Positions 1 to 64,000 of a stretch of 64,000 nt of DNA are shown here, one piece after another (positions within the stretch are counted from its first letter, which is position 1; every line of letters starts with the position of its first letter). The notes beneath the pieces were generated by a model, which did not search any database, was not told the origin of the DNA, and worked only from the letters and a program-made list of their open reading frames with translations. Origin of the DNA: Oscillospiraceae bacterium (lineage in GTDB: Bacteria > Bacillota > Clostridia > Oscillospirales > Oscillospiraceae); contig WQVH01000002.1 in assembly GCA_009781695.1 (NCBI GenBank), forward strand, positions 1-64,000. The letters are read 5' to 3'. A program made the translations under genes and the position numbers.

Positions 1-15
1 AGTGTTGGTTGCCAT

Positions 16-56
16 AAGCTGGCGGAAGTCGATGAGGGTTCAACTTCCGGTAGCTT
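16..56. other. Stem-loop AAGCTggCGGAAGT...ACTTCCGgtAGCTT
   Basis: Arms 16-29 and 43-56 are inverted repeats (5 bp + 7 bp with a 2-nt internal mismatch). Confidence 0.5.
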
Positions 57-252
57 AAGTTCACGGAAGTATTTTAGGCATACTCCGAATAGATGATGTG
101 CAAATGTTGCACATTTTAAGACAATAATTTGCTTGACAAAAGGGGCAATAAAATTTATGGTGAATGGATGTCCTAAAAATCACTGCGCATGTGGTGTTTA
201 CGCAGTCAATCGCATTGCGAATTTATATATAATTTTGGAGGAGAAAACAATA

Positions 253-924
253 ATGAACAGACGCATATTCTTTGCCATACTTTTGGCTTTAGGGCTTATT
301 TTTCTTGTGGCCTGTAACGGAAGCAGTGACACAAGCAACAACACACAAAATGGTGATGTAAGTCATCAGCAGGAGCCGGAAATCCCTCCGGCAACAGAGC
401 ATAATAACAACGAAGCTACTATAGGCAACAACACAGACGAAACGGCATCTGCTTTTCACGTCACAACACAAGATACCGACTTTACTTACTACCACGCCGA
501 TTTCACCATCAATATCGCCCCTGCAAGAGATGATTTGTTGGCGGCTTTCGAATATCTTTATGAGTTCGATTTTTATGAAGGGTATGATTTTTACGAATTA
601 TATGGAATGGAGCAAGGCGACAGCTTTGTTATTTGGGCAGACGTACCTCTATCGGATCTTTGGCTCATGACCATGTACCCCGACCTCCTCTCCGATGATT
701 TTATTTACGTACTCAGTAGCACCTATTTCACCACAGATTCATTGCTGCCGGGGCAAGCCTTGGTGGTTCGGAACTATATGGGTCTGGGGTCATTTCCTTG
801 GCGCGGTGTTACCTTTTTCGCAGAGGGCAGCTACAGTCAGCATTATTTGGCTGTGAACCACGATCATACCGATTCGCCAAATCACTTTGCCATCTGGCCG
901 ATTGAGGTTCGCATTGATGCGTAG
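253..924 (+). CDS. Lipoprotein of unknown function
   Basis: Lipobox MNRRIFFAILLALGLIFLVAC; GGAG ribosome binding site just upstream; start inside the 133..924 ORF. Confidence 0.7.
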   Translation: MNRRIFFAILLALGLIFLVACNGSSDTSNNTQNGDVSHQQEPEIPPATEHNNNEATIGNNTDETASAFHVTTQDTDFTYYHADFTINIAPARDDLLAAFEYLYEFDFYEGYDFYELYGMEQGDSFVIWADVPLSDLWLMTMYPDLLSDDFIYVLSSTYFTTDSLLPGQALVVRNYMGLGSFPWRGVTFFAEGSYSQHYLAVNHDHTDSPNHFAIWPIEVRIDA

Positions 925-926
925 CT

Positions 927-1505
927 TTGGGCAAACTTATAGCTTGTGAGGTGGCAATTTCATTGAACGAAGACAATATACAACTGACGGCCTTTCAAGA
1001 TGAAGATTTGGCATTATTTGCGCATTGGATTGAAAAGGATTATATTTACAAATGGTTCTGCTGTGATGGCAAGGAAGATAAGCAATCCCGCATTGATGGG
1101 TTGGAAGAAAAACAGGCATGGCTTGCAGAAGTGGAAAATAGAGCCGAACATGCGCACAGACATCTATTTATTGTCTCCTGCGATGGGCGCAAAATTGGGT
1201 TTGGGGTTTTTATTGACTTGACTGGTGAGCCGGAGTACACGGAAGCGCAATATCCGGATTTGGTCGAAAAAATAAGTGCGCATGAGGCGCTTGAACTGGG
1301 TTATTGTATTGGCGAAGAAGCTTATTTGAATAAAGGGATAGGCAAAATCATCATCAAAAAACTGGAAGCAGAGTGTTGCAAACTGGATGCCAAATTGTTG
1401 TTGGCAGATCCAAGCGAGCAAAATATCCCCTCTGTGAAAGTGCTCGTTGCCAATGGCTTTGAGCGGTATAAAGATGGGGATTATCGCAAGTGGTTGATGA
1501 AATAG
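927..1505 (+). CDS. GNAT-family N-acetyltransferase (AAC(6')-like)
   Basis: ELGYCIGEEAYLNKGIGKIIIKKL and the overall GNAT pattern; TTG start. Confidence 0.75.
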   Translation: MGKLIACEVAISLNEDNIQLTAFQDEDLALFAHWIEKDYIYKWFCCDGKEDKQSRIDGLEEKQAWLAEVENRAEHAHRHLFIVSCDGRKIGFGVFIDLTGEPEYTEAQYPDLVEKISAHEALELGYCIGEEAYLNKGIGKIIIKKLEAECCKLDAKLLLADPSEQNIPSVKVLVANGFERYKDGDYRKWLMK

Positions 1506-1601
1506 CACTTCAAATAAACATTTGACTGTGGCTGTGGTTTAGTACACAGATTAGCAAGTTGATTGTTGCAATGAAGCTCGGAAAAGAGAGAATGCTCTTT
1601 A

Positions 1602-2123
1602 TTAGATATAACACAAAAGCGCCATCGCTGTTCTTGCCTTTAATTCGGCTTCAATTATCCCACGCAAAAATGGTATGCTTTCTGCGTCAACATTAAATTG
1701 GAAGCAATAATAGCTGCATTTTTGAAAGTGCATATCACCGATATAAAAATCATATCCGCTGCAATCAGGCCAGCTGCAACCTTTCCCATCTTGTTTGACT
1801 AAGTTTTTGCAAACATGAGATTCATTCATTTGATTTATCATTGTTTCAGGCAAGGCACTCAAAACATCAAGGTATTTGTCGTAGTTCTTTGTGTAAATAT
1901 GAATCGAAAGCATATCTTTCTTGAGTGAGAATTTTGCCGTGTTTCGTCTTGTTTTTGCTTCGCTGTAAGTCACTGTACGCTGAATCGTTTTTGTGCCTTT
2001 AACAGTAATTTTGACTTTGTTGTTTTCTTTCAACAGCATTTTATGAATTTCGGCTACAAAAGCCTTTTCTTCGCCGCTTACAACTGCAAGGAAATCTTCA
2101 AAATCATGGTTTATTTGTTCCAT
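1602..2123 (-). CDS. Conserved hypothetical protein
   Basis: Intact 173-aa ORF with upstream GGAGG; family not recognised. Confidence 0.55.
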   Translation of the reverse strand: MEQINHDFEDFLAVVSGEEKAFVAEIHKMLLKENNKVKITVKGTKTIQRTVTYSEAKTRRNTAKFSLKKDMLSIHIYTKNYDKYLDVLSALPETMINQMNESHVCKNLVKQDGKGCSWPDCSGYDFYIGDMHFQKCSYYCFQFNVDAESIPFLRGIIEAELKARTAMALLCYI

Positions 2124-2141
2124 TTCAAACCTCCGAAAAAT

Positions 2142-2267
2142 TTATTTATGTTTCTTGATTGGCTGGGGTTTGTCAAGGTCTGCATCGCTTAGTTCATTTA
2201 AGAACGCCAATGTAATACCCCTTGTTTGCTCCCAATCTACCCAAAGTGCTTCTAATGATTCAATCAT
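2142..2267 (-). pseudogene. Truncated DinB-like N-terminal fragment (41 aa)
   Basis: Reverse strand reads MIESLEALWVDWEQTRGITLAFLNELSDADLDKPQPIKKHK*, resembling only the start of a DinB-type protein. Confidence 0.45.
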
Positions 2268-2349
2268 GTGATGCCCTCCTTTAAATTGGAATCAATTATA
2301 TTACATCAAACAGGACAACTGTATGTCATATTTCGAATATGAATTGATT

Positions 2350-3585
2350 TTATCTTTTGACTTTCCTAAACTGCCATGCCGAATAAAACGTAATTCCAAA
2401 AGATACAACCGCCGCGAAGAAGATGACCACCCACGGTACATTTTCAAATCGCTCAAACACCACACCATAGAGGAAGAAGCCAAGTGGTGTTACACAACCG
2501 ACCAGCGCACCGACAGCAGATAGAACCTTACCCAAAATTTCTTCCGGAGTTTCTACCTGAATGTAACCCCATATGCGCAGCAAATACAAAGTTGCTGTGA
2601 TCATGATCACTGTTGCGCAAACGATGATGACAATAAACATGATTATTGCACTCAGTTCCAACACAAATATTATGCCGATGGGTATCATGGCCAACGTTGC
2701 AACCATCAATAGTTTGGGGCAATCACTTATTTTAAGTTTGTCACCCGCAACACTTGCAATAACGCTGCTGATCACGCCGCCGAACATCACTATGCCTGAT
2801 GCAATCCCCAACATGCTACTGGACATTTCCAAATGCTCTATGACCAAAATCGGTAAGCCAATAGGAATCATCGGAAGCAATACCACCATGAGCAGTGCAA
2901 GCGGCATAACCACCTTAACCATTTGCGGGTTTTCTTTTGATAAATATTTAGCAATGGTCTTAATGTCATCTTTTATCATGGCGGGTATGCTTTCGGTAAC
3001 GGCTTGCTGCACATGAGGGATTTTCAAAAATGCCGCCGCAACAGCCGCAAGCATATAGCAAATTCCGCTGATTACGATAATAGGGGTCAGTCCAACACGC
3101 ACAAATAGTAACCCAGCGACTAGCGGTGCAACAAATTCCGGCACTTGCCCCATAAAACCGACCATACCGGTGGCTCTTACAATTTGTGATTCGGGTACTA
3201 TTTGTGGCACCCCGGCATCAATGGCAGAAGAGCCCAAGCCGCTGATGCTGTATAGTCCTACCAGCAGTATCACAATGATGGGAATAGCAGACATAAATCC
3301 GCTTGCCCAAATGAACAGGAATATCAATACCGATGTGGAAAACTGCATCGCTACGATGATTCTTTTTTTGCTGATGCGGTCTGCGAAAACGCCGCCTATG
3401 GGTGAGATAAAGAGTAGCGGTAAGTATGCAACAGCCACAATGCTACCAAAAATTGCAGGTGATCCGGTTGCGTACAAAACATAAAGCGGCAAAGCGAACA
3501 TGAGTAGATAATGGCCAAACTGTGCAAAGGCATGACCGGTTAAAAGGAACATGAAATTTTTGTTCCAAAGTGAAGTATTATTCAA
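2350..3585 (-). CDS. MFS transporter
   Basis: 411 aa, about 12 hydrophobic segments, GGVFADRISKKR motif. Confidence 0.85.
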   Translation of the reverse strand: MNNTSLWNKNFMFLLTGHAFAQFGHYLLMFALPLYVLYATGSPAIFGSIVAVAYLPLLFISPIGGVFADRISKKRIIVAMQFSTSVLIFLFIWASGFMSAIPIIVILLVGLYSISGLGSSAIDAGVPQIVPESQIVRATGMVGFMGQVPEFVAPLVAGLLFVRVGLTPIIVISGICYMLAAVAAAFLKIPHVQQAVTESIPAMIKDDIKTIAKYLSKENPQMVKVVMPLALLMVVLLPMIPIGLPILVIEHLEMSSSMLGIASGIVMFGGVISSVIASVAGDKLKISDCPKLLMVATLAMIPIGIIFVLELSAIIMFIVIIVCATVIMITATLYLLRIWGYIQVETPEEILGKVLSAVGALVGCVTPLGFFLYGVVFERFENVPWVVIFFAAVVSFGITFYSAWQFRKVKR

Positions 3586-3635
3586 TTTTATCCTCCAAGA
3601 AGTTATACTTTAATTGATACCAAGACTGCGTAACT

Positions 3636-3680
3636 GCCGGGAGGTTTAGATACAGGATTACCCGATGCAAACCTCCCGGC
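3636..3680 (-). promoter_or_regulatory. Perfect 12-bp hairpin in the tetR-MFS intercistronic leader
   Basis: GCCGGGAGGTTT (3636-3647) and AAACCTCCCGGC (3669-3680). Confidence 0.5.
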
Positions 3681-3781
3681 TTGCGGCATCCTCTGCTTTG
3701 CTATATTTATATTTGTTGATAAGTCAACGCTCCTTTCGAGTTGATATTCATTTATACTTTTTCAAATCCTTGTATGTGTGC

Positions 3782-4369
3782 TCACGTTGCCACGATTTCA
3801 TTGACGGCACCGTTTATGAGCATGTCCATGACCGTTTTCGCAGCCGGGTCATTTTTCGTCATTATGTCTGCATATACAGTCCCAAGCGCGCGAAAAACTC
3901 CTCTCACAATTTCAGTTTCACATGTGAATTGAACGCCATGCTCCACCAGCAGCTTAACCACTTCCATTTCTAAATCGGGATAGCGGTCAAGAATCTCTTT
4001 GGGGAGTCTGCGCACAAGGAGCAGCTCCAGTTCCAAGTCATGTTGCAGCAGCATGGGGTGTTTTTCAATCTCGCCGTAAGACCATGCGATCATTTTTTTC
4101 ACAAGCTCTTTTGACTTCGATGAGCTATTCTTTTTCAAAAAAGCCTCGGTGGCATCAACCACTTTTCTGTGCATGGAAAATAAAACCTCCATGTACAGGT
4201 GTTCCTTGCTTTTGTAAAATGCATAAAAAGAGCCCTTAGCAATGCCGACGCCATGCACTAAGTCGTCAACCGTAACTTTTTTGAGTCCGTGCTGTATGAA
4301 AAGCTGCTCCCCTTCGCTGAGTAGCTGCTTTTGTATGATGGCTCTTTCGCTGTCGCTGAATTTTGGAAT
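3782..4369 (-). CDS. TetR/AcrR-family regulator, probable non-ATG start (ATT at 4369)
   Basis: Open frame reads (M)PKFSDSERAIIQKQLLSEGEQLFIQHGLKKVTVDDLVHGVGIAKGSFYAFYKSKEHLY, a typical TetR HTH. The first in-track start (GTG 4258) would delete the HTH. Confidence 0.75.
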   Translation of the reverse strand: MPKFSDSERAIIQKQLLSEGEQLFIQHGLKKVTVDDLVHGVGIAKGSFYAFYKSKEHLYMEVLFSMHRKVVDATEAFLKKNSSSKSKELVKKMIAWSYGEIEKHPMLLQHDLELELLLVRRLPKEILDRYPDLEMEVVKLLVEHGVQFTCETEIVRGVFRALGTVYADIMTKNDPAAKTVMDMLINGAVNEIVAT

Positions 4370-4390
4370 GATCTCTCAGCCCCTTTTGCC

Positions 4391-4421
4391 CATATGACTA
4401 TTTATCTAATATAGTCATATG
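4391..4421. promoter_or_regulatory. Probable TetR operator (perfect 11-bp inverted repeat, 9-bp spacer)
   Basis: CATATGACTAT ttatctaat ATAGTCATATG directly upstream of the tetR gene. Confidence 0.7.
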
Positions 4422-4474
4422 ATAGCACCATGTAAACTCAATGTCAATACCCTATGCGAAATTCCACACCGCGC

Positions 4475-4503
4475 TTGACACGCACCCCTAACTATTGTAT
4501 AAT
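4475..4503 (+). promoter_or_regulatory. Consensus sigma-A promoter
   Basis: TTGACA - 17 bp - TATAAT. Confidence 0.75.
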
Positions 4504-4560
4504 CCGGTGCTAATGTATACCATTTGCCAAACATATTATTTAGATAGCAGGTGTTTTCAC

Positions 4561-5418
4561 ATGAACAAATCAATCAAAAAACTTATTAGCTTTTTCTTGC
4601 TTTTTGCAATAGTTGCGGCATTGCCCGCTTTTGCATATGCGACAAATCCCGACCGCTTTTTTATCGGCGATCCATTCTATGCTCGATTTTATTTGAGCAC
4701 TGCACCCATACAAGTAACGAGAAGCTCTGAATGGGCAGACACTCAGGACGAAGCGTGGAGAGAAGCCGTTTTTACAGTTCCTATGGGTACAACATTATAT
4801 CTTGAGGCAACTATGTTTCTTGATGCTGAAGTAGATTGGTTTATCGGAACTTCGGCGCATCCCATAGATTGGCACTCATGGCCTCCTATCGGCGGTATAC
4901 GATGGTCAAATCTTGGCGCTTTTAACAGGCGTGTAATATTGAACTTCCCGGACATGTACAGAATTGACGGCGGTAAACAAGGCTTTTTCTATGTGAATGT
5001 TGTTGACCTCGACGCTCCGCCACAACTTCCCCCTATACCGCCTCCATCGCCGGCAAACAATATACGCGTTTTGCTCAATGGCTCGGCTGTAACGATGGAC
5101 GTTCCCCCGATGCTCGCCGATGGGCGCACATTCGTACCCCTGCGCGCAATCGGAGAGGCAATCGGAGCGGAATTTGAATGGGATAGCGCTGCTCAAAGAG
5201 TAACTTTTGAACAGGGCGGTATGACTGCTGTACTGCATATCGGTGATATCCTGATAGACACTACAGATGCACATGGTAATCGCCTCACGAGATTCACAGA
5301 TGCTCCACCATTCATAACAGATGGGCGCACACTGGTTCCCCTTCGCGTTATCTCCGAAATATTCGGCTACGAGGTAAATTGGAACGGCGAAACCAGGACT
5401 GTTACTATTGATTCTTAG
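4561..5418 (+). CDS. Secreted copper-amine-oxidase N-terminal-like domain protein
   Basis: Signal peptide MNKSIKKLISFFLLFAIVAALPAFAYA and two DGRT(F/L)VPLR repeats. Confidence 0.8.
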   Translation: MNKSIKKLISFFLLFAIVAALPAFAYATNPDRFFIGDPFYARFYLSTAPIQVTRSSEWADTQDEAWREAVFTVPMGTTLYLEATMFLDAEVDWFIGTSAHPIDWHSWPPIGGIRWSNLGAFNRRVILNFPDMYRIDGGKQGFFYVNVVDLDAPPQLPPIPPPSPANNIRVLLNGSAVTMDVPPMLADGRTFVPLRAIGEAIGAEFEWDSAAQRVTFEQGGMTAVLHIGDILIDTTDAHGNRLTRFTDAPPFITDGRTLVPLRVISEIFGYEVNWNGETRTVTIDS

Positions 5419-6002
5419 GTTCTCTAATCTGCACGTTATATCTGCGTTCCGCTTATCGAAAATTTGTAAAAACTCCGTTTGTCGGGTCGCTAACCATACC
5501 CGCAACTTCGAGCCAAGTTGGCTTGACGTTGCGGGCGTTGCTATTTTCAGCGCTATTTTCTTTGTACGCTCCATAGGCGAGGTTACAGATGCTATTGTTC
5601 TACGGTTTCATTGAATGGAAGGTGACAGCATATATGTTTTGCTTGAGCAGGCCAAAGGGCTTGGAATTAGGTTGAGTAGTTCAATAAACTCTTTGAAAAT
5701 CATTGATCGATAGAGTCTCCGGATATTCTCCGATTTGCCCATTAGGGACAATAAGCATTTTGAAAATTTTCCAAAATCATGAAATTTATTAATTACTGGT
5801 GAAAATTATCATATTGATTACTTCCGATGGTGAGCCTGTCATCACAATGACTTGTTTTTGAGGGTAATTGTAGAAAATTGCGTAGATTGCATGATATCGC
5901 CTGATTGTGTATAGTGCAAATATGATTTTATTCATGCATTTTACAGAAATATTGAAAGCAGCGAAAATGCGTGTTATGATAAGGGCGTGGAGTGATCACC
6001 AA

Positions 6003-6797
6003 ATGACACCACTAAAGTACACACTGAAAATGGACACCTTGTTCAAAATGTTGTTTGCGAAGTATCAAGACCTGTTAAAAAGGCTTGTCGCAGATTTACT
6101 CGACATAAAATATGAAGATATAACGCACTTTAAGATTACCAACCCTGAGATATCTCCGGAAGAACTGGGCAAGAAATTTTGCAGACTCGACATTAATATG
6201 GAGATCAATGACCAAAAGGTTGACCTTGAAGTCCAAGTAGCAGACGAAGGAAATTACCCGGAGCGCAGCCTATATTATTGGGCAAGAGAATTTTCAACAG
6301 GCATCAATGAAGGTGAAGATTATAGAGCGCTCCCCCGGACAATAATCATAAGTATTTTAGGATACAATCAATTTCCGGATACCGCGCGGTATCACAGAGA
6401 ATTCCAATGTCTTGAAGTCACCACCCATGAAGCCCTGACAGACAAACAATCATTACACTTTTATGAACTCAAGAAATTGCCCCCGCTAAAACCTACGGAC
6501 AACACGAAAGATTTATGGCTCAAACTATTCAATGCCGAAACAGAAGAAGACTTAGCGAAAATAGAAGCACTGGAGGTTCCGATAATGAGTGAAGCGATAG
6601 GCGCATACCGCAATGTTGCGGCATCAGACGAACTTAAACGAATCGAACGCGCAATGTCTAAAGCCCGACACGATGAAGCACAGGCGTTAGGTCACGCAAG
6701 GCGTGAAGAACGCAAACATTGGCAAGGTGTAGCTGCAGAGAATGAAGAACTCAAAGCACAATTAGCGGAGCTCAAAGCAAGACTGGGCGAACAATAG
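6003..6797 (+). CDS. Rpn/PDDEXK-family transposase-like nuclease
   Basis: KYTLKMDTLFKMLFAK, LDINMEINDQKVDLEVQVADEGNYPERSLYYWAREFSTGINEGEDYRALPRTIIISILGY. Confidence 0.75.
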   Translation: MTPLKYTLKMDTLFKMLFAKYQDLLKRLVADLLDIKYEDITHFKITNPEISPEELGKKFCRLDINMEINDQKVDLEVQVADEGNYPERSLYYWAREFSTGINEGEDYRALPRTIIISILGYNQFPDTARYHREFQCLEVTTHEALTDKQSLHFYELKKLPPLKPTDNTKDLWLKLFNAETEEDLAKIEALEVPIMSEAIGAYRNVAASDELKRIERAMSKARHDEAQALGHARREERKHWQGVAAENEELKAQLAELKARLGEQ

Positions 6798-6819
6798 GTA
6801 TCCGCAAAGACAGACCATA

Positions 6820-6868
6820 AAGCCCAGCAATGGGGATTACATCCTCACTTGTATGGGCTTATTTTTTG
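6820..6868 (+). terminator. Rho-independent terminator
   Basis: AAGCCCA...TGGGCTT followed by ATTTTTTG. Confidence 0.6.
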
Positions 6869-7874
6869 TCATAACGTCTCAAATTTCATTTGCACGACAT
6901 CTTCAAAAACTTTACTTTCGAAGCAAGTTGTTGTATATATGTTAAGAAGAACTGTGACGTTTACACCATGGGCTCAAACGCCTAACAGAGAGGCCAAATT
7001 GAAAAATAATCTAAAATTTAATGTGACCACAAAATCCACTCTGCTGCCCTTTTTACTCACTTGCTTTAACAACAAATCCCGAAACTACGTAAAGGGACTA
7101 TTAACGCGCGGGCAGATCCTTGTTGATGGGGAGCGCTGTACGGACTATGCCCGCTCACTATTGCCGGGGCAACAGATTACCGTGCTTCACAGAATGCCTG
7201 TACTCAACGCGAAACCGGATATCCCGATCATCTACGAAGATGATGACATGATTGTGATTGACAAACCGGCCGGTATGCTTTCCATCTCAACAGACAAAGA
7301 GCATACAAACACAACCTATTACATCATGAACGACTACATGAAAAGCAAAGTAAAATCCGGGCGTATATTCATTGTCCACCGCCTGGATCGTGAGACATCA
7401 GGTGTGATGCTATTTGCGAAAAACGAGCGCATAAAATACGCATTGCAAGAGCGTTGGGAGGAGCTTGCCCTCCGGCGCGGTTACACTGCTGTTGTGGAGG
7501 GCAAAGTTTCGCCTTCTGAGGGAACGATTACATCATGGCTCAAACAGACGAAAACCCTGCTCATGTATTCCAGCAAGGAAAAAGGCCAGGGCAAGTTGGC
7601 TATTACAAAGTATCGCACGCTTCAAAGTACAGGCAGATATACTCTGCTAGATATTGCTTTGGAAACGGGCAGAAAAAATCAAATACGTGTCCATATGAAG
7701 GACATCGAGCATCCCATCGTAGGCGACAAAAAGTATGGGGCGCTGACAAACCCGATCGGCAGGGTATGCCTGCATGCCTCTGTATTATGGATCAAACACC
7801 CCTCTACAGGCGAAGAACTTCGTTTTGAGTCTATCGTACCCAGTGTTTTTATGAAAGTGGTGTCGGGGCGATAG
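6849..7874 (+). CDS. RluA-family pseudouridine synthase (start probably TTG near 6999)
   Basis: S4-like N-terminus, VHRLDRETSGVMLFAKNE and GRKNQIRVHM motifs. Confidence 0.85.
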   Translation: MYGLIFCHNVSNFICTTSSKTLLSKQVVVYMLRRTVTFTPWAQTPNREAKLKNNLKFNVTTKSTLLPFLLTCFNNKSRNYVKGLLTRGQILVDGERCTDYARSLLPGQQITVLHRMPVLNAKPDIPIIYEDDDMIVIDKPAGMLSISTDKEHTNTTYYIMNDYMKSKVKSGRIFIVHRLDRETSGVMLFAKNERIKYALQERWEELALRRGYTAVVEGKVSPSEGTITSWLKQTKTLLMYSSKEKGQGKLAITKYRTLQSTGRYTLLDIALETGRKNQIRVHMKDIEHPIVGDKKYGALTNPIGRVCLHASVLWIKHPSTGEELRFESIVPSVFMKVVSGR

Positions 7875-7897
7875 GATGGAGCGGTGAAATATGTTGA

Positions 7898-8368
7898 TTA
7901 CTCGCGCGCTGCGCACACCGGAACAATAACCTTTGTGAGCAGCTCTTTGCGCATGGTTGTCTCCGGGTCGTTTAGGTAACAATCATAGAAAAATCCTTTG
8001 AATTTTAGCGACTGTTTGTCCATATATTCAAACATTTTTCCATATGTTTTATCAATCGAGCGGTAAGCGCCTTTGTGCGTTGCCACTACTGCTCTGCCTT
8101 CATATGTTTTACTCATCACTATACCATCTTTTTCCGATACGGCACTGGCAATCGGAAAGCCTACTTCGACATCAAATGTTGAGAAGTCCTCGGCACAGTT
8201 CAGATATGCGACATAGGGTGTACCGCTCGGCGCTACTCCTAGTTCCTCTAAATAGGCGCTCACCATACCAATACCCTTTTCAATAACTTTGTCCGATTTG
8301 GCGTTGGTGGTATGTGCTGTGTAGACAAGGGCTAATTCTGATTTCAATTCCTGTATTTCGATAGTCAT
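7898..8368 (-). CDS. GyrI-like / effector-binding domain protein
   Basis: 156-aa GyrI/AraC-effector-like fold, downstream of a MerR gene with a related C-terminal domain. Confidence 0.65.
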   Translation of the reverse strand: MTIEIQELKSELALVYTAHTTNAKSDKVIEKGIGMVSAYLEELGVAPSGTPYVAYLNCAEDFSTFDVEVGFPIASAVSEKDGIVMSKTYEGRAVVATHKGAYRSIDKTYGKMFEYMDKQSLKFKGFFYDCYLNDPETTMRKELLTKVIVPVCAARE

Positions 8369-8392
8369 GGCAGTAGCCTCCGTAAGTTTTAA

Positions 8393-9324
8393 TTATTTGA
8401 GTTTTATCGGCATGAGTAAATCCAGTTGTTTTTCTCCATCAGGAGTTTGTTTTGATATAAATTCTTCGTAATCCATAGACAGCTCTTCAAGCCATTGGAC
8501 AGAAGCATCAAATGCGTATTTGTCGCTGTTTTCGCACCACTCATATAAAATTGTGCCCAGCGTTGGGCGATTTCATTTAGTGTAGCGGAAATGGATGCAA
8601 ATAACCCTCCGTCAAAACTCTTTTTTTCAAATGGCGCAGACACGTTAAAGTCTTCGGGAATCGTTACCCATGTTTCGTACCCATATGTTGGGCGATCTTC
8701 TGATGGGTCGGGATTATTAAATCCAAAACTGCGAAATCCGCTTTTTTTGTGCAATCTATTCCCCAGCACAAATGGATCAAAAATTTTTGCACAATCCATT
8801 TCCGGCGTAGCACTTACAGCGCAGTACGCCGCAACCAACATGGCCGGAAGCCTTACAATCCTCACGTTGTCTAAGCGGTCATTGAACATAGAAGCTTCCT
8901 TTTTAGAGGGTGAAATTTGAGGAACAATTTCGTGCTTTGAATCAGCGGGGGCATTTTGCATTTCAAGGTAGGAGAACACTTCATCCATACTATGCGTTTT
9001 TTCAATATGCATGATTAGCTTTTCCATGCAGGTAATCAAGGTTTGATAAATGGCTGTGTCTTGCTTTAGATTTTCAAGATGGTTATTCAAGGCTTTAATC
9101 GCCACGCTAAAATCACCCTCAATAAAAATCCGTTCAATGTCCGCAATGGGCATTTTGAGTTTGCGCAGCAAAATAATTTGATGGATACGCGCCATATTAT
9201 TATTGTCGTAGTATCTGTAATCGTTTTCTGTCCTTGTGCTTTTCAGTATGCCCATATCTTCCCAATGTCTTAATGTCCGATTGGAAATACCAAACTGCTT
9301 TGCCGCTTCACCAATTCTTGTCAT
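8393..9324 (-). pseudogene. MerR-family regulator with GyrI-like C-terminal domain, frameshifted near the 3' end
   Basis: HTH MTRIGEAAKQFGISNRTLRHWEDMGILK. After ...NEIAQRWAQ the other frame continues as LYEWCENSDKYAFDASVQWLEELSMDYEEFISKQTPDGEKQLDLLMPIKLK*. Confidence 0.7.
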
Positions 9325-9400
9325 GATGTACACTCCTCTCCGGAAATAGAATAAACCATTCCGCCACGGAAAGGTCAATAGGTATTTTGATATCCGCAAA

Positions 9401-9429
9401 ATAGGCGGAGCAACTTTTACTCCGCCTAT
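9401..9429 (-). terminator. Hairpin terminator downstream of the ABC/methyltransferase genes
   Basis: ATAGGCGGAG...CTCCGCCTAT followed on the minus strand by TTTTG. Confidence 0.55.
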
Positions 9430-9525
9430 TATAGCACATGTATAACCTTGCGTTGTGCAAAACTCAAATGCTTACACTGTGGGACAGCTTTGTGGTCAAC
9501 GGTATCCCCCGCTCGTCATTGCGCG

Positions 9526-10374
9526 TTACCTATTGACATGCCACCAAATCAAGGCACTTTTTGCATGGACATTTTCCGTAACAAAACCATCTTTTGCTAC
9601 GTGATCTAAATATGCTTGCACTGCGTTGAGTAGTTGGGGATCGGGCTCTTTGCGGTGGTTGAGCAACATGGTATAATCTCTGGCTGAGTGTGCGCCCAAT
9701 TCATGACGATAGCATGTAAACGTGTCCATATAACGCACACTGGGAAAGTACCCCATTAAGTACAGTATACCCAAAGTGCAGATGAGCGAATCCGCATTGA
9801 ACGGTGCGTTTTTTTCAGAACCGATCACGGCTTGGTGCATATCATATAATAAATCATTGTTTCGGTAAGCAAAAGTGCGATTAAAACAATACCCTTTACT
9901 CATACTGCAAATTTTTTGCAATGATTCATAAGAGGCCACCGCCGGGCAAAGCGATGAAAATACCAGATCGAATTTTTTCTCCCATCCGTATTCTTTTGGG
10001 TCTACATGTTGGAAAGGCGCACTGACAAAAGAAACATTACGACGTCCGGCGCTTTCCGCACTCGCTTTGGCATGAGAAAGCATACTGTCACTCAAGTCCA
10101 GTGCCGTTACATGCGCTGCTGTATTCGCAAATTGGGCTGAATATTTTCCCGGCCCGCAACCAATATCAATGACCTCTGCGCCGGGAAATAACATCCCTTC
10201 ATCTAAAAGAAGCTTTTCTATATCTCGGATTATCTTGTTGTCGCCATCTCCTGTTGATACAGAGTCAAAATGCTTGACCCAATGATCCGCACGTTCATCC
10301 CAAAAAGACTTATCTTGCCATATATCTCCGCTGTCTTTGCTATGCCAGTGATCTACAAAGTATTGTATCTCCAT
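9526..10374 (-). CDS. Class I SAM-dependent methyltransferase
   Basis: VIDIGCGPGKYSAQFANTAAHVTALDLSDSML. Confidence 0.85.
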   Translation of the reverse strand: MEIQYFVDHWHSKDSGDIWQDKSFWDERADHWVKHFDSVSTGDGDNKIIRDIEKLLLDEGMLFPGAEVIDIGCGPGKYSAQFANTAAHVTALDLSDSMLSHAKASAESAGRRNVSFVSAPFQHVDPKEYGWEKKFDLVFSSLCPAVASYESLQKICSMSKGYCFNRTFAYRNNDLLYDMHQAVIGSEKNAPFNADSLICTLGILYLMGYFPSVRYMDTFTCYRHELGAHSARDYTMLLNHRKEPDPQLLNAVQAYLDHVAKDGFVTENVHAKSALIWWHVNR

Positions 10375-10393
10375 ATTTCTGATCCTTTCCATT

Positions 10394-11170
10394 TTACAAT
10401 CTGGGTGAAAGACAGGCATATCTGTCCAATTCATTAATCTCTATCATCTTGAGCGGAATCCCATATATTTCAGTTAAAAGCTCCTCCTTTAAGCTATTTT
10501 CAGGTGATCCGATAACCATACTTCCATCAGGATGCATCAATGCGCAAGTGCCGCCCAACTGTATTGCGTGGTCAGGGTTATGTGTGGTCATGATGATGGC
10601 AAATCCTGAATCTGCCATTTTTTTGATCAGACTCAGTATTTTCTGTTGATTTCCAACATCCAAAAAAGAAGTCGGCTCATCAAGCAAAATGATCTTTGGT
10701 CTTTGCGCAATGGCTTTGGCAATGGTCACCTGTTGTTGTTCCCCACCTGAAAGCTGCGAAAATATACGATGAGAAAAGCAGCTCATGCCGATATCCTCTA
10801 TCGCTTGTTGCGCATCAGCGTAATCTTTAGCTCTGGGTTTACCAAATGGAGCAATACGCGGCGCACAGCCCATGACCACATAGTCCATTACGGTAAAATC
10901 GAAAATCGAAGTCACTTTCTGAGCAACGAGCGTAATAATGCTTGCAAGATTACGAGGTGTGTAGCTTTCTATAGGACAACCATCCATAATAATCGTACCG
11001 GATTGCGGCAACTTCAATCGGCAAAGACAATCAAAAAGTGTCGATTTTCCTACACCATTCGGGCCTAGTACGGTCATTATTTCTCCGGCTTTCAAGTCAA
11101 AAGAAATATGCTTAAACACCGGATGATCATGGGAATAGCCAAAGGAAATGTTTTTCACTGAAAGCAACAT
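10394..11170 (-). CDS. ABC transporter ATP-binding protein (FecE/BtuD type)
   Basis: GPNGVGKST, LSGGEQQQVTIAKA, ILLDEPTSFLD. Confidence 0.9.
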   Translation of the reverse strand: MLLSVKNISFGYSHDHPVFKHISFDLKAGEIMTVLGPNGVGKSTLFDCLCRLKLPQSGTIIMDGCPIESYTPRNLASIITLVAQKVTSIFDFTVMDYVVMGCAPRIAPFGKPRAKDYADAQQAIEDIGMSCFSHRIFSQLSGGEQQQVTIAKAIAQRPKIILLDEPTSFLDVGNQQKILSLIKKMADSGFAIIMTTHNPDHAIQLGGTCALMHPDGSMVIGSPENSLKEELLTEIYGIPLKMIEINELDRYACLSPRL

Positions 11171-11195
11171 GAGGTGCCTCCTGTCTGATCCCAAA

Positions 11196-12275
11196 CTACT
11201 GTAATCTGGTTTTTTGCCGATAAAGAAGAAACACAAAAAATGGTGCACCGACAAACCCTGTCAACACGCCTAAAGGAATTTCAGCGGTTGTAAGCGTCCT
11301 TGCCAGTGTGTCTACAATCAAAAGAAAAATCGCACCCGCCAACGCACATACAGGGATAAGTTTTTTGTTGTCCACACCAACCAACATCCTGCTCAGGTGC
11401 GGAATCGCCAATCCCACCCATCCAATTTCTCCGGCAATGCATACACTCAATACCGTTAGCAAGGTTGAGCATACGATGCCTATTCTTCGGTATTTCTTGA
11501 AACTGATCCCTAAAAGGGTGGATTGTTCCTCGCCCAGAGACATGATGTTAATCCACCATGCGATGCGAATGACAATGATTAAGCACACCAACAAAGGCAG
11601 CGAAACGGTCATCACTTCGTCCGGTGAAACCGATGAAAGACTCCCCATTTGCCAAAACACTATGGAGGCCAGTGCTGTTTGCGGATCTGCCAAGTATCTT
11701 ATCACCGACATGACCGAGCGGAACAATCCCGTAACAACAATGCCTGATAGCACCAACATGATTGTACTGTGATTGCGCAACATCTTAGGTATTGAAAGTG
11801 TAATAAATGTTGCAGCAATTCCACCAACAAATGCAAATATTTGCACCATCGAAAACGGCAGCTCCATAATTATCGCAAGGGCTGCACCGATGCTTGCTCC
11901 GCTTGTTACGCCGAGAAAGTCAGGAGATATCATTGGATTCCGGAACAATCCTTGATAGGTCGCTCCTGCCGTCGCAAGCGATGCACCAATAATCATGGCC
12001 GCGAATATCCTCGGCAATCGAATTTGAAATATAACCGTTTCGGCAATAGCTTCCCATGTGTGTGTCAGCGGAATAATCCGCGATAACAATATGCGTACAA
12101 CTTCGCTAATACTCAGGTCAAACCTGCCGGAGACAATTGAAATTGTAAAGAGTAAGATCAACATGCAACTGAGTATTATAAGCACCGCAACATATGGCAT
12201 CTTTTTTCTTATTTCATTTGGACGCGTCGCCTCCGGCATAGTTATTTTACCTCTATACACTTGAATTTTTGGCAT
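11196..12275 (-). CDS. FecCD-family ABC transporter permease
   Basis: Hydrophobic; LPRIFAAMIIGASLATAGATYQGLFRNPMISPDFLGVTSGA. Confidence 0.9.
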   Translation of the reverse strand: MPKIQVYRGKITMPEATRPNEIRKKMPYVAVLIILSCMLILLFTISIVSGRFDLSISEVVRILLSRIIPLTHTWEAIAETVIFQIRLPRIFAAMIIGASLATAGATYQGLFRNPMISPDFLGVTSGASIGAALAIIMELPFSMVQIFAFVGGIAATFITLSIPKMLRNHSTIMLVLSGIVVTGLFRSVMSVIRYLADPQTALASIVFWQMGSLSSVSPDEVMTVSLPLLVCLIIVIRIAWWINIMSLGEEQSTLLGISFKKYRRIGIVCSTLLTVLSVCIAGEIGWVGLAIPHLSRMLVGVDNKKLIPVCALAGAIFLLIVDTLARTLTTAEIPLGVLTGFVGAPFFVFLLYRQKTRLQ

Positions 12276-12324
12276 TCATGCGATGCAATTTATTGTTGAA
12301 AATCCACTGTGCTTTATTTACTTT

Positions 12325-13475
12325 TTAACGCCATAGCGCATTTTCATGGTATCTGAAAAATGTTCTGCCTAACCGCACACCGTGAAGCAAGTAATAATAC
12401 GCTTCAACTGCATCATCTAAATCTTCAGATGTTACTAACTCAGGGTGAAGCACATGGGCAGCCCAGACTGCGCCAAGTACAGCCAATGGTGTCGGCATAT
12501 CCCACCATTCTGCGTCCGATGGGAACATAAATACGTTTCCGTTGCGTACCGCCGTTACATCTTCAAGTCGCGGCTCATCGAAGAAAGCCTCCGGTCGCAG
12601 AGGCCCCCACGCCGTAATCAAGATGTATTCAGGATTCCATAATAAAATTTGTTCGATACCAACATCTACATAAAATCCACCGTCTATGTCTGCTGCCAAG
12701 TTTACAGCACCGGCAATCTCTAAAATATCGGCTTGTATCATGTTATTGCCGGCAACACTTGATGTGTCCGCCCCAAAGACAAGCGCGGTAGGGGTACGAG
12801 TTGCCTGAGCCACGCTTTCGCTGACCCAAGCGAGGCGCTGCTCAAATGCACTGATTATGGTTTCAACATGTGCTTCATTGCCAATGGCATAACCCACAAT
12901 ACGCATTGCTGTAACTACGGTCTCAAAATTTCCGGATCAATTGCAACACCCGGGATCTCTAACATATCTAAATCAGACAGCATATCTCTGTTTCTCACGG
13001 ATAAAACAAAAAGATCCGGGTTTATGCTTGCCAGCTCTTCTAAATTAAGGTTGACTTGTTGCCCGATTTGCGGGGCATCCATCACATTTGGCGCCACAGT
13101 GTCAAATATGGTTCTGCCGCTTGGTTTAGGACCGGTACCTACAATTAAGTCTCCGCCACCTAAAGCCACTACCATATTGAGCATGGGGCCATGACTCACT
13201 GCAACACTGGACACGATTTCAGGAATGACTACCTCTCGACCCAGCTGGTCTGTCACAGTCCTTGCGGCCACAGCGGTTGCTGCTTCATATGCGCCTGTGG
13301 GTGTTTCCAATTCGTCTTCGATTTGCAGCGTTGTCTCAGTGGCTGTTTCCGGTGGTAGCTGCGCTGATGTCAACGGCTGTTGCGCAGTGACGTCTCTATC
13401 CTGAGCGCATCCGACCAAGGTGAGCGTCAATAGGACAACGGCGAGGAACAATGCTAAGGTTTTTCTCATTTTCAT
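12325..13475 (-). pseudogene. ABC transporter substrate-binding lipoprotein (periplasmic-binding type), frame-disrupted
   Basis: ORFs 12915..13475 and 12325..12906 are the N- and C-terminal parts of one protein. The frame changes at GATCCGGAAATTTTGAGACC. Confidence 0.8.
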
Positions 13476-13495
13476 TTCTTCTCCTTGTAAAAAAT

Positions 13496-13690
13496 CCGCA
13501 AAAAAGCGGTATCATATAAGCTTTAGGCTTAAAGCTCATATCACCAAGATTTTTCACAACAGAAACCTCATGCTCGTCCACACGCCGCCCTGATGTGCTA
13601 CATGCAACTCTATTCAAATTTTAATCCGCAAAACGCAGTAGGTCGTAGGTATATTGTTTCCGGTGGTTGCGCACTCGTCCGCACGCAACG
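13496..13690 (-). promoter_or_regulatory. Candidate structured leader of the ABC transporter operon
   Basis: Two GCGTGYGGACGAG units 101 nt apart on the minus strand, a 12-bp hairpin (13514-13541) and a CCGC-T6-GCGG-T-run before the RBS. Confidence 0.4.
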
Positions 13691-13952
13691 CTTATCAACG
13701 CCGAATTATATCTCCTGTAATTGGGAAGCTGGGCGGCCAAGCTGTGCAAGGTAAACACATGGCCTGCGCCGCCTCACTTCACGGTTTTATGGGTGATCAC
13801 ATTCTATCACAGCACTGATGTGGATACAACCGCACCAAGTATGAAAGAATTTTGCAAGCGATATGCCTTAGAGGAATATGCATTTTCAAATTTGTTGATT
13901 GCGCTGACTGAATCGTGTACAATGTTTAACAAAATCCGGGAGGTTTCTGCAC

Positions 13953-14821
13953 ATGGAACTGAGCCAAATAAAGTACTATATCGTTGCGCACAAACGCAAA
14001 ATTTCTCTAAAGCTGCACAACTTCTGAATGTCACTCAATCCGCACTGTCCAAAAGCATATCTAATCTTGAAAGTGAGCTTGGCGTTTTGCTCTTTGACCG
14101 CTTCGGCAAAAAAGTGACGCTGAACAAAAGCGGCAAAAAGTTTCTCGAACACGCAGTATATTCCATTCAGGAATTAGACGATGCTGTATCTGCCGCATTA
14201 TACCAAGATGTACGTCCAACGCTTTATTTGGGGTTGTTTCATTATAGCGAAAGATTTATGCAATGCCTGAAAGACTTTTCAGTGTCCCATTCAAGCGTTA
14301 CGATTCAAATAGATCATTTGGATGTTTCATCGTTTAACCAAGCCCCTAATGAATATGATATGCTTCTTTTTCCACAACATCCGTTGTATCGAAAATACAA
14401 GGCTGATGTCGTATATTCCGATCCTTATTTTCTCGCAGTGCATCAATCTCATCCATTATCGGAAAAAAAAGTTGTCCGATTAAATGATTTGGTATCGCAA
14501 AATCTTATTTTCATCAAATATGGCAATGGTTTGTTTGATTTGCCGTATCACTTATGTAATCATTCAGCAATCGGTGTAAATGGATATATTCATACAAATA
14601 GTTATGAAATGCAAAGGTGGTTTATATCCAATAATCACGGTGTCGGGTTTGTTCCGCAGGGTGGTGCATCACTCTATGTAATTGATCCAAACATTGTGCT
14701 TTTGCCTATTTTAGAGGAGCATCTCAACCATGAGGTGATGATTGGTTTTAAAAGAGAAAAACAGCTTAGCGATATTGGCAAACAGTTTGCACGTTATATT
14801 AAAGACACATTGCTTACATAA
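13953..14821 (+). pseudogene. LysR-family transcriptional regulator with an N-terminal frame break
   Basis: ATG 13953 after GGGAGG reads MELSQIKYYIVA; after one frame change the ORF continues QTQNFSKAAQLLNVTQSALSKSISNLESELG. Confidence 0.75.
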
Positions 14822-14954
14822 CAAACTCAGTACCTGTTTCAGCGCATAGATATTGTACTGCAATTTGTCCGCTGATGAGTGCGGGTGGAAATCCGCCCGG
14901 AGGTATCATGCGGAATCCTGCAATTCCACCGCCAATAATCATTACTTTTTTCAT
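14814..14954 (-). pseudogene. Internally deleted FAD/NAD(P) oxidoreductase remnant (46 aa)
   Basis: MKKVMIIGGGIAG (dinucleotide-binding start) joined to FRMIPPGGFPPALISGQIAVQYLCAETGTEFVM* (resembles a C-terminus). Confidence 0.6.
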
Positions 14955-15135
14955 TTGTTATGCTCCTGCTGTTTCAGTTTTTTGAACCATTCGATATTGA
15001 ATTTTATGTTGTCTATGCCATATTGCAACGTTAGCTCTTGAAAATGCGCCGACAGGTTTCCCCATCGGCGGTTCGGTCATCTTGCTGATTTTTGGTCGAG
15101 GTTTTGTATGCGTCAATCATGTGACTTTTCTCAGT

Positions 15136-15348
15136 TCACGCATTCATATTATCACGATAACTTTGTGCGTCTTGTAAAAAAGAACCCAGTGGAATGTCTT
15201 TGTAAAGCCTTTGCCGCCATTGTGTATAGTCAAACGGCTCTCTCCGCATTAGCGCAATAAAGCGTTCTGCCTCTACCAGCCCAAGTTGCTCTGCAAGGAT
15301 TCGCATTCCATCATCTTTAAGTACAGTATTAGTTCTCATCTGTTTCAC
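15136..15348 (-). CDS. Small conserved hypothetical (possible antitoxin-like)
   Basis: 70 aa; LGLVEAERFIALMRREPFDYTQW motif. Confidence 0.5.
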   Translation of the reverse strand: MKQMRTNTVLKDDGMRILAEQLGLVEAERFIALMRREPFDYTQWRQRLYKDIPLGSFLQDAQSYRDNMNA

Positions 15349-15372
15349 TCCTTATAAAGTCAATAGGATACA

Positions 15373-15927
15373 CTACTTCCGCAATTTCAGCGAAATATCC
15401 CGCACATCTGCCATGCCTTGAAACAGGCGCGCCGCCACTTTCGCCTTTTCTTTCACCGGGTCATCGGGCTTCGTTTGGCGTGCCAGCTCTATCATAACAG
15501 ATTGAGTATCTTGTAGCTCTAGCAAATTCACCGCTACGCAGAAAAGATTCTTCCTCCGACCGTCATTGTAATGCTCAAGAAGTTCCCCCAGTATCCGGAC
15601 TTTCTCATTCAGTTCTGCTGCATAGGCTTCTGCGCCGATCTGTGTTGCTTTTTCCATATCCAGAAACTGATTTTTATGCGTCACAAAAGAATCGGATGCA
15701 TCTACGCCGTCATATTTCTCACATGGAAATACATCACAGTCAAAGCAATATTCCAAGCCTTTTCGCTGACAGCAAGACAGCATGCCGCAACCGCAATGTG
15801 CCGAGGTAAATCCTTCGCCGCCGCAACCGGGACATCTGGATGCGCCATCTGTATAGTATCGAGGGCATAAGCCGCAATTTAGTCCACAGGCCGAAAATAG
15901 CGGATAGCTTCTTACTTTATATTCCAT
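15373..15927 (-). CDS. DUF3795-like cysteine-rich protein
   Basis: CGLNCGLCPRYYTDGASRCPGCGG. Confidence 0.7.
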   Translation of the reverse strand: MEYKVRSYPLFSACGLNCGLCPRYYTDGASRCPGCGGEGFTSAHCGCGMLSCCQRKGLEYCFDCDVFPCEKYDGVDASDSFVTHKNQFLDMEKATQIGAEAYAAELNEKVRILGELLEHYNDGRRKNLFCVAVNLLELQDTQSVMIELARQTKPDDPVKEKAKVAARLFQGMADVRDISLKLRK

Positions 15928-15942
15928 TTTATTTTCTCCTTA
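15821..15942. repeat. Direct repeat copy 1 (5' end of the DUF3795 gene)
   Basis: 122 bp matching 19616-19737 with 3 mismatches. Confidence 0.9.
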
Positions 15943-16001
15943 GCATGGTGGGAGTCGAGTCTCGGTGGTTTTATAGGGTGTATTTTGTTGTATGCGCCAT
16001 T

Positions 16002-16208
16002 TTAAGTCATTTGTCTGGCTTCCACAAAGAGGTCAATATCCTCAATGATGTAATCTACGCCGGTCGTGTGTAGGGCTTCGTAGCAGGACATAATATAGTC
16101 GGTCACACCGTAGCGCATAAACAGCTCTATGACCTGCTTGCCTGTCATATTTTTTGCTGCCTTATATGTTTCAAGGCAATAAACCAAGAATTTTCCTTCC
16201 GCACTCAT
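16002..16208 (-). CDS. DUF3791-like protein
   Basis: EGKFLVYCLETYKAAKNMTGKQVIELFMRYGVTDYIMSCYEALHTTGVDYIIEDIDLFV. Confidence 0.7.
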   Translation of the reverse strand: MSAEGKFLVYCLETYKAAKNMTGKQVIELFMRYGVTDYIMSCYEALHTTGVDYIIEDIDLFVEARQMT

Positions 16209-16210
16209 GG

Positions 16211-16450
16211 CTACGCCTCCTCCGGATATGTGATTTTTCCTGTGTCGCGTTCTTCCTGATACATTTCAAACAGCGCGTGAGCACTCAAATGCCACAGCTT
16301 TGTTTCTTCTTCCTCAAGCCCTTTGTACAGCTCCGAGGCGTATAACATCTCTGCTGCGCTTTCATCATCAACTTTGTACGCAGTCATGATCAGTTCCAGG
16401 ATTTGCGGCACGAGGAAAATGAGCGCAGTCGATAGTTTGTTCCTATTCAT
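16211..16450 (-). CDS. Small DUF3791-like protein
   Basis: 79 aa between the DUF3791 and DUF3990 genes, same strand and tight spacing. Confidence 0.55.
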   Translation of the reverse strand: MNRNKLSTALIFLVPQILELIMTAYKVDDESAAEMLYASELYKGLEEEETKLWHLSAHALFEMYQEERDTGKITYPEEA

Positions 16451-16454
16451 AACG

Positions 16455-16943
16455 CTACTCCTTTATGTCTAAAGTTCCGACAAACTGCAAATACGAAAGT
16501 GCGCGATTACTCAAAAACACCAGTTGATTATACAGTTTCTTTACTTTAAGACGATTTATGGTGTCTTCTTTTGTCAACTCTCCGCTTGCATAAAGATGGA
16601 ACGTTAAAAAGATATCATCGTCTGCCACTGGCCCAAATATCAATTCAAACGCCTCACCTTGATATGTGCGGTTTCGATGAGCGGAAACAAAATCCAGCCA
16701 CGCTTCATCCGGCAAATCAAAGCGCAGAGCGCTGCAAACAGAGAATGCTGCGTTCTCATCAAACTCATACACGCTAACAATCGGCTCCCTATCTTTTCTG
16801 CGCCGATAAACTTTTTCGGCAAAAGAGACTGCCTGCACCTTGTTTTCTGTGGTGTAAAATCCGCTGCCGAAATCCAATGCTCGATTCTGCGGGATGAGTA
16901 CCGGCTTTTCAACAACCACATTGCTTCCGTGATAAAGGATCAT
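16455..16943 (-). CDS. DUF3990-like protein (putative ADP-ribosyltransferase-like fold)
   Basis: [16 protein letters not shown]...[23 protein letters not shown]...[12 protein letters not shown]. Confidence 0.75.
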
Positions 16944-17075
16944 CTTTTGCCCTCCAATACTTTTGTTACAATGTTCAACTCGGCTTGCAAACTCTTCACC
17001 ATCGCTTCAATGTGGCGACGCTTTGCAATCAATCAAATAATTGCTTTTTGCTATTCTTGCAATGTAATAAAAGCA

Positions 17076-18536
17076 TCAGTTATCCGTCATAGAAATAGAT
17101 AGTGCAACAAGACAGCTTAGAACCATTGTATCGTATTTGACTAGTACAGCATTATCTATATATTCTTTGCTTCCATGTATCACTTCATTTAGTTCATCAA
17201 TCATTTTTCCATAATCATCCATTGAGCGGTTTTTGAAGAGGTTTCGAATATCAGAATTTTTAGTGCCTTTTATGCTCTCCAAAACTGTCATTGCATTTGT
17301 CAGCTTAGTCGGATTGATAAATGAAACTGATTGATTTGTAGTGCCTAGCAGGTTATCTTTTATCGTTTGAGAATCCGTCAAACTATTGGTGTTAAATTTA
17401 GTTCCATTGCTACGATACCAATTGCACCAATGCCGCAATGCCATCTCTAGTAAAACTCTATATAAATACGGCGCAATTCGTCTCTGCTCAGAATCTGTAT
17501 TTATTTGTAATCCAATTGCAAATCTAAGCGTTGGCCCGAAGATAGCATCGCCAATACTTATTCCACTTTTTTGCCACTGGAACAATATAGACGTTGAAGG
17601 GCGGTAGGTATTTCTTCCTAACCCACCAGCTCTTTCACTCTTTCCAGATACTTCTTTTAGCGCTACATTGGCAACCTCACCCTCAGCATTTGCAAGAGGA
17701 GTTGAGTCTTTCTTCTCGGTGACAATTGTGACATCATCTTGCATATATATGTGTTCTGGCTGATTTTCTGTCGCATTTACAGGAAACAACTTTAGTTGAA
17801 AACTGTTTATAGCCTCATCAGTTTTCAGCCGAGGTAAATAGCGCGAATAAGACACTCCGACAGGCTTTGCCGCACATATCCTCTCATAGGCTTCTTCGAT
17901 AAACTCTTTATTATTAAAATCCCAGTCACCTTCCACAGAGAATATCTTTTTTACTATTTCATTGGAAAAAATTGTATTCAAATCGGTATAAGGAATTTTA
18001 CTGAAATGTGATTTCTTGTTCAAACCACAAATTTTACTGACATGGTATGCATAGTGATAAAATGGCTTTTTTCCGTTCTGAACATAGGCGTAATCACGCT
18101 GAAAAGCATCCCACGGAATTTGCCCTTTGCCTCCCGATTCACCAGAATGTTCATTTTCTATAAGACGCAAGGCTTCTTTGCTATCAGTGTCATAGACCAG
18201 AAGTTCAGTTTCAGGGGTGAGCTCAATTTCATTTTTTATCTGTTTAAAGCGTACGTCTCCATCCAGCACACATTTCATTACTGCAATCCTGCGATTTCCA
18301 TCGTAGACATTGTAGATTCCGTTTCCGTTCGAAACAACAACAGGTTGACGGTGAGAGTTAAGGCCATATTCAAAGATGTCCCTTGCAAGTTCTTTCATCT
18401 TGGCTAATCCGACTTCATCAATCAAAATTTGAATGGCAATGGACTCCTCTATCGCATCCTCACTTGCCACTCTAGGGTTATCTGTCCAAACTACCAAATG
18501 CTTAATTGCAACGTGCTTTAGCTGACCCAACTTCAC
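17076..18536 (-). CDS. ParB/sulfiredoxin-like domain protein with a long C-terminal region
   Basis: ADNPR-type N-terminus (VVWTDNPRVASEDAIEES) and YNVYDGNRRIAVMKCVL; 486 aa. Confidence 0.7.
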   Translation of the reverse strand: MKLGQLKHVAIKHLVVWTDNPRVASEDAIEESIAIQILIDEVGLAKMKELARDIFEYGLNSHRQPVVVSNGNGIYNVYDGNRRIAVMKCVLDGDVRFKQIKNEIELTPETELLVYDTDSKEALRLIENEHSGESGGKGQIPWDAFQRDYAYVQNGKKPFYHYAYHVSKICGLNKKSHFSKIPYTDLNTIFSNEIVKKIFSVEGDWDFNNKEFIEEAYERICAAKPVGVSYSRYLPRLKTDEAINSFQLKLFPVNATENQPEHIYMQDDVTIVTEKKDSTPLANAEGEVANVALKEVSGKSERAGGLGRNTYRPSTSILFQWQKSGISIGDAIFGPTLRFAIGLQINTDSEQRRIAPYLYRVLLEMALRHWCNWYRSNGTKFNTNSLTDSQTIKDNLLGTTNQSVSFINPTKLTNAMTVLESIKGTKNSDIRNLFKNRSMDDYGKMIDELNEVIHGSKEYIDNAVLVKYDTMVLSCLVALSISMTDN

Positions 18537-18541
18537 CCCTC

Positions 18542-19363
18542 CTAAACAACCACTTTATTATAGAACATAAACTCACTGGCTTTCTTTTTACTCTGCAAGC
18601 TATACTTGAGTAGTAGTGTCTCCGCAATTCTATTGGAGTAAATGTTTCTTATCTCATCGCAAATGTCGTAAGTGATAATCCATGGTGTGTTTTCTAACGC
18701 TGATTCAATTATTTGTGCAAGTTCTTCATGGTCGCTGTATTCGAAATAGTTTGCATACAGTTTCTTTCCCTTATTAAAGTAAGGAGGATCAATAAAGAAA
18801 AACGAACCTTTGCATTCAAAGGTATCTATAAGATTTTTTGCATCTATGTTGCTGATGTTTATATAATCTTTTTGTTCTGCTATTTTTTTTATTAACTCAG
18901 TCAATCTGAGTTTGTTAAATCTACAATCAACAGTATAATTCCCATTTTGAGAAAAGCCTCCAATTGGTCCGGCGTTCAAAATTCCAGAACGATTTGTCCT
19001 ATTTAAGAAAAAGGTTGCAAACCCTAACTCCAAAGCGGTATGCATATCTGTATTCGTATATATATCCTTTTGTCGATACCATTCGTTGATTGTTATAGGT
19101 GTTCTTTCAATCAAGTGTATAAAATCGGCAGTATCGTGGACAATGCTATGCCAGAAAGAGTATATAGCAATGTCATAATCATTTATGGTTATCTCATTTA
19201 CAACACCATCTAGTAGTAGTCGTACCGCTATGCCGGCTCCACCTGCAAATGGCTCAACATAATGACATCCTCTCAAATGGTTAGTTTCTATTATGTGACG
19301 AACAGTAGCATACATTTGATTTTTTCCACCCGGATAACGCAAAGGAGAGCATGATATTCCCAT
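18542..19363 (-). CDS. Dam-type (D12 class) DNA adenine methylase
   Basis: SPLRYPGGKNQM, YVEPFAGGAGIAVRLL, FFFIDPPYF. Confidence 0.9.
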   Translation of the reverse strand: MGISCSPLRYPGGKNQMYATVRHIIETNHLRGCHYVEPFAGGAGIAVRLLLDGVVNEITINDYDIAIYSFWHSIVHDTADFIHLIERTPITINEWYRQKDIYTNTDMHTALELGFATFFLNRTNRSGILNAGPIGGFSQNGNYTVDCRFNKLRLTELIKKIAEQKDYINISNIDAKNLIDTFECKGSFFFIDPPYFNKGKKLYANYFEYSDHEELAQIIESALENTPWIITYDICDEIRNIYSNRIAETLLLKYSLQSKKKASEFMFYNKVVV

Positions 19364-19615
19364 AACGAATCGTCACCTCCTCGATTATAAGCCTTATATA
19401 TATTAAGAAGAACAGCTCATTTTACCACAGCTTTTGCCAAATTTCTACCACTCTCGTCTCTTATCTACATTCTCTTATTCAACGCAATATTCTACTACAG
19501 CAGACGGCAAGTCCGACTTATAAATGAGATGTGCCATTTTGACCATTCTCATTATTTTTGACATGCGGAAATCGTGAAAAAATGGGTCACTACGCCCACG
19601 CAACTTTCCCCTTGA

Positions 19616-19737
19616 CCGCAACCAGGACATCTGGATGCGCCATCTGTATAGTATCGAGGGCATAAGCCGCAATTTAGTCCACAGTCCGAAAATAGCGGAT
19701 AGCTTCTCACTTTATATTCCATTTTATTTTCTCCTTA
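19616..19737. repeat. Direct repeat copy 2 (orphan 5' fragment of the DUF3795 gene)
   Basis: 122 bp, 3 mismatches to 15821-15942. Confidence 0.9.
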
Positions 19738-19755
19738 TAATCGGATATATCAACG

Positions 19756-20016
19756 CTATACATTGTGCTGTTCCCGAATGCATTTTAAAGACTGCTTTGC
19801 GTTTCTAATGCGGCCTTCAGAAACATCAAGCTCAGATGCTCCGAGCTTATGATACACATCTTGCATGAACATGCGCTCTTCAAAAGCTTGAATGCTCATT
19901 ATCACCATGTCGCCGTAGCCATTCTTTGTTATGTATATAGGTTCGTTAATATCATGGCAAAGCTGTGAAATCTCTCCGGTATTTTTCAAGTCTTTGATCG
20001 GAATAATTTGCAGCAT
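19756..20016 (-). CDS. Phd/YefM-type antitoxin
   Basis: MLQIIPIKDLKNTGEISQLCHDINEPIYITKNGYGDMVIMSIQAFEERM. Confidence 0.8.
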   Translation of the reverse strand: MLQIIPIKDLKNTGEISQLCHDINEPIYITKNGYGDMVIMSIQAFEERMFMQDVYHKLGASELDVSEGRIRNAKQSLKCIREQHNV

Positions 20017-20032
20017 TTCAAAAGCCCCCTTT

Positions 20033-20075
20033 TCTGGCTTCCACAAAGAGGTCAATATCCTCAATGATGTAATCT
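20033..20075. repeat. 43-bp direct repeat of 16014-16056 (DUF3791 3' fragment)
   Basis: TCTGGCTTCCACAAAGAGGTCAATATCCTCAATGATGTAATCT is identical in both places. Confidence 0.9.
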
Positions 20076-20201
20076 GCAAATACGAGAGTGCGCACTCAAT
20101 ATACCCCACAAGCGATCCAAAGTAAAGCGATTTGTGCGCAAAAGTAGTTTTTGACTATATGTGAATTATGCGGTAACATCATGGTATACATAGGACACCA
20201 T

Positions 20202-20690
20202 GCCCCCTTCGCGCTCGAAGGGGGTGCCGTCCACAGACGGCGGGGGTTGTCCTTCAGGACGGAAAAGAGGTGCAGTCAAATCGTGCCAAACACACCATAT
20301 AATGCCGCATTGACCAAGAGAGCAAGGGATCTCAGGAAGAATGCAACAAAGCAAGAAAATCGCCAATGGTACGAATACTTACGTGATTTCCGTCCTCGTT
20401 TTACGCGACAGCGTATTGTAGGCAGTTACATTCTTGATTTCTACTGTGGCTCGGTGAAACTCGCTGTCGAATTGGATGGCTCTCAGCATTATGAATCTGA
20501 ATCAATGGAATATGACAAAACCAGAACCAGATTTCTTGAATCTTTAGGCATACAAGTCATACGTTTTGCGAATACTGATGTTGATAAAAATTTTGAGGGG
20601 GTCTGTATTGCTATTGAAAACCAAGTAAATGCGCTTCGGGGACAACCCCCGCCGTCTGCGGACGGCACCCCCTTCGAGCGCGAAGGGGGC
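20202..20690. mobile_element. Candidate small mobile element: DUF559 endonuclease ORF between 51-bp inverted repeats
   Basis: 20202-20252 and the reverse complement of 20640-20690 agree at 50 of 51 positions. Confidence 0.65.
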
Positions 20691-20699
20691 TCAGAGTGA
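20283..20699 (+). CDS. DUF559-type (Vsr-like) endonuclease domain protein
   Basis: KRARDLRKNATKQENRQWYEYLRDFRPRFTRQRIVGSYILDFYCGSVKLAVELDGSQHYE; GTG start favoured over the upstream ATG. Confidence 0.75.
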   Translation: MPNTPYNAALTKRARDLRKNATKQENRQWYEYLRDFRPRFTRQRIVGSYILDFYCGSVKLAVELDGSQHYESESMEYDKTRTRFLESLGIQVIRFANTDVDKNFEGVCIAIENQVNALRGQPPPSADGTPFEREGGSE

Positions 20700-20799
20700 C
20701 CATGTTTTCGAAGTTTAGAAATATGTCATCGCCTTGCATCCGAGGGGCTAAATCCGCCCTGATCGAATCGCAATCGCCTCATCTGCAATTTACGTTACA

Positions 20800-21440
20800 C
20801 TAATTTCGTTCCATCAAGATTTTTATCGGTTCGCATTGGGTAATTCGGCTGATGGATATCATGCCCGCAATAGATGCCAGCAGAACAGATACGCCCAATA
20901 TTTGCATGGCGGTCCGCGCGCTTACCGATACATGGACATTAATTGCATCGGTCTGCCCGGCCAGTATCACGTCGGATACCGGCTGTGACAGCAGACTTCC
21001 TGCGCCCATGCCCAGCACAAAGCAAACACAGGTGATTGCAAGTATTTCGATCCAAATCCCCAGTGCGACTGTTTTCTTTTTCATGCCCATGGCTCTCAGC
21101 ACACCGATTTCATATTTGCGTTCACGGATAGAGATGACCGACAAAAGCGCCATGATGAACGCACCCAACACCAGCACAATGATGAGAAAGGTTCGTGTTA
21201 GATTTTGTAAGTTTTCCAAATGCCCGGCTACGTTTTCAAATGTCGAGGCTTCCGAGATCACCGCATAATTTTCAGGAAGCCCTTTTTGACGCAGCTCCAT
21301 CTCAAAACTTTCTAACATATCGGGATGATTCAGATTATATCACTTCAATCCCATTCATGCTCGTGCGGCTTTCTCTGATATCTGCCTCATGTACATATTC
21401 TGATTCGGCAAAATATAGAAATTGTTCAAGCGAAGCCGTT
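20800..21440 (-). pseudogene. Remnant of an FtsX-like ABC permease (C-terminal part)
   Basis: ERKYEIGVLRAMGMKKKTVALGIWIEILAI; N-terminal half missing and an additional frame break at about 21335-21350. Confidence 0.7.
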
Positions 21441-22061
21441 GTTTCTCCATATCTTTACGCTGGCATGGATGATCCCTTCATTGCCCTGAAAATCATAACC
21501 CCAAATGCGTGTAAGCAGGGTCTCGTGAGTGATGATCTTCCCTGCGCTTCGCGTGAACAATTCTAAGATTTCATATTCTTTGGGCGTGAGTATTATTTTT
21601 TCGCCATCATATTCCGCACCATAGGTTTCGGGAAACAGCACGAGCTTGCCTGCCTGTATTTCTTTTTTCAATGCGCCACTGCGCCGCAGCAGGGCTTCGG
21701 CCCGCTTCACCAGTATCTGCATGGAAAAGGGTTTTGTCACATAATCATCCGCTTGGTTTTCAAACGCCCGCAGTTGGTTGTCATCATCTGAGAGTGCTGT
21801 CATCATCAAAACAGGTGTATCGCGGATTTGCCGGAGTTCTTTGAGCAGCGCTTGCCCATTTGTTCCGGGAAGCATGATATCCAATATGATGAGCTGATAG
21901 GTCTTGTCGTAAATTAAATGCAGCGCATCATCGCCATTGGCGCAAGCATCCACATGCCATCCCTCATTGCGGAGGAATTTGCAAACCATGTCTTGTATTC
22001 TCGTGTCGTCCTCAACGACTAAAATGTTGATATTCATGCACATCACCGCCTTGTACAACAT
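21426..22061 (-). pseudogene. OmpR-family response regulator, C-terminus truncated at a deletion junction
   Basis: Normal receiver and winged-helix domains up to GNEGIIHASVK, then aberrant IWRNNGFA*. Confidence 0.65.
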
Positions 22062-22331
22062 TTTACTATGGTAATCTAACTTTAGTCTAAGGTGGGGCGC
22101 CTTAACAAATAGTATATCATAGGCGCAAACTTTTGCATCACAATAAGTGTAAACTTGGTGCGCCGAAATGATATATGCATTTAAATCCTATATGATGATT
22201 GCGTAGGAACCATCATATCACCAAAATATGACTGCATCATGTCATGTGAAAATCATCACTTCTTTACACTAAATCACTAAAAGAACCAAAGTAACCGCAA
22301 ATATGCATTTACACTTTGTTTATAATTGATA

Positions 22332-22360
22332 TTGACCCACATTTGCTGCAGAGGTATAAT
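22332..22360 (+). promoter_or_regulatory. Sigma-A promoter
   Basis: TTGACC - 17 bp - TATAAT upstream of the substrate-binding gene. Confidence 0.65.
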
Positions 22361-22403
22361 TTACTTTTATATCCAAAATAATTATAGTAAAGGTGTGAGA
22401 ACA

Positions 22404-23399
22404 ATGAAAAAGACATGTAAGGCAATCGCCCTGCTGCTGACTTTGGCTCTCGCAGCCGGATTGTTTTCCGCCTGCGCAGGAATCGATGACGCAGCCAACA
22501 CAGAAAATGGCACAGCAAACGCAACAGACACATTCCAAATCGGCATCTTGCAATTGGTAGAACATCCTGCGCTTGACGCTGCTAGAGATGGATTCATTGC
22601 AGCGCTTAACGAGGCCGGACTTGTGTTTGAATATGATTTTCAAAACGCTCAAGGCGACACCCAAGTTGTTAACACGATTGCTCAGCGCTTTGTCGGCAAC
22701 AATGTGGATTTAGTTTTAGCGATAGCCACGCCCAGTATTCAAGCCATGCACGCTGCAACAGAACATATCCCCATCGTCGGCACAGCCATAACCAGTTATG
22801 TCAGAGCGGGTGTGGTGTACAGCAACGAAGCTCCGGGAGGAAATGTAACCGGCGCATCTGATATGAATCCGATTGAAGCCCAGATCAACATGGTTGTTGA
22901 GTTTTTGCCCGAAATAGAAACTTTGGGTATCGTATATTCTACCAATGAAACCAATTCCGTATATCAAGCTGAAATTGCACGCGGTATTGCTGAATCTTTA
23001 GGACTCAATGTGGTAGAGGGAACCGTGACAACCACCGGAGATGTCCAGCAAAACATGCTCTTTGTCGCAAACCGGGTTGATGCAATTTTCATTCCGACAG
23101 ACAATACCCACGCCGATGCCATGGGCATTGTAGGCTCTGTGAGTATTGAAACCGGAGTACCTGTCTTCCCCGGTGAGGAAAACATGGTGATGGGTGGAGG
23201 TATTGCCACACTCAGCGTCAATTATTTCGAACTGGGCAAGCAGTCTGGCCGCATGGCGGTGCAGATACTCAGGGATGGCGCAGATCCTGCGACCATGCCG
23301 ATACAGCTTGCGGAGACCCTAAATTATGTAGTCAATGGATTTATGGTGGAAGAATTGGGACTCATAGTCCCCGAACGTTTTGCTGACCATATCTCATAG
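22404..23399 (+). CDS. ABC transporter substrate-binding lipoprotein (TrpX/COG2984-like)
   Basis: Lipobox LFSACAG; IGILQLVEHPALDAARDGF...NTIAQRFVGNNVDLVLAIATPS. Confidence 0.85.
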   Translation: MKKTCKAIALLLTLALAAGLFSACAGIDDAANTENGTANATDTFQIGILQLVEHPALDAARDGFIAALNEAGLVFEYDFQNAQGDTQVVNTIAQRFVGNNVDLVLAIATPSIQAMHAATEHIPIVGTAITSYVRAGVVYSNEAPGGNVTGASDMNPIEAQINMVVEFLPEIETLGIVYSTNETNSVYQAEIARGIAESLGLNVVEGTVTTTGDVQQNMLFVANRVDAIFIPTDNTHADAMGIVGSVSIETGVPVFPGEENMVMGGGIATLSVNYFELGKQSGRMAVQILRDGADPATMPIQLAETLNYVVNGFMVEELGLIVPERFADHIS

Positions 23400-23426
23400 A
23401 CTATATCAAGAAGCGGGGACGCAACA

Positions 23427-24347
23427 ATGGAACTCATAATTCAGGGTGCAATAAGCCTAGGATTACTCTGGTCACTCATGACAATCGGCGTATTTATGAC
23501 CTTTCGGATACTCAACATGCCCGATTTGTCCGTGGAAGGAACCGTTATACTTGGCGCCGCAACTGCAGCACGGCTTGTATCAAATGGTCACAACCCCTTT
23601 ATGGCAACCATCATGGCGGCACTCGTGGGCAGTATTGGTGGGTTTGTGACGGGATTTTTACATACCAAGTTAAAAATCCCTCCGATACTTTCCGGAATCC
23701 TCACTATGGTCGCCTCATATTCTATCGTCATACGCATCATGGGTACATCTAATATCGCCCTGCCGCCGCATGGCCCTACTCGTGTGGTGTCTGTTTTTAC
23801 ATTTCTCCAAGAGATGGGGCTGACGAGACAGACTTCTATAATGGTATTTGCAGCCATTGTTGTGATACTCATGGGCGCAGCATATTACTTCTTTTGCGGC
23901 ACGGAAATCGGGAGCGCTGTCCGCGCAACCGGAAATAACAGACAAATGGTTGCAGCACAAGGCGTAAACACCAATGCCATGATCATCATGTATTTGATGA
24001 TATCTAATGGATTTGTGGCGCTTTCCGGTGCACTTGTTGCACAGCAACAGGGCTTTGCCTCTGTGGATATGGGGGTTGGAACCATTGTGGTGGGACTGGC
24101 ATCCGTGATTATTGCCGAGGTGCTATTTAATGTCCGCAGATTTTGGGCAAGACTGCTTACACTCGTTGCAGGCTCCATTATATATAGACTCATCATCACA
24201 TTGGTACTTGAGTTGGGTATGCCTGCCACCGACTTAAGACTGTTTTTGGCTATAACTGTTGTCATAGCGCTCACATTGCCGCTAATACGTGAAAAACTGG
24301 TCAAAGCTTTTGAAAAACTCAAGGCACGTGGAGGGCGTTCGAGATGA
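23427..24347 (+). CDS. ABC transporter permease (TrpY-like)
   Basis: Hydrophobic, DLSVEGTVILGAATAA, downstream of the binding protein. Confidence 0.85.
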   Translation: MELIIQGAISLGLLWSLMTIGVFMTFRILNMPDLSVEGTVILGAATAARLVSNGHNPFMATIMAALVGSIGGFVTGFLHTKLKIPPILSGILTMVASYSIVIRIMGTSNIALPPHGPTRVVSVFTFLQEMGLTRQTSIMVFAAIVVILMGAAYYFFCGTEIGSAVRATGNNRQMVAAQGVNTNAMIIMYLMISNGFVALSGALVAQQQGFASVDMGVGTIVVGLASVIIAEVLFNVRRFWARLLTLVAGSIIYRLIITLVLELGMPATDLRLFLAITVVIALTLPLIREKLVKAFEKLKARGGRSR

Positions 24348-25144
24348 CTATGTTAAACGTAGCACATGTAGATAAAACATTTAACACCGGAACCCCGCTT
24401 GAATCACACGTATTGCGCAGCGTAAACATGAGCTTGCACAAGGGGGATTATGCAACAATCATTGGCGGAAACGGCGCAGGCAAGAGCACCTTGATGAACA
24501 TTGTTGCAGGTACACACTTACCGGACAGCGGAACAATTACCATTGATGGACATAATGTGACGAAATTGCCTGAATTTAAGCGTGCGGCTTATCTGGGCAG
24601 AGTGTTTCAAGATCCTATGGTCGGCACAGCCGCGAGCATGAATATTGAAGAGAACCTTGCACTGGCTTACAGACGCGGAAAGCGTCGAGGATTTCGCTGG
24701 TATATATCCAGCAAGGAGCGCGATTTATATCGTGAACGGTTGTCAGATTTGGAGCTGGGACTAGAGAGTCGTCTTACAGACAAAGTAGGGCTACTCTCCG
24801 GCGGTCAACGTCAGGCGCTTGCCCTGATTATGGCCACACTACAAGAACCGCGTGTATTGCTCTTAGATGAGCACACTGCGGCGCTTGATCCGAAAACCGC
24901 ACCGAAAGTACTGGAAATTGGCAATAAAATTATAAAAAAATATAACCTGACCACCATGATGGTCACACACAATATGAAAGATGCAATCCGGCATGGTAAT
25001 CGCCTGATTATGATGAAAGCAGGTCAGATCGTGCTGGATATATCCGGAGGCGAAAAAAAGAATCTGACCGTGGAACATCTCATAGCAAGATTCAATCAAG
25101 TCAGCGATGAAGATTTTGATGACGATGCCGCCCTACTAGTGTAG
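24344..25144 (+). CDS. ABC transporter ATP-binding protein (TrpZ-like)
   Basis: GGNGAGKST, LLSGGQRQALALIMA, LLLDEHTAALDP. Confidence 0.9.
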   Translation: MTMLNVAHVDKTFNTGTPLESHVLRSVNMSLHKGDYATIIGGNGAGKSTLMNIVAGTHLPDSGTITIDGHNVTKLPEFKRAAYLGRVFQDPMVGTAASMNIEENLALAYRRGKRRGFRWYISSKERDLYRERLSDLELGLESRLTDKVGLLSGGQRQALALIMATLQEPRVLLLDEHTAALDPKTAPKVLEIGNKIIKKYNLTTMMVTHNMKDAIRHGNRLIMMKAGQIVLDISGGEKKNLTVEHLIARFNQVSDEDFDDDAALLV

Positions 25145-25302
25145 CGTATTCCAAATAACTAGCCTTTTCTTGCGGCATCTTTTTCCGCCTGACTTCGTCA
25201 AAATATTTTGAAAGACCAGTGGTATTCCTTCAATATTTTTCCTCGCCAGACAAAAAAATCTACCACAATTAAAGTCCAGTTATTTAAAACACGCTACACT
25301 AG
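25136..25302. mobile_element. 167-bp imperfect palindrome (MITE-like / bidirectional terminator)
   Basis: CTAGTGTAGCGT at 25136-25147 and ACGCTACACTAG at 25291-25302; pairing extends inwards for at least 58 bp per arm. Confidence 0.65.
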
Positions 25303-26285
25303 GATGATTCAAGCGAAACCAAAAACTCTTGCGCGATGAGCCGAAGCTCATCGCGTAAACTTTTAGGAGACAGCACCTCGCAGAGTACCCCAAACTGAAA
25401 TAACCAACCATAAAACACCGGGGAACACACAACCCGCACAGTCACAGTGAAGTGCTGCGCACCATCGGGTACTATGATGACTTCCTTGCCAAACCGATCT
25501 ATAACCGCACCGGCAAGTTGATTGTTCATTCTGAGCTTTACATCAGCTTCTTTCCCCCGAAACATCCCGAATACCTTTTTAGAATAATCCGCAAGATTGA
25601 AATTTGCAGATCCGAGGCTTCGAGGTTCATTGAGCGTCTTAACGCCACTCATTCGATCCACTCGGAAATGGGTAATATCTGAACGCTCTTCCGAGTGTGC
25701 GATAAGATAATAATTTTCCTCATTCCACGTCAGCGCAATGGGACTGACGATATAAGGCGCGCCATTGCGGCGAAAAGTGCGTTCTTTGTCCACATTATAT
25801 TCAAAATACTTAAAGCTTATTTTCTTTCGCTGACTGATTGCGTCATGCAGAGCATCAACGCTGTAATAGATGCTTTCATTCATACTTTTGACGCGATTTT
25901 GGATAAACACCTGACGTTGCAACTTCCCGGCATCATAAATGCTTGCAAGTCCTTCAAGCTTTTTTATGAGCGCTCCGGACTTTCTTTCCGTGATAAATTT
26001 TGATGATTGTACTGCATCGGCAAGCAATTTAAGTTCGGGCAACTCAAAATCACGTCCGGCAATATAATATCCATATGATTTTGATTTCACCATGACGATA
26101 TCGAGACCGAACTGACGCAGAGCCTCAATATCGTCATAGATGGTTTTTCTCTCGGCACTGATTCCGATCATCGAAAGTTTGGCTATAAGTTCTTGGACAG
26201 TCAACACATGCTGCTCGTCAGTCTCATTGAGCAGCATCTTCATCAAATAAAGTAATTTCAGTTTTTGATTTGCTGATTTCGGCAT
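25299..26285 (-). CDS. WYL-domain transcriptional regulator
   Basis: N-terminal HTH_11-like and WYL region (ISFKYFEYNVDKERTFRRNGAPYIVSPIALTWNEENYYLIAHS). Confidence 0.8.
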   Translation of the reverse strand: MPKSANQKLKLLYLMKMLLNETDEQHVLTVQELIAKLSMIGISAERKTIYDDIEALRQFGLDIVMVKSKSYGYYIAGRDFELPELKLLADAVQSSKFITERKSGALIKKLEGLASIYDAGKLQRQVFIQNRVKSMNESIYYSVDALHDAISQRKKISFKYFEYNVDKERTFRRNGAPYIVSPIALTWNEENYYLIAHSEERSDITHFRVDRMSGVKTLNEPRSLGSANFNLADYSKKVFGMFRGKEADVKLRMNNQLAGAVIDRFGKEVIIVPDGAQHFTVTVRVVCSPVFYGWLFQFGVLCEVLSPKSLRDELRLIAQEFLVSLESS

Positions 26286-26333
26286 GTTGTGTCAAGCTCC
26301 GTTTTGTTTTATACTCCACTGCGCCCGGCAGCT

Positions 26334-26783
26334 TTATTCTTGTGGACATCCTACTGAGATATTCCATCCAATATTAAAACGATCACATAACGAGCCAAAG
26401 CATTTGCTCCAAAAAGTCTCTCGGAGTTCCATGCCCACCTCTCCACCATCTTTTAAAACATCAAATGCAAATTTAGCAGAATCTTCATCGTCAAATTCCA
26501 CCATAATAGAAATATTTTCACCAATGGTAAAAGGAAACTCGGGTGGATTGTCGCAGAGCATGACTTTCTCACCGCCTAATTCAAACTGTGCGTGCATAAT
26601 CAAGTGCTCCATGCCCTCAGGACAAACATAACCATTTTCCGATGGCGCATCACTATAGCGCATCACTTCCGCTTTGACCTTAAACGCTCTTTCATATAAT
26701 GTGACAGCGTCTGCGCAGTTTCCCGGAAATGTAACATATGGACATATTTTCACGATCTTAGACCTCCTTAATAAAGTACTCAC
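26334..26783 (-). CDS. PhnB-like VOC-family protein
   Basis: PYVTFPGNCADAVTLYERAFKVKAEV...HAQFELGGEKVMLCDNPP. Confidence 0.8.
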   Translation of the reverse strand: MSTLLRRSKIVKICPYVTFPGNCADAVTLYERAFKVKAEVMRYSDAPSENGYVCPEGMEHLIMHAQFELGGEKVMLCDNPPEFPFTIGENISIMVEFDDEDSAKFAFDVLKDGGEVGMELRETFWSKCFGSLCDRFNIGWNISVGCPQE

Positions 26784-26848
26784 ATTCTATCATCAAACAG
26801 AATGTGAGTACAGATGAAATATAGCTTTTGTTTTAAACCCTACGAATT

Positions 26849-27955
26849 TTAGCCTCTTGTATAAGTGTAGGTCAGTGCTGAAGTAAGACGGCTGGTTAGG
26901 GTGAGTTGGTTTCCGCTGATGGAAAAGTACCATTCCGAAGGAAGAATACAGTTGGTGCCGCAGAGGTCAGGAGTGCTGCAAATGGAAAGCACATTGCCGC
27001 TTGTTGTCCAACGGATATTCATTCCGGTCATTGTTCCGGTGCCACCCGCTGCAAACACATAAAATGGTGTGCCCAGCCAGTTCCAAGTACCTATTAATGG
27101 ATTTTGTGCAGGTGCTTGTGTCGTCGGTGGTGTGGTAGGTGGTGCTGGCGTTGTTGGTGGTGCAGTGAGTCCGACTGAGTTTGCGCCGTGTGCGGCTTGG
27201 TTTTGTGTAAAGCCATCATGCACCAATTGATCTATAAGTGCACTGCGAGAAAATGCCATGAGATCTAAATATCTTTGTGCATGTCTGACAGCCTGCTCAT
27301 ACCAGTTTACGCCAATATTATCCACAGCGTGAGTGGCATCTGCATTGGAAAAGCCCTCAAACTCAAGTTGTCTAATTAGCCCGCTGCGTGAGAAAGACAT
27401 GAGATCTATGTAGTTCTGTGCGGCTCTTACTGCATTTCTTTGGCTTTCTGTCACGGAAGTTTGTGGTGGTGTTGGTGTTGCAGGGGCTGCTGGTGGGACA
27501 AATCCTGCCGGAAGTGTTGGATCCGGTTGAGCGCTGATGAGTACAGCCGATGCACCTGCATTCCAAGCAAGATAATATCCAACACTCTCAAGTACGAGAC
27601 GCAATGGAAGCATGGTTCTGCCGCCTATAGTTTGAGCCGGAACATCCAGTGTATGGCTTACACCATTGGTGGTGAAAACACTGCTGCCAATAGTAATGAC
27701 AACCACATCGTCTCCGGTTAATGTTACTTGATTGGTGTTAGGGTTCCAGTTGACATCAAAGCCCAATGTTTCAAAAACTCCGCGGACAGGTACGAGTGTT
27801 CTGCCGTCAATAACTGTCGGGTTCTGGTCAGCGAAAGTAACCGGCTGCCCTTCAATTAAAACCGAAATGGGCGCATTGGCGACTGCGCTGATGCCCGGAA
27901 TGAGTGCGAACATCAATAACGATGCCAATACAACTGCCAAAATTTTCTTCTTCAT
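26849..27955 (-). CDS. Secreted protein: copper-amine-oxidase-like domain plus two Ltp-type repeats
   Basis: DGRTLVPVRGVFETLGFDVNW, then two copies of A(A/R)xYxDLMxFSRSxLIxQLxxxGF. Confidence 0.8.
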   Translation of the reverse strand: MKKKILAVVLASLLMFALIPGISAVANAPISVLIEGQPVTFADQNPTVIDGRTLVPVRGVFETLGFDVNWNPNTNQVTLTGDDVVVITIGSSVFTTNGVSHTLDVPAQTIGGRTMLPLRLVLESVGYYLAWNAGASAVLISAQPDPTLPAGFVPPAAPATPTPPQTSVTESQRNAVRAAQNYIDLMSFSRSGLIRQLEFEGFSNADATHAVDNIGVNWYEQAVRHAQRYLDLMAFSRSALIDQLVHDGFTQNQAAHGANSVGLTAPPTTPAPPTTPPTTQAPAQNPLIGTWNWLGTPFYVFAAGGTGTMTGMNIRWTTSGNVLSICSTPDLCGTNCILPSEWYFSISGNQLTLTSRLTSALTYTYTRG

Positions 27956-28019
27956 AAATTCCTCCAAGGTAATGAGTTCTAGGCGTATGCCTGATCTTCC
28001 GCATTTTTTGCAGTGTGAT

Positions 28020-28048
28020 ATAATACCATGATTGAAATCCAACGTCAA
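28020..28048 (-). promoter_or_regulatory. Sigma-A promoter
   Basis: Minus strand TTGACG - 17 bp - TATTAT. Confidence 0.65.
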
Positions 28049-28150
28049 TGATTTTGTACAAAAGCATCAAAACGCGTACAAAAGATCACCTATAAACAAA
28101 CCCTTATTCACTTAAGCCGATGGGCGTTTGATCCCAGTATAGCAGTTTAG

Positions 28151-29014
28151 TCAGCTTAATTTTCTGCCGATGCTATTACCCATCTTGACCAGTGTTTCTT
28201 TATCGTTCTTCGTGTTTTCCAAAATTTGAGTGTGCACATCAATGCTGCCTTTCGGAAAGAGCATAATTACTGTCGAACCGCCAAATCGAAACAGGCCTTT
28301 TTCTTCTGCTCGGCTTACAGATCCGGCATACTTGTAATTATTGATTTTCCCGACAAATAATGCACCCACTTCCATTTGAATGATCTTGCCCAAATGTTTC
28401 GTTTGAATGCCTACATATTCTCTTGCATTTTGAGCAAACACATTGTGTGTACAGTGTGAAATAGGACGGACGGTATGCAAAATACCATCTATCTTTTTAT
28501 ACATGACGATTTCACCATCATCAATGAATGCGTATCGATGATAATCTGTCGGTTCCAGCCTAAAAATAAGGCATATCCCATCCGTATATGCTTTCGCAAG
28601 CGCTGCATCTTGCAGCAGCTCACTGAGCGCATATTGCGCTTGCTTGACATAAAACACACTGTCGGGAGTAATTTTATATGCACTGAGCTTTCCGTCGCAA
28701 GGGGCAGCTACTTCGTGGTCATCTCCCTGAAATGGTCTTTCTTCCATTTTGATTTTACGCTCAAAAAACTCATTAAATGAGCGGTATTTTTTGGTTTCAT
28801 ATGCGCTCATGTCAATATGATTACGCTTTATAAATCCCGGAATAAGCATACAAGAAGCGATGCTGTTCATAATCATTCCCATAAACAGAGAAACAGCCCT
28901 TTGGGTCAAAAGGCTCAAAAGTACTCTCCCGAGGATTGTTCTATACAAAAACTTAATGACACCGCTATCTTCATAGTCAATGTCCACGGTCTCAAACTTC
29001 GGCATTTCTTGCAT
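28151..29014 (-). CDS. psd: Phosphatidylserine decarboxylase
   Basis: YRSFNEFFERKI, APCDGKLSAY, RLEPTDYHRYAF, FRFGGSTVI. Confidence 0.9.
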   Translation of the reverse strand: MQEMPKFETVDIDYEDSGVIKFLYRTILGRVLLSLLTQRAVSLFMGMIMNSIASCMLIPGFIKRNHIDMSAYETKKYRSFNEFFERKIKMEERPFQGDDHEVAAPCDGKLSAYKITPDSVFYVKQAQYALSELLQDAALAKAYTDGICLIFRLEPTDYHRYAFIDDGEIVMYKKIDGILHTVRPISHCTHNVFAQNAREYVGIQTKHLGKIIQMEVGALFVGKINNYKYAGSVSRAEEKGLFRFGGSTVIMLFPKGSIDVHTQILENTKNDKETLVKMGNSIGRKLS

Positions 29015-29724
29015 TATATGCGCACTCCAATGTTCCAGATAAGATAAATCACAATTGGCAATCCAATCAGCAAAAATATGATCAAATATCTTCCGCGGAC
29101 TTTAGGAACCTTGACCTTAACCAAAAATGCCGCAGCAATGATCACGAGCATTACATTATAAACACCTGCAAGTGCGATGTCATATACCACACAAATTGCA
29201 TAAATGAGTGGTATCAAAATCGCAACAAATGTGACCGGCATGCCCTCATAGTGCGTACGTCTTTCACCATTGTCATGCAGCTTTATTTCAATCACATTAA
29301 AATAAGCCAGTCTGATGAGCGCTGCCAGAATATATAGTGCAGCAACAGCCATACTGGTTATGATGCCCAGATTGGGCAAACCGGGAAATATTTGATAAAT
29401 CCCTGCTGAGTATCCCAACACAACCGGAAATACACCAAAGCTGATTATATCGGCCAGCGCATCCACTTGGATTCCGTAACTTTCCTGATCTTTGGTTCTG
29501 TCTCTCATCCGTGCAACTGGGCCATCAAACATATCGCACAGACCACAGATCATCAGGCAAATAACTGCAAATCCAATGTAGCCCTGAAGCGCAAGAAACA
29601 TACCCAGCACCGCCGAAACGATGCTGAGATAGGTCAATGTAACCCATGTTCCATAGTATCCAATTATTGGCTTTTTCCGAGTGCTCTTATCGTCACGCTC
29701 AGAAGAGTGCGCCAATTTTTTCAT
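29014..29724 (-). CDS. pssA: CDP-diacylglycerol-serine O-phosphatidyltransferase
   Basis: CDP-alcohol transferase motif CDMFDGPVARMRDRTKDQESYGIQVDALADIISF. Confidence 0.88.
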   Translation of the reverse strand: MKKLAHSSERDDKSTRKKPIIGYYGTWVTLTYLSIVSAVLGMFLALQGYIGFAVICLMICGLCDMFDGPVARMRDRTKDQESYGIQVDALADIISFGVFPVVLGYSAGIYQIFPGLPNLGIITSMAVAALYILAALIRLAYFNVIEIKLHDNGERRTHYEGMPVTFVAILIPLIYAICVVYDIALAGVYNVMLVIIAAAFLVKVKVPKVRGRYLIIFLLIGLPIVIYLIWNIGVRI

Positions 29725-29813
29725 GCTCATCTCCTTGAGGGTTTGCTCCGGTGGGTGACAATGTCCCCAATTGCCGCATCCCTTAACTTTAAAGTGTCGC
29801 TGTAATGCAGACT

Positions 29814-30770
29814 TTAGAATAATGTTGTGGAAATATATTTGAGCCCGCAATCATTGATGACCACACCTATTTTCCCACCTATTTCTTCGCCTTTTAAAAG
29901 CTTAACTGCCGCCGCTACGTTCGCTCCGGACGAAAACCCTGCGAATATGCCTTCAACTGCGGCCAAATCTCTCGTCATTTCGATTGCTTCATCATCACTG
30001 ATTATTACACATCCATCAATGGTGTCACGATCTACATTCGCTACGTGCTTAGAATAACCCCCACCTTGGATGCGGTGTGTTCCACCGGGTATCATTTCTT
30101 CTCCGTAGTATGCACAACCTTCCGGCTCCACTGCATAACATTTGATGGCTTGGTTATGCGACTTGAGCACTCTTGTATAGCCTGCAAAAGTGCCTCCGGT
30201 TCCGATAAAATCCGCAAAGGCTGTGATTGCACCGCCCGATTGCGTCCACATTTCCATAGCCGCCGTTTCTTGCGCCACAGAATTATCAATATTGTGGAAT
30301 TGATTGATGCAATATGCCCCTGTTTCTTTGGCAATCTTCTCGGCTTCTTTTTCAACGAGTTCCAGATCGTCATTAGACACTTTGCCTTTGACCGCACCCG
30401 GAGCTTGCTCAACCAAAACTGTTTCACCACCAAACGCTTGTATCATCTTGACGCGTTCAATGGAGTTACCTTTGGACATACAACATATGAACCGATATCC
30501 TTTTGCCGCACATACAAGCGCAAGTCCTGTGCCTGTGTTTCCGCTGGTGACTTCGAGTACAGGTTGTCCGGGCTTGAGCAGCCCTTTTTGTTCTGCCATT
30601 TCAATCATGCCCAGTGCGATACGGTCTTTTTTGCTAAAACTGGGGTTTAGGTGTTCTAATTTAGCGTAAATTTCACCTTGGAATCCGAGCTTTTCTTTAA
30701 GCTTGTCCAGCCTAAGCAGGGGTGTGTTGCCTATTGCTTCTGTAATGCTTTTGATGTAAGTGCCCATCAA
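29814..30770 (-). CDS. cysK: Cysteine synthase
   Basis: LEHLNPSFSKKDRIALGMI, EVTSGNTGTGLA, FIGTGGTFAGYTRVLK. Confidence 0.85.
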   Translation of the reverse strand: MMGTYIKSITEAIGNTPLLRLDKLKEKLGFQGEIYAKLEHLNPSFSKKDRIALGMIEMAEQKGLLKPGQPVLEVTSGNTGTGLALVCAAKGYRFICCMSKGNSIERVKMIQAFGGETVLVEQAPGAVKGKVSNDDLELVEKEAEKIAKETGAYCINQFHNIDNSVAQETAAMEMWTQSGGAITAFADFIGTGGTFAGYTRVLKSHNQAIKCYAVEPEGCAYYGEEMIPGGTHRIQGGGYSKHVANVDRDTIDGCVIISDDEAIEMTRDLAAVEGIFAGFSSGANVAAAVKLLKGEEIGGKIGVVINDCGLKYISTTLF

Positions 30771-30904
30771 TCGTCGCCTCCTATGTTTATGGGATTATAA
30801 TGGGATGGTCAGCGATGCAGGGGCACAACTCCATCCGATAAAACCGATGGAGTTTGGCGCTCGCCAACCTGATAATAGTATAGCTTTTTTTGCCGTTTGT
30901 CAAA

Positions 30905-32290
30905 TCATTCGATTTGCTCGCGTGTGACATCATGAACCCATTTCCTGCTTCTGATCCTCCTGAATATAAGCGATGTTTTAATTATTTCTTCAATGAGCAG
31001 TGCACCATACACAAAACCAATGTCCAGTCTGAAAATCAGTCCGGCTGATGCCGCTAGAGGCAGCATGACAATATACAATGTTCCGACATCTATAATCATC
31101 AGTGCCTTTACATCACCACCGCCTCTCATGGCGCCAAGCCCCATAGTAATACCCATGGCGCGCAGGGGAAGAAGGATTGCATAAATCGTCAGCATGGTCG
31201 TTGCCGCACCGGAAGCCGCAGCAGACAAGTTGTATAGCGGGAAAATTATAGGCTCTAAGATTGTAAAGCGCAGGAGCATCAACAGTGCCGCTGAACCTAC
31301 TCCCAACAGTAAACCCATGGCAGTGAGCGTTTTTACATAGCTTTCAGCTTGTGCTTTGCGTCCGGCACCGATTTCCCGTCCGATGATCACTGCCGATGCG
31401 CCACCGCAAGCAAACATCGCCACACCAAAAAAGCGCTCAAGATTACTGGATATATTATATGCAGCGAGAATCGTCTGCGCTCCGATCATATGTCCAAAAA
31501 TCACCGGGAGCATCATAGCACCAATACCCCATAGCGCTTCGTTGAGCAGCACCGGCAGTGAATATTTCATAAAGTCCTTAAAAATGATGATACCCGGTCT
31601 AAATATGAGTCCAAGTTTTATTCTAAACCGCTTATTGAACGCCGCATGAAAGATGCATATAATGACTTCCAATGTTCTTGCTGAAAGCGTCGAAATCGCC
31701 GCACCTTGAATTCCAAGCTCAGGAAATCCGAGATTTCCGAAAATAAGCACCCAGTTCCAGAAAATACTAAAGCATGCTGAAATCGAAAGTACAATCACGC
31801 CCAAGCGCGGGTTCTCCGTGCTGCGATGCACCGCAAAATAGAGCATGCTTATTGCACTGAGCACCATAGAAAATGCCACAATACGCGCGTATGGCGCTGC
31901 AATATCCACCAAGTGTGTTTCACTTGTTACAAGCCCCAATATGTTGTGCGGAAAAAAGTACATGACCAGAGCGCAAGCAAGTGTCACTGTGATTACGATA
32001 TATAAGCCCACACCCATGACTCTGCTGATTACCGGAACATTACCTTTTCCCCAATACTGTGCAACCAGTATGCTTGTCCCGCTCTGTACGCCAAAGGAAA
32101 AAATCAAAACGATAAATAACGGAACCATCGCTATGGGCATGGCCGCCAAATAGCGCTCTCCTATCATTCCTACCATGAGTGTGTCTGTGAGTCCCACCGT
32201 ATGTGTAATTATATTTTGCAGTACCATCGGTATCATAAGCGCAGCGACGTTACGGTAAAACTTCTTTGGCTGTTTAAAAATTGTAGTCAT
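30905..32290 (-). CDS. MATE-family efflux transporter
   Basis: 461 aa, 12-TM pattern, typical MATE N-terminus. Confidence 0.88.
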   Translation of the reverse strand: MTTIFKQPKKFYRNVAALMIPMVLQNIITHTVGLTDTLMVGMIGERYLAAMPIAMVPLFIVLIFSFGVQSGTSILVAQYWGKGNVPVISRVMGVGLYIVITVTLACALVMYFFPHNILGLVTSETHLVDIAAPYARIVAFSMVLSAISMLYFAVHRSTENPRLGVIVLSISACFSIFWNWVLIFGNLGFPELGIQGAAISTLSARTLEVIICIFHAAFNKRFRIKLGLIFRPGIIIFKDFMKYSLPVLLNEALWGIGAMMLPVIFGHMIGAQTILAAYNISSNLERFFGVAMFACGGASAVIIGREIGAGRKAQAESYVKTLTAMGLLLGVGSAALLMLLRFTILEPIIFPLYNLSAAASGAATTMLTIYAILLPLRAMGITMGLGAMRGGGDVKALMIIDVGTLYIVMLPLAASAGLIFRLDIGFVYGALLIEEIIKTSLIFRRIRSRKWVHDVTREQIE

Positions 32291-32446
32291 TTCACTTATC
32301 GACTTTCTTATTGTCTGATCGGCGCATTGTTATATTATATAGTAATGTGCGCAGAGTGTAAAGGTGAGCTATTTGACTTTGGGCGCATTGTTTGATATAT
32401 TTCAAAGGTGATATACTGTAAATTTCAATTATTCGGAGGAAAAATA

Positions 32447-33166
32447 ATGAAAAAATACGTTTCCCTTGTGCTTTGCTTGTTACTATGCTTTGTCGTTGTA
32501 GCCGGTTGCGGCAACGATGGCGATGCACCCCCTGCTGTTCCGGGTACTGTAGCGCCTGATGCAACTGACACATCTGAACAAGAGCAAGAATCTGTTCCCG
32601 AAACGCCTGCTTTGACAGATCCACTTCCCGAAGCGATTCCCGGAACCATCACTATGGAAAACGGTGATGTGATCAAGTTCGAGCTCTACCCGCATGTTGC
32701 ACCACAGTCTGTATATAATTTCATCTACCTCGCCCGCGATGGGTTTTATGATGGTTTGGCTTTCCATCGAATCATCAGCGGATTTATGGCTCAAGGCGGA
32801 TGTCCTGATGGTACCGGCGGCGGTAGCCCGGGGTGGACGATCTTTGGCGAATTTGCAGACAATGGCTTTGAAAACACCCTGCCGCACACACGCGGTGTCT
32901 TATCGATGGCCAGACGTGGTGATGATTATAATTCTGCCGGGTCTCAGTTTTTTATCATTCACGTAGATGGGCGCTCGGCAAGCTCTCTTGATGGCGGTTA
33001 CGCTACTTTTGGTATAGTCACCGAAGGTATGGATGTAGTCGATAGAATTCTGGAAACACCAAATGATGGTCCAAATGGTTCGGTGGCTCGAGCAAATATG
33101 CCTGTAATCCAGTCTATTACGATCGACAGTGATGTGGTCGTGCCATTACCGGATAAGATTAGATAA
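32447..33166 (+). CDS. Cyclophilin-type peptidyl-prolyl isomerase lipoprotein
   Basis: Lipobox VVAGCGN; FHRIISGFMAQGG, GSQFFIIHVD. Confidence 0.9.
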   Translation: MKKYVSLVLCLLLCFVVVAGCGNDGDAPPAVPGTVAPDATDTSEQEQESVPETPALTDPLPEAIPGTITMENGDVIKFELYPHVAPQSVYNFIYLARDGFYDGLAFHRIISGFMAQGGCPDGTGGGSPGWTIFGEFADNGFENTLPHTRGVLSMARRGDDYNSAGSQFFIIHVDGRSASSLDGGYATFGIVTEGMDVVDRILETPNDGPNGSVARANMPVIQSITIDSDVVVPLPDKIR

Positions 33167-33183
33167 CAACTCCTTGGTAAGTT

Positions 33184-33213
33184 AAAAACGCTGCCGGGTG
33201 GCAGCGTTTTTTT
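33184..33213. terminator. Bidirectional rho-independent terminator
   Basis: AAAAACGCTGCC gggt GGCAGCGTTTTTTT between convergent genes. Confidence 0.85.
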
Positions 33214-33221
33214 GTTTGTTC

Positions 33222-33563
33222 CTATACCAGTTCGATGATGGCGATCTCAGCAGCGTCCCCTCTGCGAGGGCCTACTCTGATGATCCGAGTGTATCCGCCG
33301 TTGCGCTCTGAGTATCCGGGAGCGATCTCGTCGAATACTTTTTTTACTACGTCTTCGCGTGTCATAAAGGCAAGCGCTTGACGACGTGAGGCAAGGGTGT
33401 TTTTCTTACCCAGCGTAATCATCTTTTGTGCAAGCGGCGCAATCTCTTTGCAACGCGTTACCGTTGTTTCCATCTTGCCATTATCCAGAAAGTCGGTGAC
33501 CTGTTGTCTCAGCATTGCCATACGCTGATCTGTTGGTTTTCCGAGTTTGCGTGTCCCAGGCAT
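33222..33563 (-). CDS. rplQ: 50S ribosomal protein L17
   Basis: [18 protein letters not shown]; operon position. Confidence 0.95.
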
Positions 33564-33577
33564 ATCCTTTTTCCTCC

Positions 33578-34525
33578 TTAGCTTTCCTCGCTCTGAAGGG
33601 CTAATCCCATCATTGCCAGTTTGTGTATTACTTCCTCAAGTGACTTACGTCCAAGATTTCTGACTTTAATCATTTCGTCCTCAGACTTCGAAATAAGGTC
33701 TTCGACCGTATTGATGTTGGCCCTCTTGAGGCAGTTGAAGCTGCGTACCGACAAATCAAGTTCTTCGATGGTCATCTCAAGAACCTTGTCGCGCTGTGTC
33801 TCGGACTTTTCTACAACGGTTGACTTGCTGCCAATCGTATCTGACAAGTCCGTAAACAATGTGAAATGATCACAAAGAATTTTTGCGCCCAGAGAAACTG
33901 CGTCTCTGGCAGTGATGGTCTTATCTGTCCAGACTTCTATGGTCAGCTTGTCAAAGTCTGTGACATTACCGACACGAGTGTTTTCAACCGTATAATTGAC
34001 TTTGTGAACAGGGGTGTATATTGAGTCGATCGGAATAACTCCGATGATTGGCTGCTGGAGCTTGTTTCTTTCAGCAGACATATAACCGCGCCCATGGTCT
34101 ATAGTAAGTTCCATGCTGAGTGAAGCATCTGCACTGAGCGTCGCGATGTGAAGTTCCGGATTGAGTATCTCTACTTCACCATCAGCCTTGATGTCGCCTG
34201 CGGTCACAACACCCTCACCCGAAGCTTCAATGTAAACTGTCTTTGTTCTTTGGGTGTGCAGTCTGGCTACAATGCCCTTTATATTAAGGATGATCTCCGT
34301 TACATCTTCCTTTACACCGGGAATTGTAGAAAATTCGTGCTGAATTCCGGCAATTTTAACGGTGGTTACTGCGGTACCCGGAAGTGATGATAACAGAATT
34401 CTACGCAGAGAGTTGCCTAATGTTGTACCGTAGCCACGCTCAAGCGGTTCGACAACATACTTACCATAAGATTCATCTTCAGGCTGTTCACTACAATCAA
34501 TACGAGGCCGTTCAATTTCTACCAT
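33578..34525 (-). CDS. rpoA: RNA polymerase alpha subunit
   Basis: [23 protein letters not shown] and alpha-CTD. Confidence 0.97.
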
Positions 34526-34616
34526 TTAGTACCCTCCCTTATAATCGGTGCGCTAAAGCGCTTAGTTTCTGGGTCACAGGCTCTTTGAGGGTTATAACCT
34601 TTATTAAAGGTCATTA

Positions 34617-35243
34617 TTATTTGGAGTAGAACTCAACAATGAGTTGCTCCTCGATAGGCATATCGATATCGTCCCTCGCCGGTGCCGCTGCAACCTTTGC
34701 TACCAAGGCATTTGAATCATAGTCCAGCCATTTTGGCGGCTGTCTAAATGAATTGGCCTCTATAACCGATTTAATTTTGTCAAGGTTACGGCTCTTTTCG
34801 TTGATAGAAATGATCATTCCGGGTTTTACAAGGAAAGATGGAATATTGACTTTCCTGCCGTTTACCAAGAAGTGTCCATGCAAAACCAATTGTCTTGCCT
34901 CCGCGCGGCTCATAGCAAATCCGAGTCTATAAATTGTGTTATCCAGACGAGTCTCAAGGATTGCGAGCATATTCTCGCCAGTCTTGCCTTTTCTCCTGAG
35001 TGCCATGTCAAAATATCCGCGGAATTGGCTTTCTAAAATACCGTAGTATCTCTTGGCCTTTTGCTTTTCACGTAATTGAGTACCATACTCAGATGTCTTT
35101 GCACGTCCTTGTCCATGTTGTCCGGGTGGGTACGGACGACGGTCAGAAGCGCATTTGTCTGTATAGCATCTGTCGCCTTTTAAGAAAAGTTTTTGACCTT
35201 CTCTGCGGCAAAGGCGGCATACTGCATCTTTATATCTTGCCAT
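34617..35243 (-). CDS. rpsD: 30S ribosomal protein S4
   Basis: Sequence and operon position. Confidence 0.95.
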
Positions 35244-35257
35244 ATGTTTCGACCTCC

Positions 35258-35656
35258 CTAAACTCTACGCCTTTTAGGCGGACGGCATCCGTTGTGCGGA
35301 ATCGGAGTTACATCTTTGATCATTGTAACTTCAAGTCCTGCCGATTGAAGCGCACGAATTGCGGCCTCACGCCCCGAACCCGGTCCTTTTACAAAGACTT
35401 CAACAGTCTTAAGTCCGTGTTCCATGGCTGCTTTTGCTGCGGTTTCTGCTGCGGTTTGTGCGGCAAAGGGAGTCGATTTTCTGCTTCCGCGAAAGCCCAT
35501 TCCGCCGGACGATGCCCATGAGATTGCATTGCCGTGCACATCGGTCACTGTGACCATGGTATTGTTGAAAGACGATCTGATGTGAACGGCACCTTTTTCA
35601 ATATTTTTCCGTTCGCGCCTTCTGGTTCTGGTCTTTTTACCCTTGGGTGCTGCCAT
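35258..35656 (-). CDS. rpsK: 30S ribosomal protein S11
   Basis: [26 protein letters not shown]. Confidence 0.95.
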
Positions 35657-35672
35657 TTAAATACTCCCTCCC

Positions 35673-36041
35673 TTACTTCTTCTTATTAGCGATGGTGCGC
35701 TTTGGTCCCTTACGGGTACGCGCATTTGTTTTACTGCGCTGCCCGCGCACAGGCAGACCGCGTCTGTGGCGCAGTCCTCGATAGCTACCGATTTCAGTCA
35801 ATCTCTTGATGTCCAGCGCTACCGTACGGCGCAGGTCACCTTCTACCATGTAGTTTTTGTCGATACATTCACGAAGGGCAGACTCTTCTGCTTCCGTTAG
35901 GTTTTTGGTCCTTGTCGCAGGGTCTATACCCGTTGCTTCAAGGATCTTTTTTGCGCTGGTTCTTCCTATACCGAAGACATAGGTCAGCGCTATTTCTATT
36001 CGCTTGTCTTTAGGCAAATCTACGCCGGCTATACGTGCCAT
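35673..36041 (-). CDS. rpsM: 30S ribosomal protein S13
   Basis: [26 protein letters not shown]. Confidence 0.95.
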
Positions 36042-36055
36042 ATTCTATAATCCTC

Positions 36056-36169
36056 CTAGCCTTGTCTTTGTTTGTGTTTCGGGTTGATGCAAATCACCAT
36101 TACCCTGCCTTTGCGCTTGATGACTTTGCATTTTTCGCACATTGGCTTAACAGATGGTCTTACTTTCAT
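36056..36169 (-). CDS. rpmJ: 50S ribosomal protein L36
   Basis: Not in the ORF track; reverse strand reads [37 protein letters not shown]. Confidence 0.95.
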
Positions 36170-36185
36170 AATAATGATAAACCTC

Positions 36186-36404
36186 CTATTTACTACGCCA
36201 GGTAATCCTGCCGCGGGTCAAGTCATACGGCGACATTTGTACCGTAACCTTATCTCCCGGTAGTATCCTGATAAAATTCATCCGGAGTTTCCCGGAGATA
36301 TGCGCCAAAATCGTGTGTCCATTGCCTATGTCCACATGGAACATTGTGTTAGGCAGCGAATCGACTACTATTCCTTCAAGCTCAATCATGTCGTCTTTCG
36401 CCAT
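36186..36404 (-). CDS. infA: Translation initiation factor IF-1
   Basis: [51 protein letters not shown]. Confidence 0.95.
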
Positions 36405-36407
36405 TTC

Positions 36408-36689
36408 CTACATACCTCCTTTTGCTCCGCTTTCTGCGGGTGTCGATAATACCCGTCTGATTTCACTGTTTGTGACTCTTTCGCCTACAATCAATTTTTC
36501 TGCTATCGGGCCGCTCAATTTGCCTTCCACCTTTACGTGTTTGTTTTTTTTGCGTTTAGGCTTTTCGACTCTTCGGCCTTTGCCATCGACCAAAAATGAA
36601 TATTCATTCTCTGTCTCTATGACAATGAAGCGCTTGCCTGCATCTCTTCCATTGATCGGTACTGCTATTTGCGCTTTTTCGATACTCAT
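36408..36689 (-). CDS. KOW-domain RNA-binding protein
   Basis: Position between map and infA; GRDAGKRFIVIETENEYSFLVDGKGRRVEKPKRKKNKH. Confidence 0.8.
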   Translation of the reverse strand: MSIEKAQIAVPINGRDAGKRFIVIETENEYSFLVDGKGRRVEKPKRKKNKHVKVEGKLSGPIAEKLIVGERVTNSEIRRVLSTPAESGAKGGM

Positions 36690-37453
36690 AATATCTCTCC
36701 TTCGAAAGTGAGTATCTCAGGCTCGCCTCTGGTAATCAAGATGGTATTTTCGTAATGAGCGGAATTTTTGCCGTCCGCTGTGACTACTGTCCATCCGTCA
36801 TCGAGCACTTTGATTTCTGCACTACCGGCATTTACCATCGGCTCTATCGCAAGTGTCATTCCCGGCATCAGCCTCGGATCGGCTTTTTTCCGGGGTTTTT
36901 CAATAAAATTCGGAACTTCCGGCGGTTCGTGAAGCGCAGCGCCAACGCCGTGTCCCACATATTCTCTGATGACTGAAAATCCATTTTCCTCAGCACATCT
37001 TTGAATCGCCCTTGATATATCCGATACTCTATTTCCGACCTTTGCAAATTTAAATCCCTCATAGAAGCACTTTTTGGTGACTTCAACGAGTCTTTCCGAA
37101 TCGAAATCCCCTTCATCTACGATAAATGTTGCGGCACAATCTCCAATATATCCGTCTTTAGTTGCGCCTATGTCAATGCTGACGAGGTCTCCTCGGACAA
37201 GTGTTCTAAGCGATGGTATCCCATGTATGATTTCTTCATTTACCGAGATGCAAATACTTGCAGGATAGTCATTATAGCCTAGAAACGATGGCACGGCTCC
37301 GTGAGAGATGATGAAGTCGTGCACTTTTTGGTTGATCCCTTGGGTTGTCGCGCCTGCCATTACCAATTTCCCTGCATAATGCCGGGCTGCCGCGGCAATT
37401 TTTCCGGCTCGGCGCATTAAATCGATTTCTCGAGAGGTTTTTATCTTAATCAT
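36686..37453 (-). CDS. map: Methionine aminopeptidase
   Basis: INEEIIHGIPS-type motif (VNEEIIHGIPSLRTL), GHGVGAALHEPPEVPNF. Confidence 0.95.
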   Translation of the reverse strand: MIKIKTSREIDLMRRAGKIAAAARHYAGKLVMAGATTQGINQKVHDFIISHGAVPSFLGYNDYPASICISVNEEIIHGIPSLRTLVRGDLVSIDIGATKDGYIGDCAATFIVDEGDFDSERLVEVTKKCFYEGFKFAKVGNRVSDISRAIQRCAEENGFSVIREYVGHGVGAALHEPPEVPNFIEKPRKKADPRLMPGMTLAIEPMVNAGSAEIKVLDDGWTVVTADGKNSAHYENTILITRGEPEILTFEGEIL

Positions 37454-37457
37454 TATC

Positions 37458-38093
37458 TTACTCTATACCCAACATTTTGAGTATTTCGGCTGTAGTCTCA
37501 TTTATGCTACAGCTCCCATCTATGAGGACGAGTTTGCTTTGATTCAAATAGTATTCTTTAAGCGGCTCTGTGAGTGCGTGATATGTATCCAACCTGTGTT
37601 GTGTTGTGACCAGGTCATCATCTTCTCTTCTGACCAGTGCATGTCCACAAGCGTCACATTTGCCTTCTTCTTTGGGTGGGTGTGATATCGAATGATAGGT
37701 TAGCGGGCAGTTTGAACAAAGAAATCGGTTTGTTACTCTGCTCAAAATTACCTCGTCAGGCACTTCAAATGATAGAACATAGTTAATCTCTATTCCCATC
37801 TGATCCAGTGTCTGTGCCTGAAATAGTGTCCTCGGCACACCATCAAGTATAAATCCGCTTGCGCAGTCAGCCTGCGTAAGGCGCTTCGATATGATTTCCA
37901 TGATTACTTCGTCGGGAACCAAATCTCCGGCATCAATCAGTGCCTTGACCATACTCCCTTGCTGGGTGTTGTGCTTGGCTGCACTGCGAAGCATTTCTCC
38001 GGTAGATATCTGCGGGATGCCTAGTTTTTCGACAAGTATTTCCGCTTGGGTGCCCTTTCCAGCACCCGGTGGACCAAGCATTACAATGTTCAT
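37458..38093 (-). CDS. adk: Adenylate kinase (zinc-finger lid)
   Basis: MNIVMLGPPGAGKGTQAE; Cys-rich lid. Confidence 0.95.
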   Translation of the reverse strand: MNIVMLGPPGAGKGTQAEILVEKLGIPQISTGEMLRSAAKHNTQQGSMVKALIDAGDLVPDEVIMEIISKRLTQADCASGFILDGVPRTLFQAQTLDQMGIEINYVLSFEVPDEVILSRVTNRFLCSNCPLTYHSISHPPKEEGKCDACGHALVRREDDDLVTTQHRLDTYHALTEPLKEYYLNQSKLVLIDGSCSINETTAEILKMLGIE

Positions 38094-38183
38094 GTTTTCC
38101 TCCGTATTAATCGCTGAAAACGGGGGTGGCGGTGGGGATCGGCGCTTTTTTATATTCCAGCAGCCGCTCACCACCGCTAAATT

Positions 38184-39473
38184 TTACTCAAGAAATCCTT
38201 TGTAGTGTCTCATCAGAAGTTGTGATTCAAGCTGCTTGATTGTCTCAAGTGCAACACTGACCACAATGATGATCGACGTTCCGCCCATGGCGATTCCGGA
38301 CATACGCGCAGTTTCCGAGAAGAAGCTTACAAGTATAGGCGTTATCGCTATGATTGCCAGATACAGAGCACCAAACAATGTGATTTTTGTCAGAACTTTC
38401 TGAATAAACTCACTGGTCGGCTTACCGGCTCTAAATCCGGGTATAAATCCACCGTTTTTCTTGAGGTTGTTGGCGATTTCGATTGGATTAAACTGAACGG
38501 TCGAGTAGAAGTATGAGAAGAATATGATGAGCAGGAAGTATATCACCATGTACGCTATGCTCGATGGGTCAAGCGCCCTCATCAGCCATGAATCAGACCA
38601 TCTCGGCATGAACACTACGATTGTCGCAGGTATCGATGCAATGGACTGGGCAAAGATGATTGGCAGCACGCCGGACATGTTGACCTTCATGGGAAGATGT
38701 GTCGATTGTCCGCCATACATTTTTCTGCCGACTACCCTTTTTGAATATTGAACCGGTATTCGCCGCTCGGCATTGTTTACAATGACAATGAGCACGATGA
38801 TTGCCAGAGCACCAAGCAGCATCAGTGTATAAATCCACCATGTTGATGGGGCTGCAATCACACCGCTGATCATTGACCATAACTCAACCGGGAAGCGTGC
38901 TACGATGCTGACAAACAGAATGACAGATATACCATTGCCGATTCCGAACTCAGTGATCTGCTCACCCATCCACATTAGTATCGCAGAGCCTGTCATGAAT
39001 GTGGCTACAATAACGATCGGAGGCCAGATTCCTGTGGCTGTTGGGTCAAGAAACCCTTCTCTGTTTATGAGCAAGTAGTAAGCATAACCTTGAAGGGCTG
39101 CAATACCGATCGTCGAATAGCGTGTGATTTTTTCGATCTTCTTCTTGCCCTCTTCGCCGCCCTCTTTACGCATACGCTCAAATGCGGGTATTGCAATGGT
39201 CAGCAGTTGCATAATGATGGAGGCATTGATGTACGGTTGTATTGAAAGCGCAAATATTGACGCACGCTCAAGTGCACTACCGGACATAGTGTTTATCAGT
39301 GCAAGGATCGTATTACCCATTTCCTGCCGGAAAAATCCGGTCAGCAGTTCTGTATTAACAAATGGGACTGTAACTGAATTACCCAGTCTGAAGATAAGAA
39401 CCATAAACAGCATGAACAGCAGTTTCTTACGTATATCGTCTACTCTCCACGCATTGCGCAGTGTCGCTATCAC
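38184..39473 (-). CDS. secY: Protein translocase subunit SecY
   Basis: GTG start VIATLRNAWRVDDIRKKLLFML; multi-TM. Confidence 0.95.
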   Translation of the reverse strand: MIATLRNAWRVDDIRKKLLFMLFMVLIFRLGNSVTVPFVNTELLTGFFRQEMGNTILALINTMSGSALERASIFALSIQPYINASIIMQLLTIAIPAFERMRKEGGEEGKKKIEKITRYSTIGIAALQGYAYYLLINREGFLDPTATGIWPPIVIVATFMTGSAILMWMGEQITEFGIGNGISVILFVSIVARFPVELWSMISGVIAAPSTWWIYTLMLLGALAIIVLIVIVNNAERRIPVQYSKRVVGRKMYGGQSTHLPMKVNMSGVLPIIFAQSIASIPATIVVFMPRWSDSWLMRALDPSSIAYMVIYFLLIIFFSYFYSTVQFNPIEIANNLKKNGGFIPGFRAGKPTSEFIQKVLTKITLFGALYLAIIAITPILVSFFSETARMSGIAMGGTSIIIVVSVALETIKQLESQLLMRHYKGFLE

Positions 39474-39474
39474 G

Positions 39475-39915
39475 TTACACCACCTCGGCCTTTCCGCCGG
39501 CAGCTTCGATTTTCTGTTTTGCCGACTCGGAAAACGCCGCAGCATTTACGGTGAGCTTCCTTGTCACATTACCATTTCCAAGCACCTTCAGGCCGTATTC
39601 GCATTTGCTGAGCACACCGGTATCCAAAAGCGCTTCAACATCAACTGTCGCCCCATCAGGAAATCTGTTGAGTGCTGCGACATTGATCGCTGTGAGTGGT
39701 TTTGCAAATATATTGTTAAATCCTCTTTTCGGAACACGTCTGGCCAAAGGCATTTGACCGCCTTCAAAACCAATCCTTGTTCCGCCGCCGCTACGGGATT
39801 TTTGGCCTTTATGACCACGACCGGCAGTTTTACCATTTCCTGTCGCGCGTCCGCGACCCTTGCGTTTACCCACATGGGTAGCTCCTTTTGCGGGAGTGAG
39901 ATCGTGCAAATTCAT
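39475..39915 (-). CDS. rplO: 50S ribosomal protein L15
   Basis: MNLHDLTPAKGATHVGKRKGRG. Confidence 0.95.
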   Translation of the reverse strand: MNLHDLTPAKGATHVGKRKGRGRATGNGKTAGRGHKGQKSRSGGGTRIGFEGGQMPLARRVPKRGFNNIFAKPLTAINVAALNRFPDGATVDVEALLDTGVLSKCEYGLKVLGNGNVTRKLTVNAAAFSESAKQKIEAAGGKAEVV

Positions 39916-39930
39916 TTATTCACGTCCTCC

Positions 39931-40110
39931 TTACTCTTCCGTTACCGTAACCAGATACTTCACTTGCGCGATCTTGCCTCTGGTTTGCGGATTGTCGGGC
40001 TGTATTGTTTCGTTTCCGATCTTTTTGAGCCCAAGTGATTTTGCTGTCGCAATATGTTTATCACGTCTGCCGGACAGGCTCTTTACGAGCTTAATTTTTA
40101 AATTTGCCAT
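39931..40110 (-). CDS. rpmD: 50S ribosomal protein L30
   Basis: Not in the ORF track; reverse strand reads MANLKIKLVKSLSGRRDKHIATAKSLGLKKIGNETIQPDNPQTRGKIAQVKYLVTVTEE*. Confidence 0.95.
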   Translation of the reverse strand: MANLKIKLVKSLSGRRDKHIATAKSLGLKKIGNETIQPDNPQTRGKIAQVKYLVTVTEE

Positions 40111-40112
40111 AA

Positions 40113-40667
40113 TTAGCCTCCTACGATCTCTTCGACCGTCTTACCTCTTGTCTTTGCTACCGCAGCGGCATCACGCAGGGATTTGAGTCCCATCATGGTT
40201 GCTGCGACTACATTTTGGGGGTTGTTCGATCGTAGGCATTTTGTTCTTATATCAGATATTCCTGCCGCTTCAACTACTGCACGGACTGCGCCGCCGGCGA
40301 TAACTCCTGTACCGGGAGGTGCGGGCTTTAGCAAAACTCTGCCTGCGCCATATGCGCCAATGACCTCATGCGGTATTGTTGAACCGGAAACTGTTACACT
40401 TGTGACGTTTTTCTTTGCGTCTTCTATACCCTTACGGATCGCCTCAGAAACTTCGCCTGCTTTGCCAAGTCCAAACCCGACACGACCGGCTCCATCACCT
40501 ACAACACAAAGCGCAGCGAACTTGAAAATACGTCCACCCTTAACAGTCTTTGAAACACGGTTCAGGGAAACGACTTTTTCCGTAAACTCTGACTGCACTT
40601 CTTCCTTGCGATTGTCTCTTCTGTTGTCCCTTCTGTTGTTGTTGGGACCTGTGTTACTCATAGCCAT
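40113..40667 (-). CDS. rpsE: 30S ribosomal protein S5
   Basis: [30 protein letters not shown]. Confidence 0.95.
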
Positions 40668-40685
40668 GTTGTTTCCTCCTCCCCG

Positions 40686-41045
40686 TTAGAATTTTAGTCC
40701 GCTCTCGCGGGCAGCTTCTGCTAGTTCTTTTACACGTCCATGATAGATGTATCCGCCGCGGTCAAATACTATGGTTTCTATGCCTTTTGCTGCGGCTCTT
40801 TCGGCAACAGCTTTTCCGACTTTCTTGGCGGCTTCTTTATTAGAGCCCAGTCCATCAAAACCTTTTTCGACTGAGGACGCTGAGCACAGCGTAACTCCGT
40901 TTACATCATCAATCACTTGTGCGTAGATATGTTTTTCACTGCGGAAGACATTGAGCCTTGGGCGCTCCGGCGTGCCGGAAATCTTTCCCCTTACTCTCTT
41001 ATGGCGCTTTTTACGTTGCGCATTCGTATCAGGTCTGTTTATCAT
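40686..41045 (-). CDS. rplR: 50S ribosomal protein L18
   Basis: Sequence and position. Confidence 0.95.
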
Positions 41046-41061
41046 TTAGGCACACCTCCTT

Positions 41062-41604
41062 TTATTTTGCTCCGGTCTTGCCTTCTTTGCGGCGAATGAC
41101 CTCGTCTATGTATTTTATGCCTTTACCTTTGTAGGGTTCCGGCGGTCTCTTTTTGCGGATGTCGGCAGCAAACTGACCGACTGCTTGCTTGTCTATACCA
41201 CTGACGATGATTTTGTTCGGCGCAGGAACATCCACTGTGATACCGTCAGTTTCTTCAATAATCACTTGATGTGAATATCCGAGGTTCATGACGAGCTTCG
41301 TTCCTTCTTTTGCTGCTCTGTAACCAACACCGTTGATTTCAAGCTCTTTTTTAAACTCTTCGTTGACACCCAAAACCATGTTGTTGACAAGTGTCCGTGA
41401 AAGACCGTGAAGACTGCGGTGCTTGGGTGAATCCGAAGGTCTGGTCATACTGATCGTATTGTCTTGCAACTGAACGGTTATCTCAGGGCTTATCACACTT
41501 TTCAGTTCGCCTTTCGGACCTTTTACAGTCACGAGATTACCTTCTAAAAGTTCTACTGTGACACCTGCCGGGATCGTTATTGGAGCTCTTCCTATTCTTG
41601 ACAT
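41062..41604 (-). CDS. rplF: 50S ribosomal protein L6
   Basis: [15 protein letters not shown]. Confidence 0.95.
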
Positions 41605-41617
41605 ATCCTACGCCCCC

Positions 41618-42013
41618 CTACCAGACAAATGCAAGGACTTCACCGCCGACATGAGCAGATCTTGCTTTTTTGTCGGTCATGACTCCTTGAGATGTTGAGA
41701 TAATAGCGATGCCCAGTCCTCTGAGTACATACGGCAGCTCTTCCGCTCCCGCATAAACACGCAAACCGGGTTTTGAAACTCTGCGAAGACCTGCGATGGC
41801 CTTTTCAGTTCCATTGTATTTTAATGTCACTTTTATCATGCCTTGAACTCCATCGTTAACCAATTGGAAGTTCTTGATATAACCCTCTTGCAGCAGTATT
41901 TCAGCAATCGCTTTTTTCATGTTAGAAGCGGGAATATCGACTGTCGAATGCTTTGCTGCACTCGCATTTCTGATACGCGTCAGCATATCGGCAATGGGGT
42001 CTGTTATTTGCAT
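41618..42013 (-). CDS. rpsH: 30S ribosomal protein S8
   Basis: [17 protein letters not shown]. Confidence 0.95.
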
Positions 42014-42130
42014 ATTGCTTTCCTCCTTTGTCGTTGCGCATTGCGCCGAGTCTGCGATATGGCGCTTTTCACTTTCTCGCCGAGGTTCTTCGTTTAGAGC
42101 GAAGCCTTTCGGCGTAGACTTATTTATATA

Positions 42131-42353
42131 CTACGAGATCTCCTCGTAAGGGAATTTTTTCGTTAGGCTAAATCAAGTGGACGCTGCTGTATCAGTATAC
42201 CGCACGTCTGCAAGATGACGCTTAACAGAAAAATTTACCAAGAGGCTCCCTCGTGAGGGAATTTTTTGTTAGGCTAAATCGAGTGGACGCCGCTGTATCG
42301 GTATACTGCAAGTCCGCGAGATGACGCATAACAGAAAATTTACCACGAGGCTT
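42131..42353. repeat. Two-and-a-bit-copy tandem repeat (about 106-bp unit) between rpsH and rpsZ
   Basis: 42131-42237 and 42238-42342 align along their length; a third partial unit is the 3' end of rpsZ. Confidence 0.85.
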
Positions 42354-42525
42354 TGCGGACGCCGGGGATCTGACCTTTATATGCCAAATTCCGGAAACAA
42401 ATACGGCAAACACCGTAGTCACGCAGATACGCATGGGGGCGACCGCAAATCTTGCAGCGATTATAGCGGCGGCATGAGAATTTTGGCTCTCTTTGCTGTT
42501 TTAAAATCATAGCTTTCTTTGCCAT
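42340..42525 (-). CDS. rpsZ: 30S ribosomal protein S14, zinc-binding type
   Basis: 61 aa with CxxC...CxxC. Confidence 0.95.
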
Positions 42526-42540
42526 TATTGTATCCCTCCC

Positions 42541-43086
42541 CTATTCTTGCGTGATGAACGGAGTACCCATGAGTGTAAGCAGCTCACGTGCCTCTTCGTC
42601 CGTCTTTGCAGTCGTACAAATTACTATATCCATGCCACGGATCTTTTCGATCTTATCATAGTCGATTTCCGGGAAAACGAGTTGTTCTTTAAGACCGAGC
42701 GCATAGTTACCGCGACCATCAAAAGCATTTGCGCTGATTCCTCTAAAGTCACGAACACGCGGAAGCGCTACATTGAGCAGTCTGTCGAGAAATTCCCACA
42801 TTTTGCTCTGGCGAAGAGTTACCTTTACACCGACAGGCATTCCGGCACGAAGCTTAAAGTTCGCAACCGATTTTTTCGCCTTGGTAACGACAGCTTTTTG
42901 GCCGGTAATCGCTGAGATATCTTTTACAACGGCCTCAATTGCCTTCATGTTGTCACGCGCATCTCCGCAACCCACATTGACGATGACTTTTTCAATCTTG
43001 GGTACTTCCATTACGCTCTTGTATTCGAACTTCTTCATCAGGGCAGGAACAGCTTCTTCCTGATACTTTTTCTTCATTCTTGTCAT
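42541..43086 (-). CDS. rplE: 50S ribosomal protein L5
   Basis: Sequence and position. Confidence 0.95.
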
Positions 43087-43104
43087 TATTATGCTGCTCC
43101 TTTC

Positions 43105-43413
43105 CTAGATTTCTGCCGAGCATTTTTTGCAGACGCGTACTTTTGTACCGTCGGCTTTAATGCTGTGTGCAGGTCTTGTTGGTTTGTCACATTTAGGGCA
43201 TACACGCATCACCTTATTGGCATAAATCGGAGTTTCCTTTGTGATTATGCCGCCGGGTTCACCTTGCTTGCGGGGTTTTTTATGTCTTTTTGCGACATTG
43301 ACACCCTCTACAAGCACTTTACCGGCCTTGGGATCTGCGCTCATTACCTTACCCTGTTTGCCCTTGTCTCTGCCGGACAGGACAACGATCGTATCATTTG
43401 TTTTAATGTGCAT
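43105..43413 (-). CDS. rplX: 50S ribosomal protein L24
   Basis: KOW motif; position. Confidence 0.95.
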   Translation of the reverse strand: MHIKTNDTIVVLSGRDKGKQGKVMSADPKAGKVLVEGVNVAKRHKKPRKQGEPGGIITKETPIYANKVMRVCPKCDKPTRPAHSIKADGTKVRVCKKCSAEI

Positions 43414-43425
43414 ACTGAGCCCTCC

Positions 43426-43794
43426 CTATATTACTTCGGGCGCCAGTGAAAGGATCTTCATGTAATCCTTATCACGGAGCTCACGAGCCACCGGGCCAAA
43501 TATACGCGTACCTCTGGGGTTTTTGTCCTCTTTTATGAGCACTGCGGCATTCTCGTCAAATCTCACGTATGTGCCGTCGGCGCGGTGAACACCTTTTGCG
43601 GTACGTACAATAACTGCTCTGACGACTTCGCCCTTCCTGACCGTGCTGCCGGGGGCTGCTTTACGTACTGATGCGACAATAACATCGCCTACAGAACCGT
43701 ATTTTCTGCCCGAACCGCCCAACACGCGGATGCATTTTATTTCCTTGGCGCCGGTATTGTCGGCAACCTTCAGAAACGTTTCTTGTTGAATCAT
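43426..43794 (-). CDS. rplN: 50S ribosomal protein L14
   Basis: [27 protein letters not shown]. Confidence 0.95.
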
Positions 43795-43806
43795 GTTGTT
43801 GCCTCC

Positions 43807-44070
43807 CTACTTCGCTTTTTCTATGACCTCGACGAGTCTCCAGCGCTTGTCCTTCGAAAGCGGACGCGTTTCCATCACGCGAACTCTATCTCCGATTGTG
43901 CACTCATTATTCTCGTCGTGCGCCTTTAGTTTGTATGTCCTCTTGATTATCTTTTTGTATAGCGGGTGCGGTACGCGATCTTCGACAGCTACGACAATGG
44001 TCTTATCCATTTTGTCTGAAAGCACTCTGCCGACTCTCGTTTTTCTTCTTGACTCTCTATTTTCACTCAT
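43807..44070 (-). CDS. rpsQ: 30S ribosomal protein S17
   Basis: Sequence and position. Confidence 0.95.
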
Positions 44071-44075
44071 CTGTC

Positions 44076-44279
44076 TTAACCTCCTGCCCGCTCAAGTTGC
44101 TTGCGGCGAATAACTGTCTTGACTCGGGCAATATCTTTTCTCACTTGCGCTATTTGAATTGGGTTGTCAAGTTGGTTTGTCGCATGTTGCATTCTCAAAA
44201 AGAAGAGGTCTTTCTTAAGGCCCAACAGCTTCTCTTCAAGCTCATCGGGACTGAGCATTACTACCTCGCTTGCCTTCAT
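44076..44279 (-). CDS. rpmC: 50S ribosomal protein L29
   Basis: Start at MKASEV; position. Confidence 0.93.
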
Positions 44280-44280
44280 C

Positions 44281-44712
44281 TTACTCACCACCTGTCTCGA
44301 TTTCATCCTCGCGCTTTACAAACTTCACCTTGCAAGGCAGCTTGTGCGCTGCACGACGCAACGCTTCGCGAGCTACTTCCTCTGTTACCCCGGCAATTTC
44401 AAACATCACTCTACCGGGTTTAACTACAGCCACCCAATATTCTGGGGAGCCCTTACCGGAACCCATTCTGGTCTCTGCCGGTTTTGATGTCACCGGTTTG
44501 TCCGGAAAAATCTTTATCCAAACTTTACCGCCACGCTTTGAGTAGCGGGTCATCGCAATACGTGCGGCCTCTATTTGGTTTGATGTAATCCATGATGGTT
44601 CCATGGCTTGAAGTCCAAATTCACCGTAAGTGATCGTATTGCCTCTGGTCGCTCTGCCTTTCATGCGGCCTCTATGCACCTTACGGCGCTTAACTCTTTT
44701 TGGTGTTAGCAT
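44281..44712 (-). CDS. rplP: 50S ribosomal protein L16
   Basis: [25 protein letters not shown]. Confidence 0.95.
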
Positions 44713-44715
44713 TAT

Positions 44716-45690
44716 TTAAGCCCCTCCTTCTGCCGGAGCACTGGGCGCTTGCGGAGGTCTTGAATCTTGCCCCTGTGGCGCTCTGTTGTATCCACCGCCG
44801 CCTTGGCCACCGCCGGATCCGCGATTGTAACCGCCGCCGCCCTGACCAGGTCCGCGATTATATCCACCGCCGCCTTGACCACCGCCGAATCCACGGTTGT
44901 AACCGCCGCCGCCTTGGCCACGGTTGTAACCGCCGCCGCCTTGTCCACCACCGGGTCCGCGATTATAACCGCCGCCCTGACCGCCGCGCCTGTCTCCTCT
45001 GTCACGCCTGTCTCTCGGCGGTCTTGAGGTATCCATGGTTCTTGGCGTGGTGCGCAATGTCTGGCTGAGGATCTCTCCATTATATACCCATACTTTAACG
45101 CCGATGCGTCCGTATGTGGTGGCCGCTTCCGCAAAGCCGTATTCGATGTCGGCTCTGATGGTTTGAAGCGGAATCGTACCTTCGTGATAAGCTTCGCTTC
45201 TTGCAATTTCTGCGCCGCCCAGTCTGCCTGAAACCATGACCTTGATGCCGCGAACGCCGAGGCGCATCGCTCTGCTCATGGCATTTTTCATCGCACGACG
45301 GAAACCGATACGTTTTTCGAGTTTCGCTGCAATGCCTTCTGCGATGAGTTGTGCGTTGGTGTCAGGGTTTTTGACTTCTACGATCGAAAGTGCAACCGGC
45401 TTGCCGATTCTCTTTTCCATGTCCATGCGCAGTCTTTCAATCTCTGCACCACCCTTGCCAATGACTACACCGGGGCGTGAGCAGTGGATAAAAATCCTGA
45501 CTTTTGCATTGTCCCGTTCAATTTCGATCTTCGGAACGCCTGCTGAGAATAGTAGCTCTTTGAGATACTTACGAATATTATAGTCTTCTACTATGAGGTC
45601 TCCCACTTTATCTTCGCGAGCATACCAGCGAGAATCCCAGTCTTTTATGACGCCAACTCTAAATCCGTGCGGATTAACTTTTTGTCCCAT
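44716..45690 (-). CDS. rpsC: 30S ribosomal protein S3 with glycine-rich C-terminal repeat extension
   Basis: Normal S3 core ([13 protein letters not shown]...), then about 100 aa of GGGGYNRG-type repeats. Confidence 0.95.
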
Positions 45691-45702
45691 GGTGATTCCC
45701 CC

Positions 45703-46038
45703 CTATTCCTTCTCTGCTACGATGATGGTAATATGCGACGTTCTCTTATTGATCCTGTATGCTCTGCCGCGTGAAACCGGTCTGATTCTCTTGAGTATCG
45801 GGCCGGGATTTGCAAAAGTTGCAGAAACAAAGAGATTGTCGGGATCCATCTCGTGATTGTTTTCAGCATTGGCTACTGCGCTGTTGAGTAGCTTTAGCAT
45901 GAGTTCCGAAGCTGCTTTGGGAGTTTGCATAAGGATCGCTCTTGCTGTCTTTGTATCCTTACCTCTAATAAGGTCGCAGACTATTTTTACTTTACGCGGT
46001 GAGATACGCGCGTATTTCAGATGTGCTTTTGCTTCCAT
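45703..46038 (-). CDS. rplV: 50S ribosomal protein L22
   Basis: Sequence and position. Confidence 0.95.
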
Positions 46039-46054
46039 TAAATCGTCCGCCTCC

Positions 46055-46327
46055 TTATCTTGATGTCTTGCTGCCAGCGTGCCCTCTGTAGGTGCGCGTT
46101 GGAGCGAATTCGCCTAGCTTATGACCGACCATATCTTCGGTTATGTAAACAGGCACGTGCCTTCTGCCGTCATGAACGGCAATCGTATGTCCGACAAACG
46201 ATGGAAAAATTGTGCTGGCACGTGACCATGTCTTGAGCACTTTCTTTTCTCCTGATTCGTTCATTACATCGACCCTTTTGACAAGCTCAGGTGCGGCAAA
46301 GGGGCCTTTCTTAACACTTCTGCTCAT
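46055..46327 (-). CDS. rpsS: 30S ribosomal protein S19
   Basis: [10 protein letters not shown]. Confidence 0.95.
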
Positions 46328-46342
46328 ATATTTCAGCCCTCC

Positions 46343-47179
46343 TTATTTCTTACCGCGACGTTTGACGATGTACTTGTCATTCGGGTTCTTTGCTTTGCGG
46401 GTCTTGTAGCCGAGTGTCGGCTTACCCCATGGGGTTACAGGTCCGGGGCGTCCTATTGGACTCTTGCCCTCACCACCGCCGTGCGGGTGATCTACCGGGT
46501 TCATGACCGAGCCGCGAACGGTTGGGCGGATACCCATATGACGCTTACGTCCGGCTTTACCGATGTGGATGTTCGAGTGGTCGGTGTTTCCAACTTGCCC
46601 GATGGTTGCAAGGCAGTTGCTGCGCACCAATCTGTACTCACCGGACGGCATTCTGATTTGTGCCATCTTGCCTTCTCTTGCCATGAGTTGGGCTTGCGTT
46701 CCGGCGCTACGTACAAGCTGCCCGCCCTTGCCGGGGTACATTTCGATGTTGTGAATGACTGTACCGACCGGAATGGATGTGATTGGCAATGTGTTGCCGG
46801 GCTTGATATCCGCATCTTTTGATGAAATGACTGTGTCTCCATTTTTGAGTCCGACCGGAGCGAGAATGTATCTGCGTTCTTTGTCGGGATACTCAACGAG
46901 TGCTATATTCGCCGAGCGATTCGGATCATATTCAAGGCGTAATACTGTACCCGGTACATCAAACTTGTTGCGCTTAAAGTCTATGATTCTATATTTTCTG
47001 CGGTTGCCGCCACCTCTGTGACGGACTGTGATTCTACCGTAGCTGTTGCGGCCTGAATGCTTTTTGAGCACTTCGGTCAGACTACGCTCCGGTCTGGCTC
47101 TTTTATCTATCCCGTCGAATCCGGAAACGGACATGTGCCGCCTCGACGGAGTAGTAGGTTTGTACGTTTTTACAGACAC
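46343..47179 (-). CDS. rplB: 50S ribosomal protein L2
   Basis: [31 protein letters not shown]. Confidence 0.96.
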
Positions 47180-47192
47180 TTAATTATCCCCC

Positions 47193-47489
47193 CTACACTA
47201 ACCCTTCGAAGAATTCGATGGTCTTTGAGCTATCGGCCAGCTTGACAACAGCTTTTTTCCAGCTTTTTCTGCTGCCTTCGGGATGACGGCCCATGCGTTT
47301 TTTCTTGCCTTTCATATTCAGTGTCGTCACCTTGATGACTTCGACATCGAATATTTCCTCGATCGCTTTTTTGATTTCAATTTTGTTGGCTTCCGGCAGA
47401 ACCTCGAAAACATATTTCTTTAAATCTACATGTTCTGTGGATTGTTCTGAGATTATCGGCCGTAGGATTACATCATATGCAGTTTTCAT
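47193..47489 (-). CDS. rplW: 50S ribosomal protein L23
   Basis: Sequence and position. Confidence 0.95.
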   Translation of the reverse strand: MKTAYDVILRPIISEQSTEHVDLKKYVFEVLPEANKIEIKKAIEEIFDVEVIKVTTLNMKGKKKRMGRHPEGSRKSWKKAVVKLADSSKTIEFFEGLV

Positions 47490-48112
47490 TAAGCATATAC
47501 CTCCTCGATGAGCCCAAGCGCCGCTTTATCGACAACGAATGTGCGTGCATTCATGATGTCGTATGTGTTGAGCAGCGTTGCAAAGGTTGTCTTTACGCCC
47601 GGAAGATTTCTTGCACTCAAAATGACATTGTCATTTTTCTCCGGTGTGACGATAATCGTCTTACCCGCTACGCCGACAGCTTCAAGAAATACTTTAAAGT
47701 CCTTGGTCTTGATGGCGTCCATCTTGAGGTCGTCGATGACAATGATCTTATCATCAGCAGCTCTGAGCGAAAGCGCAGATTTAAGAGCAAGCCTCTTGAG
47801 TTTCTTGTTGAGCGCATAGCGATAGTCGCGGGGCTTCGGTGCAAATGCGACACCACCATGGGTGTAATGAGGAACACTCTTTGAGCCTTGACGTGCGCGT
47901 CCTGTTCCTTTTTGACGATAGGGTTTCGCTCCGCCGCCGCTGACTTCTGCGCGGGTGAGTGCCGATTGTGTGCCTTGTCGTCTGTTGGCAAGGTGGTTTT
48001 TGACCGCTGCGTGAATCGCTGTGATGTTTGGATTTAGACCAAATATTTCATCGGAGAGCGTCACTTCGCCGACAACGCTGCCTTGCATGTTGTATAGTTT
48101 GCTTACTGGCAT
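47489..48112 (-). CDS. rplD: 50S ribosomal protein L4
   Basis: Sequence and position. Confidence 0.95.
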   Translation of the reverse strand: MPVSKLYNMQGSVVGEVTLSDEIFGLNPNITAIHAAVKNHLANRRQGTQSALTRAEVSGGGAKPYRQKGTGRARQGSKSVPHYTHGGVAFAPKPRDYRYALNKKLKRLALKSALSLRAADDKIIVIDDLKMDAIKTKDFKVFLEAVGVAGKTIIVTPEKNDNVILSARNLPGVKTTFATLLNTYDIMNARTFVVDKAALGLIEEVYA

Positions 48113-48130
48113 TTAAACTCTCTCCTTCCC

Positions 48131-48766
48131 TTAGCCGTTTTTTACTGTATTTTTGAGATAAACTACTCCGCCTCTTGGGCCGGGAATCGCACCTCTTACA
48201 GCGATCATGTTCAGGTTCGGGTCAACTTTTATGACATCTAAATTCTGAACGGTGACTTGCTCGTTGCCCATTTGACCTGCCATTTGTTTGCCTTTAAATA
48301 TCCTACCGGGGCTTGTTCCGGCCCCCATCGAGCCTGCGTGTCTGTGTACCGGACCGCCGCCGTGGGTCATACGGTTTCTGCCTTGGTTGTGGCGTTTGAT
48401 AACACCTTGGAAGCCTTTAACTCTTGATATGCCGGTTACGTCTACTTTGTCTCCTTCGGCAAAAACGTCTGCTTTGAGTTCGTCTCCTACATTGAGTGAG
48501 CCGGTGTCTTCAAGGCGGAACTCTTTGAGGTGCTTCTTTGCTTCGACTCCTGCTTTTTTCAGGTGTCCGAGTTCGGGCTTCGAGAGCTTGCGCTCTTTGA
48601 TTTCCATGAAGCCAAGTTGTACGGCATCGTAGCCGTCGGTTTCGTCGGTTTTCTTCTGAACTACGGTACAAGGTCCGGCTTCTATTACTGTGACCGGGAT
48701 GACCTTGCCGTTATCATCGAATATCTGCGTCATGCCGACTTTTTTTCCGATGATCGCTTTGACCAT
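48131..48766 (-). CDS. rplC: 50S ribosomal protein L3
   Basis: [33 protein letters not shown]. Confidence 0.96.
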
Positions 48767-48825
48767 TGTGGTTTCCTCCTAATATTGGTTATTGGTTGAT
48801 TCTTTGGTTATGGAATCAACATGAC

Positions 48826-48917
48826 CGTAGGGGGCTTCGTGCCTGTGGAATACAGCCCCTTGTAGGGGATGCTGTACTTATGCATCCCGCGGATCGATGC
48901 GGACATCGTTCCCTACG
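48826..48917. repeat. Short palindromic (MITE/REP-like) element
   Basis: CGTAGGG (48826-48832) and CCCTACG (48911-48917); right end resembles 50474-50497. Confidence 0.45.
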
Positions 48918-48925
48918 AATCTGAC

Positions 48926-49240
48926 TTATAGTTTAATTTCGATCTCTACGCCTGCGGGTAGTTCCAGTGACATAAGTGACTCTACCGTCTTTTGGGTCGG
49001 GCTTAAGATGTCTATGAGTCTCTTGTGTGTCAAGCGTTCAAACTGCTCGCGGCTGTCTTTGTACTTGTGTACCGCACGCAAGATGGTTACGATTTCCTTT
49101 TTTGTCGGAAGCGGTATCGGGCCTGAGACTCGTGCTTCTGTTCTTTTCGCCGTTTCGACGATTTGGGAAGCTGCTTGATCGATGAGCTGATGATCGTATG
49201 CTTTGAGCCTGATTCTAATCATTTTTTTACTGACTGCCAT
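48926..49240 (-). CDS. rpsJ: 30S ribosomal protein S10
   Basis: [29 protein letters not shown]. Confidence 0.96.
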
Positions 49241-49545
49241 TTTTTCCTCCTTATTATATGTATATCACATAGAGTTTTCCGAGAGAATTCTGCACACGAT
49301 ACCGTGCGTGTCATTTGTGCCGATAAATGAAACCGGAAATTTTGTTTTCCGGCTGGCTCATACACGCTAGAGCTCTCGTTGCAGCGTTTCTCAGCCGTCC
49401 GATTACACGCTGCCCATGCAGCGCCGGACTTGCTCCCCGAAAGTGACCAGGCAGGTCAGTCTCGCCATCCGCAACGCTCTGCGGCGCTATGCCTGCAATC
49501 TCCCGGTTCATCGCAATGCGTGGCTTTAATATAAATAAAGCCGCT
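49241..49545 (-). promoter_or_regulatory. Long structured 5' leader of the S10 operon
   Basis: About 300 nt between a strong promoter and rpsJ, GC-rich, with several inverted repeats including CCGGAAA-ACAAAA-TTTCCGG-TTTCATTT. Confidence 0.55.
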
Positions 49546-49550
49546 TAGGT

Positions 49551-49579
49551 AGAATATCAAATATGCAAACCCTTGTCAA
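49551..49579 (-). promoter_or_regulatory. S10 operon sigma-A promoter
   Basis: Minus strand TTGACA - 17 bp - TATTCT. Confidence 0.75.
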
Positions 49580-49891
49580 CACAAAGTTTTGTTGTTTTTG
49601 AAAAATATTTTTGTATTGTCATACTGCTTACCCCGCCCAGAGCGGAATGATCTTAAGCCCATCTCTCAATGGAAGTATGTCATGAGCGAGACAAATGATA
49701 CCACCCTCTCCAATATTGACATGCTTCAAATTAAATTTATGAAGTCATAACATTCAATGTTAATATATCATAATGCCTGATGGAGTCAATATACTTAGTC
49801 AAAATATGAGCATATACCCTACCCACAAAGTAGGTTTGATGATATAATTATTATAAAATACGTTTAATTTATCATAGGAGGTTTAACCGTC

Positions 49892-50158
49892 ATGCCAATA
49901 ATCTCATCATTCTATGGCATCATAATAAGAATGTACTTCAAAGACACAGAACAACACCACACACCTCATTTCCACGCTTCTTACGGCGATGCCAAAGCCG
50001 TATTTGATTTTGATGGAAATGTTCTCGCTGGTGCATTTCCGCCAAAGCAAACTAAGTATGTCATTGCATGGGCTGATATCCACTACGATGAACTTATCGC
50101 CCTTTGGAACATCATGCAGACGGATGAAGAATATTTTAAGATAAAGGGGTTGGAGTAA
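49892..50158 (+). CDS. DUF4160-like protein
   Basis: GIIIRMYFKDTEQHHTPHFHASYGDAKAVFD. Confidence 0.8.
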   Translation: MPIISSFYGIIIRMYFKDTEQHHTPHFHASYGDAKAVFDFDGNVLAGAFPPKQTKYVIAWADIHYDELIALWNIMQTDEEYFKIKGLE

Positions 50159-50446
50159 ATGAAAATATACCCTAAATTAAAAGATGCAATTGCACTCGAT
50201 GATTATCGCCTCTTACTCACATTCGAAGATGGTGCGCAACGAATATATAACTTTAAACCGAATTTAAACCACAAATTTTATAAAATATTGTCTGACATAC
50301 GATTGTTTAAAACCGCTAGTGTCAACAATGGAGAAATTGAGTGGGTAACCGGTCAAGATTTTTGCCCGCACACCTTATATGAACAGAGCGACCCGGTCAA
50401 ATTTAAGCAATCAATCCAAGCTGCACTAGACGAACCTTATATCTAA
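50159..50446 (+). CDS. DUF2442-like protein
   Basis: Directly follows the DUF4160 gene; LTFEDGAQRIYNFKP...VNNGEIEWVTGQDFCPHTLYEQS. Confidence 0.75.
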   Translation: MKIYPKLKDAIALDDYRLLLTFEDGAQRIYNFKPNLNHKFYKILSDIRLFKTASVNNGEIEWVTGQDFCPHTLYEQSDPVKFKQSIQAALDEPYI

Positions 50447-50632
50447 ACTGCGATGCTTATCCCAGAAACGGTACGATGAGGACATCGCACCCTACAATGT
50501 TGCCTGCAGCTAAGTGTCTAGCTTGATGATATTCTGCACCACAGCAAACGCAAACTCCCCCGGATAATCCGAGGGAGTTCGTTTGTTTTTACACAGTGAT
50601 CATATGATCATTATGATTGGGTTTAAACGACC

Positions 50633-53371
50633 TTATTGGAGTGGGTTATTTATTACAACAAACAGTGCATCGCCTGCGCGATCAAATACGATGCTGATCA
50701 TAACTGGTCCTGCAGTATCAATACGATTTCTCAAGGATATCGCATCATTTATGGCAGGAGTAACCCCGCTTTGATCAATGAATGTAGTTGCATTGGTTAT
50801 AACTGCGGAGTACTCGTTGCCAGCATCAACAAATGTAACTACGTTGTTAAGTCCGTTTGGTGTCGCATACACGCGTGAAAACACACCTAAGTTCTCATAT
50901 ACATCATTGATGGTAGCTTCCAGTTCAAATCTGTTATCACTGTCTACTGTGAAGTTATAGAATCTGTTTTCTATAGCACCTTCAGGGTTTGTGTTATCTC
51001 TGATCGGAATCCAACCTGTGGGAATGGCTTCCGGACCCGGCCATGTCCAATCAAAAGTATTACCATCGATATCCCATGCTTGAGCCATTCTATAGGTTAC
51101 GCCATCAATGTTTACAGTGTGATGGAAGATGTTACCTGTTCCACGCACGAAAATGGTTGTAGATGGACTTACGCTCTGCTGAGCAGTAGTACCGATCCAA
51201 AGTGCAGTGATTACAGGTGCTTGACCGCTTTGTCTGTACTCAACAACTGCAACGATGTTATTAGCAGTTAACCCAGGAAGACCGCTCATTGGTCCTTGAA
51301 CTCTGATGTTCCTGTCTCTGACTGTGAACTCAAAGTTTGGTTGACCTGCTCTTTGTCCCCAGAAGAAGTACATTGCATCATCTGCAAAGCGAAGTACACG
51401 ACCGCCAACATTCAGTGTTGCTTGATTAGGAGCAATCGAAGTATTTGCTGCAATTGGCGCGGTCATCGAGGATACAGATGCTGTTCCGACAGCAGGAGCC
51501 GTTGCTAGGTTAAGATTGTTGACTACTGTAGCACTTGTTGAACCAACAAAATATTGTCTGGTTGCTACAACATTGTTGCCGCTACCTGATACGCGAACGA
51601 TCTCACCAGGTTCAATTGTTCCGCCCACTACGCCGCCTGTGAGAGCAACAGATGCTACTGTACCGTCAGGGTACCAACCTCTGAGCAGCGGCACAAGTAG
51701 ACCACCCTGTAGGGTTTGCTGATTTGCATCTCTAACGAAAACGATGTTGCGTGTGGAGATACCGCGAGTTTCGGTATCAACAATAAATCCAAACTCGTCA
51801 AGGAGTACTGTAACTTCTTGATTAGGACCTGTCATCGTAGCTCTACGTGCACCTTCAGTCAGGACTCTGGCTCTTGTGTATGATGTACCAGCGACAGTCA
51901 GGGCACCTGCACTATTTGTGAAGTTTACCATATGGGATGATGTAGTCAAAGTGCCGCTAACTACTTCAGGCATTGCGATTTGACCGACTTGCCATTCACC
52001 GTTTCTCCATACAGGAGTTACGAGGACTCTGTCGTCAACACGCAAATCTGTAGCATCATCAAATAGACTATGAAGCGGGCCTATTCTCATGGATGCGCCG
52101 CCATAGTTCGCTTCACCGAATACTGCTGAGCGGATATCATCCTGCTCATCGGCTGTAATCAGAGCAAAATGAGTCTCTCTGGCACCTGCGTCAACACGTC
52201 TTACTTGAGCGATGTCAGTTCTAATAACTACGACATCGGTGATATTGTTTGTAGAAGCACTGACATAAACCTCAACAACAACACCGTTACCGGTTAGACG
52301 TGAAATTTGCTCGCCGGTGTTTGCATTAGCAGGGATACCGTTTAACGTTGCGTGACCAAAGTTAACATAACCATCGGATAAAATTTCCCATCCATTACCG
52401 CTGCCACGAGTAAAGCCGTTACCATTTACAAATCTTTGAATAAACGCATCTGTGTTGAAGTTACGAATTTCTTCGTTAACTGCTGCGGTGCTTGTAAATC
52501 TGTTGAATGTAACTGCTGCCTCTCTTGCATATGTGCCTATTTCGATTCCTCTGAGTGTGAATCTGTCAGAAGGACGACCCCACATATCAGCAACAGAAAG
52601 TCTTCTGGCGTTGATGGGTGCGGGCTCAAAGATTCTGCTCCAAATGGTTTGGAGGTTCTCTGCGTCGCCTGTTACATCGATACCTTGGAGAAGGATCGGT
52701 ACATAAGCTTGTCTGTCAGCACTCCAGTTTACAAAACGAAGGCCAACAGCACTTCTGGTTGTGTTTAGTGCATTAAATGCATAACGGAATACTTCTTCAC
52801 GTGTTGCAGCTGCTGTGAAGTCAGCGTTGCCCGAAAGCACACGCCATTGCATACCATCAACGACTGCGTTGGTTTGCCATCTTGGGCCTGTGTATTCGCC
52901 ATTAACGCCGAAACCTACTGCACGCAAGAACATAGTTGCCAGCTCAGCACCGGTAACAGGAGCTTGCGGATCAAAGAGGTCGTCGCCTACGCCGATGACG
53001 ATGCCACGCTCATGCAAGTAAGCAATTGCGCCGGATGCAAAAGCAAGACCAGATACGCCGTCAACATCACGGAAGCCTGTTCTACCCGGAGGTAGTTGGT
53101 CAGCCGAATTCGGGCCTAGCAGTATGCGTGCAACGATTGTTGCCGCTTCTGCACGGGTGATTGTGCGTTGTGGGAAGATGTTGCCATCCTCACCGCGTAG
53201 GACGTTGACTGCTGCAAGCACGTCAAGCGCCATCAGATGTTGCGGTGATACGTCGGCTGCGTCATTGAAGCTGGCCACAGTTGTGAGGCCAGTTGCGCCA
53301 GCGAACGGAACCATTGTGAGCGCCATGACGAGTACAAGTAACACTGCAAAGGATTTCTTGAGTTTTCTCAT
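50633..53371 (-). CDS. Large SLH-domain surface (S-layer-like) protein, 912 aa
   Basis: Signal peptide and SLH motifs (ITRAEAATIVARIL, FRDVDG). Confidence 0.85.
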   Translation of the reverse strand: MRKLKKSFAVLLVLVMALTMVPFAGATGLTTVASFNDAADVSPQHLMALDVLAAVNVLRGEDGNIFPQRTITRAEAATIVARILLGPNSADQLPPGRTGFRDVDGVSGLAFASGAIAYLHERGIVIGVGDDLFDPQAPVTGAELATMFLRAVGFGVNGEYTGPRWQTNAVVDGMQWRVLSGNADFTAAATREEVFRYAFNALNTTRSAVGLRFVNWSADRQAYVPILLQGIDVTGDAENLQTIWSRIFEPAPINARRLSVADMWGRPSDRFTLRGIEIGTYAREAAVTFNRFTSTAAVNEEIRNFNTDAFIQRFVNGNGFTRGSGNGWEILSDGYVNFGHATLNGIPANANTGEQISRLTGNGVVVEVYVSASTNNITDVVVIRTDIAQVRRVDAGARETHFALITADEQDDIRSAVFGEANYGGASMRIGPLHSLFDDATDLRVDDRVLVTPVWRNGEWQVGQIAMPEVVSGTLTTSSHMVNFTNSAGALTVAGTSYTRARVLTEGARRATMTGPNQEVTVLLDEFGFIVDTETRGISTRNIVFVRDANQQTLQGGLLVPLLRGWYPDGTVASVALTGGVVGGTIEPGEIVRVSGSGNNVVATRQYFVGSTSATVVNNLNLATAPAVGTASVSSMTAPIAANTSIAPNQATLNVGGRVLRFADDAMYFFWGQRAGQPNFEFTVRDRNIRVQGPMSGLPGLTANNIVAVVEYRQSGQAPVITALWIGTTAQQSVSPSTTIFVRGTGNIFHHTVNIDGVTYRMAQAWDIDGNTFDWTWPGPEAIPTGWIPIRDNTNPEGAIENRFYNFTVDSDNRFELEATINDVYENLGVFSRVYATPNGLNNVVTFVDAGNEYSAVITNATTFIDQSGVTPAINDAISLRNRIDTAGPVMISIVFDRAGDALFVVINNPLQ

Positions 53372-53444
53372 GTAACTCTCCTTTCAAATTTTGCCCATTT
53401 TGGGACTTTTAATTGGGAAACATAATGCTTCCTCTACGAGCGCA

Positions 53445-53473
53445 ATAATAGCATAGCGGGTAGACTGCGTCAA
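53445..53473 (-). promoter_or_regulatory. Sigma-A promoter of the S-layer-like gene
   Basis: Minus strand TTGACG - 17 bp - TATTAT. Confidence 0.65.
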
Positions 53474-53694
53474 TAATATTTTCCGAGTTGTAATATTAAT
53501 GAAATATAAGCTTTTTATAAATATGCGGAGCAAAGCTCTGAGAGGGGTTTATTAGGATAATAATTGAGATTTGTTGGTATTTAATGTTATTACTTTCTGT
53601 GTACAATTTCAAGGGAAAATCCACAAAACTTTTTTAGTGACCCGCCCCCCAATCCTTGTACCATAAACTAACAAAAAAGGAATGGTGACCTGAA

Positions 53695-54477
53695 ATGGGA
53701 AGAAAGAATTACACGCCAGAGCAGATAATCGCAAAACTAAGAGAAGTGGAGTTGTTTTGCGGTCAAGGTAAAACAATAAGTGAAGCAGCTCGTCAAGCCG
53801 AAATAACAGAACAGACATATTATCGTTGGCGTAAGCAGTACGGAGGGATGATGCGAAACAATGGTCGGCAGATAAATCCCAAACGCGTAGAGCGTATATG
53901 GCGAGAGGAGGGTTTGAAATTACCTAAAAAGCAGACAAAAAAGCGGCGTCTTTGGCTGAATGATGGAAGTTGTGTCAGACTACGCCCAACCCACCGCAAT
54001 CACGTGTGGAGTTATGATTTCATGGAAGATAAGACGATGGATGGCAGAAAGATACGTATTTTTAATGTTATTGACGAACATCGACGCGAATGTCTTGCCT
54101 CAATTCCCCGCCGCAGATGGCGGAACAATGATGTAATCGAAGTATTGGCAGAGTTAATGCTACTCAAAGGCACACCTGAATATCTACGAAGTGACAATGG
54201 CCCTGAATTCACCTCAAAGAAAGTGCGTAAATGGTTAGAAAATGCAGGTGTGATTACGACCTACATTGAACCCGGCAGCCCATGGGAAAATGGCTATTGT
54301 GAAAGTTTCAATGCGAGAATGCGTGATGAATTCTTAAATGGTGAGTTATTTGGAAATATGTACGAGGCAGAAGTGTTGACCAAACGTTGGGTTGAGTATT
54401 ATAATACCGTAAGACCTCATTGTGCATTGGGAGGTAAACCACCTGCTCCACAAAGCATTGTTCCGCTGTCGGCATAA
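53695..54477 (+). mobile_element. IS3-family transposase, OrfA and OrfB fused in frame by internal deletion
   Basis: OrfA start MGRKNYTPEQIIAKLREVELFCGQGKTISEAARQ...KQYGGMMRN joined to OrfB PKRVERIWREEGLKLPKKQ; DDE segments YDFMED, RSDNGPEF, WENGYCESFN. Confidence 0.8.
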
Positions 54478-54479
54478 CC

Positions 54480-54566
54480 TGTTATGACGCATTGCATACA
54501 CAAGGGAAAGATTATATAGTCGATGAGCTTATTGAGCTGATGAAAAAGGAAGGCGTGTCCATATGA
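54480..54566 (+). pseudogene. DUF3791 C-terminal fragment
   Basis: Frame reads CYDALHTQGKDYIVDELIELMKKEGVSI*, like SCYEALHTTGVDYIIEDIDLF of the 16-kb copy. Confidence 0.65.
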
Positions 54567-54853
54567 TTCTATATCATGGTTCTTATGCGGCGATCGAAAA
54601 GCCGAATATTTCTTTTTCCAGACTGCGCACAGATTATAGGGGCAGAGGTATTACAATGACAGCAAATCGAACATTGGTCGGACACAAATGCGCCGGTGTC
54701 ATTAAAACATATGCCGAGATGTACAACATTCCTCGAAGAGAGTCTTTTGACATATTCTATATATCGGAGCTTTACTATTACATCGTTAACGGCATTTCTG
54801 ATATGCATGCCGAAGCGATGGCTATCTGGCCGAAGAGCTTCAAATGGAAATAG
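54563..54853 (+). pseudogene. Chimeric DUF3990 N-terminus / DUF3791-like remnant
   Basis: MILYHGSYAAIEKPNISFSRLRTDYRGRGI followed by KTYAEMYNIPRRESFDIFYISELYYYIVNGISDMHAEAMA. Confidence 0.6.
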
Positions 54854-54971
54854 ATAGAAGATGAAGATAAGATGCAATACATTGTTTTTTGTTGTGGGTT
54901 ATTGTCAATAGTGGTACAATATCGTCATGTAATCGTATAAGAATTAAAAATATGGAATTGGTGTTATTATA

Positions 54972-56543
54972 ATGAAACGTAAAATTATTTCAGCGGTATT
55001 GAGCCTGTGCCTCGCAATGGCGCTTTGCGTTCCTGCAATGGGGGCGATGAGTCTTGCAAATTTTGTACGTGTTCGTACTTATCAAGAAGCGTTTTCTGAT
55101 GTACCGGAGACCGCTTGGTTTTCCGAAAGTGTCATAAGCGTGTTTGAGCGTGGAATCATGGATGGTAGAGGCCAAGGTATGTTTGATCCACATGGTCAAC
55201 TTACTATTGCAGAGACGATAAAAATCGCTGCCTCCATTCATCGGAATTTTCACTCCGGGTCAATGGAGTTTCCCCAAGGCGCACCTTGGTATATGCCTTA
55301 TGTGGATTACGCACATAGACATGGACTCCATATAGGTGCTTTCAGAAGTTTCAATGTTCCGATTACCAGAGCCGATTTCGCTGCAATTATGGCTACTGCG
55401 CTCCCTGATGAGGCGCTGACTCCTATAAATCACATTGACAATGGCGGGATTCCGGATGTCTTTGAAAGTTTTAGTTATGGTCAGGCTGTCTATATGCTTT
55501 ATAGAGCCGGTGTACTTACCGGATCTGACAGTTATGGAACTTTTTTCCCCGGCAGAACACTTTCACGTGCCGAGGCTGCAACCATTGTCAATCGAATGAT
55601 TGATGCTGATGCACGTGTACTCCAAATGCGCAAAGTCCCGCTCACTTCGGAACAGGTCTATGCGGGCGCTTCACCGGCGGTGTTTTTGATTCATGTCTAC
55701 GATAGGAATGATGAGTTGGTCAAGCATGGCAGCGGCTTCTTTATCTCTGATGATGGCCTGGCAATTACAAATTATCACGTGGTTGTCGGCGGTGGATCAA
55801 TTTTTATCACTATGTATGACGGTGAGGAATTTGAAGTTGCGGGGCTTTATGACTTTGATCGCTTAAATGATACCGCACTGATTCGGGTTCATGGCGAAGA
55901 TTTTCCTTATTTGAATGTCTCAGATACGCCTCTGCAAACCGGAGCAACGGTATATGCCCTCGGCAGTCCGCTTGGATTGCAGGCCTCTTTTTCCCGCGGA
56001 ATAGTCTCGCAAGCCCGGCGCGAGCTTTATGGAATGACTTTTATCCAGCTTGATGCCGCTATTTCAACAGGCAGTAGCGGCGGAGCGCTTCTGGATGCTT
56101 TTGGCCGTGTGGTCGGTGTTACGACTGCAACTATGGTCGGTGCACAAAATATAAACCTCGCTGTGCCTATTGATTATTTCACCATACTTGAGCGCACAGC
56201 ATATACGCCGTTTTCCGAGCATTTAATTCCCACTGTTTATTTTGATGGATTTTATCCCGCTCCGGATTTTGGCGCACACTTTGGTGTGAGAGCGTGGGAT
56301 ACAAGGTTTGCTTTGGGTGGTACGTCTTTTTCATATCGTGTCAGCGACATTCCCGGCGATGTGATGGATGTTATTGAGCTGTATGCGCATATTATCGAGC
56401 AGAATTTGTTTGAGCATATGGGTGATATGGTTATCAGTGGGAATGTGCTCACGAGATTCTATAATGCACAGCATGATGTCATTGTGTCTTTTGGACTTGA
56501 GGTGATTCGGTCTGTAGAGGTCTTTACCGTTAATGTAGCGTAA
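54972..56543 (+). CDS. SLH-domain trypsin-like (HtrA-type) serine protease
   Basis: SLH repeats, then GSGFFISDDGLAITNYHVV, DTALIRV, STGSSGGALLDAFGRVVGV. Confidence 0.88.
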   Translation: MKRKIISAVLSLCLAMALCVPAMGAMSLANFVRVRTYQEAFSDVPETAWFSESVISVFERGIMDGRGQGMFDPHGQLTIAETIKIAASIHRNFHSGSMEFPQGAPWYMPYVDYAHRHGLHIGAFRSFNVPITRADFAAIMATALPDEALTPINHIDNGGIPDVFESFSYGQAVYMLYRAGVLTGSDSYGTFFPGRTLSRAEAATIVNRMIDADARVLQMRKVPLTSEQVYAGASPAVFLIHVYDRNDELVKHGSGFFISDDGLAITNYHVVVGGGSIFITMYDGEEFEVAGLYDFDRLNDTALIRVHGEDFPYLNVSDTPLQTGATVYALGSPLGLQASFSRGIVSQARRELYGMTFIQLDAAISTGSSGGALLDAFGRVVGVTTATMVGAQNINLAVPIDYFTILERTAYTPFSEHLIPTVYFDGFYPAPDFGAHFGVRAWDTRFALGGTSFSYRVSDIPGDVMDVIELYAHIIEQNLFEHMGDMVISGNVLTRFYNAQHDVIVSFGLEVIRSVEVFTVNVA

Positions 56544-56585
56544 GATGCAGTATAATTTGTTACAGATGGGAGCTTGTAAGTCGAT

Positions 56586-57293
56586 ATGCTGGGTGTAGCG
56601 GTTAATTTTGTTGCTATTTTGATTGGCGGAGTCATTGGACTGCTTGTAAAAAAGGGCATACCTGAGCGGTTTTCGTCTGCGATCATGGCGGGTATCGGAT
56701 TGTGTATCTTGTTTATAGGTATCTCCGGTGCGCTTTCCGGCGGGAGTATCATCAATCTGATTATTACCATTGTGCTCGGCGCCGCTGCCGGCACTGCGCT
56801 AAGAATTGATGATCGCTTAAATCAACTGGGGCAAAAAATTGAGCAGCGATTTTCATCTTCCGATAGCAACGGCGGCAAAAATCGACCGTCTATATCCCAA
56901 GGGTTCGTGACATCTTCCTTGCTCTTTTGCATCGGCGCAATGGCAATTGTGGGCTCAATCAATTCCGGCCTTGTGGGGGATCATTCGATTCTCTTTACGA
57001 AGTCTACTATAGATATGATTTCGGCTTTGATCTTGACTGTTACGCTGGGTGTCGGGGTTTTATTTTCGGCTGGAGCTGTTCTGATTTATCAGGGGCTTAT
57101 TGTGCTTCTGGCACAAGCGCTCCGTCCGCTTCTGGAGAGTTATTCACTTATTGCTGAAATCAATGGCGCAGGGTCTATTCTTATTGTCGCGCTGGGGTTA
57201 AACATGTTGGGTGTTGCTAAGATTAGGGTTGCGGATTTCCTGCCTGCGATCTTTCTTGCGCCGGTGGTTTATTACGTGTCGGGGCTGTTCTAG
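56586..57293 (+). CDS. DUF554-family membrane protein
   Basis: LGVAVNFVAILIGGVIGLLVKKGIPERF; hydrophobic. Confidence 0.8.
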   Translation: MLGVAVNFVAILIGGVIGLLVKKGIPERFSSAIMAGIGLCILFIGISGALSGGSIINLIITIVLGAAAGTALRIDDRLNQLGQKIEQRFSSSDSNGGKNRPSISQGFVTSSLLFCIGAMAIVGSINSGLVGDHSILFTKSTIDMISALILTVTLGVGVLFSAGAVLIYQGLIVLLAQALRPLLESYSLIAEINGAGSILIVALGLNMLGVAKIRVADFLPAIFLAPVVYYVSGLF

Positions 57294-57318
57294 CAAAATA
57301 CGTCCCTCAAACAGCTTC

Positions 57319-57350
57319 AGCGCCCTCGAAAGGGCGCTTTCATATTTTTG
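57319..57350 (+). terminator. Rho-independent terminator
   Basis: AGCGCCCTcgaaAGGGCGCT followed by TTCATATTTTT. Confidence 0.7.
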
Positions 57351-57365
57351 TGATATCGTATACAG

Positions 57366-57551
57366 TTACTTCTTTCGCCCATATACGAGATAGATGATCA
57401 GCACGATAATGGATATGATGCCTATCGGGCTAAACACAAATCTCCAGATCATGCCGGTAATTAGGCCAATCAGGCTCATTACGAATCCAATCACGGACAG
57501 TCCAATAATCACCGCCAGTATGATTAGAATAGGAAATGGTATTCTGTTCAT
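57366..57551 (-). CDS. Small membrane protein
   Basis: 61 aa, two hydrophobic segments, AGGAG upstream. Confidence 0.5.
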   Translation of the reverse strand: MNRIPFPILIILAVIIGLSVIGFVMSLIGLITGMIWRFVFSPIGIISIIVLIIYLVYGRKK

Positions 57552-57746
57552 TCGTCTTCTCCTTTTGTTGATGGTAGGTTACAGGTGTTCTTCATTGCAG
57601 GCAATCTGCCTATCTCTTTCTCAGATATATTTTACTTTATATTTTGCGTTTTAACAATAGGGCACAAGATTAAACGTACATTAAGAATTTGCACAAAAGT
57701 GATAAAAAGTGTCGCTTAATCCATCTTTTTTTGATATACTGTTTAT

Positions 57747-59438
57747 ATGATTAGTTTTATTCGAAAAAACATATTTGCAGGAGCAAAGAAAAATGCATTT
57801 GCTCCGCATGTTTTCCTGACGCTCTGTGTTTACGCGATTACAGTATCCGCTTACACCGGGCTGTTTTTTGATATGCACACAACCATCGTCCGCACCATTG
57901 TCAGCATCCTTGTGGTTGTTGCATATGTTTTGTTTGAGCGAAGCCCTCTTGAGAGTGCTGTCATCGCTTTTGCATCGCCGACCATAATTATTCTTCTGCT
58001 CACGGGCGCTGCTATTTACTTTGAGGGTGACTTTTTGCTGTTTGCTTATGCCAATGGCGCTGCGCTTATTTCACTGACTTATATAAAACCCAAAGGGGTC
58101 AGAGCATATATCATCCTCACCGGTGTCATCCATGCGGTGATCATATTTGCCTTTGGTATTAATTTACTCGGCTATGCCTTTACAATGATCTACAACTATC
58201 TTTATTTTATGGTTGCCATTGCACTTAACTTTCTTGCATATACCTTTTGCAAGATATACGCTCAGAATCTTGACGATCTGACCAAGGCCAGAAATGATGC
58301 TTTTCAAGCTTCGCTTGCGAAAGGTACATTTTTATCGAATATGAGCCATGAGCTTCGCACACCCATGAATGCTATCATCGGCATGGCTACCGTGGGCAAA
58401 ATGTCAGATGATATCCGGCAAGCGCATTATGCACTGGACAAAATCGAAAATGCTTCGACTCACCTGTTGGGCATTATTAATGATGTGCTTGATATTTCAA
58501 AAATCGAATCCGGAAAATTCGAGCTTTCGCCTGTTGAGTTTCGCTTCGAAAAGCTGATTTCCAGAGTAATTGATGTTATTTCTTTTCGCGTGGATGAGAA
58601 AAAACAGCATTTTAGCGTTGAGATTGATGAGCATATTCCCCCGGTGCTTATCGGCGATGATCAGCGTATTGCTCAGATTATAACCAATCTGCTGGGTAAC
58701 GCGGTCAAATTTACTCCTGATGAGGGTTCTATCACGCTTCGTGCAAAGCTTTTAGACGAGGTTGATGATATTTATACGCTCTTGATCGTGGTCACTGATT
58801 CCGGAATCGGTATCTCTCCGGAACAACAGTCACATCTCTTTCAATCTTTTCAGCAAGCAGACAACAAAATAGCCCGTACCTATGGCGGCACAGGCCTTGG
58901 TCTTTCAATTTCTAAAAGGCTTGTTGAGATGATGGATGGCGAGATATGGGTGGATTCAGAGCTTGGCAGCGGTTCTACATTCTCCTTCACTGTCAAAGTG
59001 AAAAGCTGTGCGCTTGAAGATCCGGGCGATGACACACCCGGCGATGTTCCGGTTGATTATCATGGCAAGTGTATATTGCTTGCTGAGGATGTCGATATCA
59101 ATCGCGAAATTGTCATTTCACTATTAGCACCTACGGGTATACGGGTCGTTTCTGCGGAAAACGGTGCAATTGCTGTGGAGATGTTTACCAAGTCACCGGG
59201 CATGTATAATATGATCTTTATGGATGTGCAGATGCCTGAGATGGATGGTTATGAGGCCACTCGGCTGATTAGGGCTTTAGATATACCCTATGCTAAAATC
59301 ATCCCGATTATCGCCATGACTGCCAATGTGTTCCGTGACGATATTGAGCGTTGCTTAGCGTCCGGAATGAATGGTCATCTCGGTAAGCCGATTAATTTTG
59401 AGCACTTAATGGATGTCGTGCGAAAATATTTGGGATAA
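57747..59438 (+). CDS. Hybrid sensor histidine kinase/response regulator
   Basis: MSHELRTPMNAIIG, GTGLGLSISKRLVEMM, MDVQMPEMDGYEATR. Confidence 0.92.
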   Translation: MISFIRKNIFAGAKKNAFAPHVFLTLCVYAITVSAYTGLFFDMHTTIVRTIVSILVVVAYVLFERSPLESAVIAFASPTIIILLLTGAAIYFEGDFLLFAYANGAALISLTYIKPKGVRAYIILTGVIHAVIIFAFGINLLGYAFTMIYNYLYFMVAIALNFLAYTFCKIYAQNLDDLTKARNDAFQASLAKGTFLSNMSHELRTPMNAIIGMATVGKMSDDIRQAHYALDKIENASTHLLGIINDVLDISKIESGKFELSPVEFRFEKLISRVIDVISFRVDEKKQHFSVEIDEHIPPVLIGDDQRIAQIITNLLGNAVKFTPDEGSITLRAKLLDEVDDIYTLLIVVTDSGIGISPEQQSHLFQSFQQADNKIARTYGGTGLGLSISKRLVEMMDGEIWVDSELGSGSTFSFTVKVKSCALEDPGDDTPGDVPVDYHGKCILLAEDVDINREIVISLLAPTGIRVVSAENGAIAVEMFTKSPGMYNMIFMDVQMPEMDGYEATRLIRALDIPYAKIIPIIAMTANVFRDDIERCLASGMNGHLGKPINFEHLMDVVRKYLG

Positions 59439-59477
59439 TTTGTTGCTCGTATAGCGTATATGAAATCACTAGGCCTA

Positions 59478-59675
59478 CTAGCCAAATATGGATTCTATAT
59501 CTCCGCAGCCTTCGATGGCATTGTATTTGTCGGCTGCGGCTTGTGCTTGCGCTGCGCTGTCCCAAAAATAGTGATTGTATATGCCATCGCTTTCGTCTAA
59601 TGACTTAAAGCTTTCGTTCCACTGAGCTATTGTATAACGCTCCCCTGCTTTAATGACTATATAGTTTTTTTCCAT
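59478..59675 (-). CDS. Small hypothetical protein
   Basis: 65-aa ORF, weak evidence. Confidence 0.4.
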   Translation of the reverse strand: MEKNYIVIKAGERYTIAQWNESFKSLDESDGIYNHYFWDSAAQAQAAADKYNAIEGCGDIESIFG

Positions 59676-59912
59676 AGTGGCCTTCTTTCCTCATCTTTCG
59701 TTTTGCGGACTTGTTTTGTGCAATGGTGATGGTCTTACTGCATTTCAGACAAATTTGGGGTATGCCTTGTACTCGGCACTCTGCGTTTCATTTTAAACCC
59801 CTCCGATTATGTGTATTGGTCATATTTTACAACACTTATGACACAAAAGGGGCGCAAAGCCCCTTAAGATTTACCAATCTATATATGATTTTTCAGGTCA
59901 TACATTTTGCAT

Positions 59913-60614
59913 TTAATGCACCATGTTTCCAATCTGCTCAGGTATAATCAGCGTTGCTCCGGTCTTTTCTTGTATTTCCTCTACAGTCACTCCGGGTGCA
60001 AGTTCTCTGAGCACAATCCCCTCAGGAGTCACATCCATAACGCCAAGCTCCGTTACGATGTGTTTGACCACACCAAGTGCCGTAAGCGGCAGCACACATT
60101 CCTTGAGAATCTTCGGCTCACCCTTTTTGGTCGTATGTTCCATAGCAATGATGACCTTTTTTGCACCAACGACCAAGTCCATAGCGCCACCCATGCCCGG
60201 AACCATCACCCCGGGTATCATCCAGTTTGCCAAATCACCCTTTTCACTGACTTCAAGTGCACCCAGCACCGTTATATCCACATGCCCGCCACGCGCAAGC
60301 AAAAAGCTAAAACCACTATCAAAACAAGCCCCGCCGGGCACAAGTTCCACCGGATGCCCTCCGGCATTGACCATATCTTTATCTTCTGCACCGGCTTCCG
60401 GCGTAGGGCCGATACCGATAAATCCATTTTCAGAGTGCAGCAAAACGTTCTTCTCCGGGGGCAGGTAATTGGCAACCAACGTCGGCAGTCCAATACCCAG
60501 ATTTCCGAGATCCCCTTCTTTAAAATACTCCGAAATACGCTTGGCAATCATTTCACGTTTGTCCATATCTAAGTGACCATCCCTTTCGTATATCTCAAAG
60601 CACAAAACGACCAC
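59913..60614 (-). CDS. 3-oxoacid/acetate CoA-transferase subunit B (start probably near 60566)
   Basis: NLGIGLPTLVANYL, SENGFIGIGP, GGAMDLVVGAKKVIIAMEHTTKKGEPKI. Confidence 0.9.
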   Translation of the reverse strand: MVVLCFEIYERDGHLDMDKREMIAKRISEYFKEGDLGNLGIGLPTLVANYLPPEKNVLLHSENGFIGIGPTPEAGAEDKDMVNAGGHPVELVPGGACFDSGFSFLLARGGHVDITVLGALEVSEKGDLANWMIPGVMVPGMGGAMDLVVGAKKVIIAMEHTTKKGEPKILKECVLPLTALGVVKHIVTELGVMDVTPEGIVLRELAPGVTVEEIQEKTGATLIIPEQIGNMVH

Positions 60615-60680
60615 GAAATACGATTGGTCATTTCATGCATCACCCGCAATTGCTCTATTAATAGCAGGCGACACTTCATC

Positions 60681-61331
60681 TTACGCCTGTACCACCATGT
60701 CAACCATAATGCCGGGTGTAAATACCAACTCCGGATCTATTGCTCCGAACTCAACGATTTCCTCTGCCGCTACAATAACAAAATCTGCTGCGGTTGCCAT
60801 AAGGGGGTTAAAGTTCCTCGCTGCACGTCTGTATGTGCAGTTGCCATACTTATCTGCCTTATATGCCTTGATCAGAGCAACTTCGGCTCTGAGCGGCAAC
60901 TCAAGCAAATAGTCCTTGCCATTTATATTGAGCTTCTGCTTGCCTTCCTCTACGATCGTCCCAACCCCTGTAGGAGTCAAGAAACCGCCCAGCCCCGCAC
61001 CTGCAACTCTGATTCTTTCTGCAATCGTTCCTTGAGGTATCAGCTCAACGTCAAGCTCACCGGCAGTCATCTGCCGCCCGGCTTCCTTGTTTAGTCCGAT
61101 ATGGGATGTTTGAATCTTCTTAACCAACTTGTTGACCACCAGTTTTCCTATGCCAAATTCCGCAGTACCTGTGTCATTGGTTATGAGGTGCAGATCTTTG
61201 ACACCCTTTTCAATGATTCCGTCAATCAAAATCTCAGGAGTACCTGCAAATGTAAATCCACTGATCATAATCGTCTGGCCGTCATGGATCATCTCCATGG
61301 CTTCGGCCAATGTTCTTACTTTACTGTTCAT
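60681..61331 (-). CDS. 3-oxoacid/acetate CoA-transferase subunit A
   Basis: DGQTIMISGFTFAGTPEILIDGI; adjacent to subunit B. Confidence 0.9.
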   Translation of the reverse strand: MNSKVRTLAEAMEMIHDGQTIMISGFTFAGTPEILIDGIIEKGVKDLHLITNDTGTAEFGIGKLVVNKLVKKIQTSHIGLNKEAGRQMTAGELDVELIPQGTIAERIRVAGAGLGGFLTPTGVGTIVEEGKQKLNINGKDYLLELPLRAEVALIKAYKADKYGNCTYRRAARNFNPLMATAADFVIVAAEEIVEFGAIDPELVFTPGIMVDMVVQA

Positions 61332-61383
61332 AAAACCCTTCTTCCTATCTCTACCGGATTATTTAGCATTCCGTCTTTAAAAA

Positions 61384-62535
61384 CTAGTTAACACCCATTG
61401 ATCCTGAAATGACCATCTTTTGAACCTCATTGGTGCCTTCGTATATCTCCGTGATCTTAGCATCTCTCATGTAGCGCTCGAATGGATACTCACGGCTATA
61501 ACCGTAACCGCCCACAAGTTGCAGACACCGGCGTGTTACATCACTGGCAGTTTCTGCTGCAAATAACTTGGCTTGAGCCGCAAAATGCGTATATGGCTCT
61601 TTGTCTTGCTTGGCTTGCGCTGCCCTATATACGAGTAAGCGTGCCGCTTCAACCTTTGTTTGCATATCGGCGAGTTCAAACTGCGTGTTTTGGAATTTGC
61701 TGATCGGACGTCCAAATTGTATACGCTGCTTGACATATTTCACACACTCATTAATCGCACTTTCAGCGATCCCAAGTGCTTGCGCCGCAATGCCAATCCG
61801 GCCACCGTCGAGTGTTGCCATCGCAACTTTGAATCCTTTGTTCAGCTCTCCAAGCATATTCTCCTTGGGCACTTTCATATCTTCAAAAATAAGCTCTGCC
61901 GTAGAAGACGCACGAATGCCGAATTTCTTTTCATGAGAGCCCAGACTAAATCCCGGAAAGCTTTTTTCGACAATAAACGCTGTAATTCCTCTGTTGCCCT
62001 GTTCCCTATCCGTCATAGCAAAAATCACAAAAGTGTCCGCATGACCGGCATTGGTTATGAATATTTTAGAGCCATTGATGAGCCAGTGGTCACCCTTGTC
62101 AACGGCGATGGTCTTTTGCATCGCCGCATCAGTTCCGGCGCTGGGTTCGGTCAGACCAAAGGCACCAAGTTTTTCACCTGTTGTTAGCGGAATCAAATAT
62201 CTTTCCTTTTGCTCTTGTGTACCGAATTCATTGATCGGCCAGCAGCACAATGAGCAGTGCGCTGAAAGTATTACACTGGTGCTTGCGCAATGGCGTGCAA
62301 GTTCCTCACATGCACCAATATACGTGACATAACTCAGCCCTGCGCCTCCGAACTCTTCAGGAAACGGAAGTCCCATCATGCCCATTTCCGCAAGCTGATG
62401 AACCGTCTCTTGCGGAAATCTTTCATTTTCATCGATCTCAGCAGCGATAGGCGCTACTTCTTTTAAACAAAATTCGTGAAGCATTTCCACAACTTCTTGC
62501 TCTTCCGGCGTAAATTTAAAATTCATTTTTTTCAC
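61384..62535 (-). CDS. Acyl-CoA dehydrogenase
   Basis: FGLTEPSAGTDAAMQKT, QRIQFGRPISKFQNTQF, LQLVGGYGYSREYPFERYMRDAKITEIYEGTNEVQ. Confidence 0.93.
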   Translation of the reverse strand: MKKMNFKFTPEEQEVVEMLHEFCLKEVAPIAAEIDENERFPQETVHQLAEMGMMGLPFPEEFGGAGLSYVTYIGACEELARHCASTSVILSAHCSLCCWPINEFGTQEQKERYLIPLTTGEKLGAFGLTEPSAGTDAAMQKTIAVDKGDHWLINGSKIFITNAGHADTFVIFAMTDREQGNRGITAFIVEKSFPGFSLGSHEKKFGIRASSTAELIFEDMKVPKENMLGELNKGFKVAMATLDGGRIGIAAQALGIAESAINECVKYVKQRIQFGRPISKFQNTQFELADMQTKVEAARLLVYRAAQAKQDKEPYTHFAAQAKLFAAETASDVTRRCLQLVGGYGYSREYPFERYMRDAKITEIYEGTNEVQKMVISGSMGVN

Positions 62536-62612
62536 CCTCGCAAATTATCTTCTGATAGCAAGAAAATTTTGAGCAACATAAGGTGCGTTCGTCCCCCATG
62601 ACACTCATTTTT

Positions 62613-62636
62613 CATTATACCAGAGTCAGTATAATG
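62613..62636. promoter_or_regulatory. Inverted-repeat operator overlapping the acyl-CoA dehydrogenase promoter
   Basis: CATTATAC-N8-GTATAATG; minus-strand TTGACA (62652-62657) - 18 bp - TATACT (62628-62633). Confidence 0.5.
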
Positions 62637-62968
62637 AGATGTATATAGATTTGTCAACAAGATAATATGTATACATGTATTTAATTCTGTTATAAACACA
62701 TGGAATCCACCGCAAGTAGCGTCTATTTCTCATTTATTTTGTGAAATTTTTGTAATATTTTGCTCATTTTTATAATGATTCAACTATTAATCTTGTTGTA
62801 TATTTCACACCTTCTTGAATGAAATTTCATGCTTTCTTGCAAAATATATGCTCCTCAACAGCTCAAGTCTCCATCGAATCCAATTGTTTTGACTGATGGG
62901 TTTCCTTTTCTTTCAAAAACTTGCGTTTATACTGTGATGCACGACTTATTTTGCTCTGTTTGTCCCGG

Positions 62969-62997
62969 TTGCAAAATGCACTTTTAGTCGTTATGAT
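62969..62997 (+). promoter_or_regulatory. Sigma-A promoter upstream of PEPCK
   Basis: TTGCAA - 17 bp - TATGAT. Confidence 0.5.
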
Positions 62998-63042
62998 ACT
63001 GACTTAAAATAAAATACATACCATATAATTTAGGGGGGCACA

Positions 63043-64000
63043 ATGGCACTGACAACGAATAAAATGGTCTTGGATTTCGTAGAAGAAATGAAAACTTTGG
63101 CAAACCCTGACCATGTCGTCTGGATCGACGGCAGCAAAGAGCAGTTGGATACGCTGAAAGAAGAAGCTTGTGCAACAGGTGAGCTGATTAAGCTCGACCA
63201 AGAAAAACTCCCCGGATGCTATTATCATCGCTCAGCGATTGATGATGTTGCGCGTGTCGAAGACAGAACATATATCTGCTGCAATCAGGAGGTTGATGCA
63301 GGTCCTAACAATAACTGGATGGCTCCTGAAGACGCTTACGCTATGGCTAAGGATATCTTCAAAAACTCCATGGTAGGGCGCACGATGTATGTCATCCCAT
63401 TTTCTATGGGGCCCATCGGCTCTCCATTTGCCAAAGCAGGCGTAGAACTTACAGACTCTATCTATGTCGTTTTGAACATGGACATCATGACGCGCATCGG
63501 CGCACGTGTATTTGAAATGCTCGGCGATTCCAATGATTTCGTGCGCGGGATGCATAGCAAATGTGAATTGGACGCACGCAGACGCTATATTCTGCATTTT
63601 CCGGAAGATAATGCCATCTGGAGCATGAACTCCGGATATGGCGGCAATGTCCTGCTTGGCAAGAAATGCTTTGCACTTCGTATGGCTTCTTATCAGGGCA
63701 AAAATGAAGGATGGCTTGCCGAACACATGCTGATTCTCGGCATAGAAAACCCACAAGGTGAGGTATCGTATATCGCCGGTGCATTCCCTTCCGCTTGCGG
63801 CAAAACAAATCTGGCCATGCTCATACCTCCGGAGCTCTACAAAAAGAAGGGTTACAAAGTCTGGACTGTCGGTGATGATATTGCATGGCTTCGTGTTGGT
63901 GAAGACGGCAGGCTTTGGGCCATAAATCCTGAAAACGGCTTCTTTGGTGTTGCCCCCGGAACAAATATGAAGTCCAATCCTAATGCCGTTGCAAGCACCA
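63043..64000 (+). CDS. pckG: Phosphoenolpyruvate carboxykinase (GTP), partial (runs off the window)
   Basis: Not in the ORF track (no stop in window); open frame MALTTNKMVLDFVEEMKTLANPDHVVWIDGSKEQ...SAIDDVARVEDRTYICC...GAFPSACGKTNLAML. Confidence 0.93.
   Translation, partial: MALTTNKMVLDFVEEMKTLANPDHVVWIDGSKEQLDTLKEEACATGELIKLDQEKLPGCYYHRSAIDDVARVEDRTYICCNQEVDAGPNNNWMAPEDAYAMAKDIFKNSMVGRTMYVIPFSMGPIGSPFAKAGVELTDSIYVVLNMDIMTRIGARVFEMLGDSNDFVRGMHSKCELDARRRYILHFPEDNAIWSMNSGYGGNVLLGKKCFALRMASYQGKNEGWLAEHMLILGIENPQGEVSYIAGAFPSACGKTNLAMLIPPELYKKKGYKVWTVGDDIAWLRVGEDGRLWAINPENGFFGVAPGTNMKSNPNAVAST

Follow-up and report, generated by a model that had tools for sequence, protein, structure and literature searches.

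Sequence assignment of an Oscillospiraceae gene pair, encoding a DNA adenine methylase and a ParB-like protein, to the anti-phage system PD-λ-5

In this work we analyze two adjacent genes in a stretch of 64,000 nucleotides from an Oscillospiraceae bacterium (contig WQVH01000002.1; hereafter the window) and identify them, through sequence comparison, as a divergent PD-λ-5 system. PD-λ-5 is an anti-phage system of two genes that was first discovered in Escherichia coli. A preliminary description of the window had recognized a cassette formed by a ParB-like gene (A) and a D12 methylase gene (B), and had proposed that it constitutes an acquired module with a role in DNA-modification-linked defense or element maintenance. 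Both open reading frames are intact at the positions then reported, and the proposed role in defense is supported by the PADLOC match to PD-λ-5, for which phage protection has been shown in E. coli; the results speak neither for nor against element maintenance. Judged from sequence, the membership of the pair in the PD-λ-5 family and its role in defense are near certain, and an unannotated pair thereby gains an assignment to a phage-defense system; as regards the window, it is an ordinary acquired defense module of a kind already known. We further consider it probable that the pair arrived by horizontal transfer as a PD-λ-5 module in which B marks self, while A senses the missing mark and carries a HEPN-like effector. 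The features on which the analysis bears are the following:

19364-19395, minus strand: operon leader upstream of B, with a strong Shine-Dalgarno sequence, GAGGAGGT, and a TATAAT-like box read from the sequence as a candidate promoter
18542-19363, minus strand: B (PD-λ-5 B), predicted D12/Dam-type DNA adenine N6-methyltransferase of 273 aa (Pfam and PADLOC)
18531-18541, minus strand: 11-nt junction from the stop of B to the TTG start of A, with the Shine-Dalgarno sequence AGGAGG over the B stop
17076-18536, minus strand: A (PD-λ-5 A), with ParB/Srx-like N-terminus and putative HEPN-like C-terminus, 486 aa from a GTG
17787-18536, minus strand: residues 1-250 of A, predicted ParB/Srx-like nucleotide/DNA-binding module followed by a helical region (NPR 20-22, GNRR 80-83, H130, W142)
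17613-17774, minus strand: linker of A (about residues 255-308), modeled with low confidence (pLDDT < 50) and changing fast
17076-17561, minus strand: residues 326-486 of A, all-helical putative HEPN-like (DUF4145-type) domain (R360...E364, N450-x3-H454)
15821-15942: left copy of a 122-bp direct repeat, the 5′ part of a DUF3795 gene (98% to 19616-19737)
19616-19737: right copy of the direct repeat, a truncated DUF3795 5′ end (98% to 15821-15942)

The two genes are adjacent and lie on one strand, like the ParB-like A and D12 methyltransferase B of PD-λ-5, and each matches its PADLOC counterpart. B aligns with PD-Lambda-5_B over residues 1-271 (PDLC04018, E=4.6e-111), and A is matched by 24 PD-Lambda-5_A profiles, the best of which (PDLC04004, E=1.2e-26) covers residues 5-278 only. 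The window pair departs from PD-λ-5 in this divergence of A, with profile matches confined to its N-terminal part, and in belonging to a Firmicutes-type lineage, whereas PD-λ-5 is a proteobacterial prophage system; A is alignable over its full length with verified A neighbors. The original E. coli system was not retrieved in a blastn search of E. coli genomes with a Kosakonia plasmid pair, the likeness to the founder being judged through the PADLOC profiles. In B the motifs SPLRYPGGK, EPFAGGAG and DPPY are all intact and Pfam MethyltransfD12 is matched at 3.3e-19, which by sequence makes it a D12-class adenine methyltransferase. Mrr attacks some methylated DNA, and an mrr-deleted cloning host therefore fits an active adenine methylase in PD-λ-5. 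The host in which PD-λ-5 was cloned had the mrr-containing region deleted, suggesting that the methylase of the system modifies DNA (PMC9519451). PD-λ-5 belongs to a set of 21 systems obtained through phage selection from E. coli strains (Vassallo et al. 2022, PMC9519451), where it changed plating or plaque size for all but one of ten phages (PMC9519451); no mechanistic study of it was found among the open-access papers searched.

Neighborhood conservation, which the preliminary description had put forward as a check and whose absence would have counted against its reading, shows the pair to be co-conserved from both directions. Among 162 loci selected through B from GTDB species genomes and viral contigs, 97 have an A-type neighbor, which in four cases (L048, L143, L151, L152) is shorter, being ParB-like but lacking the HEPN-like part. 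A precedes B on the same strand in 80 of these 97 loci (75 of the 80 with -82 to 87 nt between the genes) and the two genes lie on opposite strands in six; the remaining 11 have B before A, the order by which the window also differs from PD-λ-5. Conversely, B adjoins A in 13 of 17 genomes with a full-length A, drawn from phylum, class, order and genus samples, and the pairing is kept across phyla. The other four genomes (G609, G496, G459, G148) have a full-length A without B, so A does not depend on methylation as its partner. A occurs sporadically, being present in 2 of 19 genomes within the genus and, with partial matches included, in 5 of 396 within the order. So scattered a distribution is that of a mobile accessory module. 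Searches with A as a single protein returned no relative among viral contigs, none among plasmids and one weak match among phages, in a Paracoccus phage where it adjoins a homologue of B. Another genome of the genus (G400, L221) contains an independent PD-λ-5 pair in the A-to-B order, next to which, judged by eye, lie an apparent NotI-like restriction enzyme and the terminal part of a cytosine methyltransferase.

The nearest relative of the pair, in a genome of the same order and another family (G1109, L238/L240), is 71% identical in B and 54% in A over their full length, and keeps the rarer B-to-A order and the 11-nt gap. The blastn match between the window and L240 spans 19365 to 17414, setting in two bases before the start of B, and translated similarity continues to 17082, at the stop of A, with no convincing match outside the pair; the coincidence of these limits with the edges of the pair indicates that the module consists of these two genes. 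That they are mere chance neighbors, in favor of which no evidence was found, has practically no claim to belief in view of the co-conservation from both directions and the identical junction in L240. Synonymous sites are saturated in this comparison (pN 0.17 and pS 0.80 for B; pN 0.29 and pS 0.80 for A), and a pN far below pS shows that purifying selection has kept both genes functional, with the exception of the A linker, where pN reaches 0.58 versus 0.23 in the N-terminal part of A. A tree of A places the window within a Firmicutes clade of B-to-A order (99/82), and a tree of B, built with a quick method and predating G1109, places it beside Tenericutes and Bacilli sequences of A-to-B order; both placements are uncertain because of long branches.

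Comparison with L240 also bears on the start of A, which had been described as lying 6 bp downstream of B. The adjacency stands; the spacing is probably 11 nt, as the likelier start is a TTG codon at 18528-18530, yielding a protein of 484 aa. This codon sits 7 nt after an AGGAGG, and in L240 an ATG occupies exactly the same place, 11 nt after B. The overlap of the Shine-Dalgarno sequence with the B stop codon suggests translational coupling of the two genes. A promoter consensus scan of the region yielded little above shuffled sequences.

No significant Pfam family is detected in A, in which GmrSD_N appears only far below the cut-off. Residues 1-130 are modeled with confidence (pLDDT 86-97), and Foldseek returns Noc, ParB and KorB as top matches of the N-terminal model (best E=1.7e-3, prob 1.00); a PDB sequence search with A yields ParB/Noc alone, weakly. 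The predicted structure and the GNRR box together identify the N-terminal 130 residues as a ParB/Srx-type fold, in agreement with the ParB/sulfiredoxin-like N-terminus noted in the preliminary description. A carries NPR and VYDGNRRIAVMK, and N20, R22, G80-R83 and K88 are near-invariant in a family in which it is some 15-25% identical to most homologues. Nucleotide-binding box and N-terminal fold are thus shared with Noc/ParB/KorB and SbnI of the ParB/Srx superfamily, from which A differs in lacking ParA and parS, in having another C-terminus and in the replacement of ENxxR, the third CTP-binding motif of partition ParBs, by H130-G-...-W142 (also written H130...G-G-x-G...W142), whose H130 and W142 are invariant in 80 of 80 A sequences.

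The fold match and the alignment of the GxRR box with ParB lend some credit to reading A as a partition ParB of a plasmid or chromosome, with an orphan methylase unrelated to it next door, the case that the preliminary description had set against its own reading. We find it very improbable and rejected it: no ParA is present among the neighbors of A, the genome has its own parAB on contig C21, where a true parB (PF02195, E=4.2e-31) adjoins a Walker ATPase, ENxxR is replaced, and the pairing of A with B is conserved across phyla.

Beyond a linker that is probably disordered (residues 255-308, by model confidence), the C-terminal region of A had been left unassigned in the preliminary description, with a HEPN fold among the suggested checks. 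Profile-profile alignment now provides a moderately supported assignment to a HEPN-like, DUF4145-type domain: 105 columns align with DUF4145 (P=1.8e-4, versus 0.32 for a reversed-profile control), with the R-x3-E and N-x3-H motifs of one matched to those of the other in unchanged order, and 5 of 75 homologues of the region match DUF4145 directly, if weakly. The helical domain combines a conserved polar residue with a histidine motif, and H454, usually in the context LNxxxH, is the sole residue of the C-terminal half conserved throughout the 75 homologues (75/75, at 9-20% identity to the window). The assignment is of moderate strength because the hhalign probability is 48%, because the arginine of the canonical HEPN R-x4-6-H is missing, the family having (L)N-x3-H instead (DELNEVIHG in the window), and because no solved fold is matched significantly: with the C-terminal model (pLDDT 73) Foldseek finds no PDB entry at E<=0.001, entries of HEPN toxins at E 6-10 being noise, and a PDB sequence search with the region returns nothing. 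A further difference from the HEPN-type domains of Abi proteins, DUF4145 included, is the fusion to ParB, those domains being fused to restriction subunits. The same HEPN-like domain ends a GHKL (HSP90-like) ATPase elsewhere (L201:310-2244), as expected of a portable effector domain.

An alternative interpretation of this architecture is a compact type II-like restriction-modification system, in which the ParB-like domain of A would be a DNA nuclease acting on unmodified DNA and the C-terminus would dimerize or regulate. The ParB superfamily does have nuclease members, and GmrSD, which combines a ParB-like domain with an HNH nuclease, offers a precedent (PMC12839542); 2 of 80 A homologues match GmrSD_N weakly, and A resembles these type IV restriction enzymes in its ParB/Srx-like N-terminal domain, a DG(Q/N)xR-type motif and its expected role as a defense effector. 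We nevertheless judge this alternative unlikely, since A has no known nuclease motif, its own GmrSD_N match lies far below the cut-off, and the only fully conserved residue of its C-terminal half is a HEPN-type histidine. A also differs from GmrSD in lacking an HNH domain and in having a methyltransferase partner.

Under the self-marking interpretation that we favor, B would mark the host genome by methylating adenine in a specific DNA site, and the ParB/Srx-like N-terminus of A would bind nucleotide and DNA. A may then sense that DNA is unmarked or that a phage is attacking the marking; its HEPN-like C-terminus would be a toxic effector, blocking the phage or halting the infected cell through a catalytic activity and on a substrate that we infer. 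In this lineage, where A lies downstream and may be translationally coupled to B, the methylase could be made before its dangerous partner. The nature of the trigger and the effector chemistry of A are the least firm elements of the scheme, and may as easily prove wrong as right. Residues that can be named for mutation are GNRR, H130, W142 and H454 in A and DPPY in B.

A toxic A is also the premise of an addiction module, with B as antidote, A as toxin, death of the cell upon loss of the pair and phage defense as a secondary effect. This account, which overlaps with the restriction-modification alternative and strikes us as similarly doubtful, draws on the presence of pairs on mobile-looking segments and viral contigs, and on two genomes, G181 (L198/L203) and G069 (L196/L204), in which A is interrupted and B, followed by an AAA ATPase, is intact, which would follow from a harmful A and a harmless B. 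The same loci fit an A that is either harmful or dispensable. Against it, PD-λ-5 was isolated through phage selection (PMC9519451), and the four genomes with A and no B disfavor a strict antidote, unless another partner replaces B.

Outside the window, partner swaps are seen around both genes of the pair. Most of the B loci that lack A (65 in total) have a different partner. An ATPase of the AAA-15/21 (OLD-like) type accompanies B at 52 loci, in nine of them together with A and sometimes as part of a three-gene set, and a HerA ATPase does so at 12, with a Schlafen/AlbA_2 gene in eight. The ATPase of the first type, of some 550 aa, is found with this methylase clade in L019, L034, L020, L069 and about 50 other loci; the combination looks uncatalogued, since its PADLOC matches are moderate and mixed (AriA, PtuA, GajA, NsnB). 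In a Clostridia clade (L011, L022, L024, L032, L037, L091) B lies between the Schlafen/AlbA_2 gene and the HerA-like ATPase. A gene with a CxxxCxxC signature, and with weak Radical_SAM Pfam matches or none, adjoins three of the four full-length A genes that have no B. Pairings of a ParB-HEPN protein with this radical-SAM-like enzyme, its CxxxCxxC invariant and no methyltransferase present, occur in three genomes and two viral contigs (L241:5295-8521, L242:7338-11090, L228, L243 and L244); L243 and L244, the two closest viral relatives of the enzyme, have the A-type gene directly upstream. In G148 (L199) the ParB-HEPN gene, likewise without methyltransferase, is followed by an OLD-like ATPase of the type described above; in L004 a Shedu-like (DUF4263) protein was noted upstream by eye.

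These swaps provide a comparative handle on non-self sensing in modification-linked defense. Speculatively, and with rather little expectation of being right, PD-λ-5 could be one face of a modular family, in which ParB-HEPN proteins would be general reader-effectors of nucleic-acid marks made by different writers (an m6A methylase or a radical-SAM enzyme) and the same methylase clade would serve AAA-ATPase and HerA/Schlafen effectors; in that case DNA or RNA would carry a self-mark, as yet undescribed, made by radical-SAM enzymes.

GC content is lower in the pair (38.9% in A and 35.3% in B) than anywhere else in its surroundings; the window as a whole has 44.9%. The copies of the 122-bp repeat, the second of which corresponds to the duplicated DUF3795 fragment reported earlier at 19.6 kb, enclose the pair together with DUF3990 and DUF3791 genes, and a second repeat places 16011-16056 again at 20030-20075 (98%). 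No tRNA, tmRNA or Rfam RNA was detected in the window, no tRNA or tmRNA in L240 and no integrase among the immediate neighbors of the pair, and consequently no att site was identified. The sequence at 16.94-17.04 kb, previously called a gene fragment, reads as some 30 in-frame residues after a stop; no relative of this putative fragment was found among the loci of the genus. No restriction endonuclease had been recognized nearby in the earlier description, and none was recognized beside the pair in its operon here, where A matches no nuclease family; a DUF559 ORF is located on the other strand.

The DUF3990 gene, a 79-aa gene and the DUF3791 gene (16002-16943, minus strand) match the PADLOC candidate PDC-M13 at up to E=4.5e-66, and DUF3990 genes are common in the genus (16 of 19 genomes). 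Comparison of 15821-16504 with 19616-20093 reveals a rearranged duplication, in which the DUF3795 5′ end, the DUF3791 3′ end and the DUF3990 3′ end recur; the shrunken second copy surrounds an orphan Phd/YefM-like antitoxin gene (19756-20109). The DUF559 ORF (20151-20699, plus strand), of nuclease fold and outside the pair, is bracketed by inverted 51-bp palindromic repeats (98%), at 20202-20252 and 20640-20690, and its PPPSADGTPFEREGG tail is encoded by them. Dozens of further copies of this palindrome are scattered across genomes of the genus, and from their sequences the ORF and its palindromes may possibly form a nuclease-associated REP-like element.
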